Positions 1 to 64,000 of a stretch of DNA of 64,000 nt are shown here, piece after piece. The position numbers were made by a program, and so were the translations under genes. The DNA lies in NCBI RefSeq assembly GCF_000969825.1, contig NZ_KQ033919.1:486030-550029 (forward strand), given 5' to 3'. A model generated the notes under the pieces. It was not told where the DNA came from, searched no databases, and worked only from the letters and a program-made list of their open reading frames with translations. The stretch's first letter is position 1. Each line of letters starts with the position of its first letter. The stretch is from Parabacteroides gordonii MS-1 = DSM 23371 (lineage in GTDB: Bacteria > Bacteroidota > Bacteroidia > Bacteroidales > Tannerellaceae).

Positions 1-351
1 CACCCGGATAGTTACAAACCGTTGAAGGAGAATCCGTCGTTGGTAGCAAAGATCGCTTCGAAAGAAAAGGAGATCAGCGCCCGTCCTTATTATTATATTC
101 CCGAATCGGAAATCGACAAGCTGGCATCCGGCATAAAAGAAGGCGATATCGTCTGCTTTGTCACCACGATAAAAGGCTTGGATATATCGCATGTCGGTGT
201 GATTTGCCGGGTAGGAGAGAAGCTGACCTTCGTCCACGCTTCCACGACACAGAAGAAAGTGATCGTCAATGAGGCACCTTTGCAGGAATATGTCGAAGGC
301 ATCAAACGGAACAGCGGGATAATGGTTGTCCGTCCGCAGGCAAATCATTGA
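1..351 (+). CDS. DUF1460 family protein (amidase-like), C-terminal part
   Basis: The reading frame is open from base 1, so the start lies upstream of the window. The visible 116 residues contain a GDIVCFV stretch followed by a Leu-Asp-Ile-Ser-His-Val-Gly-Val segment, as in NlpC/P60-like folds. The ending (Val-Val-Arg-Pro) and general layout match DUF1460 proteins, annotated as N-acetylmuramoyl-L-alanine amidase-like and usually exported; that role is family knowledge, not shown here. The last 7 bases overlap the 3' end of the convergent DUF5686 gene. An internal TTG at 22 could be mistaken for a start but has codons open before it. Confidence 0.7.
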   Translation, partial: HPDSYKPLKENPSLVAKIASKEKEISARPYYYIPESEIDKLASGIKEGDIVCFVTTIKGLDISHVGVICRVGEKLTFVHASTTQKKVIVNEAPLQEYVEGIKRNSGIMVVRPQANH

Positions 352-2528
352 AACAATTCGAAGGCGAACTTGATGCCGATATTCTGATATTTCCACCTGT
401 CGAACCCGGCAAAGGCGGCAACGTTGAAGATATGGTTACCGAAACCATATCCGACTTCCGTGTAGCTGGGTAACACCGGTGTCCACAACTGGCTGAAGTA
501 AAATCGTTCGGACAGGATATATTTGGATGTCTTTTTCTTGAACAACTGCGACAGGATAAAAGGACTTTCGTACATCAGATGCCCTTGCACGTACTTGTCG
601 GAGGCATTGAACCAGAAACTTCTCAGTTGGTTGAATACCCCGCCGAACTCATCTCCCCACGATTCCGGGAATTGCCTGCGGGAGAAATAACGGAAGTCCG
701 CAAAGTAAATCGACTTCGGATTCAGGTACACCCCGCCGCTGAGGTGATAATTCAGTTTCCGGGACAATCCCAGCGGGATGCTTTGATGGATGTCGGCTTC
801 TATACGCGCATAGTCACCCGTACTTTTGCCTACTCCGGGGATGGCACGGGCAAACTCTACGGATATGGTCGGATAGTGGGAATAGAGGTACTCCTTCCGG
901 TATCCGTCCATCCAGTAATACTGGCGGGGCGTATAGGATATTCCGATCACAGGGGTAAAATCGTGGTAATTCTCGTTGATCAGTTCTTCCACTCCCTCTC
1001 CCGGATCGGGTATTTCACTTTTTTTCTTTACCGGAATGCGGCGGTGGTACGTGACGCCTGCCCACAACTGAAAGCCGTTGAACAACTCTATATTATTTCG
1101 TATTTCCGCATAGTAATGTTTAAAATACTCCAGGTTAAGGTCGTCGAAGTTGAAGGATGAATCCTTTAACTGCTCGTTGATATCCTTCATGATGGCGGAC
1201 GAGTAGCTCTCGTTGCCGTTACCGAAAGAGATGCTGAGTATTCCCTTCTTCTCCGGTTGGTATTCCCAGTCGCCGTTTACGCTGAAAAATATTTCCTTTC
1301 TTTTGAATACGAAACCGACATCCGGACGGAAACGGATCTGGCGGTCTTTGTCGAATGTCTTACTGATGCGCAGGCGTTGCCTGTAAGTGATACCGTTGTG
1401 TCCCGAATATCCTAACTGGAACGGGTTGAAGATTCCCGAATATTTGAGACGGGTCGTTTTATAATCCATGCTCATCGTATTGGTGAACTTTTCCGTCAGC
1501 TTCAGATATTTGGTGATATTTGCGGTGTCTGTCTCCTGCTGGGTTTCCTTGTCGACTATCTCGTACAGCTTGTTTTCTTCCGGGGTCAGCGGAAGGTCGC
1601 GTTCCTTATTCCAGAAAGCCGTATCGCGGATAATAGGTACGGTGTCTGAGGATAGTTTATAGTATCCGGTGAGGTCTAACGATCTCCATTTCTTACTTTC
1701 GTTATCTTCTTCTACCCATTCGACGGCGTTGTATTTGAAAGATGAGTGATAGCTGGTCGCGATCACGTTCCCCAGCACGTGGTAGCGAAGGAACAGGCTG
1801 GCTTTGTCCGGGAGGATGAAGCGGCGGTAGTCCCTGCCGAACGTCATTACCAGGTTGAACTCTGCGAAGTCGAAACGCCCGTTCACATCTATCTTGTCGA
1901 TGATCCATGATTTATCGCGGATATACAGGTCGCCGCAGACCAGCTTCTGGCTCCACAGCTTAGGCATAAACCTGATTTTATATATCTTCAGTCCGGTAGA
2001 GTCGGAGACTTCTTCGAGATTGAAGGAATAAAACTTCGATGCGCTTTTGGTCATGGGGGTGATGATCCCCTCGTTATAGATGGTGGAGGAATATACGTTG
2101 AGGTTCAGGAAACCTAATGCTTCCTGCTGCTTTTTGCTGTTTGGGATGCTGTTCCCGTTCACTGCCTGGAAATTATGCAGGAAACTGTTCGGGGCGGTGA
2201 ACTTGGAGTTGCTTACCATCTCGAAGATCATGTCTTTGTTTTTCCTGTCGACAGGAAAGAGATGGTGGCCGAACCGTAGCAGAAAGTTGTGTTTGAGTAT
2301 CTCCGTACGTCCTTTGATGTAGATCTCGGCTTCGTACTTGGATAAGATATGCTGGTATTTATCGGCATTTTTAATTACCTCTTTCATAATGGAATCTGCC
2401 CGCACGGACGACTCCGTTTTCTCTTTTGAGTCGGGCAATACCCTGCTTCTATAACCACTTTCCGGTTTGGCGAAAGTCGTTACAGTCAATAAAATCAGAG
2501 CAAATATCAAAACGTATCTTTTCAACAA
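345..2528 (-). CDS. DUF5686 family outer-membrane protein
   Basis: Bacteroidota-specific family of predicted outer-membrane proteins. A signal peptide (LLKRYVLIFALILLTVTTFA) is followed directly by the DUF5686 N-terminal region (ADSIMKEVIKNADKY). The many alternating aromatic strands of the C-terminal half and the final Phe-containing strand suggest a beta barrel. Many relatives carry a carboxypeptidase-regulatory-like domain before DUF5686; it is absent here. The frame extends to an ATG at 2627, but a TACGTTTG promoter box at 2548-2555 lies inside that extension and a Shine-Dalgarno-like AGGGGTG sits at 2534-2540, so a TTG start at 2528 (or 2525) immediately before the signal peptide is preferred. 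The substrate or role is unknown. Confidence 0.75.
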   Translation of the reverse strand: MLKRYVLIFALILLTVTTFAKPESGYRSRVLPDSKEKTESSVRADSIMKEVIKNADKYQHILSKYEAEIYIKGRTEILKHNFLLRFGHHLFPVDRKNKDMIFEMVSNSKFTAPNSFLHNFQAVNGNSIPNSKKQQEALGFLNLNVYSSTIYNEGIITPMTKSASKFYSFNLEEVSDSTGLKIYKIRFMPKLWSQKLVCGDLYIRDKSWIIDKIDVNGRFDFAEFNLVMTFGRDYRRFILPDKASLFLRYHVLGNVIATSYHSSFKYNAVEWVEEDNESKKWRSLDLTGYYKLSSDTVPIIRDTAFWNKERDLPLTPEENKLYEIVDKETQQETDTANITKYLKLTEKFTNTMSMDYKTTRLKYSGIFNPFQLGYSGHNGITYRQRLRISKTFDKDRQIRFRPDVGFVFKRKEIFFSVNGDWEYQPEKKGILSISFGNGNESYSSAIMKDINEQLKDSSFNFDDLNLEYFKHYYAEIRNNIELFNGFQLWAGVTYHRRIPVKKKSEIPDPGEGVEELINENYHDFTPVIGISYTPRQYYWMDGYRKEYLYSHYPTISVEFARAIPGVGKSTGDYARIEADIHQSIPLGLSRKLNYHLSGGVYLNPKSIYFADFRYFSRRQFPESWGDEFGGVFNQLRSFWFNASDKYVQGHLMYESPFILSQLFKKKTSKYILSERFYFSQLWTPVLPSYTEVGYGFGNHIFNVAAFAGFDRWKYQNIGIKFAFELFQ

Positions 2529-2547
2529 ATTATCACCCCTTTTGCTA

Positions 2548-2555
2548 CAAACGTA
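2548..2555 (-). promoter_or_regulatory. -7 promoter box of the DUF5686 gene
   Basis: TACGTTTG on the minus strand fits the Bacteroidota -7 consensus TAnnTTTG. It lies 20 nt upstream of the preferred TTG start at 2528 and rules out the longer ATG start at 2627. Confidence 0.55.
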
Positions 2556-2651
2556 ACGAATAAAATTTGAATTAGTAGTAAAAGAAAGTAAAATGTAATT
2601 GAAAATACAATTTATCGTATTAAACATTTTACTAATTCAAAAGAAAAGTTG

Positions 2652-2659
2652 TACATTTG
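2652..2659 (+). promoter_or_regulatory. -7 promoter box of the Crp/Fnr gene
   Basis: TACATTTG fits TAnnTTTG and lies 28 nt before the GTG start at 2688. A T-rich TTTT at 2627-2630 sits near the expected -33 position. Confidence 0.55.
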
Positions 2660-2687
2660 TGCTTCATAAGTATGTTATAAAACAGTC

Positions 2688-3389
2688 GTGGTTAAGCAAC
2701 AAAAAGAAGAGGTCGATCTGTCGGCCAGTTTAGCAGAAGTATGGAGAGTTCTGACCGATAAAGAACGGGAGGTGCTCCGTAATAATTCGACGATCCAGCA
2801 TTTCAAACGTAACGAGTTGATCTATTGCGAGGGCGACGAACCAAGGGACATGATGTGCTTACTAAAAGGCAAGGTGAAAATCTTTAAGGAAGGTGTTGGC
2901 GGTCGAAGCCAGATTATCCGTATGATTAAGCCTGTTCAGTACTTTGGTTACCGTGCTAACTTTGCTCAGGAAAACTATTTGACAAATGCCTCTGCATTTG
3001 AAGCATCTGTCGTTTGCCTGATACCGATGACAGTTGTTACTGATTTGCTGATGGGTAATCCGCATCTGGCTATGTTCTTCATTCGTCAGTTGTCGTTTGA
3101 TCTGGGAGTTGCGGACGAACGCACCGTGAATCTCACTCAAAAGCATATCCGGGGTCGTCTGGCAGAGTCTTTGTTATTCCTGAAAGATAGTTATGGCTTG
3201 GAAGAGGACGGTGCTACTTTAAGTATCTACCTGTCCCGTGAAGATCTGGCAAATCTGTCGAACATGACTACTTCCAATGCAATCCGTACATTATCTACCT
3301 TTGTCTCCGAACGTATCATCGCTATCGACGGACGAAAAATCAAGTTGATAGACGACGACAAGTTGAGGAAGATCAGTAAGATGGGATAA
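2688..3389 (+). CDS. Crp/Fnr family transcriptional regulator
   Basis: A cytoplasmic 233-aa regulator. Residues about 15-130 form the cyclic-nucleotide-binding-type beta barrel (LIYCEGDEPRDMMCLLKGKVKIF). The C-terminal winged helix-turn-helix runs from about 165, with recognition helix NMTTSNAIRTLSTF. No Cys cluster typical of Fnr oxygen sensing is visible; a single Cys sits in the early barrel (YCEG). Proteins of this type regulate surface structures and stress genes in related Bacteroidales, but ligand and targets cannot be read from the sequence. It starts at GTG just downstream of a -7 box, is divergent from the DUF5686 gene, and is followed by a terminator shared with convergent kdsA. 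Confidence 0.9.
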   Translation: MVKQQKEEVDLSASLAEVWRVLTDKEREVLRNNSTIQHFKRNELIYCEGDEPRDMMCLLKGKVKIFKEGVGGRSQIIRMIKPVQYFGYRANFAQENYLTNASAFEASVVCLIPMTVVTDLLMGNPHLAMFFIRQLSFDLGVADERTVNLTQKHIRGRLAESLLFLKDSYGLEEDGATLSIYLSREDLANLSNMTTSNAIRTLSTFVSERIIAIDGRKIKLIDDDKLRKISKMG

Positions 3390-3418
3390 TAAAGACCAGG
3401 ATATTTGAGAATATAAAA

Positions 3419-3455
3419 GAAAGGGCTTTCGTTAATCGAAAGCCCTTTCTTTTTA
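3419..3455. terminator. Bidirectional terminator between Crp/Fnr gene and kdsA
   Basis: A perfect 12-bp stem (AAAGGGCTTTCG at 3421-3432 with its complement at 3438-3449) and a 5-nt loop, followed by a T run on the plus strand and a T-rich tract on the minus strand. It sits between two convergent genes. Confidence 0.9.
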
Positions 3456-3470
3456 TGGTTAAGCGATTGT

Positions 3471-4274
3471 TTACCGGATCGCTTCGCGAATACGAACCAG
3501 GCGTGTCAGCAGTCCTTCCAGCAGATCCAGTTGCAGCATATTGGCACCGTCGGATTTTGCCTTGGAAGGTTCCGGGTGTGTTTCGATAAAGAGACCGTCT
3601 GCTCCTACGGCAATGGCTGCTTTGGCTATTGTCTCTATCAATGCGGGCAGGCCACCTGTTACTCCTGATGTCTGGTTGGGTTGTTGCAGGGAATGGGTTA
3701 CGTCCATGATAACCGGGTAACCGAATGTCTGCATTTCAGGAATGCCGCGATAATCGACAACCAGGTCGGTATAGCCGAATGTCGTCCCGCGTTCCGTCAC
3801 CATGACATTATTATTACCTGCATCGGCGACCTTCTGTACGGCAAACTGCATAGCTCCCGGAGAAAGGAATTGCCCTTTCTTGATGTTGACGATCTTTCCT
3901 GTTTGTGCGGCTGCAACCAACAGGTCGGTCTGCCGGCAGAGGAAAGCGGGGATTTGCAGGACATCCACATATTCGGCGGCCATAGCTGCTTCGTGTGTTT
4001 CATGGATATCCGTTACCGTCGGGATGTTGAAGGTTTCGCCTACTTTACGGAGTATCTTTAACGCTTTCTCGTCGCCTATCCCGGTGAATGAGTCCAGGCG
4101 GGAACGGTTTGCCTTGCGGTATGAGCCTTTAAAGATGTATGGTATATTCAGCTTTTCAGTAATACCAACAACCTTTTCTGCGATACGCAACGCCATATCT
4201 TCTCCTTCGATCACACAAGGGCCGGCCATCAGGAAGAAGTTCTCTTTATTCTTAAAATCGTTTACTGTTATCAT
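3471..4274 (-). CDS. kdsA: 3-deoxy-D-manno-octulosonate 8-phosphate synthase
   Basis: Condenses phosphoenolpyruvate with arabinose 5-phosphate to KDO 8-phosphate for the lipopolysaccharide inner core. The 267-aa length and motifs are typical: MAGPCVIEGE near the N-terminus, FKGSYRKANRSR, a TDIHE motif, QIPAFLCRQTDLL, KKGQFLSP, VTERGTTFGY and DVTHSLQQP. It is a cytoplasmic DAHP-synthase-like TIM barrel. It is alone on its strand: a 524-bp gap with a repeat array separates it from miaA, and a shared terminator separates it from the Crp/Fnr gene. Confidence 0.97.
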   Translation of the reverse strand: MITVNDFKNKENFFLMAGPCVIEGEDMALRIAEKVVGITEKLNIPYIFKGSYRKANRSRLDSFTGIGDEKALKILRKVGETFNIPTVTDIHETHEAAMAAEYVDVLQIPAFLCRQTDLLVAAAQTGKIVNIKKGQFLSPGAMQFAVQKVADAGNNNVMVTERGTTFGYTDLVVDYRGIPEMQTFGYPVIMDVTHSLQQPNQTSGVTGGLPALIETIAKAAIAVGADGLFIETHPEPSKAKSDGANMLQLDLLEGLLTRLVRIREAIR

Positions 4275-4487
4275 AATTGTTTGAATTTATATTTCGTTAT
4301 TAAGGTTCAACATTTTCTATATCTATCCGATACAACAAGGAATAAGCTATTTTAACTAATGCATGATCATTTTGCTCTCAAATAACGATCTGTGCTACTG
4401 CATACCGGCGTATTTATCCGTTTCCCCGGACTTTTTTCTTCCAAAGCTATTGCTTTATTACGCCCGGATACCTGCTTTTTGTTTCCG

Positions 4488-4579
4488 GAATGCCCGTTTC
4501 AATACTGTTTACACCCCCGTCTCAATGCCGCTGACACCCGGGTGTCGGGACTGTCAACACCCGGGTGTCAACCAACTTT
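4488..4579. repeat. 23-bp-period degenerate tandem array A
   Basis: Units begin at 4488, 4511, 4534 and 4557, exactly 23 bp apart. Units 3 and 4 share ACACCCGGGTGTC. Unit 2 (ACACCCCCGTCTCAATGC...) matches unit 1 at about 14 of 23 positions. The centres are palindromic: GACACCCGGGTGTC (4533-4546) and ACACCCGGGTGT (4557-4568). The GTCTCAATGC block of unit 2 recurs in array B near 27 kb. Confidence 0.75.
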
Positions 4580-4655
4580 TATTACTATCTATCTGAACTT
4601 TAGTCATATACTTTCTGAAAAAATACTACTTCCCGTTTCATTTTAAAACAGGATA

Positions 4656-4757
4656 GTGATAGTTCAGTGATAGATGAGTGATAGTTAAAACGACCAACTA
4701 TCACTGTTCAAATAGCAGATATATAGCTATTTACATCAAAAAGTGATAGTGTGATAG
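4656..4757. repeat. GTGATAG repeat cluster with 11-bp spacing
   Basis: GTGATAG occurs at 4656, 4667 and 4678, exactly 11 bp apart. The inverse AACTATCACT lies at 4696-4705, and two more copies are at 4743 and 4751. Single copies occur before other genes (about 8047 and 17095). The function is unknown; one-helical-turn spacing would suit a DNA-binding protein. Confidence 0.6.
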
Positions 4758-4798
4758 TTTATTTTAAAAAAACATTTATGTATTCCTTTTTATATTGT

Positions 4799-5716
4799 TT
4801 ATCCGTTCAATAATTCCAATGTCCTTTCTATCTTTTCTTCGGTCGGCAGGGTGGCATTGATCCAGTGAATCGTGCATCCCCGGCGTTCCATTCCGCGGAA
4901 CCACGTCATCTGCCGTTTGGCAAACTGGTGGATGGCTATCTCCAACTGGGAAACCATCTCCTCGTATGAAAGTTCACCGATGATATATAATGTCAGATAC
5001 TTGTATTCCAGTCCGTAGTAAATAAGATCTTCCGGCTTTACGCCCGAGTCGATGATCCCTTTTACCTCGTCGACCATGCCTTCATCCAAGCGCGTACGCA
5101 ATCGTCTGGATATTTTTTCACGACGCAGCTCACGGTCTATATTTATACCGATGATCAGGCTGTCGATCGGATCGTATTCGTTGGTATCCGGGGCTTGCGC
5201 CTTGTAATACTCTTCGATCTCTATCGCCCGGATCGCTCTCTGGGCAGTGTCGACGTCTGTTTTGTTATGCAAAACCTTGTAGGTCGACAATATTTGTTCC
5301 AGCTCTGCCAGTGATTTCTCTTTTAAAGACTCACGCAGCTCCGGATTCTGGGGGACATCCAGCAGTTTATATCCCTTTAGTACAGCTTCGATATACATGC
5401 CCGTGCCGCCGCAGAGGACAGGCAGTTTCCCTTTCTCCCGTATATCCTGATAGGCACGGAAGAAATCGTGCTGGTATTCGAAAACGTTGTATTTGTATCC
5501 CGGATCACAGATGTCGATCAGGTGATAAGGGATAAGCTTACCGTTGACGGTGTAATCGGCCAGGTCTTTCCCGGTGCCTATATCCATGCCACGGTAGATC
5601 TGGCGGGAGTCGGCACTGATTATTTCCGTCTCCAGCCGGTCGGCCAGGGCTGCGGCAAAAGGAGTTTTACCGGAAGCGGTCGGCCCAAGTATCGTAATAA
5701 GTTGATATGTTCTCAT
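4799..5716 (-). CDS. miaA: tRNA dimethylallyltransferase
   Basis: Transfers the dimethylallyl group to N6 of A37 in tRNAs reading UNN codons. The P-loop ILGPTASGKT is at the N-terminus, followed by SADSRQIYRGMDIGTGK, YHLIDICDPG, VLCGGTGMYIEAVLKG and the QMTWFRG segment near the end, all MiaA hallmarks. The 305-aa length is normal. The frame continues upstream to 5770, but a terminator for gap (5734-5764) and a -7 box (5724-5731) lie in that stretch, so the ATG at 5716 is chosen. That leaves almost no 5' leader. Confidence 0.95.
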   Translation of the reverse strand: MRTYQLITILGPTASGKTPFAAALADRLETEIISADSRQIYRGMDIGTGKDLADYTVNGKLIPYHLIDICDPGYKYNVFEYQHDFFRAYQDIREKGKLPVLCGGTGMYIEAVLKGYKLLDVPQNPELRESLKEKSLAELEQILSTYKVLHNKTDVDTAQRAIRAIEIEEYYKAQAPDTNEYDPIDSLIIGINIDRELRREKISRRLRTRLDEGMVDEVKGIIDSGVKPEDLIYYGLEYKYLTLYIIGELSYEEMVSQLEIAIHQFAKRQMTWFRGMERRGCTIHWINATLPTEEKIERTLELLNG

Positions 5717-5723
5717 CGGGAAG

Positions 5724-5731
5724 CAAAGATA
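5724..5731 (-). promoter_or_regulatory. -7 promoter box of miaA
   Basis: TATCTTTG on the minus strand, only 7 nt before the ATG at 5716. Transcription would start within a few bases of the initiation codon (near-leaderless mRNA). Confidence 0.5.
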
Positions 5732-5733
5732 AT

Positions 5734-5764
5734 AAAAAAAGCCGTCCACTTTGCAGCGGACGGC
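5734..5764 (-). terminator. Terminator downstream of gap
   Basis: The stem is GCCGTCCRCT-type (5741-5750 with 5755-5764, one G-U pair), followed on the minus strand by seven T. It lies between gap and miaA. Confidence 0.85.
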
Positions 5765-5788
5765 TTCCATATACTGATTTGTATTTGA

Positions 5789-6811
<1,023 letters not shown>

Positions 6812-6838
6812 TTATTAAAAATATTACGTAAAATCCAT

Positions 6839-6922
6839 TTAACAGCCACAAGGAGTTGCGCACGAAACCAACATCAGGAGCATTCCTGTGAATGCGATCA
6901 AAAGAGAAATACTATGTTTCAT
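6839..6922 (-). CDS. 27-aa small lipoprotein (lipopeptide)
   Basis: A 28-codon frame starting at ATG 6922: Met-Lys-His-Ser-Ile then a hydrophobic stretch and a lipobox, LMLVSCATPCGC, ending two residues after the last Cys. The lipobox Cys is residue 21, so the mature product would be about seven residues, CATPCGC, anchored by lipid. An AAGGAT Shine-Dalgarno lies close to the ATG and a TACATTTG promoter box at 6948-6955. The gene ends 48 bp before gap on the same strand. No family is recognised. The promoter, ribosome site and lipobox together argue for a real gene rather than chance. Confidence 0.6.
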   Translation of the reverse strand: MKHSISLLIAFTGMLLMLVSCATPCGC

Positions 6923-6947
6923 TATTTATCCTTGTTTTTAACGACTG

Positions 6948-6955
6948 CAAATGTA
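6948..6955 (-). promoter_or_regulatory. -7 promoter box of the lipopeptide-gap unit
   Basis: TACATTTG on the minus strand, 25 nt before the lipopeptide ATG. It is the only -7-like box found upstream of gap. Confidence 0.55.
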
Positions 6956-7028
6956 GTCATGTTTTTTCTATTTTACATTTATTATGTAGAGAAAAATATG
7001 CCCTCTAACATAAATTAATTGTTCACGG

Positions 7029-7433
7029 CTATTTCTTTTTCTTGAACAATAAGCCTGTAAACCAGCTCTGAGCCTTTCGTATTCCCCAGGTAAGCAAAAA
7101 TGGCTTAACAACGTCCCATGCGACGGGAAGAAGGCCTTGCGCTATGCTTAAGTAATCCGAGAAGCCGATAGGGATTGCTGCTTCTGCGGGGGAGGCGGAT
7201 GAGGCCGACGGATCGGCAGATTCTGTTTTTTTCGATTTAGTGTTCGGGAATAATAGGGTGGTAAAACCGGAAATCAGCAGATTTCCTGCATTCTCCTGGA
7301 TATAAGAAAAGTCGTCATTCAGTTTTTGTTCCTGTATAACACATTGCCTGCGGATACGCTCTTTATCAGAAATCAGCTTCTCCAGCGGTGTCAGGGGCTT
7401 GTTTTGCTTCTGTTGCATCGTCTTTTTCGTCAT
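7029..7433 (-). CDS. Hypothetical membrane-associated protein (YqjK-like position)
   Basis: 134 aa. A charged, probably helical N-terminus (LEKLISDKERIRRQ) is followed by a Ser/Ala/Pro-rich linker (about 65-90), a C-terminal amphipathic or membrane segment (LLPVAWDVVKPFLLTWGI), and a basic tail KKKK. No catalytic motif. Its first 68 bp overlap the 3' end of the holin-like gene; MQQKQ at 7418 is an alternative start. Third gene of a three-gene set; its shape and position recall E. coli YqjK, which is an inference from context only. Confidence 0.65.
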   Translation of the reverse strand: MTKKTMQQKQNKPLTPLEKLISDKERIRRQCVIQEQKLNDDFSYIQENAGNLLISGFTTLLFPNTKSKKTESADPSASSASPAEAAIPIGFSDYLSIAQGLLPVAWDVVKPFLLTWGIRKAQSWFTGLLFKKKK

Positions 7434-7773
7434 TACCGTTTAATGCTGCGATCACTACGTTGAGTACTGTATGGCAGATTTTACCTTTGTTCATTATAAT
7501 GAGCCCGATCAATAGGAGGTATAGCACTGCCACAAAGGCAAACCCGGTTCCCATCGAACCGAAGATATCTCCCATAAAGAACCCTAAAGCCAGGAATATG
7601 AACAGGATAGCGAAGAAAGCCAGAAACAGTAAAATTAAGCCATACGAAAGTACCGCGATCAGTTGGCCGCTTCTTTCGTATGTGCTTAACTTCAAAAGTT
7701 CAAGCTTTAACTCTACATAAGCTGAAACGTCTTCTTTCAGCTCACGAAAGATTTTTCCTGAATCCTTTTCCAT
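7366..7773 (-). CDS. Phage holin superfamily III-type membrane protein (YqjE-like)
   Basis: 135 aa. The N-terminal helix contains DVSAYVELKLELLKLSTYERS, the typical start of PF07332 (putative actinobacterial holin-X / YqjE) proteins. Two long transmembrane helices follow (about 38-62 and 72-95), then an acidic Asp/Glu/Ala tail. There is no phage context; in other bacteria the family is chromosomal and linked to stress-induced membrane proteins. It lies 6 bp after the YtxH-like gene and overlaps the next gene. Confidence 0.75.
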   Translation of the reverse strand: MEKDSGKIFRELKEDVSAYVELKLELLKLSTYERSGQLIAVLSYGLILLFLAFFAILFIFLALGFFMGDIFGSMGTGFAFVAVLYLLLIGLIIMNKGKICHTVLNVVIAALNGNDEKDDATEAKQAPDTAGEADF

Positions 7774-7779
7774 AAATGA

Positions 7780-8001
7780 TTATTCAGCTACAATTTCTTC
7801 TGTAGCTTTTACTACCTCAGCTTTACCTTCTTTGTACTTGGCGAGAGCGGAATTAAAGCCTTCTTTTACTTTTCCAACTACACCGTTCAATTCTTCCAGT
7901 AACTGTTCTCTCTTATCGGTAGCTGCCAGATATCCGACTGCTGCACCCACTGCTGCACCCACTACCAAACCTAGTAATAATTTAGAATCTACATTTTTCA
8001 T
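7780..8001 (-). CDS. YtxH domain-containing glycine-zipper protein
   Basis: 73 aa. The N-terminal membrane segment is a glycine/alanine zipper (LLGLVVGAAVGAAVGYLAA), followed by TDKREQLLEEL and a Lys/Glu-rich helix, the pattern of YtxH/DUF883-type small stress proteins. First gene of the three-gene cassette 8001-7029. A GTGATAG element lies about 45 bp upstream; no TAnnTTTG box was seen. Confidence 0.8.
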   Translation of the reverse strand: MKNVDSKLLLGLVVGAAVGAAVGYLAATDKREQLLEELNGVVGKVKEGFNSALAKYKEGKAEVVKATEEIVAE

Positions 8002-8089
8002 AACTCTTACATTTAAATGTGTCTACTAAAATAACGCTTTTCTTCGAGTGATAGTTTACTTCTGTGTTAACTTTTACTGTTAAATAAAG

Positions 8090-8941
8090 TTATGGCTTCT
8101 GCGTCTTGACAGCCACCCAGTTGTTTTTTTCGGCATGCGATAGGAATATCAACCCGTTACGTTCGCACTCTTCGCGGATGAAGGGGATATCCTGGGTGTA
8201 GAAACCGCTCATGAAAAGGAGCGCGCCCGGCTTCATGCATTCGGTATAATGTTTGATATCGTTCAGCAGGATGTTGCGGTTGATGTTGGCAAACACGATA
8301 TCGAACTGTCCGAAGGCGGGGATCTGTTCGGCTCCGCCCAGTGCGACCTGTATATCTTCCGTATTGTTCAGGCGTGTGTTTTCAAGGGCGTTGTTGTAAG
8401 CCCATTCGTCGATGTCGATGCCGACCACCTTACCGGCTTTCTTCATCTTCGCCAGGATAGCCAGTACGGCTGTGCCGCATCCCATGTCGAGCAGGTCTTT
8501 TCCTTCGAGGTCGAGTTTCAGCATTTCGCTGATCATGAGGAAGGTCGTTTCGTGATTACCTGTCCCGAATGCCATTTTGGGGTCTATTACTATATTATAT
8601 GTATAGCCTGGCTCCGGTTCATGGAAGGAGGCGCGGATGATGCAGTCGTTGCCGATACGGATGGGTTTGAAGTAGTTCTTTTCCCATTCCTCGTTCCAGT
8701 CTTTGCCTTCCACCTCTTGTGCGGTGTAATGGATGGCGACGTTTTCAAGTGGGAATTCCTTCAGTTTGTCCTGTAATGTATTTACATTATATAATGAGTC
8801 GGATATGTAGGCCAGCAACCCGTCTTCGCTTTCGGTGAAGCTCTCGAATCCGATCTCACCCAGTTCGGCGGCAAGAATGTCGTTGATGACGGTTGTTTCG
8901 ACAGGCGATTCGTATGTGAATTTCAGTTCGTAGTAATTCAT
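8090..8941 (-). CDS. prmA: Ribosomal protein L11 methyltransferase
   Basis: SAM-dependent methylation of ribosomal protein L11. Motifs: FGTGNHETTFLMISEML, the glycine-rich SAM loop LLDMGCGTAVLAILAKMKKAGKV..GIDID, and FANINRNIL (the NPPF-equivalent motif as in PrmA). The frame extends to 8989, but a TACCTTTG promoter box at 8969-8976 makes the ATG at 8941 (MNYYELKF) the likely start, giving 283 aa, usual for the family. Confidence 0.93.
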   Translation of the reverse strand: MNYYELKFTYESPVETTVINDILAAELGEIGFESFTESEDGLLAYISDSLYNVNTLQDKLKEFPLENVAIHYTAQEVEGKDWNEEWEKNYFKPIRIGNDCIIRASFHEPEPGYTYNIVIDPKMAFGTGNHETTFLMISEMLKLDLEGKDLLDMGCGTAVLAILAKMKKAGKVVGIDIDEWAYNNALENTRLNNTEDIQVALGGAEQIPAFGQFDIVFANINRNILLNDIKHYTECMKPGALLFMSGFYTQDIPFIREECERNGLIFLSHAEKNNWVAVKTQKP

Positions 8942-8968
8942 ATTTTTATCTTTAGTAATTTGTAGGGG

Positions 8969-8976
8969 CAAAGGTA
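8969..8976 (-). promoter_or_regulatory. -7 promoter box of prmA
   Basis: TACCTTTG on the minus strand, 27 nt before the ATG at 8941; it lies inside the longest possible frame and so decides the start. Confidence 0.55.
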
Positions 8977-8997
8977 TTGAATATTTCATATGCTACC

Positions 8998-9028
8998 TTT
9001 GTTTTTATTTATTTTGATACTACCTTTG
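8998..9028 (+). promoter_or_regulatory. Promoter upstream of the ECF sigma gene
   Basis: TTTG (8998-9001), 19-bp spacer, TACCTTTG (9021-9028): both Bacteroidota promoter elements at good spacing. The resulting 5' leader to the ATG at 9277 would be about 240 nt and includes the inverted repeat. Confidence 0.55.
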
Positions 9029-9044
9029 CCAGACGTACTAAAAA

Positions 9045-9253
9045 AACGTAGAAGCGTTACATATTATCCTACATTTGAAATCTGGACAATTTCATCATAC
9101 TGGATAATATCCAAGATGCTCCTACGCCTATGTTGTTATATACTTACCTGAAGAAGGAACCTATATGCAATCATAAGCGTGGGGCTATTGTATATTATAG
9201 TGTGATGGGCCGTCCAGAGCCTCAAATGTAGTAATATCAATAGCTTCCACGCT
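9045..9253. repeat. Diverged long inverted repeat
   Basis: The left arm (about 9045-9100) and the reverse complement of the right arm (about 9200-9253) share CGTRGAAGC, ATATTA, CTACATTTGA, TCTGGAC and CATCAYAC in the same order. The spacer is about 100 bp. Each arm carries TACATTTG pointing inward (9070-9077 plus, 9223-9230 minus). It could be a fold-back element, a structured leader or an old invertible segment. Confidence 0.5.
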
Positions 9254-9276
9254 TTCTTTATAAATTTAATACAAGT

Positions 9277-9888
9277 ATGTTTGATGTTGCTTTGTTAAGT
9301 CAATTGAAAGAAGGGAACCGGGAGGCTTTTAACAGTCTCTTCCGTCATTATTATCCTCGTGTTATGGCATATGTTACTACTATGGTGGAACAAGAGATTG
9401 CTGAAGATATCGTTCAGGATGTTTTTCTGTACGTATGGGAAAACCGCAATAAGTTGTATGCCGGGGATGGTTTTCATTCCTATTTATTTCAATCGGCCTA
9501 TACCCGTTGCCTCGATCATTTTAAAAAGCAGCAATCAGCAGGAAAATACAACCTTCATGTAGAGGAAACCTATCTAAAGGAGTATGGTGATTTACTGAGG
9601 GAGGAAACTTCAGTAATGGAAAAATTATATTCGAAAGATTTCTATAAGCGGTTATATGATTTGTTAGACCAATTGCCTGCTCAGCGGCGTGAAGTATTTA
9701 TTCTGACTTATATTAATGGATTGAAAGCAAAAGAAGTTGCCGCCCGGACTCAAATACCGCAACGGACGGTGGAGAGTCATATCTATCTGACTGTTAAGTA
9801 TCTGAAAGAGCATATGTCTAAAAAAGATTTTTACCTGTTGTATATTCTTTTGCTTACAGAGGGAATGGTAATGAAAAATATTTCCTGA
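9277..9888 (+). CDS. ECF RNA polymerase sigma factor (FecI-like)
   Basis: 203-aa sigma-70 family ECF factor. Region 2 (FNSLFRHYYPRVMAYV..EDIVQDVFLYVWENR) is followed by region 4 (LDQLPAQRREVFILTYINGLKAKEVAARTQIPQRTVESHI), with the helix-turn-helix near 150-185. The C-terminus has a short hydrophobic tail (FYLLYILLLTEG), common in Bacteroidales ECF factors. Followed by fecR (67 bp) and an STN-bearing susC, the standard trans-envelope signalling order, so it likely activates this glycan locus when the SusC receptor is loaded. Confidence 0.93.
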   Translation: MFDVALLSQLKEGNREAFNSLFRHYYPRVMAYVTTMVEQEIAEDIVQDVFLYVWENRNKLYAGDGFHSYLFQSAYTRCLDHFKKQQSAGKYNLHVEETYLKEYGDLLREETSVMEKLYSKDFYKRLYDLLDQLPAQRREVFILTYINGLKAKEVAARTQIPQRTVESHIYLTVKYLKEHMSKKDFYLLYILLLTEGMVMKNIS

Positions 9889-9955
9889 TAAATCGTATTT
9901 GTCTCCGTAGTTTTTCCCGTTCGTTCGTTTCGCTTATAAAAAGAGAAATTGACGA

Positions 9956-10945
9956 ATGGATTTTGATTACGGACTTCTTGCAAAATATTTAGCCGATAAT
10001 ATCTCACCCGATGAAATGCGTGAGGTGGCAGATTGGAGCAATCTGTCTTCCGAAAATAAGCAAGTGTTTTCGGAGGTAGTGCGTTTACGTATCTCCTGGA
10101 ATGCAATGCTTTATGGTGATGCAAGCCGTATTGATGATGCTCTTGAAAAACTGAATGTAAGGATAGATCGTTCCAGCTATAAACGGCTTTTGTATAAGGT
10201 AATACAATATGCGGCAATCATCCTTGTTTTATTCTCTTTTTCTTATAGCGGATATGAATATTTCAAGCCTGAAAAACAGATAAGTATTACAGTTAACTCC
10301 GGAGAGGATGTAAAAAAGGTGATACTTGTCGATGGAACTACCGTTTGGTTGAGAGGTGGGTCTACACTGAAGTATCCGGAATCGTATTCTACTAAAAAAC
10401 GTCGGGTTTCTTTACAGGGAGAAGCCTTTTTTGACGTAACGAAGAATGCTGAATCACAGTTCTGTGTTTCTACTGATTATATGCATGTGCGTGTAAAAGG
10501 AACTTCATTTGATGTGAAAGTAGACGCCGGAAATAAGAAAGTCGAAACGGTTTTAGTAACCGGAAAAATAGATTTGTTGGATAGAGCCTGGAATAAAGTT
10601 CTGGATGTTTCCCCGGGCGAAAAAGTGACATATAACCAAAGCAGGAATGAATATACTATGGAGACTGTAGACTCCAATATTTATACAGCCTGGCGTTTGA
10701 ATCAGTTCGTTTTTGAAAATGCAACTCTCCGTGAAATAGCAAATAAACTTTCCGTAAAATTTAATGTGAATATAAACATTGAATCTTCTATTCTTGCCCG
10801 GCGTAAGTTCCGGTGTGTAATCAATGAGGATGAGAGCCTGCCTGACATCCTGAAACTTCTCACGTTTTTAGCTCCGATCCGATACCGGATAGAGGGAAAA
10901 GAGGTCTTTATATATGAACAACAAAATGGAATGCCTATGGAGTAA
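9956..10945 (+). CDS. FecR family anti-sigma factor
   Basis: 329 aa. Cytoplasmic N-terminal segment (LAKYLADNISPDEMREVADW), one transmembrane helix at about 80-97 (VIQYAAIILVLFSFSYSGY), then the periplasmic FecR domain (EDVKKVILVDGTTVWLRGGSTLKYPESY; RRVSLQGEAFFDVTKN; VKGTSFDVK) and the C-terminal DUF4974 domain (FVFENATLREIANKLSVKFNVNINIE). It holds the neighbouring sigma factor at the inner membrane and relays the signal from the STN domain of the next gene's product. Confidence 0.95.
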   Translation: MDFDYGLLAKYLADNISPDEMREVADWSNLSSENKQVFSEVVRLRISWNAMLYGDASRIDDALEKLNVRIDRSSYKRLLYKVIQYAAIILVLFSFSYSGYEYFKPEKQISITVNSGEDVKKVILVDGTTVWLRGGSTLKYPESYSTKKRRVSLQGEAFFDVTKNAESQFCVSTDYMHVRVKGTSFDVKVDAGNKKVETVLVTGKIDLLDRAWNKVLDVSPGEKVTYNQSRNEYTMETVDSNIYTAWRLNQFVFENATLREIANKLSVKFNVNINIESSILARRKFRCVINEDESLPDILKLLTFLAPIRYRIEGKEVFIYEQQNGMPME

Positions 10946-11028
10946 AAAGAAGAGAGAGAAAGCGTATTCAGAAAATACGAAAAGAGAAGTTATAACTGAA
11001 ATTAATACTAATTTATAAATCACATATT

Positions 11029-14000
11029 ATGAATAGCAAAGCATATATTGCGACATTGGTTTTATTGCTAGGGGTTGTTCCGCCATCATTAGCTGTAAGC
11101 TCCCCTCAAACATATGTAAATTTGGAACTTTCATTGAATAAAACGACAGTTGGTGTTTTAGTCGAACATATCAGTAAACAAACCGGATATGAATTTTCTT
11201 ATGATGAAGCCTTATTGGATAGAGAAATAAGAGATATCTCGGTTAAGATGAAAAACGAATCTATAAAGAATGTTTTGAACAGAGTTTTTAATAATACTGG
11301 TATAAGCTATAAAATTATAGATAATCGTATCTTTTTGAAAGATAATCTGAAATCAAAAGGGGAGAACGTTGTGAATAACGTTTTAGCGGTTGTGCAACAA
11401 GGCAAAAAAATATCGGGAACTATACTTGATGACTCCGGTATTCCTGTTATCGGAGCTAATATTGTAGTAAAAGGTACGACAAATGGAACGATTACCGATG
11501 CGGACGGTCGGTTTGTGCTTGATAATATTCCGGAAGGAGCCATATTGGTGGTTTCTTATATAGGCTATTTAGATCAGGAAATACCGGTTTCCGGAAAGAG
11601 CGTATTGAATATCAATCTGAAAGAGGATACACAAAAACTGGATGAAGTTGTGGTGGTAGGATATGGAGTCCAGAAGAAAGCAAATCTGACAGGCTCGGTG
11701 TCGACTGTAAAATATGGTCAGGAATTAGAAAATAGGCCTATTACCGACCCTTCCCAGGCTTTGTCCGGAAAAGTGACAGGTGTTTGGGTTAGCCAGAATT
11801 CGGGTGCACCCGGTTCTGATGGGGCTACTATCAGAGTGCGTGGCTATGGAACGTTGAATAACACGGATCCGTTGGTTCTTATCGATGGGGTGGAAGGACG
11901 GATGTCAGAACTGGCTCCTAATGATATCGCTTCCATTACTGTATTGAAAGATGCGGCATCTGCTGCTATTTACGGTTCACGTGCTGCAAACGGTGTTGTC
12001 CTGATCGAGACGAAGAAAGGTTCGGGCGATAAAGTCTCTGTTAATTATACGGGATATTTTGGTGTGCAGCAATTAGGTCGAAAATATGATATCATTACGG
12101 ACAGTCCGGAGTATATGGAACTTTGGAACTCTGCATTTACCAACAGTGGTAGTAATCCTTTGTTTCCGGATGATGTGATCCAGGCTTTCCGGAATGGAAA
12201 TGATCCTTATAAATATCCAAGTACGAATTATTTTGATGAAGTTTTCCATAACTCGTTTACGACCCAGCATAATTTATCGGCAACGATAGGAGGGAAAAAA
12301 TCTAACAGTTATATCTCGCTGGGTTATTTAAAGAATAACGGTATTGTGAAAAATACGGATTCGGAACGTTATAGTTTGACTGTAAATACGGAAGCGAAAG
12401 TAAGTAACTGGTTGCGTTTGGGAGCAAGAGCCCGTTTAATGCGAAAGGTGAGTAATCAACCTTATGATGGGATTAGCCGTGTTATTTATATGATGGCAAA
12501 CGGTCATCCGTTCTCTACTCCTTATCTACAGGATGGAAAAACATTTGGAGGAACGCAGGCTTTGTATCTTTCCGGGGATAAAGCCGGGCAACCGATAGTT
12601 GATACCCGTAATCCTTTCCCTGATTTATATAATGGGCAAAATCAGTCTATTAATAATTTTATGAAGGGAAATGTCTATGCCACGATTGACTTTATGGAGG
12701 GTTTGAGTCTGACTGCACAATATAGTGGACAATATAACAATAATAACCAGGATAAATATAACCAGCTTCATTATTGTTATACCGATCTGAATGGTTCCAA
12801 TAAAAGTAAACCGTTAGATTTTCCTTCCACTTTAAATGTTTACCGTAAAGTGTCGGATGAGTTTTACTCCACATTCTTTGCCAATATCAATTTTAATAGA
12901 ACCTTTGGTGAGATACATGATATATCGGCATTGCTCGGATATCAGCAGGAAGCTTTAACCAAGCGGGTGACCGAAGCTTCTAAAACAGACCCTTCCAAAG
13001 GAGATTTGCATCAGGTAAGTTCCGGAACAAAGAATCCGACGGCAATAGGTAATAAATACCAATGGCGTATGCTTTCTTATTTTGGACGTATAAATTATGC
13101 CTTAATGGGAAAATATCTTGCAGAAGTCAATTTAAGGGCGGATGCGTCTTCCCGTTTTGCAAAAGGGAACCGTTGGGGGTATTTTCCTTCTTTCTCTGCC
13201 GGATGGCGTTTAGGTGAAGAAGAGTTTATTAAAAAACTGGGTGTTTTCGATAACCTGAAAATTCGTGCTTCATGGGGAAAATTAGGAAATCAGAATATCG
13301 GAGATCTCAGCAATCCTAGTAATGGAGACTATTTCCCATATCTGACAGTGTTGACACAGGATTATGAGAATAGCTATAATTTCAACAATACGCTGGCTCC
13401 CGGAGCTGCTATTACAGGTTTAGTTGATCCGATGATCACATGGGAAACAACCACCACTACAGATATAGGGCTCGATTTGGGTTTCCTGAAAAACAGACTG
13501 AATATAGAAGCCGATTATTTTGTAAGGAAAACGTCCGATATTATTGTGCAGCTTCCTATTCCGACAATATTAGGTGGACTGACCGCTCCTTTTGAAAATG
13601 TAGGAGAGATGAAAAATGCGGGTTTGGAACTGAATGTCAATTGGCAGGATCGTATCGCCGCTTCTGATTTTAGCTACAGCATAGGTGCTAATTTAACGTA
13701 TGTGGATAATGAAGTAACAAAATTCCGGGGAGGGAAAGCGCCTGATCAGCTTTATCTGATCCGTGAAGGATATTCTTATAAAACATTATATGGTTTTATT
13801 CAGGAAGGCGTTTACCAGACGGATGAAGAAGCACAGAAACATATGTATGACAATGGATATGTGCCGACTGCCGGTGATTTGAGGTATAAGGATGTGAATG
13901 GCGATGGTAAATTGGATTACAGGGATAAAGAGGAAATTGGTAATACGATACCTAAATTTACGTATGGTATCAACGGTAGTCTCTCCTGGAAAAACTTTGA

Positions 14001-14433
14001 TCTGAATTTCCAGTTTGCAGGGATTGCCGGTGTACATGGTTATTTCCAGAATGCCTGGACTGAGCCTCTTGGCATTTCGGGTGGCTCTATTACAGAAAGA
14101 TGGCGTAATGCCTGGACAAAGGAAAATCCATCGAATGAATTACCTCAAATAAAAGTAAATGACACTTGGAATAGGCAGCAATCATCTTTCTGGGCATGTA
14201 ATATGTCGTGGTTTAAATTGAAAAATATCCAGTTAGGCTACACTTTGCCTACGGCACTAGCCAATAAGATGTTTTTACAAAAATGTTATGTATATGTAAA
14301 TGCAACAGATGTATTCACTATTGTAAGTAGTAAATATGAAGGGTTTGATCCGGAAAGGGACACTTTTGCTGATGGATATGGACATTATCCGATACCTCGT
14401 GTTTTTTCGATAGGCTTAAATCTATCTTTTTAA
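11029..14433 (+). CDS. SusC/RagA TonB-dependent transporter with STN signalling domain
   Basis: 1134-aa outer-membrane transporter. Signal peptide, then STN domain (about 32-102, LELSLNKTTVGVLVEHISKQTGYEFSY-type start, cut here to its key features), carboxypeptidase-regulatory-like domain (about 128-205, ISGTILDDSGIPVIGANIVV), TonB-box region (DEVVVVGYGVQKK), plug (about 220-330, VLKDAASAAIYGSRAANGV) and a 22-strand barrel ending in Phe. It pairs with the SusD gene 27 bp downstream. The STN domain is what signals to FecR. Codon use is AT-rich like the sigma/fecR genes and unlike the genes after 17 kb. Confidence 0.96.
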   Translation: MNSKAYIATLVLLLGVVPPSLAVSSPQTYVNLELSLNKTTVGVLVEHISKQTGYEFSYDEALLDREIRDISVKMKNESIKNVLNRVFNNTGISYKIIDNRIFLKDNLKSKGENVVNNVLAVVQQGKKISGTILDDSGIPVIGANIVVKGTTNGTITDADGRFVLDNIPEGAILVVSYIGYLDQEIPVSGKSVLNINLKEDTQKLDEVVVVGYGVQKKANLTGSVSTVKYGQELENRPITDPSQALSGKVTGVWVSQNSGAPGSDGATIRVRGYGTLNNTDPLVLIDGVEGRMSELAPNDIASITVLKDAASAAIYGSRAANGVVLIETKKGSGDKVSVNYTGYFGVQQLGRKYDIITDSPEYMELWNSAFTNSGSNPLFPDDVIQAFRNGNDPYKYPSTNYFDEVFHNSFTTQHNLSATIGGKKSNSYISLGYLKNNGIVKNTDSERYSLTVNTEAKVSNWLRLGARARLMRKVSNQPYDGISRVIYMMANGHPFSTPYLQDGKTFGGTQALYLSGDKAGQPIVDTRNPFPDLYNGQNQSINNFMKGNVYATIDFMEGLSLTAQYSGQYNNNNQDKYNQLHYCYTDLNGSNKSKPLDFPSTLNVYRKVSDEFYSTFFANINFNRTFGEIHDISALLGYQQEALTKRVTEASKTDPSKGDLHQVSSGTKNPTAIGNKYQWRMLSYFGRINYALMGKYLAEVNLRADASSRFAKGNRWGYFPSFSAGWRLGEEEFIKKLGVFDNLKIRASWGKLGNQNIGDLSNPSNGDYFPYLTVLTQDYENSYNFNNTLAPGAAITGLVDPMITWETTTTTDIGLDLGFLKNRLNIEADYFVRKTSDIIVQLPIPTILGGLTAPFENVGEMKNAGLELNVNWQDRIAASDFSYSIGANLTYVDNEVTKFRGGKAPDQLYLIREGYSYKTLYGFIQEGVYQTDEEAQKHMYDNGYVPTAGDLRYKDVNGDGKLDYRDKEEIGNTIPKFTYGINGSLSWKNFDLNFQFAGIAGVHGYFQNAWTEPLGISGGSITERWRNAWTKENPSNELPQIKVNDTWNRQQSSFWACNMSWFKLKNIQLGYTLPTALANKMFLQKCYVYVNATDVFTIVSSKYEGFDPERDTFADGYGHYPIPRVFSIGLNLSF

Positions 14434-14460
14434 TGTTGAACGATTCTAATATAAAGAAAT

Positions 14461-15993
14461 ATGAAAAAAATAGCAACACTAATATTATCTGTCGCAACAT
14501 TGGGTTTTAGCAGTTGTGAGAGTTACTTGGATATCCTTCCGGATGATAAGATTACAAGCGAAACCTTCTGGACGACTCCTGAAGATGCAACTCTGGCCTT
14601 GAATGGGGTTTATAATGTTTTGAGGAATGATTATGTATATGGATATGGCGGAGGTGAAGATGCTTGTACTCCGAATGCTTATCAATGGGCACATTGGGAA
14701 GGACAGCATATGCAGGTTGGGGATGGTTCTATCTTTTCAGGTTCCGGGGCAATCGTTTCCGAACGTTGGAAATTTTGTTACCGTGGAATTTATCGTGCAA
14801 ACTATTTTCTTGAAAATATCAATAAAATAGAAGGGTTGGATGAAGCAGAAAAAGAGGTGATGCTGGGTGAAGTGTATTTCCTGCGGGGTGTTTTTTATAA
14901 TTTGTTAGTCAGGTCGTATGGTGGAGTCCCTATTGTAACACAAACACTTACTTCGGAAGAAGGACGTAATGTGGTACGTGCTTCTGCTGAAGAAGTATGG
15001 GGTCAGGTACATGCCGATTTTGATGAAGCTATAAAACGGCTTCCGAAAGATGCCGTAGCAAATGGACATGCAACGTTGGGAGCTGCATTCGGCATGAAGA
15101 TGAAGTCATATTTGTATACTTCTCAATGGGACAAGGTGTTGGAGTTTTGCGATAAAATCGATGCACTTGGGAAATATAAATTATTCCCCTCTTATTATGG
15201 ATTATTTCAGTATGAAAATGAAGGAAATGACGAAACACTATTCGCTCTTTGTTTTATGGATGGTGCTTTTTCTCAGGGGAGTGCGTTCGACCGGCATTGG
15301 CAACCTCAAAATCTGAAATATGGAATGGATGGTTCCAATTCTGTTGCTCCGACTCAATTGTTGGTTGATGAATATGAAACATTGGATGGTTCACCTGTGG
15401 ATCCGTCTGATCCTTATAAAAACAGAGATCCTCGTTTGGATTTTACGATCTTGCGTCCGGGTGCTTATTTTCAGGGACAATTATATCCGGTTGAAATAAA
15501 GAATCACACAGGGCAAAAGGTAGGTTTCGGCATACGTAAATATACGATTGAGACGATGCAGGTAGTCGCTAACCAGTCGCCACTTGATTTTATGATTCTG
15601 CGCTATGGAGATGTCTTGTTATGTAAAGCGGAAGCCTTGATTGAGACTAATACGGATATAGACGGAGCCATCGATTTGATTAACCGTATCCGTTCTGAGC
15701 GGAATGATGTGAAGTTGCCTTTAATCAAAAAGGGAATAGGACAGGTAGAAGCTCGTAAGGTATTGCGTCATGAACGTCGGATAGAGTTGGCTCTCGAAGG
15801 GCAATTCTGGGATGATATTAAACGTTGGAATGCTGGCCCTGAATTCTATCCGTGTGATGTGATCGGTGGTTTGGGAGAATTGATAGAGGTGAAATTTCCG
15901 AATGGTTATGATCTGAATAAAAATAACCTGCTGCCTATTCCGGATAGTGAAATATCTTTGAACCCGAAATTAGAACAAAATCCGGGATATTGA
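14461..15993 (+). CDS. SusD/RagB family glycan-binding lipoprotein
   Basis: 510-aa surface lipoprotein that caps the SusC barrel. Lipobox LGFSSCESYLDILP with Cys at about 19, then SusD-type N-terminal TPR segments (TSETFWTTPEDATLALNGVYNVLR; EVYFLRGVFYNLLVRSYGGVPIVT) and the C-terminal family signature (RHERRIELALEGQFWDDIKRWN, ending LNPKLEQNPGY). Translationally close to susC. Ligand not deducible. Confidence 0.96.
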   Translation: MKKIATLILSVATLGFSSCESYLDILPDDKITSETFWTTPEDATLALNGVYNVLRNDYVYGYGGGEDACTPNAYQWAHWEGQHMQVGDGSIFSGSGAIVSERWKFCYRGIYRANYFLENINKIEGLDEAEKEVMLGEVYFLRGVFYNLLVRSYGGVPIVTQTLTSEEGRNVVRASAEEVWGQVHADFDEAIKRLPKDAVANGHATLGAAFGMKMKSYLYTSQWDKVLEFCDKIDALGKYKLFPSYYGLFQYENEGNDETLFALCFMDGAFSQGSAFDRHWQPQNLKYGMDGSNSVAPTQLLVDEYETLDGSPVDPSDPYKNRDPRLDFTILRPGAYFQGQLYPVEIKNHTGQKVGFGIRKYTIETMQVVANQSPLDFMILRYGDVLLCKAEALIETNTDIDGAIDLINRIRSERNDVKLPLIKKGIGQVEARKVLRHERRIELALEGQFWDDIKRWNAGPEFYPCDVIGGLGELIEVKFPNGYDLNKNNLLPIPDSEISLNPKLEQNPGY

Positions 15994-16031
15994 TTCTGTC
16001 GGCTTTTTAATATAACAATATAATAAATTGT

Positions 16032-16039
16032 TACTTTTG
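16032..16039 (+). promoter_or_regulatory. -7-like box between susD and the TIM-barrel gene
   Basis: TACTTTTG fits TAnnTTTG. It lies only 15 nt before a strong terminator hairpin, so a transcript from it would be very short or attenuated. Confidence 0.35.
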
Positions 16040-16053
16040 TTTTTTCATAAATG

Positions 16054-16102
16054 GAGAGGGAAGCCAAAAGACTTACACCCCTTTGGTTGTCCCTCTCTTT
16101 TT
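16054..16102 (+). terminator. Terminator/attenuator hairpin after susD
   Basis: GAGAGGGA (16054-16061) pairs with TCCCTCTC (16090-16097); the inner part is partly paired (GCCAAAAG with CTTTGGTT); T5 follows. It separates the regulatory/SusCD genes from the enzyme genes, so the latter are either attenuated or separately transcribed. Confidence 0.75.
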
Positions 16103-16133
16103 CATTATTAATTAACTTAATCTATATCAGGCG

Positions 16134-17024
16134 ATGAAAACTAAATTCTCTTTATTGATCTTCGTTTTGCTGTTTATGTGTTTTGAAATGATAGCCCAGG
16201 ATAAAATCACAATCGGTGTTATCCAGTATGATTTGAGTAATATCGATAAAAGTTTCAAAGATCTGCATGATCAGGGATTCGGTTCATGCGAGATTAATTA
16301 CAAAAAAAATGCGTTGACGAAAGACTTTGCAGAACAGGTGAAAATGGCATCAAAGAAGCACAATATTAAAGTAACGACGTTGGTCGGTGTGCCGGGAAGT
16401 AAAAGTGTATGGAACTTTCGGCAGGGGCCGGCTACTATAGGTCTTGTTCCTGTGGAAGAACGTGCGGATAAAATAAAAGTATATCATGAAATGATCGATT
16501 TCTGTGCAATGGCGGATATTCCGGCCATGCATTCTCATTTCGGATTTATCCCCGAAGATCCTTCTTCTGAACAATATAAGGATTTTATCAAAGTCATGCA
16601 GGAGCTGGCCAACTATGCGAAAGAACGTAAGGTCATGATCTATTTTGAAACGGGGCAGGAGACACCTACTACTTTGATTCGTGCTATTAAAGATATAGGT
16701 ACCGGAAATGTTTTTATCAACTGCGACTTGGCAAATTTATTGATGTACGGCAAGGCGAATTCTCTGGATGCTGTGAAATTATTCGGCTCTCTAATTAAAG
16801 AGTTTCATGCGAAAGATGGCAAGTATCCGGATCCTGATAATCCATATGAATTAGGTGCAGAGGTTCCTATACCTACCGGTGAAGTGGATTTTCCAGCAGT
16901 AATTGCCGAGTTAAAAAAACAGGGTTTTAAGGGGGCTGTAACTATTGAATGTGAGTTAAATGGTTCCCGCCATGATTATGTCATAAAAACTCGTAAATAT
17001 TTGCAAGAGTTGTTGGATAAATAA
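16134..17024 (+). CDS. Secreted sugar phosphate isomerase/epimerase-like TIM-barrel protein
   Basis: 296 aa with an N-terminal signal peptide (LLIFVLLFMCFEMIAQ), so probably periplasmic. The rest is an AP-endonuclease-2/xylose-isomerase-like barrel: IGVIQYDL at strand 1, HSHFGFIPED, MIYFETGQETPTT with the metal-ligand Glu, NCDLANLLMYGK, FHAKDG, and GAVTIECELNG at the last strand. His, Glu and Asp at these points would bind a divalent metal. Family members include 3-keto-sugar lyases, epimerases and C-glycoside deglycosidases. Next to a Gfo/Idh/MocA and a DUF1080 gene, a role on 3-keto-glycosides is inferred. Confidence 0.85.
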   Translation: MKTKFSLLIFVLLFMCFEMIAQDKITIGVIQYDLSNIDKSFKDLHDQGFGSCEINYKKNALTKDFAEQVKMASKKHNIKVTTLVGVPGSKSVWNFRQGPATIGLVPVEERADKIKVYHEMIDFCAMADIPAMHSHFGFIPEDPSSEQYKDFIKVMQELANYAKERKVMIYFETGQETPTTLIRAIKDIGTGNVFINCDLANLLMYGKANSLDAVKLFGSLIKEFHAKDGKYPDPDNPYELGAEVPIPTGEVDFPAVIAELKKQGFKGAVTIECELNGSRHDYVIKTRKYLQELLDK

Positions 17025-17034
17025 TATCTTTGTG

Positions 17035-17073
17035 AGACGTTAGAGGTATCATTTGCTTTCTAACGTCTTTTTT
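17035..17073 (+). terminator. Terminator after the TIM-barrel gene
   Basis: AGACGTTAGA (17035-17044) pairs with TCTAACGTCT (17059-17068), followed by T-rich sequence. A GTGATAG element lies about 25 bp downstream. Confidence 0.85.
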
Positions 17074-17123
17074 TAAACATGGAAAACAGAAGTGATAGCT
17101 AATCATTTACATATATTCATACT

Positions 17124-18380
17124 ATGAGAACAAACAGAAGGGACTTCCTGAAAACTCTGGGAGGTATTGCGGCCTTTTCTATTGTGCCGCGCCACGTGCT
17201 TGGAAAAGGCTTTATTGCTCCAAGCGATCAGTTGACAAAGGGTATTATCGGTACAGGCGGTATGGGACGAGGACATGTGAACTATGCCGGAACACGTCTG
17301 GTAGCGGTATGCGATGTCGACAAAAAACATCTTGAATTAGGAAAACAGCTGGTGAAAGATAAGATTGCCGCTTACCACGATTTCCGTGATCTGATTCTCG
17401 ATCCGAACGTAGATATTGTACATATCGCTACTCCGCCCCATTGGCATGGCATTATGTCGACAGAAGCCGCCAAGGCAGGCAAAGACATCTGGTGTGAGAA
17501 GCCTATGACACGTACTATCGGCGAAGGTAAACGCGTGATGGAAGCCGTGAAACAGAACGGACGTATGTTCCGTTTGAACACCTGGTTCCGTTTTGCCGAT
17601 CCGTTCTATGGTTTGGGTACACCCGTTAAGCCATTGAAAAAACTCGTTCAGAGCGGAATGCTCGGATGGCCGCTAAAGGTTACTATCAGTAAACATACCG
17701 GTTTCGATTGGAAGTTCTACTGGGTGGGTAAGGAGTATCTCGAACCGCAACCCGTTCCATCTGAACTCGATTACGACATGTGGTTGGGCCCGGCTCCTTA
17801 CAAGCCTTACAACGCCCACCGCGTACACGGTACTTTCCGCGGATACTGGGATTATGATGGCGGCGGACTGGGAGATATGGGACAGCATTATATCGACCCT
17901 GTGCAGTATTTCCTCGGAAAAGACCATACAAGCCCTGTGAAGGTGGAAGTGGATGCTCCGCAGCAGCACCCGGATGCAGTAGGTACATGGCGCTCAATTA
18001 CATATACTTATGAAGATGGTTGCCAGATCGTTCTTTGGGGTGGCGACTTCGGTGATCCGAATACACCTTATATCTCCGGCCCGAACGGTAATGTATATAA
18101 GAACTTTGTATGCGATATCCCCGACTGGGAGAAGAAACTGGCTGATTATCCGGAACCGGAACCACAGGTGACCGACTTTATCGAATGTGTCAAGACACGC
18201 CAGCCTTTCGCCCTGAACGAGCAGAATGGTTTCCGTTCGGCAACAATCGTGAATATGGGTGCCGTTGCTCTCCGCTTGAACCGTACGCTGGAGTTTGACC
18301 CCGTTAAACTTGAGTTTATTAATGATGAGGCCGCTAATCGTTTGCTGGATCAGCCAATGCGTTCTCCCTGGAACATCTAA
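17124..18380 (+). CDS. Gfo/Idh/MocA family oxidoreductase with Tat-type signal
   Basis: 418 aa. The N-terminus reads RTNRRDFLKTLGGIAAFSIV, a twin-arginine export signal, so the enzyme is probably exported folded with its cofactor. The Rossmann motif GTGGMGRGHVNYAG and the family catalytic motif WCEKPMTRT (Glu-Lys-Pro) are present. The C-terminal domain contains DYDMWLGPAPYKPYN and GDMGQHYIDPVQYF, as in the glucoside 3-dehydrogenase-like Bacteroidota subgroup. Likely NAD(P)- or bound-cofactor oxidation of a sugar hydroxyl (C3 in characterised relatives). Separated by 15 bp from the DUF1080 gene. Confidence 0.92.
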   Translation: MRTNRRDFLKTLGGIAAFSIVPRHVLGKGFIAPSDQLTKGIIGTGGMGRGHVNYAGTRLVAVCDVDKKHLELGKQLVKDKIAAYHDFRDLILDPNVDIVHIATPPHWHGIMSTEAAKAGKDIWCEKPMTRTIGEGKRVMEAVKQNGRMFRLNTWFRFADPFYGLGTPVKPLKKLVQSGMLGWPLKVTISKHTGFDWKFYWVGKEYLEPQPVPSELDYDMWLGPAPYKPYNAHRVHGTFRGYWDYDGGGLGDMGQHYIDPVQYFLGKDHTSPVKVEVDAPQQHPDAVGTWRSITYTYEDGCQIVLWGGDFGDPNTPYISGPNGNVYKNFVCDIPDWEKKLADYPEPEPQVTDFIECVKTRQPFALNEQNGFRSATIVNMGAVALRLNRTLEFDPVKLEFINDEAANRLLDQPMRSPWNI

Positions 18381-18395
18381 TTAAATGAAAATAAA

Positions 18396-21300
18396 ATGAG
18401 AAAAGTATATATATCTATTGCCAGTTTGCTGTTATTCGGCAGCGTCCTGATGGCTCAGGCACCGGCAAACCGTACAGCTAAGACAACTGCGGCCGATGTG
18501 TTGGCGCAGATGCCCGCGGAAAAGCAGGCTGAATATAATAAACTGATCAGCGATCTGAAAGGAACCGGTGAAGAAGGTGTTCTGATGCTGGTTAATATGA
18601 TCAACGCTCCCGGTAAGGGAAGTAACGCGCAGGTAGACTATGCCCTGAGCGGACTGACGCATTATGTGATGGCGAAAGGGGAGGAAAGTGCCCGCCTGGC
18701 AACCGCCAACGCTTATCTGAAAGCGCTCGATATGGTGAACGAACGCGAAACAAAAGCGTTTATCATCCGTCAGCTCCAACTGCTGGGACAGGATGAATGT
18801 ATCGATGCCCTGTCTTCTTACCTGAACGAAGAGAGCCTGAGTGGCCCGGCTGCCCGTGCGCTCGCATCTATCGGCACCGAAAATGCAGGCAAAGCCCTGA
18901 AAGCGGCTCTGATGCGCCGTATGGGTACTCCGAAAACACAAAAAGATATTATTGTAGCCATCGGCGAAGCACAGGTGAAAGATTCGGAAGAACTGCTGAA
19001 GGCGCTCCTGGGTTCGGGTGACGAAAATATGCAGAAAGCCGTTTTGCACGCGCTGAGTCGTGTCGGTAGCAAGGCATCCATCAAGGAAATGGCCGATGCC
19101 GCTGCTGCTGCGGGCTATACGATGACCAATACGCAAGCGAATGAAGCCTATATCGCTTTGTTGAAGCGTGTGGCCGGACAAGGCGACGTGAAAGAGGTGG
19201 AAAAAGCTGCCAACGATTTGCTGAAGAAGGCCACGAAAGCCGGAAAGACGCAAACACGTGATGCCGCCCTGCAAATCCTCTTATCGCTGAAGAAGGAAAA
19301 CAGTACCAAGCTGTTGCTTTCAGCCCTGAAGGATACGGACAAGGCTTACCGCAACGCAGCTCTGAATTATGCTTCAGACTTTGCAAACAAAGAGGTATAT
19401 ATCGAAGTGATGAAGGCGATGCAGAAAGCAAAACCGGAAGCGAAGGTGGATATCATCAACTGGATCGGACGCGAGGCGAAATGCCCGTCGAAACATGATG
19501 TTATCAAGAACCTCGAACTGCGTTTCGACCTGACTGCCATGCAGGTGCTGCTCGCTCAGCTGAAGAGTACGGACTTCGATGTGAAACAGGCTACGGTCTG
19601 GACGTTGGTTAAGATCGGGGACAAGCAGGTGATCCCTGTATTGGCCGAATTGCTTGCCAGCAACGACAAACAGATAATCCTGCTGGGTCAGGATGCCCTG
19701 TCTGCCTTTAACGGAGATATCGACCAGGCTGTGGCTCGCGTTATCCCGTCTGCTACGGATGCAGGTAAGATCGCAGCTGCTGAATTACTGGCTATGCGTA
19801 AGGCAACGGCCAACCTTAACAACGTGCTCGAACTGATTAAGTCCGGCTCTCCGGAGGTGAAGAAGGCTGCTTATACGGCTTTGAAGGATGTGGTTTCGGA
19901 AGGTGACCTGGTTAACTTGTGCGGTATGTTGGAAACGGCGGACGCTTCTGCCATTGCTCCTATACAGCAGGCTGTTATCTCCGCTATCTCCTCTATGTCT
20001 CCTGCCCAGCAACAGGAAACGATTACCCGCCGTATGCTTCAGGCCGGCGACAGCAAGAAGTATCTCTATTATATCGTTCTGGCAACAACCGGTCAGCAAG
20101 ATGCCCTGGCAGCTATTGTGGATGGCTTCCATAAAGGGAAAGGCGATGCCCGTGACGCTGCGTTCGAGGCTTTACTGAACTGGAAAGGTATCGAGGCGGC
20201 TGACGAGTTATTCGCTATTTGCAAGGACGCTTCTTCGTCTGCTTACTTCGATCGTGCCCTGAAAGCTTATATCCAGTTGGTTGCAAATCCGTCCTTTACG
20301 GGTGAAAACCGTTTGCTGGGTCTGCGCAAGGCGATGGAAATAGCCAAGACGGATGAACAGAAAATCGCAATCCTGCGACAGATCGAACGGACAGGTACGT
20401 TCCTCGGTATGTTGTATGCCGGCGAGTTCCTCGATCAGAAGCCTGTCCAGCAAGCGGCTGCCAATGCCGTGATGAATATTGCTTTAGGCAATAAGGATTA
20501 TATGGGTACGAACGTTCGCGAATTGCTGAACAAGGTGATGCAGGTGCTCGACAATCCGGACGCCGGTTACCAGAAAGAAGCGATTAAGAAGCATTTGGCT
20601 GAAATGCCGCAGGGGGAAGGTTTCGTATCTATCTTCAACGGCAAAGACCTGACGGGTTGGAAAGGTTTGGTAGAAAACCCTATCGCCCGAGCAAAGATGA
20701 AGCCTGCACAGCTGGCGAAAGCACAGGCAAAAGCGGACGAAAACATGCGTCGCGACTGGAAGGTGGAGAACGGTATGTTGGTGTTCGATGGTACGGGATA
20801 TGATAACCTGTGCTCCGAAAAGCAATATGGCGACTTTGAAATGTATGTAGACTGGATGCTCGATCCGGCCGGCCCGGAAGCGGATGCCGGAATCTATCTG
20901 CGTGGAACGCCCCAAGTGCAGATTTGGGATACTTCCCGTGTAAACGTGGGTGCTCAGGTTGGTTCAGGCGGCTTGTATAATAACCAGGTGAATCCAAGCA
21001 AACCTTCGAAAGTGGCAGACAACAAGTTGGGCGAATGGAACAGCTTCTATATCAAGATGGTTGGCGACCGTGTGACGGTTGTACTCAACGGCGAGAAGGT
21101 GGTAGACGACGTAATCCTTGAAAACTATTGGGATCGTAAGCTCCCGATCTTCCCGGTAGAGCAACTGGAATTACAGGCTCACGGAAGCAAGGTTTACTAC
21201 CGTAATATATATGTGAAGGAACTGGAACGTAAAGAGCCGTTCAAACTTTCTGCCGAAGAACAGAAAGAAGGTTTCAAAGTCTTGTTTGACGGAACCAACA

Positions 21301-21854
21301 TGCATCAGTGGACAGGTAACACCGTAGATTATACCATCGAAGATGGTTGTATCTCCATGATACCGAGCAAGAGTTATGGCGGAAACCTGTATACCAAGGA
21401 TGAGTTCGGTAATTTCGTTTATCGCTTTGAGTTCCAGCTTACTCCGGGGGCTAACAACGGAGTGGGGATCCGTACCCCGATGGAAGGGGATGCCGCTTAT
21501 GTCGGTATGGAAATCCAGATACTTGATTGCGAACATCCTATCTATAAGGATATTACCAAATATCAGCATCATGGTTCCGTTTACGGGATTATTCCTACGA
21601 ATGCCGATCACCACAAGGCTTTCAAGCCAGTGGGCGAATGGAACGAGGAAGAGATCGTGGCTAACGGAGATAATATCCGCGTAACAGTGAACGGTGTGGT
21701 TATCCTCGAAGGTAACATCCGCGATGCTGTGAAGAACGGAACTCCCGACGGAAAGGAACACCCGGGATTGTTCAACAAGAAAGGGCATATCGGCTTCTTG
21801 GGTCATGGTTCGCCGGTTAAATTCCGTAATATCCGTATCAAAGAACTGAAATAA
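18396..21854 (+). CDS. HEAT-repeat protein with two C-terminal DUF1080 (3-keto-disaccharide hydrolase) domains
   Basis: 1152 aa with a signal peptide (VYISIASLLLFGSVLMAQ). Residues about 30-735 are Ala/Leu-rich helical repeats of HEAT/armadillo type (units such as DKQVIPVLAELLASNDKQI). Two DUF1080 (PF06439) jelly-roll domains follow, at about 741-945 (FVSIFNGKDLTGWKG..EADAGIYLRG) and about 957-1152 (FKVLFDGTNMHQWTG..NNGVGIRTPMEGDAAYVGME). Characterised DUF1080 proteins cleave 3-keto-glycosides. The duplicated hydrolase on a long helical scaffold suggests two sites or one binding and one catalytic copy. Codon use is clearly GC-richer than in the sigma/FecR/SusCD genes upstream. Co-transcribed with the oxidoreductase (15-bp gap). 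Confidence 0.9.
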   Translation: MRKVYISIASLLLFGSVLMAQAPANRTAKTTAADVLAQMPAEKQAEYNKLISDLKGTGEEGVLMLVNMINAPGKGSNAQVDYALSGLTHYVMAKGEESARLATANAYLKALDMVNERETKAFIIRQLQLLGQDECIDALSSYLNEESLSGPAARALASIGTENAGKALKAALMRRMGTPKTQKDIIVAIGEAQVKDSEELLKALLGSGDENMQKAVLHALSRVGSKASIKEMADAAAAAGYTMTNTQANEAYIALLKRVAGQGDVKEVEKAANDLLKKATKAGKTQTRDAALQILLSLKKENSTKLLLSALKDTDKAYRNAALNYASDFANKEVYIEVMKAMQKAKPEAKVDIINWIGREAKCPSKHDVIKNLELRFDLTAMQVLLAQLKSTDFDVKQATVWTLVKIGDKQVIPVLAELLASNDKQIILLGQDALSAFNGDIDQAVARVIPSATDAGKIAAAELLAMRKATANLNNVLELIKSGSPEVKKAAYTALKDVVSEGDLVNLCGMLETADASAIAPIQQAVISAISSMSPAQQQETITRRMLQAGDSKKYLYYIVLATTGQQDALAAIVDGFHKGKGDARDAAFEALLNWKGIEAADELFAICKDASSSAYFDRALKAYIQLVANPSFTGENRLLGLRKAMEIAKTDEQKIAILRQIERTGTFLGMLYAGEFLDQKPVQQAAANAVMNIALGNKDYMGTNVRELLNKVMQVLDNPDAGYQKEAIKKHLAEMPQGEGFVSIFNGKDLTGWKGLVENPIARAKMKPAQLAKAQAKADENMRRDWKVENGMLVFDGTGYDNLCSEKQYGDFEMYVDWMLDPAGPEADAGIYLRGTPQVQIWDTSRVNVGAQVGSGGLYNNQVNPSKPSKVADNKLGEWNSFYIKMVGDRVTVVLNGEKVVDDVILENYWDRKLPIFPVEQLELQAHGSKVYYRNIYVKELERKEPFKLSAEEQKEGFKVLFDGTNMHQWTGNTVDYTIEDGCISMIPSKSYGGNLYTKDEFGNFVYRFEFQLTPGANNGVGIRTPMEGDAAYVGMEIQILDCEHPIYKDITKYQHHGSVYGIIPTNADHHKAFKPVGEWNEEEIVANGDNIRVTVNGVVILEGNIRDAVKNGTPDGKEHPGLFNKKGHIGFLGHGSPVKFRNIRIKELK

Positions 21855-21875
21855 GATAGTATTGTCCATTTGCGA

Positions 21876-21909
21876 AGCGGAGGCAGGTTTTACCTGTCTC
21901 CGCTTTTGT
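21876..21909 (+). terminator. Terminator after the HEAT-DUF1080 gene
   Basis: AGCGGAGGCAGGT (21876-21888) pairs with ACCTGTCTCCGCT (21892-21904) with one mismatch, followed by a T-rich tract. It closes the glycan locus. Confidence 0.9.
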
Positions 21910-22012
21910 TTTAACTAAAACTTCGAAATCCCTTGAATATTAACGTAATTAAAATTTGCGGATATGGTTTATTATAACGTATTTTGTATGCATATTAGCT
22001 ATAAGAAAGCAA

Positions 22013-24382
22013 ATGGATATAGATCAATATCAGTTGTTGTTGGATAATGCTCAGGTAGGTTGGTGGGAAGCCAACTTCGAAAATGGGTGTTATATATGTT
22101 CGGACTATATAATGAGTCTGTTGGAGTTGCATGACAGGAATATCCCTATCAATCATTTTATGGAATTGATCCGTGAAGATTATAGAAGCCGGATTGCTAG
22201 TGAATTCGCTTTTTTCAAGGAAATAGGTATCTATGAACAGATATTCCCGTTGAAGACTTGCTACGGGTTTAAGTTTGTCCGTTCGAAGATCTGCAAACGG
22301 GAGATCGATGCCAACGGGAAAATAGAAGTGCTGGGTATCCTGCAACTGCTCCCTCATAATGTGGAAGATACCCAGCAGAGTATGACCAACCAGGTGGATA
22401 GTCTTCTCCGGCATTTAGGAAGCCTTTCGCGTGCACTGCACTCTTTTATCCAGACAAATGATCTGCCTAAGTCGATCCATGAGGTTCTTTCGGAAATATT
22501 ATATTCTATCGGTGCACAGGGACGCGCCTGTATTATGGAGTATGGCAATAACCTGCAAACGCTGAGTTGTACGCATGAAGTATGCAGCGAAGGAGTGGCT
22601 TCTGTTAGTTCCTCTTTACAAAATATACCCGTTTCTACACTTCCCTGGTCGACTAGGAAAATACAGAATTTCTATCCGGTGCTGATCAATAACCTGGATG
22701 AACTGCCCGTTGAAGCTGCCGAAGAGAAGCGCTACCTTCAACTCCGTGGATCACTCTCCCTGATACTGGTTCCGCTGGTAATAAAAAATAAGGCTTGGGG
22801 ATATATCGGTATCGATATCATGGATAGGAACCGGCTTTGGAGCCTGGAGGATTACCAGTGGTTCTCGTCGATCGCTAACATCATCAGTATCATAACCAAG
22901 ATGGCTCGAATTAACGAAGCACTCGACCGGGGCGAGAAGTTGTTGCGTAATATTTATACAAATATCCCGGTTGGAATTGAACTTTATGATAAGGATGGCT
23001 ATCTTATTGACATAAATAAAAAGGATGTGGAGATATTCGGGCTGCGCTCTCCTAAGGATGCTCTAGGTGTGAATATATTTGATAATCCGGTGATCCCCAG
23101 TGATGTCCTCGACAAGATGCGCAATAAAAAGCCGGTATCTTTCCGTTTGAGCTATCCGTTCACTAAGGTGGTATCCAGTAATTATTACCCAACCCGCAAA
23201 GAAGGAGCGATCGACTTGCTCACAAAGGTCTGTATGCTTTATAATAATAAGGGAGAACTGATAAACTATTTGTTTATAAACCTGGATAATACGGATAAGA
23301 CAATAGCCTATAACCGTATAGAAGAGTTCGAATATTTCTTTACGTTGGTAAGCCATTATGCTAAAGTCGGATATGCCAAGTTTGATTTATTGACTCGCGA
23401 AGGATATGCCATCAGCCAGTGGTATCATAATCTTGGCGAGAAGGATGGTAAACCGTTGGAAGAGATAATCGGTTTGTACGAAGCCGTGCACCCTGAAGAC
23501 CGTGCTGTAATGCTCGACTTCTTTGAAAAGGTAAAGGAGGGAAAAGCTACAAGTATCCGTAAGGAGTTGCGTGTCAGGACGAAGGATAGCTGGAAGTGGA
23601 TTCGCGTAAATGTCATGCGCAACCCTCAGTCGAACAATCCGGATAAACTGGAAATGATCTGTGTGAATTATGACATCACGGAACTGAAAGAAACCGAGCA
23701 GCAACGAGAGAAGGCGGAAGAACTCGACCGCCTGAAGTCAGCTTTCCTGGCCAATATGAGCCATGAGATACGTACGCCGCTGAATGCTATTGTCGGTTTC
23801 TCCACCTTGTTGGTCGATACCGACGACAGGGACGAGCAGCTACAGTTTGTCGGTATCATCCAGAAGAATAATGAACTATTGCTTCAGTTGATCTCCGATA
23901 TTCTCGACTTAGCAAAGATTGAAGCCAATACGATAGAATTCAAGCCGGTAGAGATAAAGCTGAAAGAGTTTCTGGAAGAGATCGTCCGTTCGATGAGTAT
24001 AAAGGTAGGCGAGCGGGTAACGCTTGGTTGTGTACCGGGGCTGGAACCTTGTGTATTCAGTTTCGACCAGATCCGGCTGACTCAGTTGCTTGCTAATTTT
24101 GTAAACAATGCGATTAAATATACAGAGCATGGCTCGATTATGTTGGGATATGAGATCCGTCCGTCCGAAATAGAATTTTCTGTAACGGATACCGGGGTAG
24201 GCATGAACGAGGAAGTTCGTGCACATGTATTCGACCGTTTTTATAAAGGGAATGATTTCAAGCAGGGAACAGGTCTTGGCCTTTCTATCTGTAAAAGCAT
24301 TGTGGAACAGATGAAAGGAAAGATCGGGGTAAGATCCGAAGTCGGTAAAGGTTCCTGTTTCTGGTTTTCCTTACCCCGCTGA
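22013..24382 (+). CDS. Cytosolic PAS/GAF sensor histidine kinase
   Basis: 789 aa from the ATG at 22013; upstream codons (from a TTG at 21956) are open but begin in the intergenic region. N-terminal PAS-like segment (about 1-110), GAF-like region (about 140-300, VLSEILYSIGAQGRACIMEY), a PAS (about 315-430) and a PAS/PAC (about 440-560, WKWIRVNVMRN). HisKA follows, with phospho-acceptor His584 (NMSHEIRTPLNAIVGF), then the HATPase N box (NFVNNAIKYTEHG), G1 (VTDTGVGM) and G2 (GTGLGLSICKSI). No transmembrane segment and no receiver domain, and no response regulator adjacent, so partner and signal are unknown. It ends 3 bp from convergent upp. Confidence 0.92.
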   Translation: MDIDQYQLLLDNAQVGWWEANFENGCYICSDYIMSLLELHDRNIPINHFMELIREDYRSRIASEFAFFKEIGIYEQIFPLKTCYGFKFVRSKICKREIDANGKIEVLGILQLLPHNVEDTQQSMTNQVDSLLRHLGSLSRALHSFIQTNDLPKSIHEVLSEILYSIGAQGRACIMEYGNNLQTLSCTHEVCSEGVASVSSSLQNIPVSTLPWSTRKIQNFYPVLINNLDELPVEAAEEKRYLQLRGSLSLILVPLVIKNKAWGYIGIDIMDRNRLWSLEDYQWFSSIANIISIITKMARINEALDRGEKLLRNIYTNIPVGIELYDKDGYLIDINKKDVEIFGLRSPKDALGVNIFDNPVIPSDVLDKMRNKKPVSFRLSYPFTKVVSSNYYPTRKEGAIDLLTKVCMLYNNKGELINYLFINLDNTDKTIAYNRIEEFEYFFTLVSHYAKVGYAKFDLLTREGYAISQWYHNLGEKDGKPLEEIIGLYEAVHPEDRAVMLDFFEKVKEGKATSIRKELRVRTKDSWKWIRVNVMRNPQSNNPDKLEMICVNYDITELKETEQQREKAEELDRLKSAFLANMSHEIRTPLNAIVGFSTLLVDTDDRDEQLQFVGIIQKNNELLLQLISDILDLAKIEANTIEFKPVEIKLKEFLEEIVRSMSIKVGERVTLGCVPGLEPCVFSFDQIRLTQLLANFVNNAIKYTEHGSIMLGYEIRPSEIEFSVTDTGVGMNEEVRAHVFDRFYKGNDFKQGTGLGLSICKSIVEQMKGKIGVRSEVGKGSCFWFSLPR

Positions 24383-24385
24383 TTC

Positions 24386-25039
24386 CTATTCTTTTTCTCC
24401 GTAGGCCAGATCTCCGGCATCCCCCAGTCCGGGGATAATGTAGGAATGGTCGTCCAGTTCGTCGTCGAGGGCGGCGATCCAAACGGTCGTTTTATCATCC
24501 GGCATCTTCCTTTGCAGGTATTCGATAGCCTGTTTGCTGGAGATAATGGAGGCGACGTGGATATGGGCCGGATGGCCTTTTGTCAGCAATGCTTCGTAGG
24601 CCAGTTCCATCGAGCTACCGGTAGCCAGCATCGGGTCGGTGATGATCAGCGTCTTGTCTGTTAATCTCGGTGAAGCTATATACTCGATGTGAATATCGAA
24701 GTTCAGGCGATCCTTGTATTTGCGGTAGGCTGAGACGAAAGCGTTTTCCGCATAATCGAGATAACTCAAAAAGCCCTGGTGATACGGCAGGCCTGCACGC
24801 AGGATGGTGCTGATTACAACCCGGTCGTCGGGAGTGCTCATGGGGGCGATCCCCAGCGGTGACTGTATATCTTTTTGGCTATAAGAAAAATCCTTACTGA
24901 TTTCGTAAGCCATAATTTCACCTATCCGTTCGATATTTCTACGGAAACGAAGGCTGTCCTTTTGAATATTGACATCCCGCAGTTCAGAAACGAACCTGTT
25001 TAAGATGGAGTTTGATTCTCCCAGATTAACTATTTTCAT
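24386..25039 (-). CDS. upp: Uracil phosphoribosyltransferase
   Basis: Salvages uracil to UMP using PRPP. 217 aa. Motifs: RFRRNIERIGEIMAYEIS near the N-terminus, ISTILRAGLPYHQGFL, the PRPP loop LIITDPMLATGSSMELA, and the uracil-binding C-terminus YIIPGLGDAGDLAYG. Cytoplasmic. Convergent with the histidine kinase gene (3-bp gap). No clear -7 box was found upstream; a hairpin (TTTCGG-AG-CCGAAA) lies about 35 bp before the ATG. Confidence 0.95.
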   Translation of the reverse strand: MKIVNLGESNSILNRFVSELRDVNIQKDSLRFRRNIERIGEIMAYEISKDFSYSQKDIQSPLGIAPMSTPDDRVVISTILRAGLPYHQGFLSYLDYAENAFVSAYRKYKDRLNFDIHIEYIASPRLTDKTLIITDPMLATGSSMELAYEALLTKGHPAHIHVASIISSKQAIEYLQRKMPDDKTTVWIAALDDELDDHSYIIPGLGDAGDLAYGEKE

Positions 25040-25380
25040 GTGAGTATTTTGTATGTACCGGACAATTAATTTTTCGGAGCCGAAATTAGATATAATTAGA
25101 GCATCCTACAAATGTTTACCGATAAAATCCCCGTGTAGGCACAAAGTTTCGTATTCCGAAACAAAGAGTTATGTCCGGATTCGTTTGTTGCGATAATAGG
25201 AGTGGGGATATACATGCGGTTGTTTAATTAGAACCGGGCTGCTGTGGTATACTTTAAAAACACCTCTTTTTACTAAAATACTATGTGTATTTTTGCAGAT
25301 GTCATAAAATAAGAGAAAAGGAGGTGAAAAAAAACTTCCCCCATGCGTTAACATGAAGGAAGTTAGAAAAACAAATCATA
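25040..25380. other. 341-bp region between upp and the HU gene
   Basis: No gene seen. It holds a short hairpin TTTCGGAGCCGAAA (about 25072-25085), a second one (GTTTCG-TATTC-CGAAAC near 25147), a plus-strand TATTTTTG box (25288-25295) with an AAGGAGG sequence but only a ten-codon frame behind it, and the HU terminator. Confidence 0.5.
25325..25364 (-). terminator. Terminator of the HU gene
   Basis: AACTTCC (25333-25339) pairs with GGAAGTT (25358-25364); CATG...CATG can pair inside. On the minus strand the stem is followed by eight T. Confidence 0.8.
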
Positions 25381-25671
25381 TTATTTTTTTTCGCCAGTGC
25401 CGTTCATAGCTTCCAGCAAGAATTTACCGGGTTTGAACTTTACCGTTGTTCTGGCTGGAATCTGTACCGGAGTACCAGTTTTTGGATTACGAGCCAGGCG
25501 ACTTGTTTGAGGTCTAGGTATCAGTGTACCAAAACCAATAAGAGTAATTTCCTCTTTTTGTGACATTTTTTCGGTTACGATCTCGATGTAAGCATCTAAT
25601 ACTTTTTTTGCTTTCTGTTTCTGTAACCCTGCCTTATCTGCTAAGGCCTCGATAAGTTCTGCTTTGTTCAT
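25381..25671 (-). CDS. HU family DNA-binding protein
   Basis: 96-aa histone-like protein that bends DNA. MNKAELIEALADKAGLQKQKAKKVLDA-type N-terminal helices, the GFGTLIPRPQTSRLARNPKTG arm (given here in part) and the terminal helix KPGKFLLEAMNG are diagnostic. Own promoter and terminator, so monocistronic. Confidence 0.96.
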   Translation of the reverse strand: MNKAELIEALADKAGLQKQKAKKVLDAYIEIVTEKMSQKEEITLIGFGTLIPRPQTSRLARNPKTGTPVQIPARTTVKFKPGKFLLEAMNGTGEKK

Positions 25672-25702
25672 GAGTGTTTCTTTTTAATGATTATATACAT
25701 TG

Positions 25703-25710
25703 CAAATGTA
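25703..25710 (-). promoter_or_regulatory. -7 promoter box of the HU gene
   Basis: TACATTTG on the minus strand, 31 nt before the ATG at 25671. Confidence 0.6.
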
Positions 25711-25899
25711 CGCCATAGTATTTTCTAAATGGTGTCTTTTTGCAGACAAGAAAATCAGCGTTCATTTCTTATTAAACAATAGCTACAGGCTTTTGTTACG
25801 ATTAGAGAAACAAAAAACGTTAATTGATGGCTGTTTGCGGTAATCGAAACAAAAACAAGGCTTAATGCCATTTGCCCATACAAAGCCGGATATTTTTTT

Positions 25900-26904
25900 A
25901 TGGAAAACATGAGTAAAAACAATAAAAATAGCACACTAATAATTATGAAAGATGCATTGAATAACGGGCTTATCAAAGCCATGAGGGAACATCTCCCGGA
26001 GGAGACTAATTTGGCTAACTATATTATGGATATAATATCCATAGGAAAGGAAGCAGTTTATCGCCGGTTACGGGGGGAAGTTCCGTTTACTTTTTATGAG
26101 GTATCACTTCTGTCGCAGAGTCTGGGCATTTCGCTGGATCAGATCGTCGGTACGAACAGGGCGGAAGGTGCCGTGTTTAACCTGAATGTGGCCGATGGCA
26201 CCAGTCATATCGATAACTACCATGATATCATCAAACGTTACCTTAAGCTATTCTCTTTTGTTAAGGATGATCCGAAAGCGGTGGTCAGTACAGCTTGCAA
26301 TATTATTCCTTATACACTTTATTCGCCTTTCGAGCGAATGACCAAGTTCCGCCTGTGCCGGTGGATGCACCAGAATAACGGAATGAAGATGACCGGAAGC
26401 ATGGCAGACGTAGTGGTTCCGGAGAAAGTGTTGGAGTCGCAGAAGAAACTGACGCAGGAGATCCGCCTGATGCCTACTACTTATACTATTCTGGATAATA
26501 ACCTGTTCCAGTCGTTTGTAAGGGAAGTAAAATATTTTGCCGGATTGAACATGCTGTCGGATGAGGATATCGAGGTGATGAAGACCGAACTGCACCGCCT
26601 GTTGGACGACCTGGAGTATGTTGCATCTTCTGGTGAGTTCTCCAACGGGAAGCAGGCTTACCTCTATTTGTCGAACATCAATTTTGAAGCGACCTACAGC
26701 TTTGTAGAGAAAGGTAGTTTCCAGTTGTCGATGTACCGCCTTTATGCTATTAATTATATGGATTCGCAACATCCGGAAATATGCCGCGCACAAAAGGAGT
26801 GGATACAATCCCTGAAACGATATTCCACCCTGATTTCCCAAAGCGGAGAAATACAGCGAATGATCTATTTCACGAAACAAAGGGAAATAGTCGATACATT
26901 ATAG
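25900..26904 (+). CDS. Helix-turn-helix (XRE-like) regulator with large C-terminal domain
   Basis: 334 aa, cytoplasmic. An N-terminal helix-turn-helix is visible at about 50-90 (GKEAVYRRLRGEVPFTFYEVSLLSQSLGISLDQIVG), followed by about 230 residues, mostly helical and without catalytic motifs, that look like a sensing or oligomerisation domain. Many Bacteroidales regulators share this layout, but the specific role is not recognised. MSKNNK at 25909 or MKDAL at 25945 are alternative starts. It stands alone between HU and murB. Confidence 0.7.
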   Translation: MENMSKNNKNSTLIIMKDALNNGLIKAMREHLPEETNLANYIMDIISIGKEAVYRRLRGEVPFTFYEVSLLSQSLGISLDQIVGTNRAEGAVFNLNVADGTSHIDNYHDIIKRYLKLFSFVKDDPKAVVSTACNIIPYTLYSPFERMTKFRLCRWMHQNNGMKMTGSMADVVVPEKVLESQKKLTQEIRLMPTTYTILDNNLFQSFVREVKYFAGLNMLSDEDIEVMKTELHRLLDDLEYVASSGEFSNGKQAYLYLSNINFEATYSFVEKGSFQLSMYRLYAINYMDSQHPEICRAQKEWIQSLKRYSTLISQSGEIQRMIYFTKQREIVDTL

Positions 26905-26954
26905 GTTTTGCCTATATATTAATGTATAGTAAAGGCACTTTGACATGGTTGTTT

Positions 26955-27069
26955 TTGCATCGGGTGTCAGTATAACGTTGCATCGGGTGTCGATGTAGCG
27001 TTACACTTAGTCTCAATGCAGCGTTACATCGAAGCTAGATGCAACGTTGCGTTTGGGTGAGACGTAATT
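26955..27069. repeat. 23-bp-period degenerate tandem array B
   Basis: Five abutting units start at 26955, 26978, 27001, 27024 and 27047, each exactly 23 bp. Units 1 and 2 share TTGCATCGGGTGTC. The consensus begins TTRCATCGGGTGTC and ends ATGYARCG, so each unit plus the next two bases is an imperfect dyad (CGTTRCATC ... GATGYAACG). Unit 3 contains GTCTCAATGCAGC, nearly identical to unit 2 of array A at 4519-4530. Confidence 0.85.
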
Positions 27070-27104
27070 TTCAGTTTTGAATTCCCTGTTTTCAATTTTA
27101 TAAC

Positions 27105-27112
27105 TACTTTTG
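27105..27112 (+). promoter_or_regulatory. -7 promoter box of murB
   Basis: TACTTTTG, 24 nt before the ATG at 27137 and just downstream of array B. Confidence 0.55.
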
Positions 27113-27136
27113 TCCTGCAATAAATAAACAGATATT

Positions 27137-28150
27137 ATGAGGATAGAAGAAAATTACTCGCTGGAAAAGCATAACACTTTCCATTTGCCGGTTAAAACAC
27201 GTTGGTTCATGGAGTATGCCGATGAAGAAGAGCTGGGACGTATTTTGCATGATGAGTATTTCCAGGAATGTTTGTCGTTACATATAGGAAGTGGTAGCAA
27301 TCTGTTATTTATAAATGACTTCAACGGGATTATCCTGCACTCGGCCATAAAAGGCATGACGCCGGTGAAGGAAACGGACGATCATGTCTATCTCCGTGTC
27401 GGTGCCGCCGAACAATGGGATGATGTCGTTGCCTATGCCGTATCGAACGGGTGGGGAGGTATCGAAAACCTGTCGCTTATACCCGGGGAGGCCGGAGCAG
27501 CCGCTATCCAGAATATCGGCGCTTACGGTGCAGAGGTGAAGGATGTGATCGAAACGGTGGAGACCTACAACCAGTTGACTTTCGAGAAACGTATCTTCAC
27601 GAACGAAGAATGCCTGTACGGTTACCGCAGCAGCTATTTCAAAAACGAACATAACGATCCGCATATTGTTACTTATATAACACTGCGGTTGGATAAACAC
27701 CCCCGCCTGTCCGTTAACTACGGTAACCTGAAGGATGAGTTGGCTAAATACCCGGAAGTCACCCTGAAGACGATCCGGGAAGCCGTCATAGCCATCCGCC
27801 GGGAGAAACTTCCTGATCCGGAGGTGCTGGGAAATGCCGGAAGCTTCTTTATGAACCCGGTCATCCCTGCCGCACAGTTCGAGAAACTGAAGACGCAGTA
27901 TCCGGAGATACCATCTTACCCTGCCGGCGAAGGCAAGGTGAAAGTACCTGCCGGCTGGCTGATCGAACAGTGCGGCTTCAAAGGAAAATCGCATGGGGCG
28001 GTGGGAGTGTACGAGAAACAGGCGCTTGTGCTGGTCAATCTGGGAGAGGCCAGGGGGCACGAGATCGCTTTGGTGGCCGAAAGTATCCGTGCCGCTGTGA
28101 AAGATCGTTTCGGCATAGAGATAATGCCGGAGGTTAAATATGTAGGATAA
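27137..28150 (+). CDS. murB: UDP-N-acetylmuramate dehydrogenase
   Basis: FAD-dependent reduction of UDP-GlcNAc-enolpyruvate to UDP-MurNAc in peptidoglycan synthesis. 337 aa, type I (E. coli-like). FAD-binding motifs LHIGSGSNLLF and IPGEAGAAAIQNIGAYGAEV, the type I loop YGYRSSYFK, AGSFFMNPV with the catalytic Ser, and WLIEQCGFKG near the end. The stop overlaps the start of the next gene (TAATG), implying translational coupling. Confidence 0.97.
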   Translation: MRIEENYSLEKHNTFHLPVKTRWFMEYADEEELGRILHDEYFQECLSLHIGSGSNLLFINDFNGIILHSAIKGMTPVKETDDHVYLRVGAAEQWDDVVAYAVSNGWGGIENLSLIPGEAGAAAIQNIGAYGAEVKDVIETVETYNQLTFEKRIFTNEECLYGYRSSYFKNEHNDPHIVTYITLRLDKHPRLSVNYGNLKDELAKYPEVTLKTIREAVIAIRREKLPDPEVLGNAGSFFMNPVIPAAQFEKLKTQYPEIPSYPAGEGKVKVPAGWLIEQCGFKGKSHGAVGVYEKQALVLVNLGEARGHEIALVAESIRAAVKDRFGIEIMPEVKYVG

Positions 28151-28914
28151 TGAAAATTAATTTTTTGGGAACGGGGACTTCTACCGGAGTTCCCGAAATT
28201 GGCTGTCAGTGTGAAGTTTGTACGAGCAAAGACCCGCGCGACTGGCGCCTGCGTACATCTGTCTTGGTGGAAACGGAAGGGAAACGCATCCTGTTGGACT
28301 GCGGCCCGGATTTCCGTTGGCAAATGATACGAAGTAAGACGTATGAGCTCGACGCCGTTTTGATTTCGCACGAACACTACGACCATGTAGGAGGATTGGA
28401 CGACCTGCGTCCTTTTACCCGTTATACGGATCTGGATATCTACGCCGAAGAATATGTGGCCGAGGCGATAGAAACCCGCATACCGTATGCTTTCCGTGAA
28501 CATAAATATCCGGGCGTGCCGAAGTTTGCCCTCCATCATATTAGCAATGAGCCTTTTATGGCAGCCGGCCTGCCGATCCTGCCGATCCGTGTGATGCACG
28601 GGCGCTTGCCTATCCTGGGTTACCGGATAGGGGATATGGCCTACCTGACCGACCTGAAGTCGCTGCCGGAAGAAGAATATGCCAAGTTGGAAGGATTGAA
28701 ACTACTGATCCTCACTGCCCTTAAGCAAGGGGAACATCCTGCGCACGAAGGGTTGGAGGAAGCGTTGGCAAAGGTTGAACGTATCCGTCCGCAGGAGGCC
28801 TACCTCATTCATATGAGTCACCGGATAGGTTTGCATGCCGAGGTCGAAAAGATATTGCCCCCGCATGTGCATCTGGCTTATGACGGTTGCGTGGTGGAAG
28901 TGCACCCCGTATAA
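28150..28914 (+). CDS. MBL-fold metallo-hydrolase (PhnP-like)
   Basis: 254 aa, cytoplasmic. N-terminal GTGTSTGVPEIGCQCEVC with a Cys-X-Cys-X2-Cys structural-zinc pattern as in PhnP, then LLDCGPDFRWQMI and the metal motif SHEHYDHVGGLDDL; further His at VMHG and MSHRIGLH. Probably a phosphodiesterase-type hydrolase; substrate unknown. Coupled to murB by a 1-base stop/start overlap. Its last 37 bp overlap the 3' end of the opposite-strand hypothetical gene. Confidence 0.9.
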   Translation: MKINFLGTGTSTGVPEIGCQCEVCTSKDPRDWRLRTSVLVETEGKRILLDCGPDFRWQMIRSKTYELDAVLISHEHYDHVGGLDDLRPFTRYTDLDIYAEEYVAEAIETRIPYAFREHKYPGVPKFALHHISNEPFMAAGLPILPIRVMHGRLPILGYRIGDMAYLTDLKSLPEEEYAKLEGLKLLILTALKQGEHPAHEGLEEALAKVERIRPQEAYLIHMSHRIGLHAEVEKILPPHVHLAYDGCVVEVHPV

Positions 28915-29780
28915 AACACTTTCCCGTCCTCTTCGTAGCTCTGGCTGGAGATATGGAGTTGCGGGAAATGCTGTTCGAGCCGTAACGAAAGTGTATCGGC
29001 GATAGTTCGGTAGAGCGTGTCGGCCGGGGCATGGTAAGGCAGGTTGCTGAAATAACAGATGTTGCCTTCGCTCTCAAACAAGTCGGCTCCCAGCCACCTG
29101 TCGTCAATCTTCCACTGGGTGGAGTCGTTCGTCTTTACGTAGAGGTTGAGCTTCTCAGAGCGGATCAGCAGGTTAAGGGGCGCATTCCGGTCGAGCGATT
29201 TGCACAGGTGGATTTGTTCTTTTTGCAGCTGATTCGTATGGTTGGTTTGCATGGTGGCTACTTCTTCAAGCAGCTTCTTGCTGTAACTGGCCACCCAGAT
29301 GCCCTCGTACTGATAATATCCGAAAAAGCGATTTCCGGCATCCGGGAAATAAGTGAACGTAATCTCTCCTTTTTTCTGTTTTTGGGGCTCGAATGCTCCG
29401 AAGGAACTCTTCAGTATTTTATTCTCGATATTGTCTACGATGCTTTTGTCCGCTTTGGCGTACATCACTACCCCTTGCGTGTGGAAAGAGAACTGTAAGG
29501 CAGGTATCGCCGTGTTCTTTTGGACGATCGAGAGGAATATTTCGGGTATTTCCGATGCAAAAGCCTGATATACCGGCTGCTTGGTCAGTATCAGTTTGGC
29601 AAAGGCGGCCGGGCGGTTTACGGACAGAATGGCCTCCGGCGAAGGAGCTGTCAGCGTATAAAGGTCGGTTTGCGCCACATTCTTACCCTCTTCCATATCA
29701 CCGAAAAAGTAGTAGACTGCTGACAGCGTAGCGAGAGCAGTTATGATAAAAATGACTATTTCCCGCTTATAGGCCATCAT
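28878..29780 (-). CDS. Hypothetical membrane-anchored protein
   Basis: 300 aa. One N-terminal transmembrane/signal-anchor helix (IVIFIITALATLSAVYYFFG); the rest is predicted periplasmic, with no catalytic motif recognised. Last gene of the pheS-crcB-nth unit (3-bp gap after nth). The 3' end overlaps the convergent MBL-fold gene by 37 bp. I do not recognise the family. Confidence 0.75.
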   Translation of the reverse strand: MMAYKREIVIFIITALATLSAVYYFFGDMEEGKNVAQTDLYTLTAPSPEAILSVNRPAAFAKLILTKQPVYQAFASEIPEIFLSIVQKNTAIPALQFSFHTQGVVMYAKADKSIVDNIENKILKSSFGAFEPQKQKKGEITFTYFPDAGNRFFGYYQYEGIWVASYSKKLLEEVATMQTNHTNQLQKEQIHLCKSLDRNAPLNLLIRSEKLNLYVKTNDSTQWKIDDRWLGADLFESEGNICYFSNLPYHAPADTLYRTIADTLSLRLEQHFPQLHISSQSYEEDGKVFYTGCTSTTQPS

Positions 29781-29783
29781 GTT

Positions 29784-30425
29784 TTACGTTTTTGTTGTCA
29801 GGAAGTGCTTGCACCAGGGCTTGAGGCCGCACGCTTCGCATTTAGGTTTCCGGGCGATGCAGGTGTACCGTCCGTGAAGGATTAGCCAGTGGTGGGCGAT
29901 CGGGATCATTTTCTCCGGTATATGCTTCACCAACTCTTTTTCTGTTTCGAGAGGTGTTTTGCTGTTGTTGGTCAGACCGATGCGGTTGGCCACGCGGAAC
30001 ACGTGGGTGTCTACCGCCATCGCCGGCTTGTTGTAGACCACAGAAGCAATCACGTTGGCCGTTTTGCGTCCCACACCCGGCAGTTTCTGCAATTCGTCGA
30101 TGTCGGAAGGCACTACTCCTCCGAAGTCGGAGATCAGCATCCGGGCCATCCCGACCAGGTGTTTCGCCTTGTTGTTGGGGTAGGAGACGCTGCGGATATA
30201 TTCGAAGATGACTTCGGGGGTGGACGCTGCCATCACCTCGGCCGTCGGAAAATCTTCAAACAATGCCGGGGTTATCATATTCACCCGCTTGTCTGTACAT
30301 TGGGCAGACAGGATCACGGCAATAAGCAACTGATAGGGGTTGTCGTAATGCAACTCCGTTTCTGCCACCGGTACGTTTTCGTTGAACCAGTTGAGCACAC
30401 CTTTATATCGTTCCTCTTTTCTCAT
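29784..30425 (-). CDS. nth: Endonuclease III (DNA glycosylase/AP lyase)
   Basis: Base-excision repair of oxidised pyrimidines. 213 aa. Helix-hairpin-helix LPGVGRKTANVI with catalytic Lys121 and catalytic Asp139 (AMAVDTHVFRVANRIGL). The C-terminal 4Fe-4S ligands follow Cys-X6-Cys-X2-Cys-X5-Cys (CIARKPKCEACGLKPWC). Lies 5 bp after crcB. Confidence 0.97.
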   Translation of the reverse strand: MRKEERYKGVLNWFNENVPVAETELHYDNPYQLLIAVILSAQCTDKRVNMITPALFEDFPTAEVMAASTPEVIFEYIRSVSYPNNKAKHLVGMARMLISDFGGVVPSDIDELQKLPGVGRKTANVIASVVYNKPAMAVDTHVFRVANRIGLTNNSKTPLETEKELVKHIPEKMIPIAHHWLILHGRYTCIARKPKCEACGLKPWCKHFLTTKT

Positions 30426-30430
30426 CTTTA

Positions 30431-30817
30431 TTATTTCACGAAAGATAATACATTTTTTCCGACCAGCAAACCCAGAAATACGGCAATAAGTCCTAAAACA
30501 TTGCTCGCCAGTATGTTTATGAATGCAAGTTTATAATCGCCGGTTTTCATCAGCGACATTGTATCGAGTGCAAACGAAGAAAAAGTGGTAAATCCGCCGA
30601 AAAGTCCGGTAAACAGGAATGCCCGTGTGTTGACGGAGAAGTTGTAACTTTCGGCCAGGCTCCAGCAAAAGCCGATCAGGAAAGAGCCTATTACGTTGAC
30701 GGAAAGAATTCCGAAGGGAAAGGAGTATTGCAACAAACGCTGTACCCACATGGAAACTCCATAGCGTAATACAGTGCCGATTGCACCTCCTGTAATTAAA
30801 ATTAAAACCTTTATCAT
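30431..30817 (-). CDS. crcB: Fluoride ion channel CrcB/Fluc
   Basis: 128 aa, four transmembrane helices. Family motifs: GGAIGTVLRYGV near the N-terminus, the Asn-containing VNVIGSFLIG, and GGFTTFSSFALD in helix 3. Works as a dual-topology dimer exporting fluoride. Between pheS and nth in one direction. No fluoride riboswitch was found upstream; instead a GC-rich hairpin sits just before its ribosome site. Confidence 0.95.
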   Translation of the reverse strand: MIKVLILITGGAIGTVLRYGVSMWVQRLLQYSFPFGILSVNVIGSFLIGFCWSLAESYNFSVNTRAFLFTGLFGGFTTFSSFALDTMSLMKTGDYKLAFINILASNVLGLIAVFLGLLVGKNVLSFVK

Positions 30818-30838
30818 GTTATCCTCCTTTGTGTGTTT

Positions 30839-30865
30839 CCCCCGGGCTGGTTAAAGGCCCGGGGA
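30839..30865 (-). promoter_or_regulatory. GC-rich hairpin between pheS and crcB
   Basis: CCCCGGGC (30840-30847) pairs perfectly with GCCCGGGG (30857-30864) around a 9-nt loop. On the minus strand it is followed by GGAAACACAC rather than a T run, then the crcB ribosome site. It may slow or process the transcript; not a canonical terminator. Confidence 0.5.
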
Positions 30866-30892
30866 AGATGGTAAATGATTTAGGCTTTCAAT

Positions 30893-31912
30893 TTAATTGG
30901 CTGATTCGAATTGTTTCAGGAAACGAACATCGTTCTCTGAGAACATTCTAAGGTCTTTAACTTGGTATTTCAGGTTTGTGATACGTTCGATACCCATTCC
31001 CAGGGCGTAGCCAGTATAAACTTTACTGTCGATACCGCAACTTTCCAAAACATTCGGGTCTACCATACCGCAACCGAGGATTTCTACCCAGCCGGTATGC
31101 TTACAGAATGCACATCCTTTGCCGCCGCAGAGGTTGCAGGAAATATCCATTTCCGCAGAGGGCTCCGTGAACGGGAAGTAGGAGGGGCGTAAACGTATTT
31201 TTGTTTCCGGGCCGAACATTTCTTTTGCAAAGAAAAGCAGGGCTTGTTTCAGGTCGGCAAATGAAACATTCTTATCGACGTACAGCGCTTCTACCTGGTG
31301 GAAGAAACAGTGTGCGCGGTAAGAGATCGCTTCATTGCGGTACACACGTCCCGGGCAGATGATACGGATAGGAGGCTGTTGAGTCTCCATCACGCGGGTC
31401 TGTACGGAGGATGTGTGTGTACGGAGTAAAACGTCCGGATTATGTTGTATGAAGAATGTATCCTGCATATCACGAGCAGGATGGTCTTCGGCAAAATTCA
31501 ATGAAGAGAATACATGCCAGTCGTCTTCGATTTCGGGGCCTTCTGCGATGCTGAAGCCCAGACGTCCGAAGATGTCGCATATTTCCTTTTTAACAAGAGA
31601 AAGCGGGTGGCGTGTTCCCAGTTCAACGGGATAAGCCGTACGGGTCAGGTCGATATCATCGTTGCCTGTCTGCACGTTATCGAAACTCTCTTTCAGTTCG
31701 TTTATCCTGTTCTGAGTAGTTTCCTTCAGTTGGTTAAGGAACTGTCCTACTTCACGTTTCTGATCGGCCGCCACGTTGCGGAAATCATTCATCAGCGCGG
31801 AGATTTCTCCCTTTTTGCTGAGGTATTTGATGCGTAAAGCTTCCAGCTCTTCGGCATTTGCTGCCTTCATGTTCTCTACTTCTTGTAGCAGAGCCTTGAT
31901 TTTATTGATCAT
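30893..31912 (-). CDS. pheS: Phenylalanine--tRNA ligase alpha subunit
   Basis: Charges tRNA-Phe with the beta subunit (pheT, not in this window). 339 aa. N-terminal coiled coil (about 1-85), then the class II core: HPLSLVKKEICDIFGRLGF, the motif-2 region (RVYRNEAISYRAHCFFHQVEALYVD), SYFPFTEPSAEMDISC, a Cys-rich CNLCGGKGCAFC insertion common in Bacteroidota, and motif 3 GYALGMGIERIT. Own promoter. No Phe-rich leader peptide is seen here, unlike the pheA operon. Confidence 0.97.
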   Translation of the reverse strand: MINKIKALLQEVENMKAANAEELEALRIKYLSKKGEISALMNDFRNVAADQKREVGQFLNQLKETTQNRINELKESFDNVQTGNDDIDLTRTAYPVELGTRHPLSLVKKEICDIFGRLGFSIAEGPEIEDDWHVFSSLNFAEDHPARDMQDTFFIQHNPDVLLRTHTSSVQTRVMETQQPPIRIICPGRVYRNEAISYRAHCFFHQVEALYVDKNVSFADLKQALLFFAKEMFGPETKIRLRPSYFPFTEPSAEMDISCNLCGGKGCAFCKHTGWVEILGCGMVDPNVLESCGIDSKVYTGYALGMGIERITNLKYQVKDLRMFSENDVRFLKQFESAN

Positions 31913-31938
31913 TTCTAATCATATTTGTTTTCGACGTG

Positions 31939-31946
31939 CAAATTTA
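31939..31946 (-). promoter_or_regulatory. -7 promoter box of pheS
   Basis: TAAATTTG on the minus strand, 26 nt before the ATG at 31912. Confidence 0.55.
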
Positions 31947-31978
31947 GTCCTTTCTTTTGGATACTGCAACCGATTGTA

Positions 31979-32074
31979 GCAGGTTTTTCAGGAAAAAAGA
32001 TTGCTTCGGATGGAAAAGTTACTCTGATAGGAAAGAATGGTCAGTTTCAGGCTATCCCGGTGATTGTGCCATAG
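31979..32074 (+). pseudogene. Possible 3' remnant of a coding sequence
   Basis: On the plus strand a frame reads GKKIASDGKVTLIGKNGQ then FQAIPVIVP and a TAG stop inside the first unit of array C. The stretch looks protein-like (DGKVTLIGKNGQ), but there is no start or upstream body because the pheS promoter lies just before it. It may be a decayed gene end; weak evidence. Confidence 0.25.
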
Positions 32075-32153
32075 TAGTGGCACAATTGTGCACTAGGTAT
32101 GGCATTTTTGTGCACTACGTGTGGCACAACTGTGCCATAAGCAATGCACAATT
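32066..32153. repeat. 22-bp-period degenerate tandem array C
   Basis: Four units start at 32066, 32088, 32110 and 32132, exactly 22 bp apart, all beginning GTGC. Units 1 and 3 share TGGCACAA, units 1 and 4 GTGCCATA. The units carry dyads such as GGCACAATTGTGC. The sequence differs from arrays A, B and D but the organisation is the same. Confidence 0.8.
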
Positions 32154-32207
32154 GCTTTATCCCTAATGGGGATCGATATCTGCTTCATGTAGAACCTGAC
32201 CGATTGG

Positions 32208-33089
32208 TTAGAAATTGTAGGCCAGCCCCACGCCGAGTATCTCTTTGAACTGCACTTTTGCGCCGTGTTTGGTGCCGTTGTCGTCGAATGTTTTCACGTC
32301 GTTGTCGTATTTAAGCGTCGTGTTGAGCGTGGCGGAAAGGAATTTATTGATCTTCATGCTGATGAGCATATCCCAGTTGACGTCGATGTTGCCGAACTGG
32401 TTGCTGTAAGGGGTGAAGAAGTCGGCCGTCGTGATCAGGCTCACGTTTTCCATCACCGGCATTTCGGCACGAGCCTTGAGATAAGCACCGCATTCGATCT
32501 TGAAACGGTCGCCCGGATCGACACCGAAAGCTCCGATCTCCGACAGGTAATCGTCTTCCACAAAAGTCATCTTGGCCGAAACGGGGGAGAGGTAGACTGA
32601 ATAGTTGCTCTTCGGACGGTATTCCATACCCAGCGAAACGTTGGAGTAGGCCGGGGCGAAGAAGTTGGAGATATAATGCTCCTTGTCCGGGTAATTGTAA
32701 CCTTTGGCGAACTGCGTGTTGAGGTCGCCCATTAGGGTGTAGAACCAGACATTGTTGGTCGAGTAGCCCAGCTGGGTGGAAAGTCCGATCTTGTCGGTGC
32801 TTTTGCGCATGCCCTGCGACTTGGTTTTCGTCAGTCCGTAGTCGAGTACGAGGTTGGTCACCCAAAGCCAGTTGCCGTTTTTATGTGTCAGCGAACCGTT
32901 GAGGTAAGCATTTCCGGCTACGGAGTTCTCGCCGCCGGCCGACCAGTTGGTCATCGCCGTTTGCGACAGGTTGAGGCCTGATACGCCTTTCAATACATAT
33001 TTTCCTTCCTCATAGCCTTTGTCGTCGGTCTGAGCATATCCGATCGTTGCCAGTGCGGCAAATAATATCATGAATAATGTACGTTTCAT
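32208..33089 (-). CDS. DUF3078 domain-containing outer-membrane protein
   Basis: 293 aa. Signal peptide MKRTLFMILFAALATIGYAQ, then the DUF3078 start (LSQTAMTNWSAGGENSVAGN) and alternating beta strands to a terminal Phe (GVGLAYNF), indicating a small outer-membrane barrel. Role unknown in the family. A palindrome AGGGTACCCT and A/T-rich GTTTAAAC repeats lie in the upstream gap. Confidence 0.9.
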   Translation of the reverse strand: MKRTLFMILFAALATIGYAQTDDKGYEEGKYVLKGVSGLNLSQTAMTNWSAGGENSVAGNAYLNGSLTHKNGNWLWVTNLVLDYGLTKTKSQGMRKSTDKIGLSTQLGYSTNNVWFYTLMGDLNTQFAKGYNYPDKEHYISNFFAPAYSNVSLGMEYRPKSNYSVYLSPVSAKMTFVEDDYLSEIGAFGVDPGDRFKIECGAYLKARAEMPVMENVSLITTADFFTPYSNQFGNIDVNWDMLISMKINKFLSATLNTTLKYDNDVKTFDDNGTKHGAKVQFKEILGVGLAYNF

Positions 33090-33186
33090 TTTATCGTTTA
33101 TTTTAGTTGTTTTAAATAGAGGGTACCCTATTATTTAAACATGTTTGGTTATATTTTGTTTAAACGTACATTTGTTTTGATTTCAT

Positions 33187-33747
33187 TTAGCTCAGCAAAA
33201 CCATGAGCAACGGCATATAGTCTTTGAGTTCGACGCGGAGGATCTTCAGCGCTTGTGAGATGCGGTAGGCCACAGTTTTGGGCGAAACCCCCGTCCTTTC
33301 TGCAATCTCATTATAGGTAAGGTTGTCGAAACGGTTCATTTCGAACGCTCTTCTATAATCCTCCGGGAGCTCCCGGATCGCCTTGGCTGCCAAGGCGATC
33401 AACTCGTTTTCTATGTAAAAGTCGGGATCTTCAAACTGGTTTTCGAATTTGGCGAACAGCTTTTCATGCACCCGTTGCTTAATCTGGTTGTGGGTGATGT
33501 TATTCAGGCATTTGTTTTTCACCATCATAAAGAGCAATGATTTCAGCGACAGTTCGGGAACCAGCGAAGCACGGTTTTCCCAGAGCCACATCATTACTTC
33601 CTGTACGATTTCTTCTATCTCAGTTTCGGCTACATATTGGGAAGCGAAGGCGCACAGCCCCCGGTAATATTGCTTGTAGATCGTGTCGAAGGCGTGTTCG
33701 TCCCCCGTTTTTAAGAGATGTAAGGTTTGTTCATTTTCCGTAATCAC
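33187..33747 (-). CDS. ECF RNA polymerase sigma factor (FecI-like)
   Basis: 186 aa from GTG 33747. Region 2: FDTIYKQYYRGLCAFASQYV and EIEEIVQEVMMWLWENR. Region 4: IRELPEDYRRAFEMNRFDNLTYNEIAERTGVSPKTVAYRI-type helix-turn-helix. A hydrophobic C-terminal tail (YMPLLMVLLS) is as in other Bacteroidales ECF factors. The frame runs on to 33783, but a TATGTTTG promoter box (33771-33778) overlaps those codons, so the start is moved to the GTG. The FecR gene at 34753 is the nearest anti-sigma candidate, on the other side of gpmA and in the opposite direction. Confidence 0.88.
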   Translation of the reverse strand: MITENEQTLHLLKTGDEHAFDTIYKQYYRGLCAFASQYVAETEIEEIVQEVMMWLWENRASLVPELSLKSLLFMMVKNKCLNNITHNQIKQRVHEKLFAKFENQFEDPDFYIENELIALAAKAIRELPEDYRRAFEMNRFDNLTYNEIAERTGVSPKTVAYRISQALKILRVELKDYMPLLMVLLS

Positions 33748-33770
33748 AATAGCTAGTTTTTTGTTTCGTA

Positions 33771-33778
33771 CAAACATA
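33771..33778 (-). promoter_or_regulatory. -7 promoter box of the second ECF sigma gene
   Basis: TATGTTTG on the minus strand, 23 nt before the GTG start at 33747; it overlaps the ATG at 33777 that would otherwise be taken as start. Confidence 0.5.
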
Positions 33779-33803
33779 GGCAATTATTTCCTTATTAAAC
33801 AGG

Positions 33804-33838
33804 CAAAGCCCGGAATTTTTTTATGCTTCCGGGCTTTG
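33804..33838 (-). terminator. Terminator hairpin downstream of gpmA
   Basis: CAAAGCCCGGAA (33804-33815) pairs perfectly with TTCCGGGCTTTG (33827-33838); the loop is A/T-rich. It separates gpmA from the ECF sigma gene on the same strand. Confidence 0.75.
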
Positions 33839-33854
33839 AATTTGAATTAAATAA

Positions 33855-34607
33855 CTATTTCTTTGCTTTCTTTCCCTGGTTGGCTACCGCTTCCATCAGC
33901 TTTTTGATTTCTTCGGGGTCACCCAAGAAATAATCTTTTACCAGGATGCCGTCGTCGTCGAATTCGAGCACGTAAGGCACTGCGGTGGGAAGGTTCAGAT
34001 GCACGATGTCTTCGTCGGCTATATCGCGTACATATTTAATGATACCCCGCAGGCTGTTGCCGTGGGCGGTCACCAGGATCTGGTCGGACGTCTTGAGCGA
34101 AGGGAAGATAACCTCTTTCCAGTAGGGCAGGATGCGTTCTACGGTATCTTTCAGCGATTCCGTGCGCGGCAGCTCATCGTCGGGCACATTCTTATAACGG
34201 AGCTCGAAGCGCGGGTTGCGAGGGTCGTCCTCTCCGAGGGCATGCGGGGCCACATCGTAACTTCTGCGCCAGATGTGTACCTGTTCGTCGCCATACTTCT
34301 CGGCTGTCTCGCTCTTGTTGAGCCCCTGCAGGTCGCCGTAATGCTTTTCGTTGAGTCGCCAGCTTTTTTCAACCGGAATCCAGTCCTGATCCATCCGGTC
34401 GAGTACGTTATTTAAAGTTTTTACAGCACGTTTCAGATAAGAGGTATAGGCTTTGTCGAAAACGAACCCCTCTTTTCGCAGCAGGTCGCCTGCCTTACGG
34501 GCTTCTTCTATTCCTTTTTCGGTGAGATCGACATCGGTCCAGCCGGTAAAACGGTTCTCCTTGTTCCAGGCACTTTCGCCGTGGCGGAGTAAAACAATCT
34601 TTTTCAT
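33855..34607 (-). CDS. gpmA: 2,3-bisphosphoglycerate-dependent phosphoglycerate mutase
   Basis: Glycolytic interconversion of 3- and 2-phosphoglycerate. 250 aa. Phospho-His9 in [10 protein letters not shown], then [30 protein letters not shown] and the second catalytic His in [11 protein letters not shown]. Transcribed alone, away from the FecR gene. Confidence 0.97.
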
Positions 34608-34752
34608 AAACTTTTTTATTAGTGATAACTCTCTGTCTTATAGGATAACAACCGAACAAGCGGAAAAGATTTTGAATTTTTTCTAAAAATAATTGCATTT
34701 CTGTTTAGTAGGTTTATTCGCTGAATTGTATTAATATTAGAAGCAGAAGAAT

Positions 34753-35781
34753 ATGAAAACGATAAACGAGGAAATATTATTACAGTACATCGACGGAATG
34801 TTGACCGCAAATGACGCGGCAGCCGTGGAAGAGTGGCTGGCTGCTTCTCCCGAAAACGAGAAGTTGCTGGAGCAGCTTTATTTCACCCGTGAAGTGGTGA
34901 GTCGGGTACGCGTGATGCAGTCGGTCGACCCCGAACAATCGTTACGCCGTTTCAAAGCGCAAGTTCATAAGTTAGATAAGAAGGTTCGCCTTCGCCGGAT
35001 GATTGGTTTAGCACAGCGGGTAGCCGCAGTTCTGTTTGTTCCGTTATTAGTTTTAGCTGCATTCTTCTGGATGCAGGGAGGTAAAAAGGAGGTGCGCATG
35101 GTTGAAGTGCGCACCAATCCGGGCGTCGTTTCGATGTTCAACCTGCCCGACGGTTCACGCGTTTGGCTGAGCTCGGCCAGCCAGTTGACGTATCCGTCCG
35201 ACTTCGTGGCCGGTAGCCGCGAGGTGGAACTCGAAGGACAAGGCTATTTCGAAGTAACGCATAATGCTGCACAACCTTTTATCGTCCATGCCGGACAGGA
35301 GTATGAAGTGGAAGTGCTCGGAACAACTTTCAACGTCGCAGCGTATTCCGACGACGACCGGATCGAGACAACGCTGGTGGAAGGCTCCGTCAACGTACAT
35401 GTAAAGACTGTCGGCGGACAGGAACTATCCCGCCGGATAAGGCCCCGCGAAAAGGCAACCTTCACCAAAACAACGAAAGAGCTTGAAGTGGAAACCGTTA
35501 ATCCGGAACATGAAACAGCCTGGAAAGATGGCGAACTAATCTTCCGCAATCATCCGATGTCGCAGGTACTTAAGGTATTAAGCCGTCACTACCATGTGAA
35601 GTTCGAGGTGAAAGACTCCCTGGTACTGAAGTCGATCATTACAGCCAGGTTTAAAGATGAACAACTACCCCAGGTGATGGAATATCTCCGTCTGGCTTCG
35701 GGGATCAAATATACTATCCACAAAGTACCTGTTAACTCAACTCAAACGCAAGACATCCCGATAATAGAAATATCAAAATAA
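34753..35781 (+). CDS. FecR family anti-sigma factor
   Basis: 342 aa. Short cytoplasmic N-terminus (ILLQYIDGMLTANDAAAVEEW), a transmembrane helix at about 88-107 (AAVLFVPLLVLAAFFWM), FecR domain (SMFNLPDGSRVWLSSASQLTYP; EVELEGQGYFEVTHN; VLGTTFNVAAYSDD) and C-terminal DUF4974 domain (LIFRNHPMSQVLKVLSRHYHVKFEV). It precedes two SusC/SusD pairs. Its cognate sigma factor is probably the one at 33187, separated by gpmA. Confidence 0.94.
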   Translation: MKTINEEILLQYIDGMLTANDAAAVEEWLAASPENEKLLEQLYFTREVVSRVRVMQSVDPEQSLRRFKAQVHKLDKKVRLRRMIGLAQRVAAVLFVPLLVLAAFFWMQGGKKEVRMVEVRTNPGVVSMFNLPDGSRVWLSSASQLTYPSDFVAGSREVELEGQGYFEVTHNAAQPFIVHAGQEYEVEVLGTTFNVAAYSDDDRIETTLVEGSVNVHVKTVGGQELSRRIRPREKATFTKTTKELEVETVNPEHETAWKDGELIFRNHPMSQVLKVLSRHYHVKFEVKDSLVLKSIITARFKDEQLPQVMEYLRLASGIKYTIHKVPVNSTQTQDIPIIEISK

Positions 35782-35902
35782 TAAACTAGTATTAATTGTT
35801 AAATAATCTGATTGCCTATGGAATATACTTAGGAATTTCAACCGACGTGTGCTGTTTTGAACGACAGCCTTATATATCTATTGTTTAATTCATTAAAAAA
35901 AC

Positions 35903-35937
35903 ACAAAGTTATGAAAACCAATTCATAAATACTTTGT
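35903..35937 (+). promoter_or_regulatory. Hairpin 19 nt before the second susC
   Basis: ACAAAGT-TATGA (35903-35914) pairs with TCATA-AAT-ACTTTGT (35923-35937). It sits in the untranslated stretch directly before the ATG at 35957 and could affect translation. Confidence 0.35.
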
Positions 35938-35956
35938 AACCCTAAATAAGAATGAT

Positions 35957-38900
35957 ATGAGATACTCTTTATTAAAGAATTGCTCAGGATTAAGAAAATT
36001 ACTGGGTATTTTCATCGCACTGGTAGCATGTGGTTACCTGAGTGCACAGCAGGTTTCCGGCGTAGTGACGGATGCAAATGATGGTTTCGGACTTCCGGGC
36101 GTAAGCGTTTTGGTACCCGGTACTACTAACGGTACAATCACCGACGTGGATGGTAACTATACACTTGATGTGGATGGTGGAAAAGATCTGCAATTCAGTT
36201 ATATAGGATACGCAACGATTACGGTTGCCATCAACGGCAAAACTAAGATCGACGTAGAATTAAGTGAAGACACACAGAAAATAGACGAGGTAGTGGTTAC
36301 CGCTTTGGGTATCAAGCGCGAAAAGAAAGCGCTGGGATATTCTATGCAGGAACTGAAAGGGGAGTCGCTTACCCAGACTCGCGATGCAAACGTGGCTAAC
36401 GCCCTGGCTGGTAAAGTGGCCGGTTTGCAGATCAAACAGAACGGTACTGGTGTAGGCGGTTCTACCCGTATCGTGATTCGTGGTAACAACTCGATTGCCG
36501 GTAACAATCAGCCGTTGGTTGTAGTCGACGGTGTGCCTATCGACAACTTCAGCGGGGGTACCGACGACTTCTACGGTAACGGTAACGTGGACAAGGGTTC
36601 CGGTATGTCGGATATTTCGCCCGACGATATTGAAAGCATGTCTGTTCTGAAAGGCCCGGCCGCAGCTGCGCTGTATGGTAGCCGTGCCGGTAACGGCGTT
36701 GTGATGATCACAACCAAGAAAGGTTCGCAGTCGAAAGGCGTAGGCGTAAACTACAACCTGAACTTTACTGCTGAGAACCCGATGCAGACTCCTACTTTCC
36801 AGAACGTTTACGGACAGGGTGCAGCCGGTGCCTTTGATAATAATGTATATGGTAGCTGGGGCCCGAAGATGGACGGATCGACAAAGGACATGGCTTTAGG
36901 TTCATTCGGTTATGCTGCACGCGACAACAATTTGTATAAAGACTTCCTGCGTACCGGTACTTCCTGGACGAACAGTGTCGACATCAGCAAGAGCTCTGAA
37001 GATATTACTTTCCGTGCAGGTGTGACCCGCCTTGACAACAAAGGGGTAGTTCCTAACAGCGGCCTCGACCGCACCTCTATCAATTTGCGTTCTACCGCTA
37101 AATTGGCTAAATGGTTATCTGCCGACGTGAAAGTAAACTATATCAACCAGCATACCAATAACCGTATCAAGCTGGCTACCGACCCCGACAACATTTTCCT
37201 GAATTACCTGAGCATGCCGCGTAGTGTGGGCTTCTCTGATTATTCCGGTTATGAATCCAACAACTGGAAACGTGCCGATGGTAGTGCTGCCGGTTTCGTA
37301 GTGGATCACAAGACAAATGCGGAGAGCCCCTTCTGGTCTGCCTACCGTATGACTAACAATGATAAGAAAGACCGTTTGATTGGTTTCGCAGCTTTGGATT
37401 TCACATTTACAGATTGGTTGAGCTTGAAACTGCGTTCAGGTATGGATAACTATACCGTTCAGTATGAATGGGTTCGTGGTACAGGTACACCGTACTGGGA
37501 AACAAACGGTAGTATGCAGGCCAAATCCGAAAAATTCAACGAGATCAACTCCGACTTCCTGTTGACTGCCAAAGGTAACTGGGATCGTTTCGGTATCGTG
37601 GGTACAGTAGGTGGCAATATCATGTATCGCTCTACCGCTCTTTATACCGAGAACTCCGGCGAATTTATCATTCCCGATTTCCATGCTATCGCCAACGGTA
37701 AGACACATGGCGGCGAGTATGAAAAGACACGCAAACAGATCAATTCTGTCTATGCAACGGCTTCTATGTCATGGGACGATTACCTGTATCTGGATTTGAC
37801 AGCCCGTAACGACTGGTCGTCTACCTTACCTAAAGACAATGCTTCTTATTTCTATCCGTCAGTGGGTGCAAGCTGGATCTTTACCCAGATGATCAATAAG
37901 ATGGGTGGTAGCACAGGTTTCCTTACTTTCGGTAAACTGCGTGCTTCCTGGGCACAGGTAGGTAACGATACCGACGCATATATGTTGCGCGACTATTATA
38001 AGATCGGTTATGATATCAAGGGTGGTATCTTCAGCGCGAACAACGAAGATTGGATGGCTAATCCTAACCTGAAGAACGAAACGATCAACTCCTGGGAATT
38101 GGGTCTTGAACTGAAAGGTTTCAACAACCGCGTAGGTGTCGACCTGGCTTACTACAAGAAAAACTCAAAAGATCAGATCCTTAAGATCGATGTTCCTTCC
38201 GCAACCGGCTTTAAGAAGAAAATGATCAACGCTGGTAATATAGAGAATAGCGGTGTCGAGATCGCTCTTAACGCTACTCCGGTGATTACTGAAACAGGCT
38301 TTACCTGGGACACTCAGCTGAACTGGTCAAAAAATAAGAATAAGGTCGTTTCACTGACCAGCGATACGAAAGAGCAGATTTTAAGTGACCCTTCCGTTAC
38401 CTTCCTGAAAATCGTGGCTCACGAAGGGGGTGCTTTTGGCGATATCTACGGATATGCTTACGAGCGTGACGATAATGGTAACATAATGGTCGGTGCCGAC
38501 GGTGTGCCCTTGCGTTCAGAAGATATGGTGAAACTGGGTAACAACCAGCCGGACTGGATGTTGGGATGGAACAACTCTTTCTCTTACAAGAACTTCTCTT
38601 TGAACTTCTTAATCGATATGCGTAAGGGTGGTGATGTATACATGGGATCTATCCGTCAGGGTTCAACCAATGGTTCGTTAGAAATGACACTCGACGGACG
38701 TGAAGACGGTATCGTTGTTCCGGGTGTACTGGCCGACGGTTCCAAGAATACACAGAATGTAAGTGCTGAAAAGTATTGGAACGGTATCTCCGGTATTACG
38801 GAAGCCTGGATGTATGATGCAACCAATATCCGCCTGCGCGAGCTGAGCCTGGGTTACAGCGTGCCGAAGTCAATGCTTTCAAAGACTCCGTTCACAGCAT

Positions 38901-39061
38901 TAAAGCTTAGCTTCGTTGCCCGCAACCTGTTTATGATCTACAGTAAGACCAAAGGGTTCGATCCGGAAGCAGCTTATACTTCAGGTAATGCACAAGGTAT
39001 CGAATACGGTTCTATGCCGACGATGCGTAGCTTAGGTTTCAACCTGAATGTGGCTTTCTAA
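35957..39061 (+). CDS. SusC/RagA TonB-dependent transporter (no STN domain)
   Basis: 1034-aa outer-membrane transporter. Signal peptide, carboxypeptidase-regulatory-like domain (about 35-115, VSGVVTDANDGFGLPGVSVL), TonB box region (DEVVVTALGIKREKKALGYS), plug (VLKGPAAAALYGSRAGNGVVMIT) and barrel ending FNLNVAF. The TALGI variant of the box groups it with RagA-type peptide or glycan transporters. It lacks the STN domain needed to signal to FecR, although the FecR gene lies directly upstream. Confidence 0.95.
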   Translation: MRYSLLKNCSGLRKLLGIFIALVACGYLSAQQVSGVVTDANDGFGLPGVSVLVPGTTNGTITDVDGNYTLDVDGGKDLQFSYIGYATITVAINGKTKIDVELSEDTQKIDEVVVTALGIKREKKALGYSMQELKGESLTQTRDANVANALAGKVAGLQIKQNGTGVGGSTRIVIRGNNSIAGNNQPLVVVDGVPIDNFSGGTDDFYGNGNVDKGSGMSDISPDDIESMSVLKGPAAAALYGSRAGNGVVMITTKKGSQSKGVGVNYNLNFTAENPMQTPTFQNVYGQGAAGAFDNNVYGSWGPKMDGSTKDMALGSFGYAARDNNLYKDFLRTGTSWTNSVDISKSSEDITFRAGVTRLDNKGVVPNSGLDRTSINLRSTAKLAKWLSADVKVNYINQHTNNRIKLATDPDNIFLNYLSMPRSVGFSDYSGYESNNWKRADGSAAGFVVDHKTNAESPFWSAYRMTNNDKKDRLIGFAALDFTFTDWLSLKLRSGMDNYTVQYEWVRGTGTPYWETNGSMQAKSEKFNEINSDFLLTAKGNWDRFGIVGTVGGNIMYRSTALYTENSGEFIIPDFHAIANGKTHGGEYEKTRKQINSVYATASMSWDDYLYLDLTARNDWSSTLPKDNASYFYPSVGASWIFTQMINKMGGSTGFLTFGKLRASWAQVGNDTDAYMLRDYYKIGYDIKGGIFSANNEDWMANPNLKNETINSWELGLELKGFNNRVGVDLAYYKKNSKDQILKIDVPSATGFKKKMINAGNIENSGVEIALNATPVITETGFTWDTQLNWSKNKNKVVSLTSDTKEQILSDPSVTFLKIVAHEGGAFGDIYGYAYERDDNGNIMVGADGVPLRSEDMVKLGNNQPDWMLGWNNSFSYKNFSLNFLIDMRKGGDVYMGSIRQGSTNGSLEMTLDGREDGIVVPGVLADGSKNTQNVSAEKYWNGISGITEAWMYDATNIRLRELSLGYSVPKSMLSKTPFTALKLSFVARNLFMIYSKTKGFDPEAAYTSGNAQGIEYGSMPTMRSLGFNLNVAF

Positions 39062-39088
39062 AATCTACTAATCTAAAAAAGAATTGTT

Positions 39089-40771
39089 ATGAAAAATGTT
39101 AAGATATTAGCTGCTTGTTCACTTCTTTTACTGGGCGTGTCCAGTTGTGATCTGACGGGGTTGAACGAGAACCCAAACAAGCCGTCCAACGATGTCGATT
39201 ATAATATGAACGAGCCGCGTCTGCTCGGTACCGTCCGTGGAGGTAAAATCATAGACGGTGATGTTGAACAGCGTTTAAAAGCCTTGCAGGTTGACCTGTA
39301 TTCTCAGATGCTGGTCGATGGAGGCGGTTGGTCGACAGCCAACTATGTTCAGAACGATGGGTGGAACCTGGTTATCTGGGAACAATACCTCAAACAGCTC
39401 GCTTCCCTGAATATTGTGATCCGCGACCTTTCGGCCCGTGAAGATGCCGATAGTTATGCAAATACAATTGCCTTTGCACGTATCTGGCGTGTGTATGTAC
39501 ACTCGATGGCTTCCGACCTGTTCGGCCCGATGCCTTTCCCGAAACCGTCCGACGACGCCGAGGCCAACCCGCCTTACCGTGAGATGGAGGATATCTATAC
39601 AGAGTATTTCACCGAACTCGACGAAGCTCCGAAGATGTTCACTTCCGGTGCAAAGAGTATTTTCACGGATAAGAGCAACGATATCGTGTACCAGTGCGAC
39701 AATGAGGCCTGGAAGCGTTTCGCCAATTCACTTCGCCTGCGTCTGGCTCTCCGCGTTTCCGAAGTCGCTCCCGACGTTTGTAAGGCACAAGCTCAGGCAG
39801 CGATCAATGCCGACGGTGGCCTGATCAGCAGCTCCCGCCAGAACGCCTACATGCCTCCGAAGGCTGACGGCTCATGGGGACAGGATTACAACTACGTGAT
39901 GTTCCAGATCACCTGGGGCGGCCCGTTGAGTATGTCGAAATCGTTTGAGAAACTGGTTACTAACATTGGTGGTGTTGCATGGCCTGACGGCGTTGAAAAT
40001 ACGACTCCGACACTGAACGGTGATCCGGCAATTCCGGTATCTTCCGTTCATCCGGCTAAGGTCGACCCGCGTGCTCCGAAAATCTTCCAGCCTTCTATCA
40101 CAGGCGGTAACTGGCAAGGTCTGCCGTATGGTGCCCGTTCGGAAGAACAGAACAAGGGCGAGTACGTGGTGAAGAACTACGCCGAACTGGGTTACCTGGT
40201 GAAAGACGGTGGCAAATACAACTCACGCCCGTACGACGTATTCCTTTACGAAGAAGTATGTTTCCTGAAAGCTGAATTGTTTGCCCGTGGTATTCTGTCG
40301 GGCGATGCCAAGCACGAATATGAAGAAGGTGTAAGGTCATCCTTCGAAAAATGGGGCGTAGGTAGTGAAGCCGATGCATACCTGGCCTCTACGGAAAAGA
40401 ACCTGGCCGGAACAAGTGCCAAATATGACGATCAGGCCGGAGCTGGCAACACCGCTCTTGAAAAGATCATCACTCAGAAATACATTGCCGGTACTCCCGA
40501 TTTGTCCTGGGAAGGTTGGAGCGACAAACGCCGCCTGAACCTGCCGCGCCTGGATGTAGCTATCTACCGTGATGAAACCGTTTACGGAGGTTATTCGAAA
40601 GATATCAAGGATCCGAAGAACTTCATCAAACGTATCAAGTATCCGGTAAAGGAAAGTCTGGTAAACAAGGATGAATATAATAGAGGTGTCCAGATGTTGG
40701 GTGGTAAGGACAACGTTGCAGCCAACCTATGGTGGGACAAAAATGCAAATTACTGTACCTCTGCCGAATAA
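39089..40771 (+). CDS. SusD/RagB-like lipoprotein
   Basis: 560 aa. Lipobox LLGVSSCDLTGLNENPNKP with Cys at about 20. Followed by the SusD-like_2-type body (QKYIAGTPDLSWEGWSDKRRLNLPRL near the end). Partner of the SusC 27 bp upstream. Codon use is highly biased and GC-rich, suggesting strong expression. A terminator follows. Confidence 0.93.
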   Translation: MKNVKILAACSLLLLGVSSCDLTGLNENPNKPSNDVDYNMNEPRLLGTVRGGKIIDGDVEQRLKALQVDLYSQMLVDGGGWSTANYVQNDGWNLVIWEQYLKQLASLNIVIRDLSAREDADSYANTIAFARIWRVYVHSMASDLFGPMPFPKPSDDAEANPPYREMEDIYTEYFTELDEAPKMFTSGAKSIFTDKSNDIVYQCDNEAWKRFANSLRLRLALRVSEVAPDVCKAQAQAAINADGGLISSSRQNAYMPPKADGSWGQDYNYVMFQITWGGPLSMSKSFEKLVTNIGGVAWPDGVENTTPTLNGDPAIPVSSVHPAKVDPRAPKIFQPSITGGNWQGLPYGARSEEQNKGEYVVKNYAELGYLVKDGGKYNSRPYDVFLYEEVCFLKAELFARGILSGDAKHEYEEGVRSSFEKWGVGSEADAYLASTEKNLAGTSAKYDDQAGAGNTALEKIITQKYIAGTPDLSWEGWSDKRRLNLPRLDVAIYRDETVYGGYSKDIKDPKNFIKRIKYPVKESLVNKDEYNRGVQMLGGKDNVAANLWWDKNANYCTSAE

Positions 40772-40818
40772 ATCCGGTTGGACATGTTTTGAAATTATTT
40801 CAACATAATTAATAGTAA

Positions 40819-40872
40819 GCTCACCTGAAGTGCTCTTTCTGTGAAGATGGGGCCTTTAGGTGAGTTTTTTTA
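40819..40872 (+). terminator. Terminator between the two SusC/SusD pairs
   Basis: GCTCACCTGAAG (40819-40830) pairs with CTTTAGGTGAGT (40854-40865, one G-U), followed by T7. The second pair therefore needs its own promoter or read-through. Confidence 0.85.
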
Positions 40873-40956
40873 TGGGCTGAAGTTGTATTTGTGTAATAAT
40901 TGCGTACATTTACCCGAAATAAGATCTGATTATAAAGCATGATAAATAACGTTACT

Positions 40957-43900
40957 ATGAAAATTTACCTCTTAATGTTGGGGTTGCTTTTGTGTGTCGG
41001 GGTCAAAGCACAGGTAGTCCGGGACGACCTGATTGTGCTTAAAACCGATATATCCGGGAAAACGCTGGCGCAGATATTGGACATGATCGAGCAACAAACC
41101 CCTTATTCCTTTATATATGACGCGCAGGTGATTGACCTTTCTGTTCCCGTCCGCGACAACTGGGAAGGTAAAACCCTGTTCGATCTCTTATATCTTTTAT
41201 TTAAAGACACCGATATCGCCTACACGGTCGTTAACAAACAAATCATATTGAACCACCGCGAAGATGTGATCCGTATGCAGCAAAACGCTCCCCGCCGGGT
41301 AACAGGCACCGTAAAGGATAAAAGCGGTGAGCCGGTTATAGGTGCCAACGTCCTGATCAAAGGCACGAGCCAAGGCACTGTGACCGATCCAGACGGCCGT
41401 TTCACGCTCTATCTGCCGCCCAAGGCTACTCTCCAGGTGTCGTATATCGGCTATCTTCCGCAGAAAATCCAGTATGATGGAGAGAAAACTCTTCAGATCC
41501 AACTTGCGGAAGACTCCCAGCAGTTGGGTGAAGTGGTCGTTACCGCCCTCGGGCTTCATAAGCAGGAGGCCTCCCTTCCATACGCTACCCAATTGGTGGC
41601 CGGTGATGAGTTGGTGAGGGCGAAAGACCTGAATTTCATTCAGACGCTGGCTGGGAAAACCGCCGGTGTACAGATCAACCGCACCTCTTTCGGACTGGGT
41701 AGCTCGGCAAGAGTTATCATCCGTGGTTACCGGTCTGTGTCGGGAAACAACCAGCCTTTGTATGTGATTGACGGCGTCCCGATGCTGAACAGCAGCAACG
41801 AACAGGCCGTATCCGCCATCGGTGGCACGGCGGATGCCGGAAACCGCGACGGTGGCGACGGTATCTCCAACCTCAATCCCGACGATATCGAGAGTATAAG
41901 TATCCTCAAAGGTGCATCGGCTGCCGCTTTATATGGATCGCAGGCCGCTAATGGCGTGATCTTGATCACTACCCGGAAGGGACAGGAGGATGTGCAGCGC
42001 GTCACCTTCTCGTCGAGCCTGACGGTCGACCATGCCGTGAGTCTCCCCCGGTTCCAGAACGACTACGGCATGGATCGCGAAACAAAGACCAGCTGGGGTG
42101 CGAAAACCGCCTTGCCTCGTTACGACAACGTGGGCGACTTCTTTCGCAACGGCCTGACCGCTATCAACTCCCTGTCGTTCACAACCGGCAACGAGAAGAT
42201 GCAGAGTTATTTCTCTTATGCCAACACTTCGGCCCGGGGCATCGTCGAACACAACAAGATGCAGAAGCATAACCTCAACTTTCGCGAAACCGCCAGCTTC
42301 TTCGACGACTACCTCAAACTCGATGCCAACGTCAATTTGATGACACAGGGCATCAAGGATCGTCCGGCTTCGGGCGGTTACTACATGAATCCTCTGGTGG
42401 GACTTTACCGGTTCCCGCGGGGCGAAGACATCAACGAGTACCGTACCCGTTTCGAAACCTTCAACGAGCAACGCAACCTGATGGAACAAAACTGGTACAC
42501 CGATGGCGAGCTCGACATGGAGCAGAACCCATACTGGCTCACCAACCGCATCAAGAGCGACGACAAACGTACCCGCGTCATCGCTTCCCTCACGGCATTC
42601 CTGAAGATTACGGACTGGCTGAATTTACAGGCTCGCGGTACGGCCGACTACGCACACGATACATTCGAACAGAAAATGTATGCCTCTACCGCTCCGGCCC
42701 TGGCGGGAGCGAACGGGCGTTACATCAACCTCAATTATACGGAAAACCTTTACTATGGCGACGTGATGGCGATGGTGAATAAGAAATGGGACGACATCAC
42801 CCTGACGGGAGCCCTCGGGGGAAGCATCAACAGCCGGATAGTCAATTCGTTGAGGCTCGACTCGAAAACGGCTTCGCTCTACTACCCAAACCTTTTCACG
42901 GTGGCTAACATCATCATGTCGACCGCCGCCTATATCAACCAACAGATCAATGAAAAGCGCGTTATCCAGTCGGTTTTCGCCACCGCGCAGCTAGGCTGGA
43001 AGGAAAGCCTGTACATCGACCTGACCGCCCGCAACGACTGGTCGTCAACGTTGGCCTACACCCGCTACAAAAGTTTCTTCTACCCTTCGGTGGGGCTCTC
43101 GTGGGTACTCAACAATTCGCTTGCGATGCCGGAATGGGTCAACTACGGCAAGTTGCGGAGTTCGTGGAGTAAGGTGGGCAACGACCTACCCCTGTTCCTC
43201 AGTAACCCCATCGCCGGAAGCAACGACCAGATCATAGCCGGGGGGGCGATCCAGACAAATACCGGAGCACCTTTCGACGAGCTGAAGCCCGAAATGAGTA
43301 CTTCCTGGGAGGTCGGTACGGAATGGAAATTCTTCAATTACCGGGTCGATTTCGACTTTACCTATTATAAAACCAACACGAAGAACCAACTCTTCACCCT
43401 GCCTTCGTCCGCCGGTGCGACCTATAAGTACTACTATGTCAACGCCGGGAATATCCAGAACCAGGGCATAGAAGCCAGCCTGGGCGTCACGCCGGTGCTG
43501 ACAAACGATTTCCAGTGGAAAACCTTACTCAACTTTTCGACCAACCGCAACAAGGTGATCGCGCTTCATCCCGACCTGAAAACCTTTATTTATGGTGACG
43601 AGGGCTTCTCGTCCTCTTACTCCATGCGCCTGGTCGAAGGCGGCTCGATGGGCGACATCTACGGAAAGGCTTTCAAGCGCGACGCGAACGGCCGGATCGT
43701 CTACACCAAGGATGTGGATGGCGACCAGGTACCCGTGGTGATCGGCTCGGGCAACACAGAGAAGGTGGGCAACAGCAACCCCGACTTTATGCTCGGATGG
43801 GGCAATTCGCTTAGCTATAAGGGCTTCAACCTCTATTTTCTGATCGATGGACGTTTCGGTGGTGATGTGCTGTCGCAAACACAGGCCGATATGGATCAGA

Positions 43901-44280
43901 AAGGCGTCAGCTGGGAGTCGGGCGAGGCGCGTAACGCTGGCTATGTCGATCTCGAAGGTACCCACCTCGACCCGTCGAAGTTCTATACCATCGTGAGTGG
44001 CCGTAACGGTTGTTCCGAATACTATATGTATAGCGCCACGAACATCCGCCTGCGCGAGCTTTCGCTGGGCTATACGTTCCCGGAGAAGCTGATGGAAAAG
44101 TCGAAGCTTTTGCGCGGAGTGCAGCTCTCGTTCGTTGGCCGCAACCTGTTCTTCCTGCATAAATCGGCACCGTTCGACCCCGATGCGGTGCTTTCTACGA
44201 AGAATGATAACCAGGGCGTGGATGTGTTCGGTATGCCGACCACCCGCAGCTTGGGACTGAATGTTAAACTTACTTTCTAA
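40957..44280 (+). CDS. SusC/RagA TonB-dependent transporter with STN domain
   Basis: 1107 aa from the ATG at 40957 (an ATG at 40939 is in frame, but the signal peptide MKIYLLMLGLLLCVGVKAQ begins here). STN domain about 28-105 (ISGKTLAQILDMIEQQTPYSFIY), carboxypeptidase-regulatory-like domain about 113-195, box region EVVVTALGLHKQEASLPYAT, plug with ILKGASAAALYGSQAANGVILIT and barrel. The STN domain makes it the likely signal source for the FecR at 34753. Strikingly GC-rich third codon positions compared with the first pair suggest a separate origin. Confidence 0.95.
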   Translation: MKIYLLMLGLLLCVGVKAQVVRDDLIVLKTDISGKTLAQILDMIEQQTPYSFIYDAQVIDLSVPVRDNWEGKTLFDLLYLLFKDTDIAYTVVNKQIILNHREDVIRMQQNAPRRVTGTVKDKSGEPVIGANVLIKGTSQGTVTDPDGRFTLYLPPKATLQVSYIGYLPQKIQYDGEKTLQIQLAEDSQQLGEVVVTALGLHKQEASLPYATQLVAGDELVRAKDLNFIQTLAGKTAGVQINRTSFGLGSSARVIIRGYRSVSGNNQPLYVIDGVPMLNSSNEQAVSAIGGTADAGNRDGGDGISNLNPDDIESISILKGASAAALYGSQAANGVILITTRKGQEDVQRVTFSSSLTVDHAVSLPRFQNDYGMDRETKTSWGAKTALPRYDNVGDFFRNGLTAINSLSFTTGNEKMQSYFSYANTSARGIVEHNKMQKHNLNFRETASFFDDYLKLDANVNLMTQGIKDRPASGGYYMNPLVGLYRFPRGEDINEYRTRFETFNEQRNLMEQNWYTDGELDMEQNPYWLTNRIKSDDKRTRVIASLTAFLKITDWLNLQARGTADYAHDTFEQKMYASTAPALAGANGRYINLNYTENLYYGDVMAMVNKKWDDITLTGALGGSINSRIVNSLRLDSKTASLYYPNLFTVANIIMSTAAYINQQINEKRVIQSVFATAQLGWKESLYIDLTARNDWSSTLAYTRYKSFFYPSVGLSWVLNNSLAMPEWVNYGKLRSSWSKVGNDLPLFLSNPIAGSNDQIIAGGAIQTNTGAPFDELKPEMSTSWEVGTEWKFFNYRVDFDFTYYKTNTKNQLFTLPSSAGATYKYYYVNAGNIQNQGIEASLGVTPVLTNDFQWKTLLNFSTNRNKVIALHPDLKTFIYGDEGFSSSYSMRLVEGGSMGDIYGKAFKRDANGRIVYTKDVDGDQVPVVIGSGNTEKVGNSNPDFMLGWGNSLSYKGFNLYFLIDGRFGGDVLSQTQADMDQKGVSWESGEARNAGYVDLEGTHLDPSKFYTIVSGRNGCSEYYMYSATNIRLRELSLGYTFPEKLMEKSKLLRGVQLSFVGRNLFFLHKSAPFDPDAVLSTKNDNQGVDVFGMPTTRSLGLNVKLTF

Positions 44281-44289
44281 CGGTGACAG

Positions 44290-45915
44290 ATGAAGATGAA
44301 AAAGTGCACAAGATATATCGCCTTTGCCCTGCTGCCCTGTCTGCTGGGCATGGCTTCCTGTACGGGCAGTTTCGAGTCGTATAATACAGACGATACCGGC
44401 TTTCCGGATGGGCTGAAGGAACAGGAATTCAATAAATACGGCCTTCCGTTGAAAGTTGTCCAGCAGGGAATCTATTTCAATTACGACTGGGGTGGGGGAA
44501 AGAACTGGACGTTCCAGGTAATGCAGAACCTCGGTGCGGACATGTTCGCGGGCTATTTCCACGATTTCAACCCCTTCATCGAGGGACGGGGCAACACCAT
44601 CTACAACATGCAGGACGGTTGGAACGGTTCCTTTTGGGAAAACACCTACGGTTTCATCCTACCCGAAGTGTTGAAGGCGCAGGAACTGACCGAAAAAAAG
44701 TATGCCTCCTTTTTCGGAATAGCATGCATCCTGAAAGTGGAAAGCATGCACCGTGTTTCGGATTTGTATGGGCCCATTATCTACACGGACTTCGGGTCGA
44801 AGACCGGATCGAAGCCCGATACCCAGCCGAAGGCTTACCGCGCTTTCTTCAAAGATCTTGATACCGGTATCGAAATGATCCGCCAGTATATGGCTGAACA
44901 TCCGGAAGTGGAGAACTTTGCCAAGTTCGATATCCTTATGCCTGTGGGGAAACGTACTTATGCCGAGTGGATCCGTTTTGCCAATTCCCTGCGTCTCCGC
45001 CTGGCTGTCCGTATTGCGATGGCCGACCCGCAGCTGGCCGCTTCCGAAGCCCGTAAAGCTCTGTCCGACGCGGGAGGATTGTTGGAGGAGGACGACGATA
45101 TCGTTGCCGTCTCGGCCAACGGCAGCGGCTACTATAATCCGCTGGGAGAGATCAACGTAGCTTGGGGCGAAGCGATCATGAATGCCAATATGGAGTCGTA
45201 TCTGACGGGGTATCAGGATCCCCGCCTGCCGAGATATTTCTCCAGGGCCGTCGGTGGTAAAGGTATTGAGCTCTTTCCGGTGGACGGTACCTATAAGGGT
45301 ATTCGCCAGGGAACGGGGTTCAACCATAAGAATTATAGCGGGCATTCAAAAACGACGATTACCCAGTCGACCAATGCCGTGCTGATGACTGCTGCTGAGG
45401 TTTGGTTTCTCCGTGCCGAGGCTGCCCTGCGGAAATGGTCGACGGAGAACGTGCAGTGGTGCTACGAGAATGGCATCCGGGCTTCCTTTGCGCAGTGGAG
45501 TGCAGGCGATGTCGTGCCGTATCTTCAGAATACCCGTACGCCGGTTGCGTATAAGGATGCTTTCAGTGCTGCCTTCGACGTGCAGCCCGTGAGCCGGGTT
45601 ACTCCGGCCTGGGACGAAACGGCTTCCCCCGAAGTGAAACTCGAAAAGATCATCACCCAGAAATGGATCGCCTGTTATCCCGAAGGCTGCGAAGCCTGGG
45701 CCGAACAGCGTCGTACGGGCTATCCGCGTCTCTTTCCCGTCCTGGTGAACGATAGCCAGGGAACGGTCGATACCGCCCTGGGCCCTCGTCGTTTCAATTT
45801 CTTCGTCGGTATCAAGACCGCCAACCCGGAGCAGTACAACGCTCTGGTCGAAGCCCTCGGAGGCCCCGATAATTGCGGTACCCGGTTGTGGTGGGATACG
45901 GGAAGGAATTTCTGA
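44290..45915 (+). CDS. SusD/RagB-like lipoprotein
   Basis: 541 aa. Lipobox LLGMASCTGSFESYN with Cys near 25. Similar layout to the protein at 39089 (KIITQKWIACYPEGCEAWAEQRRTGYPRL motif), i.e. SusD-like_2 type. 9 bp after susC, GC-rich like it. Convergent with tyrA, 9 bp apart, with no visible terminator hairpin between. Confidence 0.92.
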   Translation: MKMKKCTRYIAFALLPCLLGMASCTGSFESYNTDDTGFPDGLKEQEFNKYGLPLKVVQQGIYFNYDWGGGKNWTFQVMQNLGADMFAGYFHDFNPFIEGRGNTIYNMQDGWNGSFWENTYGFILPEVLKAQELTEKKYASFFGIACILKVESMHRVSDLYGPIIYTDFGSKTGSKPDTQPKAYRAFFKDLDTGIEMIRQYMAEHPEVENFAKFDILMPVGKRTYAEWIRFANSLRLRLAVRIAMADPQLAASEARKALSDAGGLLEEDDDIVAVSANGSGYYNPLGEINVAWGEAIMNANMESYLTGYQDPRLPRYFSRAVGGKGIELFPVDGTYKGIRQGTGFNHKNYSGHSKTTITQSTNAVLMTAAEVWFLRAEAALRKWSTENVQWCYENGIRASFAQWSAGDVVPYLQNTRTPVAYKDAFSAAFDVQPVSRVTPAWDETASPEVKLEKIITQKWIACYPEGCEAWAEQRRTGYPRLFPVLVNDSQGTVDTALGPRRFNFFVGIKTANPEQYNALVEALGGPDNCGTRLWWDTGRNF

Positions 45916-45924
45916 TGTTATTTC

Positions 45925-46698
45925 TTATTCAATATTCTTGCGGATCTTGGTCAGATACCCTTTCATCGCTTCCGAATCCTTGTCTTTGATAATTTCCTGC
46001 AGGATATTCAATTCTTCCTGTATGCGGGAAATCTGTTTCGGGGTACGCGGGTTGAAGAGTATTTCCGTCAATAGATAATCATCTTCAGACAGCAAACCGC
46101 GGGCAATCTTCATATGGCGTTTGAATGTCGTACCCGGAGCATCCTGATGCTTCATGATGGCAGCAAATACCATTGTTGAAGCGAACGGAATACCTAAAGA
46201 ATAGGCAACCACCTTGTCATGTTCCTCAAATGTATATTCGCGGATATTCAGACGCAGGGCGGAATAGATATCTTTGAAGAATATCTTTCCCAGGTGATCC
46301 CCTTCCGATATGATGATCGTATTCTCTTTTTCCAAGCTACCCAGATTGGCGAATGTCGGGCCGAACATCGGGTGAGTGGAAACATACGGGAAACCACAGG
46401 TTTCGTAAAACTCTTTCAGATGGGTCTTTACGGATGCTATGTCTGAAATGATACAGTACGGCTGCAGGTAAGGCAAAACTGCCTTGAATGCTTCAATCGT
46501 GTAATTCAATGTTACGCAATTGATAACAAGTTCGGGGGCAAACCCTGCAACCTCTTCCGGTTTCTGCAGGCGAAGGGCATTGTAAATGAAACGCATCCGC
46601 TTCGGATCGTTTTCCAATACAGCCACTTCATGGTCAAAACTCAGCAGGTCGGTGAAGAAAGAACCCATCTTTCCGGCACCTAATATTAATATTTTCAT
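45925..46698 (-). CDS. tyrA: Prephenate dehydrogenase
   Basis: NAD(P)-dependent step from prephenate to 4-hydroxyphenylpyruvate in tyrosine synthesis. 257 aa, single-domain form. Rossmann motif LILGAGKMGSFFTDLL, SDIASVK, and STHPMFGP with the catalytic His. Last gene of the pheA operon, but separated from the DAHP synthase gene by 131 bp containing repeat array D. Confidence 0.92.
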   Translation of the reverse strand: MKILILGAGKMGSFFTDLLSFDHEVAVLENDPKRMRFIYNALRLQKPEEVAGFAPELVINCVTLNYTIEAFKAVLPYLQPYCIISDIASVKTHLKEFYETCGFPYVSTHPMFGPTFANLGSLEKENTIIISEGDHLGKIFFKDIYSALRLNIREYTFEEHDKVVAYSLGIPFASTMVFAAIMKHQDAPGTTFKRHMKIARGLLSEDDYLLTEILFNPRTPKQISRIQEELNILQEIIKDKDSEAMKGYLTKIRKNIE

Positions 46699-46731
46699 TG
46701 TCTTATTCTTTTTGTCTATAATTTACGCTAC

Positions 46732-46823
46732 CCGTCAACGGGAGGTGACGGGTAACGTCTGGCCTCGTTGACGACAACCGTCAACGAGGGGTGACGGCTA
46801 CCGTCTCTTACCGCCGATGAAAA
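46732..46823. repeat. 23-bp-period degenerate tandem array D
   Basis: Units start at 46732, 46755, 46778 and 46801, exactly 23 bp apart. Units 1 and 3 share CCGTCAACGRGRGGTGACGG; unit 2 is related in the opposite orientation. A perfect 11-bp inverted repeat (CCTCGTTGACG with CGTCAACGAGG, 46763-46789) spans units 2-3, and ACCCGTCA...TGACGGGT lies in unit 1. The array lies inside the aromatic operon. Confidence 0.85.
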
Positions 46824-46829
46824 CCGCTA

Positions 46830-47897
46830 TTATTCATTCATGATGATCATCTGCTGGCGAACAGATTCTTCATGTATCTCTTTCAATATCTCCTTTACAA
46901 AATCAACATTCAGTTCCATCGTCTGCCCCATATCCGAACGTTTTTCCAGGATTTCGCTGTAACGTGGTGACTGGAGGATGGGCATGTTATGTTCTTTCTT
47001 ATACACACCGATCTCGCGGGAGATGCGCATACGTTTAGCCAACAGTTCGAGCAGTTGTTCGTCGATGCCGTCGATCTGGCGGCGTAGTTCGGCCAGGTTT
47101 TCGGTAGTCTGTGTCTCGTTACGGATAACCAACAGGTTGACAACATAATCGAGTACATCCGGTGTGATCTGCTGTGAAGCGTCGCTCCAGGCACAATCCG
47201 GACAAGGATGCGACTCGATCATCAAACCGTCGAAGCTCAAATCCATCGCCTGCTGTGACAGCGGAGCTATCAGTTCGCGCTTACCACCGATATGGCTGGG
47301 ATCGCAGAAAATCGGCAGGTTTGGCATACGGCGGCGCAGTTCGATAGGGATGTGCCACAACGGTAGGTTACGGTACATCTTCTTGTCGTAAGAGCTGAAA
47401 CCGCGGTGGATGGCACCCAGACGACGGATACCTGCACCATACAGACGTTCGAAAGCACCGATCCATAACTCCAGGTCAGGGTTTACCGGGTTCTTGATCA
47501 GGACAGGTATATCCACGCCTTTCAAAGCGTCTGCAATTTCCTGTACGGCGAACGGGTTGACAGTGGTACGTGCACCGATCCACAGAATATCGATCCCGGC
47601 TTTCAATGCTTCGAATACATGGTCTTTTGTTGCCACTTCGGTAGCTACATACATGCCTGTTTCTTTCTTTACACGTTTCAACCACTGCAAGCCTTCAGCT
47701 CCGATACCTTCGAAGCCACCCGGTTTCGTGCGGGGTTTCCAGATTCCGGCACGGAATATTTTAACGCCTTTGGATGCCAGCTGGGTAGCCGCTTCCATTA
47801 CTTGCTCTTCTGTTTCGGCACTACAAGGGCCTGAGATGATGATAGGACGCTGAGGGTCTACACCGGGTAATAAGATTGATTCTAATTCCATTTCCAT
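46830..47897 (-). CDS. Bifunctional DAHP synthase / chorismate mutase
   Basis: 355 aa. N-terminal DAHP synthase (about 1-255): PIIISGPCSAETEEQV, IFRAGIWKPRTKPGGFEG, WIGARTTVNPFAVQ, VLIKNPVNPDLELW, FCDPSHIGGKRELI and MIESHPCPDCAWSDA. C-terminal chorismate mutase (about 262-355): LRRQIDGIDEQLLELLAKRM. The fusion joins entry to the shikimate pathway with the branch to Phe/Tyr, and the fused mutase domain usually makes the synthase sensitive to prephenate or chorismate. Third gene of the operon. Confidence 0.95.
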   Translation of the reverse strand: MEMELESILLPGVDPQRPIIISGPCSAETEEQVMEAATQLASKGVKIFRAGIWKPRTKPGGFEGIGAEGLQWLKRVKKETGMYVATEVATKDHVFEALKAGIDILWIGARTTVNPFAVQEIADALKGVDIPVLIKNPVNPDLELWIGAFERLYGAGIRRLGAIHRGFSSYDKKMYRNLPLWHIPIELRRRMPNLPIFCDPSHIGGKRELIAPLSQQAMDLSFDGLMIESHPCPDCAWSDASQQITPDVLDYVVNLLVIRNETQTTENLAELRRQIDGIDEQLLELLAKRMRISREIGVYKKEHNMPILQSPRYSEILEKRSDMGQTMELNVDFVKEILKEIHEESVRQQMIIMNE

Positions 47898-47906
47898 GAT
47901 GATATT

Positions 47907-49091
47907 CTATTTTATTATTTTTGTTATTCTGTTTAATGCTTCCTGTAATGCTTCGTTCTTGCAGCAAAGTGAGATACGGATGTAACGTTCGCCGCAGCTT
48001 CCGAAGATAAATCCGGGGGTGATGAATACGTTGGCTTCATACAACACTTTGTTTGCCAGCGCTTCGCTGCCTTCCGCTTCTGCCGGGATCTTTCCCCAGA
48101 GGAACATACCTACCTGGTTTTCGTCGTATTCGCATCCCAGCGTGTGCATGATCTGTACGGCCAGGTCGCGGCGGCTGCGATAGGTACGGTTCATGTTGTC
48201 GTACCATTCTTTCGGCGCTTTCAACGCTTCAACGGCTGCATGCTGCATCGGTTTGAACTGGCCGGAGTCGATGTTGCTCTTTACTTTCAGTATCCATTGG
48301 ACGAACTGTGCGTTCGAGGCCAGCATCGCCATACGCCAACCCGGCATATTGTGCGCCTTACTCATCGAGTTCATTTCGATACAGATATCTTTGGCTCCCG
48401 GAACACTCAGGATGCTTAACGGCTGATCGTTCAGGATGAAACTGTAAGGGTTATCGTTACAGATGATGATACCGTGTTTACGTCCGAAGGCAACCAGCTT
48501 TTCAAAAAGCTCCATGCTGGCGTTCGCGCCGGTCGGCATGTTCGGGTAATTGACCCACATCAGCTTTACGCCGGAGAGATCCGTCTTTTCCAATGCTTCG
48601 AAATCCGGTTGCCATCCCAGCTCTTCTTTTAGTTCGTAGGAGATCAGGTTGGCCTGTACCAGTTTGCTGACAGAGCTATAAGTAGGATAACCGGGATTGG
48701 GAACCAATACGCCATCTCCGGGATTCAGAAATGCTAGCGAGATATGCAAAATTCCTTCCTTGGAACCGATCAGCGGCTGTATCTCTGTCTTCGGATCCAG
48801 TTCGACTCCATACCATGTCTGATACCAGTCGGCGAAACCTTTACGCAGTTCGGGGATACCCACATACGGCTGGTAACCATGCTCATTCGCATTATGTGCA
48901 TGTTCGCACAAGGTCTCGATGGTCTGTTCCGAAGGGGGCAGATCGGGGCTACCTACGCCCAGACTGATCACATTCTTGCCTGCGGCATTCATTTCGGCTA
49001 CCTCTTTCAGTTTCTTTGAGAAGTAGTATTCCTGTACGCTGCCTACACGGTCAGCGGGTGTGATGTTACACACTTTGTTTTCCTTCTGCAT
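47907..49091 (-). CDS. Class I/II pyridoxal-phosphate aminotransferase (aromatic operon)
   Basis: 394 aa fold type I aminotransferase. N-terminal YFSKKLKEVAEMNAAGKNVISLG and GVGSPDLPPSEQ, YQPYVGIPELRKGFADWY, NYPNMPTGANAS, ICNDNPYSFI, and the PLP-lysine motif MNSMSKAHNMPGWRM. Similar to LL-diaminopimelate- and aspartate-type enzymes. Between pheA and DAHP synthase it probably transaminates prephenate or phenyl-/hydroxyphenylpyruvate. Its start overlaps the end of pheA by 26 bp. Confidence 0.9.
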   Translation of the reverse strand: MQKENKVCNITPADRVGSVQEYYFSKKLKEVAEMNAAGKNVISLGVGSPDLPPSEQTIETLCEHAHNANEHGYQPYVGIPELRKGFADWYQTWYGVELDPKTEIQPLIGSKEGILHISLAFLNPGDGVLVPNPGYPTYSSVSKLVQANLISYELKEELGWQPDFEALEKTDLSGVKLMWVNYPNMPTGANASMELFEKLVAFGRKHGIIICNDNPYSFILNDQPLSILSVPGAKDICIEMNSMSKAHNMPGWRMAMLASNAQFVQWILKVKSNIDSGQFKPMQHAAVEALKAPKEWYDNMNRTYRSRRDLAVQIMHTLGCEYDENQVGMFLWGKIPAEAEGSEALANKVLYEANVFITPGFIFGSCGERYIRISLCCKNEALQEALNRITKIIK

Positions 49092-49911
49092 ATTCGCCTA
49101 AAATTTTTAAGTCCTTTGTTAATGGTATGATTGCATCCAATGCCTGTCTGTATCTTGTATAATCAGTAAATGTAAGGTCGATATAGAACAGATATTCCCA
49201 TTCGCGGCCGATGATCGGCAACGATTGTATTTTAGAAAGATTCATGTCATAGAAAGAAAGAATAGAGAGAACTTTGGAGAGACTGCCGGAGGTGTGAGGG
49301 AGAGCGAATACCAGTGAAGATTTGTTGACGTCTGACTTCTCAAGAAGATCTTCAGCTGTCCAGCGGTCTGCTATGGCAAGGAAGCGGGTGAAGTTGCGTT
49401 TGTTGGTTTCTATCCCTTCGGCCAGTATTTCCATCTTGTAGATCTGGGCGGCCAGTTTCCCGCAGATAGCAGCATGTCCTTCGAGCTTATTCTCGGCAAT
49501 CCATCGGGCACTCATCGCGGTATCTTCTTTTTCCACCACTTTGGCATTTGGCAAGGTATCGAGGAAGTCGGTACATTGCATCAGTGCGATGGGGTGGGAG
49601 TTGACTTCCGTGACATCGTGTATCGACGTTCCCGGCAGCGCAACCAACGAATGCGAAATGCGTAGTTTGTATTCGCCGATCACCCGCAGACCGCTTTCGC
49701 GGATCAGTTCATGATTCTGCAGCAAGCTTCCTGCAATGGTATTCTCGATGGCCATCAGTCCTAACAAAGACGGGTCTTTCTTTATGGCTGAAATAACATC
49801 TCTGAATGTATTGCATCCAACAATTTCAATATCTTCACCTTCATAGAAGCTACGGGCGGCGATGTCGTGATACGAACCGGCTATTCCCTGAATTGCTACT
49901 TTCTTTTTCAT
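49066..49911 (-). CDS. pheA: Prephenate dehydratase with ACT domain
   Basis: 281 aa. Converts prephenate to phenylpyruvate. IQGIAGSYHDIAARSF start, MAIENTIAGSLLQN, the substrate motif EVNSHPIALMQC, and KEDTAMSARWIAEN. The C-terminal ACT domain (about 195-275, SGSLSKVLSILSFYDMNLSK then IQSLPIIGREWEYLFYIDL) binds Phe for feedback inhibition. First gene of the operon and placed 20 bp after an attenuator terminator with a Phe/Tyr leader peptide. Confidence 0.96.
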   Translation of the reverse strand: MKKKVAIQGIAGSYHDIAARSFYEGEDIEIVGCNTFRDVISAIKKDPSLLGLMAIENTIAGSLLQNHELIRESGLRVIGEYKLRISHSLVALPGTSIHDVTEVNSHPIALMQCTDFLDTLPNAKVVEKEDTAMSARWIAENKLEGHAAICGKLAAQIYKMEILAEGIETNKRNFTRFLAIADRWTAEDLLEKSDVNKSSLVFALPHTSGSLSKVLSILSFYDMNLSKIQSLPIIGREWEYLFYIDLTFTDYTRYRQALDAIIPLTKDLKILGEYAEGKQSV

Positions 49912-49930
49912 CTTTCTAATTTATTGTCAC

Positions 49931-49962
49931 AAAAAAAGTCCCACCGAAACCGGCAGGACTTT
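49931..49962 (-). terminator. Attenuator terminator of the pheA operon
   Basis: On the minus strand AGTCCTGCC (49960-49952), loop GGTTTC, GGTGGGACT (49945-49937), followed by seven T. The 9-bp stem contains two G-U pairs. The TCCTGCC of the 5' arm (49958-49952) is perfectly complementary to GGCAGGA in the leader (50016-50010), the antiterminator partner. Confidence 0.88.
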
Positions 49963-49997
49963 ATATTATTTATTGATACATTTCTATCATCAACGCT

Positions 49998-50072
49998 TTA
50001 CATACAAATTCCTGCCTTCACTCTGCTAAAGTAAAAGTAATAAAAGAAATATGTAAAGCTAAATCGATTCAT
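49998..50072 (-). CDS. Phe/Tyr leader peptide of the pheA operon
   Basis: 24-codon frame from ATG 50072 to TAA 49998. Residues 3-16 are RFSFTYFFYYFYFS: six Phe and four Tyr among residues 4-15. The end is RVKAGICM. Codons 19-21 (AAG GCA GGA) carry the GGCAGGA antiterminator arm, so a ribosome reaching the stop masks it (terminator forms), while one stalled on Phe/Tyr codons leaves it free (read-through). Promoter box TACTTTTG lies 28 nt upstream. The peptide itself is not expected to have a function. Confidence 0.9.
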   Translation of the reverse strand: MNRFSFTYFFYYFYFSRVKAGICM

Positions 50073-50099
50073 TTGTTTCGTTTGTTTTTAAATACGCAG

Positions 50100-50107
50100 C
50101 AAAAGTA
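50100..50107 (-). promoter_or_regulatory. -7 promoter box of the pheA operon leader
   Basis: TACTTTTG on the minus strand. A TTTG at 50130-50133 lies 22 bp further upstream as a possible -33. The transcript would start about 20 nt before the leader ATG. Confidence 0.6.
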
Positions 50108-50171
50108 ACGCTTTTTTGGAAACTACAAGCAAAAAGTGATAATATTTTTCGTCATGCAGTAAAAATAATGT

Positions 50172-51098
50172 TTAGACGACCTTTAATCCGGCCTGTAACG
50201 TCAGCATTTCTTTAGGCACAGACTTTTTGATACTCTCTATCAGCATACCGGCAATGGTATGCCGGATAAAGTCTTTGCGGGTGATCCATACGATTTCGCG
50301 TGCCGGTTTGGGGATGGCGAAAGGACGTACCAGCTTCTTTTGTTCTTCGCTGAGTTGCAGGGTGGCCAGTTCGGGAATAAAAGTGACTCCGTTGCCGCTT
50401 TCAACCATGCGCATGAATGTTTCCAGACTTCCCAAGCGATAGGCGGCCTGGCGTAGTTTCACTTTCTCCATCTGGCAGAAACGCATCAACTGGTCGCGGA
50501 AGCAGTGTCCTTCATCCAGTAGCCAGAGATGTTCGTCGCTGATATCGGCTGTGCGGATCAGCTCTTTTTTGAATACGGGATCATTCTCGGCTACGTAACC
50601 GAAGAATTGTTCGTAATATAATGTATCGCCCTGAAGCTGTGCTTCCGATGGCTGGTTAGCTATGATGGCGGCATCGATCTCACCATTCAATATGGCAGCC
50701 ATTGTGGGAGCCGTTTTCATTTCCAGGATACGGATATCCAGATCCGGATGTTTTTCCGATAGCTGCTGGAAGAAACGGGGAAGCAGGTAAGGGGCAATGG
50801 TCGGCAGGACTGCTAGGCGGAAAGTTCCTTTCAACGATTGTTCCTCTTCATTCACGATATCCTTTATCAGGGAAGCCTGATATAAAACGGTACGTGCCTG
50901 GTCGATCACTTTGCGTCCGGCCGGGGTAGGACAGACGGGTTGCATGTTGCGGTCGAATAATTTGATACCCAGTTCGTCTTCCAGCTTTTGAATCATCATG
51001 CTGAGGGTAGGTTGTGTTACTCTGCAGTGCTCTGCTGCTTTTGCGAAATGGCGATAGGTGTCTACTGCCAGAATGTACTCGAGTTGTTGTATATTCAT
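50172..51098 (-). CDS. oxyR: Hydrogen-peroxide-sensing LysR regulator OxyR
   Basis: 308 aa. N-terminal winged helix-turn-helix (HFAKAAEHCRVTQPTLSMMIQKLE), then the LysR effector domain. Redox cysteines are Cys199 and Cys208 in LLDEGHCFRDQLMRFC, the same spacing and numbering as E. coli OxyR. Activates peroxide defence genes on disulphide formation. It follows the HTCS gene by 6 bp on the same strand and could be read from it, though oxyR usually has its own promoter. Confidence 0.96.
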   Translation of the reverse strand: MNIQQLEYILAVDTYRHFAKAAEHCRVTQPTLSMMIQKLEDELGIKLFDRNMQPVCPTPAGRKVIDQARTVLYQASLIKDIVNEEEQSLKGTFRLAVLPTIAPYLLPRFFQQLSEKHPDLDIRILEMKTAPTMAAILNGEIDAAIIANQPSEAQLQGDTLYYEQFFGYVAENDPVFKKELIRTADISDEHLWLLDEGHCFRDQLMRFCQMEKVKLRQAAYRLGSLETFMRMVESGNGVTFIPELATLQLSEEQKKLVRPFAIPKPAREIVWITRKDFIRHTIAGMLIESIKKSVPKEMLTLQAGLKVV

Positions 51099-51104
51099 AC
51101 TACT

Positions 51105-54100
51105 TTAGTTTTTTTTGTTCATAAAATCTTTCGGTAAAACTCCGAATTGTTTCTGGAAACATTTGGAGAAATAAGAAGGGTTGTTGAAACCAACCTGGTA
51201 ACATATTTCGTTGATGCGATATTTCTGTGTTGCTAACAGCTCGGCGGCTTTTTTCAGACGAACCAGCTGTATCAGTTCGTTCGGGGTCATTTCCACCAGC
51301 GTCTTTATTTTGGCGAACAGGCCGGATCGGCTGATACATAATTGTTCTGCCAGCAAATCGATGGAGAAGTCTACATTCGAAATATTCTTTTCGATGATCT
51401 CGTTCATCTTCGAAAGGAATTCTTCGTCTGCTTTATTGACGGCTACACTATCCAGGGGAACGAACGGCATTTCGGAGAACTTTTTCCGAAGCTTCTTCCG
51501 CGACTCGAGCAGATTCTCGATCTGGGCGCGCAGCACCTGTGTGGAAAATGGTTTTTCTATGTAGGCATCGGCTCCGGACTTTATGCCGGCAACCTTTGAT
51601 GTATTGTCGGTCTTGGCTGTCAGCAAGACCAATGGGATGTGACTGTACGAGAGGTTTTCCTTCACTTCTTTCGCAAAGGTGAAACCATCCATTACCGGCA
51701 TCATCACATCGCTGATAATCAGATCGGCAGGTTGTTTCTTCAGTTGTTCAAGCCCTTCCTGCCCATTCCCGGCCAATAGTATATTATATGTATCCATGAA
51801 GCTGTCGTGGAGGAAGCTTCGCATATCCGTATTGTCTTCTACAATCAGCAGAGTAGGGCGGATGGAAGAGGCAGCGGATTGCCTGGTGGCATCTTCTGCG
51901 GTGTATGGTTCTTCGTCGGGAATCGTACAAGCCGTTACCAGATTATTTTTCTTTGCTACGGTTGGAACGGCGTTCTGCTGTACCAATGGGATTGTAACAA
52001 TAAATGTAGTGCCTTGATTTGTCCCACTTTCTACTTCGATCCTGCCGTGGTGGGCATCCACCAGCAGTTTGGCCAGTGAAAGTCCGAGTCCCGTACCCGG
52101 TTTATGGCTTTGGGCAACCTGGTAGAAAGGAAGGAATATATTTTTTAGTTCTTGTTCGGATATTCCCCGGCCGTCATCGCTTACTCTGACGACAACGAAC
52201 CGGTTGTTTGTTTCACAGGTCATTGTTATTTTCTTGTCTGCATATTTGGTCGCATTGGTCAGCAGGTTGCTGATTACTTTGGTGATCGCTTCCGGATCGA
52301 CGATGGCTGTCATTTCTTTGTCCGGCATTCCAAAGGAGAAAACAATCCCTTTCTGTTCGATCATCGGCTTGAAACGATCGTACAGGTTCAGGAGCAGTTC
52401 GTATATGTTTTGTACGGAGAAATTGATCACAAACGCGCCTTGCTCCGCTTTCCGGAAATCCAGTAACTGGTTGACCAGTGACAGAAGCCGTTGGCTGTTC
52501 CGGTCGATTATCTTCAGGGCATCCTGGATTGTCGCAGGAAGTGTGGACGAAGCTTCCATTATCTTTTCCAGCGGGCCGATGATCAGCGACACGGGGGTTC
52601 GTATTTCGTGGGCGATCAATGTAAAGAAATTGATCTTTGCGTCATGCAGCTCTTTTTCTTTTTCCACACTTAGCTGAAGCATTCGGGCCTTATGACGTTT
52701 CTCCGTCCGCAGTTTCATGGCATATATAATGTAGCAGATCAATCCTATGACAGAGATGATATAGAGGAAATAGGCGAAAGTGGTACGCCAGAAAGGGGGA
52801 TGAATAACGATATCGACAGTAGTAGCTTCTTCGTTCCATATCCCGTCGTTGTTGGAACCCATTACATGGAACTTATATTTGCCGGCCGGCAAGTTGGTAT
52901 AAGTCGCTTTTCGCTGGTTGCCGACAAAATTCCAGTCTTTGTCGAAGCCTTCCAGTTTGTATTTGTACTGGTTCTTTGCCGGTACGCTATAACTCAGACT
53001 GACATATTCGATACTGAATACATTATATTTATAGGAGAGTTCGATTTCTTTGATGCTGGTTGTCGATTGGGGCAGGAGGCTCTCATTTCCTATCTTGACG
53101 TCTTTGTTGAATACCTGCAGGTTGGTAATAACTACCGGTGGTATATAAGCGTTGAGGGAGATCGTCCGGGTATCGAGTTCGCAGAAACCGTTGGTCGTTC
53201 CCAGGTACAGAAGTCCGGAAGAGGCCAGTAAAACGGCATTGACTCCATATTGGTCGCTTTGTAAACCATCGCTTTTAAAGAAAATCCGTTGTTCTCCGGT
53301 GTCAGGACAATAAGAAATAAGACCGTTTATCGTGCTGATCCATAAATATCCCTGATTAAAAACAATACCGGTTACGGCAGCTTGTGAAATGCTCAACGGT
53401 ACGCGGACAAAGTTACCGGTCGTTTTGTCGTACCGGCAAATCCCATTATCGGTACCCGCCCATAATTGTTGTTTGTCATCCAGGCAAAGGCTGTTTATCT
53501 GGTTGGTTGATAATGTGTTTCTATCATCCGGATTGAATGTGTATTGTTTCCACTCTTCTCGTCCCGGCTTAAAACAGTAAACTCCTTTGCCCAATGTTGC
53601 AAACCAGACATTATGGTCGGTATCCTGCAATATACAACTGGTCGTAGTTCCGGTTTCTTTGGCATTGATGAAACTGTCGTTTTTACGGTCATAACGTATG
53701 ATATTCTGCATTGTTCCAAGCCAGATATTGCTTTGTTTATCTTTGTAGATAGAATAAACACTACTCATATCTGCCGGAAGCTTATCGGACAAGCCGGCCG
53801 GGTATTGGGTGAATTTACCGGTACGGGTATTCAAAATGTTCAGGTTGCCGGAATATGTTCCGATCCATAAGTTATCATTATCCAGGAATAAAGCATGGAT
53901 ATTATGATATGACAGGCTGTTACGGCTGGGATCCGGCAGATAGTTCCTGAATGTTTTGTTTTGCGTATTGAAATAACTCAGGCCGCCGTCATCCGAACCG
54001 ATCCAGATATTTCCGTCCGGATCTTCGCAGAAACAACTGATGATATTTCCACCGACGGAATTGCTGTAGTCGGAGTGAGTATATCCGTTGATCATACCTT

Positions 54101-55151
54101 TTATCGGGGCGGCGTAGTTCACACCACCATAATAAGTGCCGACCCATACACCACCTTCCCGGTCTTTGTAGATAGGATAGATGAATTTATTCGAGAGGCT
54201 GCTGTTCTTTAATTCGGTAGCTGTCATGACTTCGGCTTTTCCTGTTTTTGTGTCGAAGTAAGCGAGTCCGTCGTCTGAGCCGATCAAGAGGATGCCTGGT
54301 TGATACTCGGCTATATAATGGACATGAGAAATGCCGTTTGGTGTTCCCGGAGCCAGATACGATTGCATTTGCAAGCTTTTTTTATTGAGCCGGCAAATGC
54401 CGTGATTCCAGGTTCCTATCCATAGGTTATTCTCGTCGCCATCTTCGATTGCATAGATTCGCAGGTCACACGGTTCCCCGTTCCTCTTTGTTATCTGGTA
54501 AGTAATGAACCGGTCGTGATCCCGGTCATAGCAGCTTATAGCTCCTTTGTTTTGTTGCGGGGCAACCCATATCGATCCTTGATTGTCGATATGTAAATAG
54601 AATATTGTATTTGAATTCAGCGTATTATCATCACCCGGGACAGATATATATTGCTTCAGTTGCTGTGTTTGTTTGTTATAACAGAATACACCTTGTCCTA
54701 ATGTGGCAAACCAGATATCTCCGTCGGATGCTTCTGCGATAGCTGTGATATTACTCTTGATATTGACCCCTTCGTCTGTTTGGACTGCAAAATACTTGAA
54801 TTGTTCGAGTTCGGGGTTGTAGATATAAAGTCCTTCATCCGTACCTACCCAGAATGTTTTATCAGAATCTTCCAATAAGGAATAAATATAGTTGTTGCCG
54901 ATAGAAGTGGAGTCTCCGACAATGTTTTTGAATATCTTAAAATTATAACCGTCAAATCTGTTCAGCCCGTTTTCCGTACCAAACCACATAAATCCCTGGC
55001 TATCCTGCGTGATACTGCGGACTGTATTGGAAGACAATCCGTTCTCAACCTCATAATGGATGAACCTGAATTGTTCCGCATAAATCCATTGGCAGGATAA
55101 CAGGAAAACAATGATAATATTAATATATCGGACTTTAGATAGTGCTTTCAT
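51105..55151 (-). CDS. Hybrid two-component system regulator (HTCS)
   Basis: 1348 aa, one-protein sensor and regulator in the inner membrane. Signal peptide (about 1-25), a periplasmic double beta-propeller of repeated blades (DSQGFMWFGTENGLNRFDGY type, about 30-690), Y_Y_Y domain (about 695-780), a transmembrane helix (about 785-812), HisKA with His848 (LIAHEIRTPVSLIIG), HATPase (NLLTNATKYADKK; VSDDGRGI; GTGLGLSLAKLL), receiver from about 1100 with phospho-Asp1148 (ADLIISDVMMPVMDGF), and a C-terminal AraC helix-turn-helix (about 1260-1345, GFNNPSYFSKCFQKQFG). It senses an oligosaccharide and should activate the divergent SusC/SusD genes. Confidence 0.97.
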   Translation of the reverse strand: MKALSKVRYINIIIVFLLSCQWIYAEQFRFIHYEVENGLSSNTVRSITQDSQGFMWFGTENGLNRFDGYNFKIFKNIVGDSTSIGNNYIYSLLEDSDKTFWVGTDEGLYIYNPELEQFKYFAVQTDEGVNIKSNITAIAEASDGDIWFATLGQGVFCYNKQTQQLKQYISVPGDDNTLNSNTIFYLHIDNQGSIWVAPQQNKGAISCYDRDHDRFITYQITKRNGEPCDLRIYAIEDGDENNLWIGTWNHGICRLNKKSLQMQSYLAPGTPNGISHVHYIAEYQPGILLIGSDDGLAYFDTKTGKAEVMTATELKNSSLSNKFIYPIYKDREGGVWVGTYYGGVNYAAPIKGMINGYTHSDYSNSVGGNIISCFCEDPDGNIWIGSDDGGLSYFNTQNKTFRNYLPDPSRNSLSYHNIHALFLDNDNLWIGTYSGNLNILNTRTGKFTQYPAGLSDKLPADMSSVYSIYKDKQSNIWLGTMQNIIRYDRKNDSFINAKETGTTTSCILQDTDHNVWFATLGKGVYCFKPGREEWKQYTFNPDDRNTLSTNQINSLCLDDKQQLWAGTDNGICRYDKTTGNFVRVPLSISQAAVTGIVFNQGYLWISTINGLISYCPDTGEQRIFFKSDGLQSDQYGVNAVLLASSGLLYLGTTNGFCELDTRTISLNAYIPPVVITNLQVFNKDVKIGNESLLPQSTTSIKEIELSYKYNVFSIEYVSLSYSVPAKNQYKYKLEGFDKDWNFVGNQRKATYTNLPAGKYKFHVMGSNNDGIWNEEATTVDIVIHPPFWRTTFAYFLYIISVIGLICYIIYAMKLRTEKRHKARMLQLSVEKEKELHDAKINFFTLIAHEIRTPVSLIIGPLEKIMEASSTLPATIQDALKIIDRNSQRLLSLVNQLLDFRKAEQGAFVINFSVQNIYELLLNLYDRFKPMIEQKGIVFSFGMPDKEMTAIVDPEAITKVISNLLTNATKYADKKITMTCETNNRFVVVRVSDDGRGISEQELKNIFLPFYQVAQSHKPGTGLGLSLAKLLVDAHHGRIEVESGTNQGTTFIVTIPLVQQNAVPTVAKKNNLVTACTIPDEEPYTAEDATRQSAASSIRPTLLIVEDNTDMRSFLHDSFMDTYNILLAGNGQEGLEQLKKQPADLIISDVMMPVMDGFTFAKEVKENLSYSHIPLVLLTAKTDNTSKVAGIKSGADAYIEKPFSTQVLRAQIENLLESRKKLRKKFSEMPFVPLDSVAVNKADEEFLSKMNEIIEKNISNVDFSIDLLAEQLCISRSGLFAKIKTLVEMTPNELIQLVRLKKAAELLATQKYRINEICYQVGFNNPSYFSKCFQKQFGVLPKDFMNKKN

Positions 55152-55497
55152 GTTATTATCGGAGATATACTATAGGGTACAAAGGTAGAAAATATATAGA
55201 ATATCCGGGCAGTGCAGGTAAAAATTACACTATTCCGGAACTTCAGTCAGGCAATCTGTTCATAGAAAAGCAATAGAATCTGTCCAATAAAATAACAAAA
55301 TAGTCTACTGGAATTGTCTGTGTATTGTTTATCAAGCCTTTTTGCCGATGGTCAACTTTCCGGTAAATGTATTATTCTTTCATCGTATTAAACGATTTTT
55401 GCATGATAAATGGCGAATGTACGCTTATTTTGCTGTCGTTGATTTAATAAAAATATCCGATCTGTTCAATGTTAACAACCTACTAATATATAATGAT
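55152..55497. other. 346-bp divergent regulatory region HTCS / susC
   Basis: No gene; the susC frame runs through part of it, but without a signal peptide until the ATG at 55498. It holds the HTCS promoter box, ACAAAATAGTC (55295-55305) and GTATTGTTT (55322-55330). The same 11-mer in reverse orientation (60289-60299) and GTATTGTTT (60304-60312) lie before the second susC, so they are candidate HTCS target sites. Confidence 0.45.
55180..55187 (-). promoter_or_regulatory. -7 promoter box of the HTCS gene
   Basis: TACCTTTG on the minus strand, 28 nt before the ATG at 55151. Confidence 0.6.
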
Positions 55498-58400
55498 ATG
55501 AGAAAAAGATTCCACAATCAAGGCTACAGCAAGTTCTTATTATCTGCTTGTCTTTTACTAAGTGCGAATGCCGGAAGCCATCAACTGTTTGCCAGTACAG
55601 AAAACAGTTTATTGGAAGTTTCACAGCAAAAGGGTACAACGATTACCGGAGTGATCAAGGATGCTTCAGGTATGGAATTACCGGGAGTAAATGTGGTTGA
55701 GAAAGGAACCATGAACGGAACTATGAGTGATATGGACGGAAAGTTTACGCTCACTGTATCTGATACGAAAGCAATCTTACAATTTTCTTACGTCGGTTTC
55801 CAGAGTCAGGAGCTGGCTGTCGGTAATCAAAAGTCTGTCACAGTGAAGTTGATGGAAGATTCACAACTGGTAGATGAAGTGGTGGTTATTGGTTATGGAA
55901 CACAGAAGAAAGGGGATGTGACCAGTGCTATTTCCAGTGTAAAATCAGAAAGTTTTGTGAAGGGAGCTGTTCTCGATGCCGGGCAACTGGTTCAGGGGAA
56001 AGTAGCTGGTCTGAATATATCGATGCCTTCGGGTGACCCGACCGGAAGTACCCAGATCATGTTGCGTGGTATTTCTTCTTTGAAAGGGGGAACATCTCCT
56101 CTTGTTCTGGTAGACGGTGTTCCCGGTAGCCTGAATACGGTGGCACCGGAGGATATTGAATCTATAGATGTCCTGAAAGATGGTTCTGCTACTGCTATCT
56201 ACGGTACTCGTGGAACGAACGGTGTAATTATCATCACAACGAAAACCAGCCAAAAGGAAATGCCTCCTACGATCGATTATTCGGGATATATCTCAGTCTC
56301 TAATACATTAAGAAAACCTGATTTCATGTCGGCAAGCGATTTGCGCCAGAAATGGTCGGAAGGATATGAGTTTACTGGTGCTAATAATGAAGACTTCGGG
56401 TATGATACTGATTGGTTGGATGAAATTACCCGTACCGCAGTCAGCCATGTGCATAATCTCTCTTTACGTGGTGGTAGTAAACAAACAAATTATACTGCAT
56501 CCTTGAACTACCGTAACCGTCAGGGTACATTTATCAACACGGATTTCGAATCGTTGACCGGCCGTTTCGATATCAATCATTCGATGTTCGATAATAAGAT
56601 TACAGCAAATGTATCTGCTGTTTTGAGTGAACATACAATGCCGCGTAGCTGGAATAATTATGCATATCGCCAGGCTTTGATCCATAACCCGACAGAACCT
56701 GTAAAGAATGAAGACGGAAGTTGGTTTGAACGTACCCTGTATTTTTATGATAACCCGGTAAGTTATGTAAAAGAAACTATCGGTGAAATGAAACGTAAGA
56801 ATACCCGCTTTACCGGTAGCCTGACTTATCGTCCTGTAGAAGGATTGACATTAAAAGCCATGTATGCCCGTAGAAGTACCACCACTATGGATGGCTATTA
56901 CCAAACCAAAAAGCATGTTTCCAATACAAAGAATGGTAAAAACGGATATGCCTATCGTAAAGACTCCGATTTTTCAAATAATCTGGCCGAACTTACTGCC
57001 AATTATCAGAAATCATTTGGTAAACATAATCTGAATGCATTGGTTGGATATAACTACGAAGATAATACCAATTCGAATATGGCGATCGACAACTATGACT
57101 TCCCTTCCGATATTTATTCTTATAATAAAATGGAAGCAGGAGCCGCCCTGCAAAGAGGTGAAGCGACGATGTCAAGCTATAAAGATTCCGATAAATTGAT
57201 TGGCCTGTTTGCCCGTGTGGGATATAATTATGACGATCGTTATTTGTTTATGTTCTCGATCCGTCGCGAAGGTTCTTCTAAATTCGGTGCCGATCATAAA
57301 TGGGGTAATTTCCCGGGTGTTTCTGTCGGCTGGAGAGTCAATAAGGAAAAATTTATGAAAAATTATACCTGGCTGGATAATCTGAAATTAAGAGCCGGTT
57401 TCGGTGTTACAGGTATCAATGTTGCTGATCCTTATACTTCTATCAGTAGTATAAACTATCAAGGTTCTTTTTTATATAACGGAACCTGGAAGAAAGCACT
57501 GATTACCGTTCGTAATAATAACACGGATCTTCGCTGGGAAAAAAAGCTGGAATATAATGTCGGTTTAGACTGGGATGTTTTGGAGGGACGTTTGGGTGGA
57601 ACGTTAGATTATTATACCCGTATTACGAAAGATGCAGTCTGGGATTATAGCGTACCTGTTCCTCCTTATTTGTACGGAACGATATTGGCTAACGCCGGAG
57701 AATTGAAAAATAATGGTTTTGAAATGCTGGTACATGCTACTCCGGTTCAGACAAAAGATTTTCAATGGAGTACAAATGTGTCTTATTCCACCAATAACAA
57801 TAAAGTGGTGTCTATCCAAAACGATAAGTTCCAGATGACGAATGATTATTTTTATACCGGATATGTAGGAGAACCCATACAGACTACTTCGCATATTGTA
57901 AAGGTCGGTTTGCCCGTAGGAACATTCTATGGTTTGAAATCGATCGATATCACAGACGATGGCTTATGGATTGTCGATGGCTTCAACAATGAAACTCAAA
58001 AATGGGAACCGATGAGAGCCGACGAAACCGATGCAAACAGCTGGCAGGTATTAGGAAACGGTATTCCCAAACATTATCTGAACTGGAACAATACGATCAA
58101 TTATAAAGGTTTCGACCTGGGTATCAATATGCGTGGTGCATTTGGTTTCGAGATATTGAACTATCAGCGTATGTATTATGAAAATGCCAAGTCGTCCATC
58201 CAGTACAACCGCCTGAATTCAGCCTTCGATCCGGTATATGGAAAGAGCCCGGTTAAAGATGACCAGCGTTATGTCAGCCATTATATAGAGAATGGTAATT
58301 ACTGGAAGATCGACAATGTTACATTAGGTTATACATTCAATCTGGGCAAACAAAACATCATCAAGAACCTGAGAATTTACGCTTCTGTATTGAACCTGGC

Positions 58401-58542
58401 AACTATTACCGGTTATAAAGGCATAGACCCTGAAGTACCGTTGAGCTCAAACGATTACGGTCTGCTCGATGCAGGTACGGATAACCGCGATAAATATCCA
58501 ACCGTGAGAAGCTATACTTTCGGTGTTAACGTAACATTCTAA
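55498..58542 (+). CDS. SusC/RagA TonB-dependent transporter
   Basis: 1014 aa from the ATG at 55498, where the signal-peptide region MRKRFHNQGYSKFLLSACLL begins; the upstream open codons are judged non-coding. Carboxypeptidase-regulatory-like domain (about 45-125, ITGVIKDASGMELPGVNVVE), box DEVVVIGYGTQKKGDVTSA, plug (VLKDGSATAIYGTRGTNGVIIIT) and barrel ending FGVNVTF. No STN domain, consistent with HTCS rather than FecR control. Confidence 0.95.
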   Translation: MRKRFHNQGYSKFLLSACLLLSANAGSHQLFASTENSLLEVSQQKGTTITGVIKDASGMELPGVNVVEKGTMNGTMSDMDGKFTLTVSDTKAILQFSYVGFQSQELAVGNQKSVTVKLMEDSQLVDEVVVIGYGTQKKGDVTSAISSVKSESFVKGAVLDAGQLVQGKVAGLNISMPSGDPTGSTQIMLRGISSLKGGTSPLVLVDGVPGSLNTVAPEDIESIDVLKDGSATAIYGTRGTNGVIIITTKTSQKEMPPTIDYSGYISVSNTLRKPDFMSASDLRQKWSEGYEFTGANNEDFGYDTDWLDEITRTAVSHVHNLSLRGGSKQTNYTASLNYRNRQGTFINTDFESLTGRFDINHSMFDNKITANVSAVLSEHTMPRSWNNYAYRQALIHNPTEPVKNEDGSWFERTLYFYDNPVSYVKETIGEMKRKNTRFTGSLTYRPVEGLTLKAMYARRSTTTMDGYYQTKKHVSNTKNGKNGYAYRKDSDFSNNLAELTANYQKSFGKHNLNALVGYNYEDNTNSNMAIDNYDFPSDIYSYNKMEAGAALQRGEATMSSYKDSDKLIGLFARVGYNYDDRYLFMFSIRREGSSKFGADHKWGNFPGVSVGWRVNKEKFMKNYTWLDNLKLRAGFGVTGINVADPYTSISSINYQGSFLYNGTWKKALITVRNNNTDLRWEKKLEYNVGLDWDVLEGRLGGTLDYYTRITKDAVWDYSVPVPPYLYGTILANAGELKNNGFEMLVHATPVQTKDFQWSTNVSYSTNNNKVVSIQNDKFQMTNDYFYTGYVGEPIQTTSHIVKVGLPVGTFYGLKSIDITDDGLWIVDGFNNETQKWEPMRADETDANSWQVLGNGIPKHYLNWNNTINYKGFDLGINMRGAFGFEILNYQRMYYENAKSSIQYNRLNSAFDPVYGKSPVKDDQRYVSHYIENGNYWKIDNVTLGYTFNLGKQNIIKNLRIYASVLNLATITGYKGIDPEVPLSSNDYGLLDAGTDNRDKYPTVRSYTFGVNVTF

Positions 58543-58551
58543 TCACACAAA

Positions 58552-60156
58552 ATGCATTTGATCATGAAAAGATATAAATATGGCATATATGCCCTTTGCT
58601 TAGGTTCCATGTTAACCTTGAATGGTTGTTTTAATCTGGATGAAGAAACTTATTCTGAAATTACAGAAGATGTCTATGTCCCTTCAACAGAAGATGAAGT
58701 GCCTGTATTGGCAACCGCTTATACGCCTCTCCGTTTTATTATGGATTGGTATGGATATTTTGATTTACAGGAAGAATCGGGTGATGTGATTGTTACACCC
58801 ACCCGTCCGAACGGTTGGGATGACGGTGGTGTCTATAAAAGGATGCATCTGCATACCTGGACTAATCAGCAGGGGCAACCGCAAACTACCTGGGAGAATT
58901 GTTTTAATGGAATTAATAATGCAAATAAGATACTGTTTAGAGCAGATGAAGGTTTCTTTGTCCCGGAGCGGAAGGATGCGATAGTTGCTGAAGTCAGGGC
59001 AATCCGCGCTTTGTGGTATGCAATTCTTTGCGACTCTCATGGGAATGTTCCTATACAAACCAGTTTCTCGACGGATATTCCAAAACAATCTACCCGAAAG
59101 GAGGTATTTGATTTTATTATCAAAGAGTTGACGGAAGTGCTGCCGACCTTGTCAGAGGATGTGAATAAGTCTACTTACGGGCGTCTGACCCAGTGGGGAG
59201 CTCGTTGTCTGTTAGCCCGTATGTATCTGAATGCGGAAGTATATACCGGTACTCCGGCGTGGGACAAGGCTTTGGAACAATGTAATAAGATCATTGAATC
59301 CAACAAATTTGTTCTGGAAGATAATTATAAAGATAACTTCAAGACGGATAATGAAAATAGCGGCGAAGCCATCTTTGCCATCCCTTATGATGCTATCTTT
59401 AATATGGGAACCAATAATGGCCCGGTGTTCGGAATGCATATGAAGTGGTTAGCTTCGGAAAGTAATCAGGTATACGATATGTTGGCTCAACCCTGGAATG
59501 GCAGCGGAGCCAACCCTCAATTCATTAATAGTTATGATCCTGACGACCAGCGTATGCAGGATACCTGGTTACAAGGGCCGCAGAAAAATTCAGCCGGTGA
59601 AACCATCTTTGAATATACCAATAAACTACCTAGTTTATATAAATCGGAAGCATACGATGGTTATCGTGTAGGGAAGTATGAGATTGCCTATGGCGCTAAG
59701 TCTGCTCTGAGTAATGACTTTCCTTACTTCCGCTATGCAGAAGTCTTATTAATGAAAGCGGAATGTTTGCTTCGACTGGGACAGGACGAACAAGAGGCAG
59801 CCAATCTGGTCACTCAGATCCGTGAACGTAGTTTTAAGAATAATCCGGAGAAAGCCCGTGTAACAGTGGAAGAGCTGAAAGCAGATACGAAGATCCAATA
59901 TGGTATCCTGGATGAAAACGGCAATATCACAGATCCGGGAGATCGTACTCCTGTCGAATTAGGCGGTTTGTACGATGAGTGGGGATGGGAGTTCGCCGCA
60001 GAAGCCAGACGTCGCACAGATATGATCCGCTTCGGTACATTCCAGACAAAGAGTTGGTTCAATCATAAACCGGTCGGTAATCATGCTATTTTGTTCCCGA
60101 TCCACTTGGATGATCTGAATACAAATACGAATTTGAAACAGAATCCGGGGTATTAG
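58552..60156 (+). CDS. SusD/RagB family glycan-binding lipoprotein
   Basis: 534 aa (530 if the second ATG at 58564, MKRYKYG, is used, which fits the signal peptide better). Lipobox LTLNGCFNLDEETYS with Cys near 27. SusD motifs: AEVRAIRALWYAILCDSHGN, WGARCLLARMYLNAEVY, YFRYAEVLLMKAECLLRLG, and the ending LNTNTNLKQNPGY. Pairs with the SusC 9 bp upstream. Confidence 0.95.
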   Translation: MHLIMKRYKYGIYALCLGSMLTLNGCFNLDEETYSEITEDVYVPSTEDEVPVLATAYTPLRFIMDWYGYFDLQEESGDVIVTPTRPNGWDDGGVYKRMHLHTWTNQQGQPQTTWENCFNGINNANKILFRADEGFFVPERKDAIVAEVRAIRALWYAILCDSHGNVPIQTSFSTDIPKQSTRKEVFDFIIKELTEVLPTLSEDVNKSTYGRLTQWGARCLLARMYLNAEVYTGTPAWDKALEQCNKIIESNKFVLEDNYKDNFKTDNENSGEAIFAIPYDAIFNMGTNNGPVFGMHMKWLASESNQVYDMLAQPWNGSGANPQFINSYDPDDQRMQDTWLQGPQKNSAGETIFEYTNKLPSLYKSEAYDGYRVGKYEIAYGAKSALSNDFPYFRYAEVLLMKAECLLRLGQDEQEAANLVTQIRERSFKNNPEKARVTVEELKADTKIQYGILDENGNITDPGDRTPVELGGLYDEWGWEFAAEARRRTDMIRFGTFQTKSWFNHKPVGNHAILFPIHLDDLNTNTNLKQNPGY

Positions 60157-60390
60157 AATCAATCATTTATTTAAGGGTCTTTGTGAAATGTAATTTTTAT
60201 CCATATAAATAGAAAAATAATTCAAGTATTGGTCTGAATCGTTTGATTATTAATGCTTGATGTCTTGCGAGTAAAGATGGCCGAATTGGACTATTTTGTG
60301 ATCGTATTGTTTGATTCTTTTATAATAAATGTTACATATCCTTTTCCTTTGTATATAGCAAACGGATTATAAATCTAATAATCTATTAGT

Positions 60391-63300
60391 ATGAAAAAAG
60401 TAAAAGAAAACAAATTGAAGAATTTGTATCCTGTGGAGGGCATTAATTGCTTAAGTAAGAACAGGACAATGTTGCTGGCAATAGGACTGTTAGGCCTATC
60501 TCCGGTATTTGCTGTAGCACGTGCTACAGCATCAGATGTGTCACATCTGATGAATGATCGTATACCAGTTGTGGATATTGTACAACAAGACAGGAAGATA
60601 ACCGGAACTGTCAACGATCAGCAAGGTATTTCAGTGCCGGGGGCAGCTGTACAGGTAAAGGGTACAACAATAGGTACGGTAACTGATATCGATGGTAAGT
60701 TCGAACTGGAAGTACCGTCGGGTGCCGTTTTGGTAGTTTCATATATAGGTATGCAACCACAGGAAATTACAGTTGGAAATAAAACTGTATTCAATGTGGT
60801 CTTATCAGAAAGTAATATAGGTTTGGATGAAGTGGTGGTTGTTGGATACGGAACACAAAAAAAGGCGACATTGACCGGTTCTATCTCTTCTGTCGGCGGG
60901 GAAGAATTAAAGAAGGTGGCGGCTGTCAACCTGAGTAATACCCTGGCTGGTAAAACAGCTGGTGTAATTGCTAACACTCGTTCTGGTGAACCGGGAGAAG
61001 ATGGAGCGACCATTCAGATCCGTGGTCAGGGAACATTTGGCAGTACCAGCCCACTGATTGTAGTTGACGGTATTGCCGATCGTAGCTTCAGCCGTTTGAA
61101 TGCGGAAGATATCGAATCGATTTCTATTTTGAAAGATGCTTCTGCTGCTATTTATGGTTCACGTGCCGCGAACGGTGTTATCCTGGTTACAACCAAACGT
61201 GGTAAAGAAGGAAAGACCACTCTCTCTTATAGCGGACGTGTAGGTTTTTCACAGCCTACACGGGTTCCGGAAATGTTGAACTCTTATCAGTATATGACCT
61301 ACGTTAATGAGTACCAGACAGGTCACGGACTGGAAACTACTTTCAAGGAAAATCAAATAAATTGGGCACAGAATGGCGAAAACCCCTATCAGTATCCGAG
61401 TACGAACTGGTGGGATACGGTATCTAAAAACTGGGCTACGCAAACGGAACACAGTGTGTCGGTGAACGGTGGTAATGATAAAATTTCTTTTTATACTTCT
61501 GCACAGTATATGTGGCAGGATGCTATCTATAAGAAGGCTGCTCAGGATTATGGCCAGTATCAGTTAACTTCCAATATCGATGCAAAGGTCGGTAAATATA
61601 TAAAAGTCGGATTAGATATTCAGGGACGTCAGGAAAAACGTACACGCGGCGTGTTCTCGACAAACTACTTATTTGATTTCCTGATGAAGTGCAAGCCGAT
61701 TTACGGAGCTTATTCTCCTGATGGTCAGTATCCGCTGGTCGGCATGGAATATGCATCGACAAACCCGGCTGTCATGGTAACGAAAGATCCGGGTGAAACT
61801 AAATATACATACAATTATCTGAATCTAAAGCCTATCATACGTGTCGATATGGATTTTATCACGAAGGGCTTGTATTTTGAAGGGTATGCAGCTATGGACT
61901 TTATGTTCCGTAATGGTAAGACACTTAACCATCCGTATGACGTGTACAAATATGTTTCTTCCGGACGGGAAAATGAAGGTGTATGGGGAGAATATGAAAA
62001 TCAGCGTGATCAAACCGGAGCGATCAGTGTAAATCAATGGTCTGACAATTCTACCCGTATAACATTGAATGCCCGCTTAGGGTATAGCCGTACATTCAAT
62101 GAGGATCATAAAGTAGATGCTTTTGTCGCTTACGAACAAAGTAAGTATGATTTTAGCAGTTTGGGGGCTTATCGTACGAACTACCTTTCGACAGAAATTC
62201 CTGAAATCAATGCCGGTAGCGATGATCCGGAAGACCAGTCCAACAGCGGTTATTCCACAAAGACAGCCCGTCAGAATATTTTCGGACGTGTCAACTATGG
62301 CTATAAGGATAAATATCTGGCAGAAGTAACGCTGCGTTACGATGGCTCCATGAACTTTGCACCAGGGCATCGTTGGGGATTATTTCCCGGTTTCTCTGCG
62401 GGATGGGTCATGTCGGAAGAAGCCTTTTGGGAAAATTTAAAACCGACTGTCAATTTCTTCAAACTGAAAGGTTCCTGGGGTAAAATGGGTAATGATGATA
62501 TTACGGCTTTCCAATATCTGTCCCAGTATTTATTTAATGAAAGTAGTATACAGTTCGGTTCACAAAATAAAGGTCTGTATCTTTCCCGTACTGCGAACCC
62601 TCTGGTTACCTGGGAAACGGCACGTACTACTAACTTAGGTTTCTCTTCTCAATTCTTAAATGGTAAGTTTAGTTTGGATGTAGATTATTTCTTTTCTAAA
62701 CGTAGTGATATTTTGATTACCCGTAATGCGTCTATCCCATTGTATTCCGGATTGAAATTGCCGGCTGAAAATATAGGTAAGATGAATAATAAAGGTATTG
62801 AGTTCATTGCTTCTTATCAGGATCGAAATGATGAATTTTCCTGGGGGGTAACCGGAAACTTTACATTTGCTAAAAATGAAGTGGTTTACTCCGATGAAGC
62901 AACAAATAAAGTCGAATGGCGGAGGGTGACAGGCCGTGCTTACGGAGGATTGGAGCTCTACAATGCATTGGGTATCTACCAGACACAGGAACAGATCGAT
63001 AATTCCCCTCATTTGGCAGGAACTCAGGTTGGCGATTTGCAGTATGAAGATTTTAATAATGATGGTCAGATAACAGCAGATGATATGAGATATTATGATA
63101 ATTATTCTGCTGTACCTAAAATTATTTATGGTTTCACTTTAAACGGAGGTTGGAAAGGACTGGATGTGAATGTCTTTTTCCAGGGACAAGCTATGGCTCA
63201 TCAGTTGATTACACCGACCATGAATATGTTGACAGATTTTTATGAAGGACGTTGGATTGCAACCAATAGCGCAGAGGAAAATGCCGCAGCCCGCTGGCCG

Positions 63301-63624
63301 CGTGCTTGTATCAATGACTCGGGTTATATGGATGATGTCAACGGAGTATCTTCTACCTGGTGGCTGAGGAATGCTGCATTCCTGCGTTTAAAATCAATTG
63401 AAATAGGATATACGTTACCTAAGACTCTTTTACAGAACGTAGGTATTGAACGGGCACGTGTTTATCTGAATGCAAATAATCTGTTTACATTAGATCACAT
63501 TAAGGTTTCGGATCCGGAAGTGGCAAGTTATTATAACGACGATGGCTATTTGGTTTCTTCCGGTGGTATTTTGGGTTATCCGTTGCAACGGACAATCAAT
63601 TTTGGAGTCAATGTAACCTTTTAA
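60391..63624 (+). CDS. SusC/RagA TonB-dependent transporter
   Basis: 1077 aa. Signal peptide with cleavage near residues 41-47, carboxypeptidase-regulatory-like domain (about 70-150, ITGTVNDQQGISVPGAAVQV), box DEVVVVGYGTQKKATLTGS, plug (ILKDASAAIYGSRAANGVILVT, given in essence) and barrel ending FGVNVTF. No STN domain. Codons 41-54 contain two adjacent perfect palindromes (60511-60551). Second pair of the HTCS locus. Confidence 0.95.
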   Translation: MKKVKENKLKNLYPVEGINCLSKNRTMLLAIGLLGLSPVFAVARATASDVSHLMNDRIPVVDIVQQDRKITGTVNDQQGISVPGAAVQVKGTTIGTVTDIDGKFELEVPSGAVLVVSYIGMQPQEITVGNKTVFNVVLSESNIGLDEVVVVGYGTQKKATLTGSISSVGGEELKKVAAVNLSNTLAGKTAGVIANTRSGEPGEDGATIQIRGQGTFGSTSPLIVVDGIADRSFSRLNAEDIESISILKDASAAIYGSRAANGVILVTTKRGKEGKTTLSYSGRVGFSQPTRVPEMLNSYQYMTYVNEYQTGHGLETTFKENQINWAQNGENPYQYPSTNWWDTVSKNWATQTEHSVSVNGGNDKISFYTSAQYMWQDAIYKKAAQDYGQYQLTSNIDAKVGKYIKVGLDIQGRQEKRTRGVFSTNYLFDFLMKCKPIYGAYSPDGQYPLVGMEYASTNPAVMVTKDPGETKYTYNYLNLKPIIRVDMDFITKGLYFEGYAAMDFMFRNGKTLNHPYDVYKYVSSGRENEGVWGEYENQRDQTGAISVNQWSDNSTRITLNARLGYSRTFNEDHKVDAFVAYEQSKYDFSSLGAYRTNYLSTEIPEINAGSDDPEDQSNSGYSTKTARQNIFGRVNYGYKDKYLAEVTLRYDGSMNFAPGHRWGLFPGFSAGWVMSEEAFWENLKPTVNFFKLKGSWGKMGNDDITAFQYLSQYLFNESSIQFGSQNKGLYLSRTANPLVTWETARTTNLGFSSQFLNGKFSLDVDYFFSKRSDILITRNASIPLYSGLKLPAENIGKMNNKGIEFIASYQDRNDEFSWGVTGNFTFAKNEVVYSDEATNKVEWRRVTGRAYGGLELYNALGIYQTQEQIDNSPHLAGTQVGDLQYEDFNNDGQITADDMRYYDNYSAVPKIIYGFTLNGGWKGLDVNVFFQGQAMAHQLITPTMNMLTDFYEGRWIATNSAEENAAARWPRACINDSGYMDDVNGVSSTWWLRNAAFLRLKSIEIGYTLPKTLLQNVGIERARVYLNANNLFTLDHIKVSDPEVASYYNDDGYLVSSGGILGYPLQRTINFGVNVTF
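60511..60551. repeat. Two back-to-back perfect palindromes inside susC
   Basis: GCTGTAGCACGTGCTACAGC (60511-60530) is a perfect 20-bp palindrome. It is followed without a gap by a 21-bp one: ATCAGATGTG, one central T, CACATCTGAT (60531-60551). In mRNA they would form two adjacent 8-10-bp hairpins about 120 nt after the start codon. They encode AVARATASDVSHLM at the end of the signal peptide. Confidence 0.9.
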
Positions 63625-63637
63625 TTAATTAGAGATT

Positions 63638-64000
63638 ATGAAAATGAAAAAATATATATGCAGTGTCGCATTAATAACTGCGCTTTTCGGGATATCCTCT
63701 TGTGATGTATTGGATGTATCACCGACGGACTCATTTACGGATGAATCTGTATGGAACGATTTGGCATTAGCTGAAACATATATAAATAACAGCTATATTA
63801 AAATAGTGGCTGAAAACTCTTGTGGAAGCCGGTTTGCCAGTTTGACAGACGAGGTTCACCAGATGCATTCTTATTGGACGGAACATGCGTTGGATGGTAC
63901 ATTAGGAACTGACTACCCGTATTTTGCAATCGGTTATGATGCAAGTAAGTATCGAATGTGGGAATTTTATTACCTCGCAATTAAGGATGTGAACTATTTT
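63638..64000 (+). CDS. SusD/RagB family lipoprotein, N-terminal part
   Basis: Starts at ATG 63638, 13 bp after the susC stop, and runs open to the window edge (121 codons visible). Signal peptide with lipobox LFGISSCDVLDVSPTDSF (Cys at about 22), then ESVWNDLALAETYINNSY, the usual SusD N-terminal helix. The partner of the preceding SusC. Confidence 0.92.
   Translation, partial: MKMKKYICSVALITALFGISSCDVLDVSPTDSFTDESVWNDLALAETYINNSYIKIVAENSCGSRFASLTDEVHQMHSYWTEHALDGTLGTDYPYFAIGYDASKYRMWEFYYLAIKDVNYF

Follow-up and report, generated by a model that had tools for sequence, protein, structure and literature searches.

A conserved leader before pheA of Parabacteroides gordonii, very probably a ribosome-mediated attenuator responsive to charged tRNA-Phe and tRNA-Tyr

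The window analysed here, a stretch of 64,000 nucleotides from Parabacteroides gordonii MS-1 = DSM 23371 (contig NZ_KQ033919.1), contains an operon for the synthesis of Phe and Tyr that is preceded by a short reading frame rich in Phe and Tyr codons and by an intrinsic terminator (Table 1). Domain matches bear out the gene order pheA, aminotransferase, DAHP synthase/chorismate mutase and tyrA given by the initial annotation, the tyrA-like gene being assigned by its Pfam domain and having NCBIfam matches below their cut-offs. Among the matches listed, the closest named relative of the window pheA is that of Parabacteroides goldsteinii (99% identical). Homologues of PheA were found in 38 of 38 genomes searched at the level of the genus, 113 of 123 of the family, 80 of 198 of the order and 58 of 197 of the class, with the best 30 pheA loci at most being taken per search, and 80 named pheA loci were kept of at least 584 in the genome contig set. 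The order pheA, aminotransferase, DAHP synthase/chorismate mutase, tyrA is maintained in all 49 of these 80 named loci that extend over at least 6.8 kb.

Two features of the surrounding sequence are recorded here in their own right. The gap between the DAHP synthase/chorismate mutase gene and tyrA (window 46700-46830) holds a palindrome, CCTCGTTGACG-GTTGT-CGTCAACGAGG, and a second, shorter and related one, both of which lack a T run. Directly upstream of the leader locus, on the same strand, lies a LysR-family gene (50172-51098) with the OxyR models as its nearest matches, and a LysR-gene match is also present upstream of pheA in 18 of the 49 long named loci.

Table 1. Genes and leader features of the pheA locus, with window positions
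Feature	Position	Strand	Remark
Candidate -33 element TTG	50128-50126	-	putative, by reading
-7 promoter box TACTTTTG	50107-50100	-	Bacteroidota TAnnTTTG type
24-codon leader ORF MNRFSFTYFFYYFYFSRVKAGICM	50072-49998	-	ORF translation
Control codons 4-15	50028-50063	-	6 Phe + 4 Tyr
Region 1, outer part GCTTTACATA	50050-50059	-	pairs with 50004-49995 (covariation)
Region 1, inner part CTTTTACTTT	50028-50037	-	inside control codons
Partner of inner part AGAGTGAAGG	50015-50024	-	two-base overlap with region 2
Region 2, antiterminator core GGCAGGA	50016-50010	-	pairs with 49958-49952
Partner of outer part TATGTAAAGC	49995-50004	-	spans stop codon
Small hairpin TTGAT...ATCAA	49973-49993	-	between region 2 and terminator
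Region 3, terminator 5' arm AAAGTCCTGCC	49952-49962	-
Intrinsic terminator	49931-49962	-	stem 49962-49935, T7 49937-49931
pheA, prephenate dehydratase	49066-49911	-	PF00800
Class I/II aminotransferase	47907-49091	-	PF00155
DAHP synthase fused to chorismate mutase	46830-47897	-	PF00793 + PF01817
tyrA-like prephenate dehydrogenase	45925-46698	-	PF02153, 32.3 bits, cut-off 26.5

The leader, its GGCAGGA motif, the terminator and the promoter box all read on the minus strand. The promoter box lies where it had been annotated, and a TAnnTTTG box is common in the homologous regions: of the 103 that are long enough, 95 have it in the 70 nt ahead of the leader ATG, versus 7.4 expected. Translation of the 24-codon frame yields the ten Phe/Tyr residues claimed for positions 4-15 (F4, F6, Y8, F9, F10, Y11, Y12, F13, Y14 and F15), and GGCAGGA, which spans from the last base of codon 19 through codon 21, is indeed a perfect complement of the terminator 5' arm located within leader codons 19-21. 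The terminator with its run of seven T residues was likewise recognized correctly, but the distance between the end of this run and the pheA ATG (49911) is 19 nt rather than the 20 nt reported. By reading, the stretch upstream of the leader start is A-rich and contains no evident Shine-Dalgarno sequence; translation in the phylum Bacteroidota starts largely without Shine-Dalgarno pairing. Folding of the 189-nt leader gives a z-score of -3.74, with only 1 of 200 dinucleotide shuffles folding as well or better.

The leader is widely conserved upstream of pheA, the region that the initial annotation had proposed to align in relatives, and this holds for close as well as distant ones. A reading frame with at least 7 Phe/Tyr within a 14-residue stretch is present in 116 of the 121 upstream regions counted (six short ones were skipped), many of which come from close relatives and are not independent, and the stricter threshold of at least 9 Phe/Tyr retains 110 of the 121. 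On the opposite strand, the two thresholds are reached in 1 and 0 of the 121 regions, respectively, and in dinucleotide shuffles in 5 and 0 of 1210. Six regions (L067, L069, L071, L078, L080 and L083) duplicate another at an offset, and since all six carry the leader, the honest count is 110 of 115. Five regions have no leader by the lower threshold: L048, L054, L063, L120 and L101, whose reading frame meets a run of N. The genomes of L054 and L063 instead have a Phe/Tyr leader before an aminotransferase gene (L187, L186). Named carriers include Parabacteroides, Tannerella forsythia (L134), Candidatus Azobacteroides (L131) and Candidatus Symbiothrix (L137 and L139). The search at the level of the class provided 26 new loci, 23 of them outside Bacteroidales, and 11 of these 23 have a reading frame with at least 6 Phe/Tyr, a count made at a lower threshold, without a shuffled control and irrespective of a terminator. 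Nine of the 23 have neither such a frame nor the shorter one reading YFWFY that precedes pheA at the remaining three (L271, L273 and L283). We note that these YFWFY frames may perhaps be leaders that sense three aromatic amino acids.

The pairing potential of the leader is conserved together with its codons. Of 115 sequences with both leader and terminator, 113 have a segment of at most 190 nt, and removal of those at least 90% alike leaves 79 for alignment; two leader-bearing loci (L050 and L059) were left out by the terminator scan, and two others (L037 and L040) were set aside because the scan had picked their second terminator. Within this alignment, the core of the antiterminator helix 2:3 is paired in 98.7% of cells, with 46 cells changed on both sides compared to 9.6 in shuffles and such changes in five of the seven pairs, whereas sliding the partner by 1-3 columns reduces pairing to 29-50%. 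The complementarity of GGCAGGA and TCCTGCC, for which a check of covariation had been proposed, is thus kept through compensatory changes, with other lineages using AGCGGGA/TCCCGCT, GACAGGAT/ATCCTGTC or GGTCGGG/CCCGACC. The duplex that each leader forms with its own arm is calculated at -17.5 kcal/mol, versus -11.2 with the arms of other lineages and -5.6 with a shuffled region 2. A longer helix 2:3 of ~14 bp, as suggested by duplex folding, was rejected: its distal half shows no covariation beyond shuffles (74.8% versus 73.9% paired, 45 of 500 shuffles being as high), and we therefore claim only the 7-bp core. The terminator helix 3:4 is paired in 99.6% of cells, a value due in part to selection, since rows were chosen for having a terminator, and the small hairpin that separates region 2 from the terminator is paired in 74.6% of cells, with gaps in about a quarter of the rows.

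The initial annotation had described a two-structure design that would need no separate pause hairpin. This reading is not upheld: folding of the window leader predicts a 1:2 hairpin that sequesters region 2, and this hairpin is conserved with compensatory changes. Its inner helix is paired in 91.8% of cells, with 22 cells changed on both sides versus 6.4 in shuffles, and its outer helix in 83.9%, with 73 versus 34.7. For both helices, neither the covariation score nor the number of cells changed on both sides is attained in any of the 500 shuffles, but 38 (inner) and 54 (outer) of the 500 reach the observed count of pairs with two-sided changes. The conserved 1:2 hairpin points to the classical three-helix design, in which region 3 is common to the mutually exclusive helices 2:3 and 3:4 and helix 1:2, as predicted, hides region 2 and overlaps the control codons. 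The locus thus combines what defines an attenuator, namely a codon-enriched leader frame, an intrinsic terminator, a covarying helix 2:3 that excludes it and a helix 1:2 that extends over the control codons. We consider it very probable, from comparative sequence evidence, that the element acts as a ribosome-mediated transcription attenuator and monitors how much charged tRNA-Phe and tRNA-Tyr is available. The mechanism itself is most likely classical and conserved, with mixed codons, rather than new.

The identity of the control codons supports this assignment. Across the 79 leaders, all of the last eight control positions hold F in some leaders and Y in others, such that individual positions are split, for example, into 43 F and 35 Y or 35 F and 39 Y, and the residues up to the last control codon comprise 430 F and 358 Y in total. 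Together with the conserved leader and complementarity, this interchange supports the original proposal of ribosome-mediated attenuation with Phe and Tyr control codons, and the proposed refutation by a lack of conservation of frame or complementarity in close relatives does not apply; together with the constant gene order, it fits the suggestion that dual codons match an operon serving both amino acids. Mixed codons before an operon making both products would be consistent with sensing of both, but they are no proof of it.

Leaders of the same kind stand before other amino-acid operons. The P. gordonii genome has a His-rich leader, MKIRVSHHHHHHYSGQ, with a terminator before hisG (L254) and a Trp-rich leader, MRTFIVNTFWWWRSLLLKRS, with a terminator before trpB (L227). 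In relatives, a His-rich leader precedes 21 of 22 hisG loci, 19 of them with a terminator, and a Trp leader precedes 16 of 20 trpB loci, 12 of them with a terminator, both counts being without a shuffled control and the latter leaving out five lower-scoring trpB-like loci. The Rfam family Bacteroid-trp (RF01692) matches the trpB leader of P. gordonii with 74.3 bits (gathering score 49), and of nine trp loci scanned, six have a leader that it matches. In addition, one locus (L182; G238:C1047:11400-13600, minus strand) has an Asn-rich leader, MKSMMKLMNNNQNNSSNNNLLRIRKVIVHTT, with a terminator before asnA; a scan of 24 of the 25 asnA loci of relatives found this arrangement at none of the 24, and it is thus not general.

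These observations bear on the possibility that the aromatic peptide itself arrests the ribosome on free Phe or Tyr and thereby drives the same helix switch. Such nascent-chain arrest would suit a Phe/Tyr-rich peptide of fairly constant length and would use the same conserved geometry. However, F and Y interchange, the residues ahead of the run vary, the C-terminus lies either directly behind the Phe/Tyr run or at least seven residues further on, and the Trp and His leaders of these genomes each use the amino acid of the operon that they precede, which makes arrest by the peptide a highly improbable explanation.

The position of region 2 relative to the control codons is well maintained. Measured from the first base of the last Phe/Tyr codon, region 2 starts at a mean of 14.3 nt (sd 1.3, n=79; range 10-18 nt, with 14 nt in 35 leaders), which is the least variable of the three distances measured, as the sd is 2.7 from the ATG and 9.8 to the stop. 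In 37 of the 79 leaders the stop codon follows the region 2 start by 16 nt, and in 18 it precedes this start by 3-4 nt. Counted from the first base of the P-site codon, the leading edge of the ribosome lies ~15 nt downstream. With this footprint size, region 2 would only just be exposed once the last Phe codon has entered the A site, and a ribosome terminating at either of the two common stop positions, +16 or -3/-4, would lie over region 2; in the 11 leaders with a stop 20-28 nt past the region 2 start, a ribosome at the stop would cover it poorly. When the window RNA up to region 3 is folded with the footprint blocked, P(2:3) is 1 if the ribosome is stalled at codon 8, 11 or 15 and 0 if it is at the stop, and for the latter the full-length RNA gives P(3:4)=1. 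A geometry in which a stalled ribosome frees region 2 and a terminating one covers it is thus obtained for the window by folding and for most of the 79 leaders by the general footprint size.

This geometry also weighs against the idea of a riboswitch, or of an attenuator bound by a protein or tRNA, in which the reading frame would be incidental. Such a regulator would likewise present itself as a folded 5' region and a terminator ahead of biosynthetic genes, yet the distance from the last Phe/Tyr codon to region 2 varies least of the three measured, reading of the 79 aligned leaders reveals no conserved core beyond the coding and switching helices, and no Rfam 15 family, T-box and riboswitches included, reaches its gathering score within the window. 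We regard this alternative as slightly less probable still than arrest by the peptide. Least credible of all is that the frame encodes a functional small protein and that the terminator merely lowers operon expression. Strong conservation of the peptide in Tannerellaceae would favour this reading, but across the 79 leaders the residues outside the Phe/Tyr run vary more, the stop takes up different positions in different classes without a matching move of region 2, and region 2 covaries with the terminator arm.

For the attenuator, we suggest the following sequence of events. RNA polymerase would start at the TAnnTTTG promoter, with a ribosome following on the leader. When charged tRNA-Phe or tRNA-Tyr is scarce, the ribosome would stall on a control codon and break helix 1:2, leaving region 2 free, ~2 nt past its front edge even when the last Phe codon occupies the A site. 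Helix 2:3 could then form ahead of the synthesis of region 4, permitting read-through into the pheA, aminotransferase, DAHP synthase/chorismate mutase and tyrA genes. When both charged tRNAs are plentiful, the ribosome would reach the stop and cover region 2, such that terminator 3:4 forms; likewise, with no translating ribosome, 1:2 would form, followed by terminator 3:4. The folding calculations set two requirements on this scheme. At equilibrium, the full-length RNA prefers the terminator even if the ribosome is stalled, which calls for a kinetic switch that acts during RNA synthesis. Without a ribosome, the full-length RNA folds as terminator plus 1:2, and in the nascent RNA at equilibrium helix 2:3 is favoured (P 0.97), and default termination thus depends on 1:2 forming first.

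The spread of the element was assessed with a covariance model, R1, searched at E <= 0.001 against genomes with a completeness of at least 85. The model scores 138.9 bits on the window copy, which is among its training sequences, and 24.3 bits on the next window matches. It finds 117 of 393 Bacteroidales genomes and 69 of 204 genera; since R1 also matches Trp and Asn-rich leaders, the 117 genomes are not a count of Phe/Tyr leaders alone. Inspection of twenty matched places, mostly second, weak or displaced matches, revealed 14 Phe/Tyr leaders (one, L193, with a GTG start), four Trp-codon leaders, one Asn-rich leader (L182) and, by reading, one place with none of these (L185). The Trp leaders lie before a PLP enzyme read as trpB (L176 and L183) and before anthranilate synthase component I (L180 and, by reading, L181). 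In some genomes with pheA located elsewhere, displaced Phe/Tyr leaders precede an aminotransferase gene (L174, L178, L186 and L187), a prephenate dehydrogenase gene (L175) or a DAHP synthase gene (L190).

The window locus has a single attenuator unit. By comparison, two Phe/Tyr leaders in series, each with its own terminator, are present in 11 of 152 upstream regions (146 without the six repeats), comprising 7 of the 144 obtained via pheA alone (138 without the repeats; L037, L038, L040, L041, L055, L278 and L286) and 4 of the 8 fetched for model matches (L179, L188, L189 and L191). By their lineage labels, the tandem loci belong to eight families. In every one of the 22 units, no more than 5 of 100 shuffles equal the best duplex that the sequence following the Phe/Tyr run forms with the terminator arm of that unit. 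This duplex starts 9-15 nt past the first base of the last Phe/Tyr codon in 20 units; the R1 model itself detects both units in four genomes (G210, G311, G338 and G227). On balance, we favour the view that Bacteroidia possess an old, undescribed family of dual Phe/Tyr attenuators that stand before pheA, or before other aromatic genes if the operon is split, with two complete units for the same signal in eight families. If so, tandem units would multiply two read-through probabilities and produce a steeper switch, and ribosome and RNA polymerase would be coupled over the Phe/Tyr leaders.

The attenuator would probably explain the control of the Phe/Tyr operon in gut Bacteroidales, and the R1 covariance model is usable for annotation. 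Taken together, the Phe/Tyr, Bacteroid-trp and His leaders argue that attenuation is common in the phylum and, in turn, that transcription and translation are coupled over such leaders. The tandem loci, having two units for one signal, offer a natural test of how serial attenuators shape the response. What makes the element of interest is how widely it occurs in Bacteroidia, its mixed Phe and Tyr codons and its tandem occurrence in relatives.

Vitreschak and co-workers (2004) are said to have mentioned attenuators in Bacteroidetes/Chlorobi. The Trp leader RNA Bacteroid-trp (RF01692) of Bacteroidetes appears in Table 1 of a 2010 paper (PMC2864571), and other papers report strong indications that leader peptides attenuate amino-acid operons of Flavobacterium psychrophilum (PMC9723704), short reading frames reminiscent of leader peptides in B. 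thetaiotaomicron (PMC7366714) and counts of leader genes in Bacteroidetes among other phyla (PMC4833913), the main text of the last not containing the words phenylalanine and tyrosine. For the his leader, a pause hairpin and an extra hairpin are described in PMC1183508. The parts searched of the openly licensed PMC literature revealed no leader with Phe or with Phe/Tyr codons from Bacteroidota. Neither the window element, which Phe_leader (RF01859) matches with 21.9 bits (gathering score 55) and which RF01692 does not match at E up to 10, nor the Phe/Tyr leaders of 27 other loci scanned have an Rfam match at gathering score. The remark that such attenuation is little described in Bacteroidales therefore stands for the Phe/Tyr leaders as far as Rfam is concerned, but not for the phylum at large, and the precedents of Bacteroid-trp and the Flavobacterium clues (PMC2864571 and PMC9723704) lower the novelty accordingly.

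Among known systems, Bacteroid-trp shares with the Phe/Tyr leader the phylum and a leader peptide with codons of the operon's amino acid followed by a terminator, but differs in having Trp codons and preceding the trp operon. The pheL leader of E. coli, with Phe codons before pheA and the 1:2, 2:3 and 3:4 logic, corresponds to the window element in codons, target gene and three-helix logic. In contrast to pheL, the window leader mixes in Tyr codons, its operon also makes Tyr, and its start follows an A-rich stretch with no evident Shine-Dalgarno sequence. Codons for more than one end product are found in the ilvGMEDA and thr attenuators of E. coli, which resemble the window element in their multivalent control codons, although for amino acids other than Phe and Tyr. 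For the tandem loci of relatives, the Salmonella mgtCBR leader provides a parallel, in that PMC3641672 describes two leader reading frames in series on one transcript; however, these two frames respond to different signals, ATP and proline, whereas the tandem loci have two Phe/Tyr leaders.
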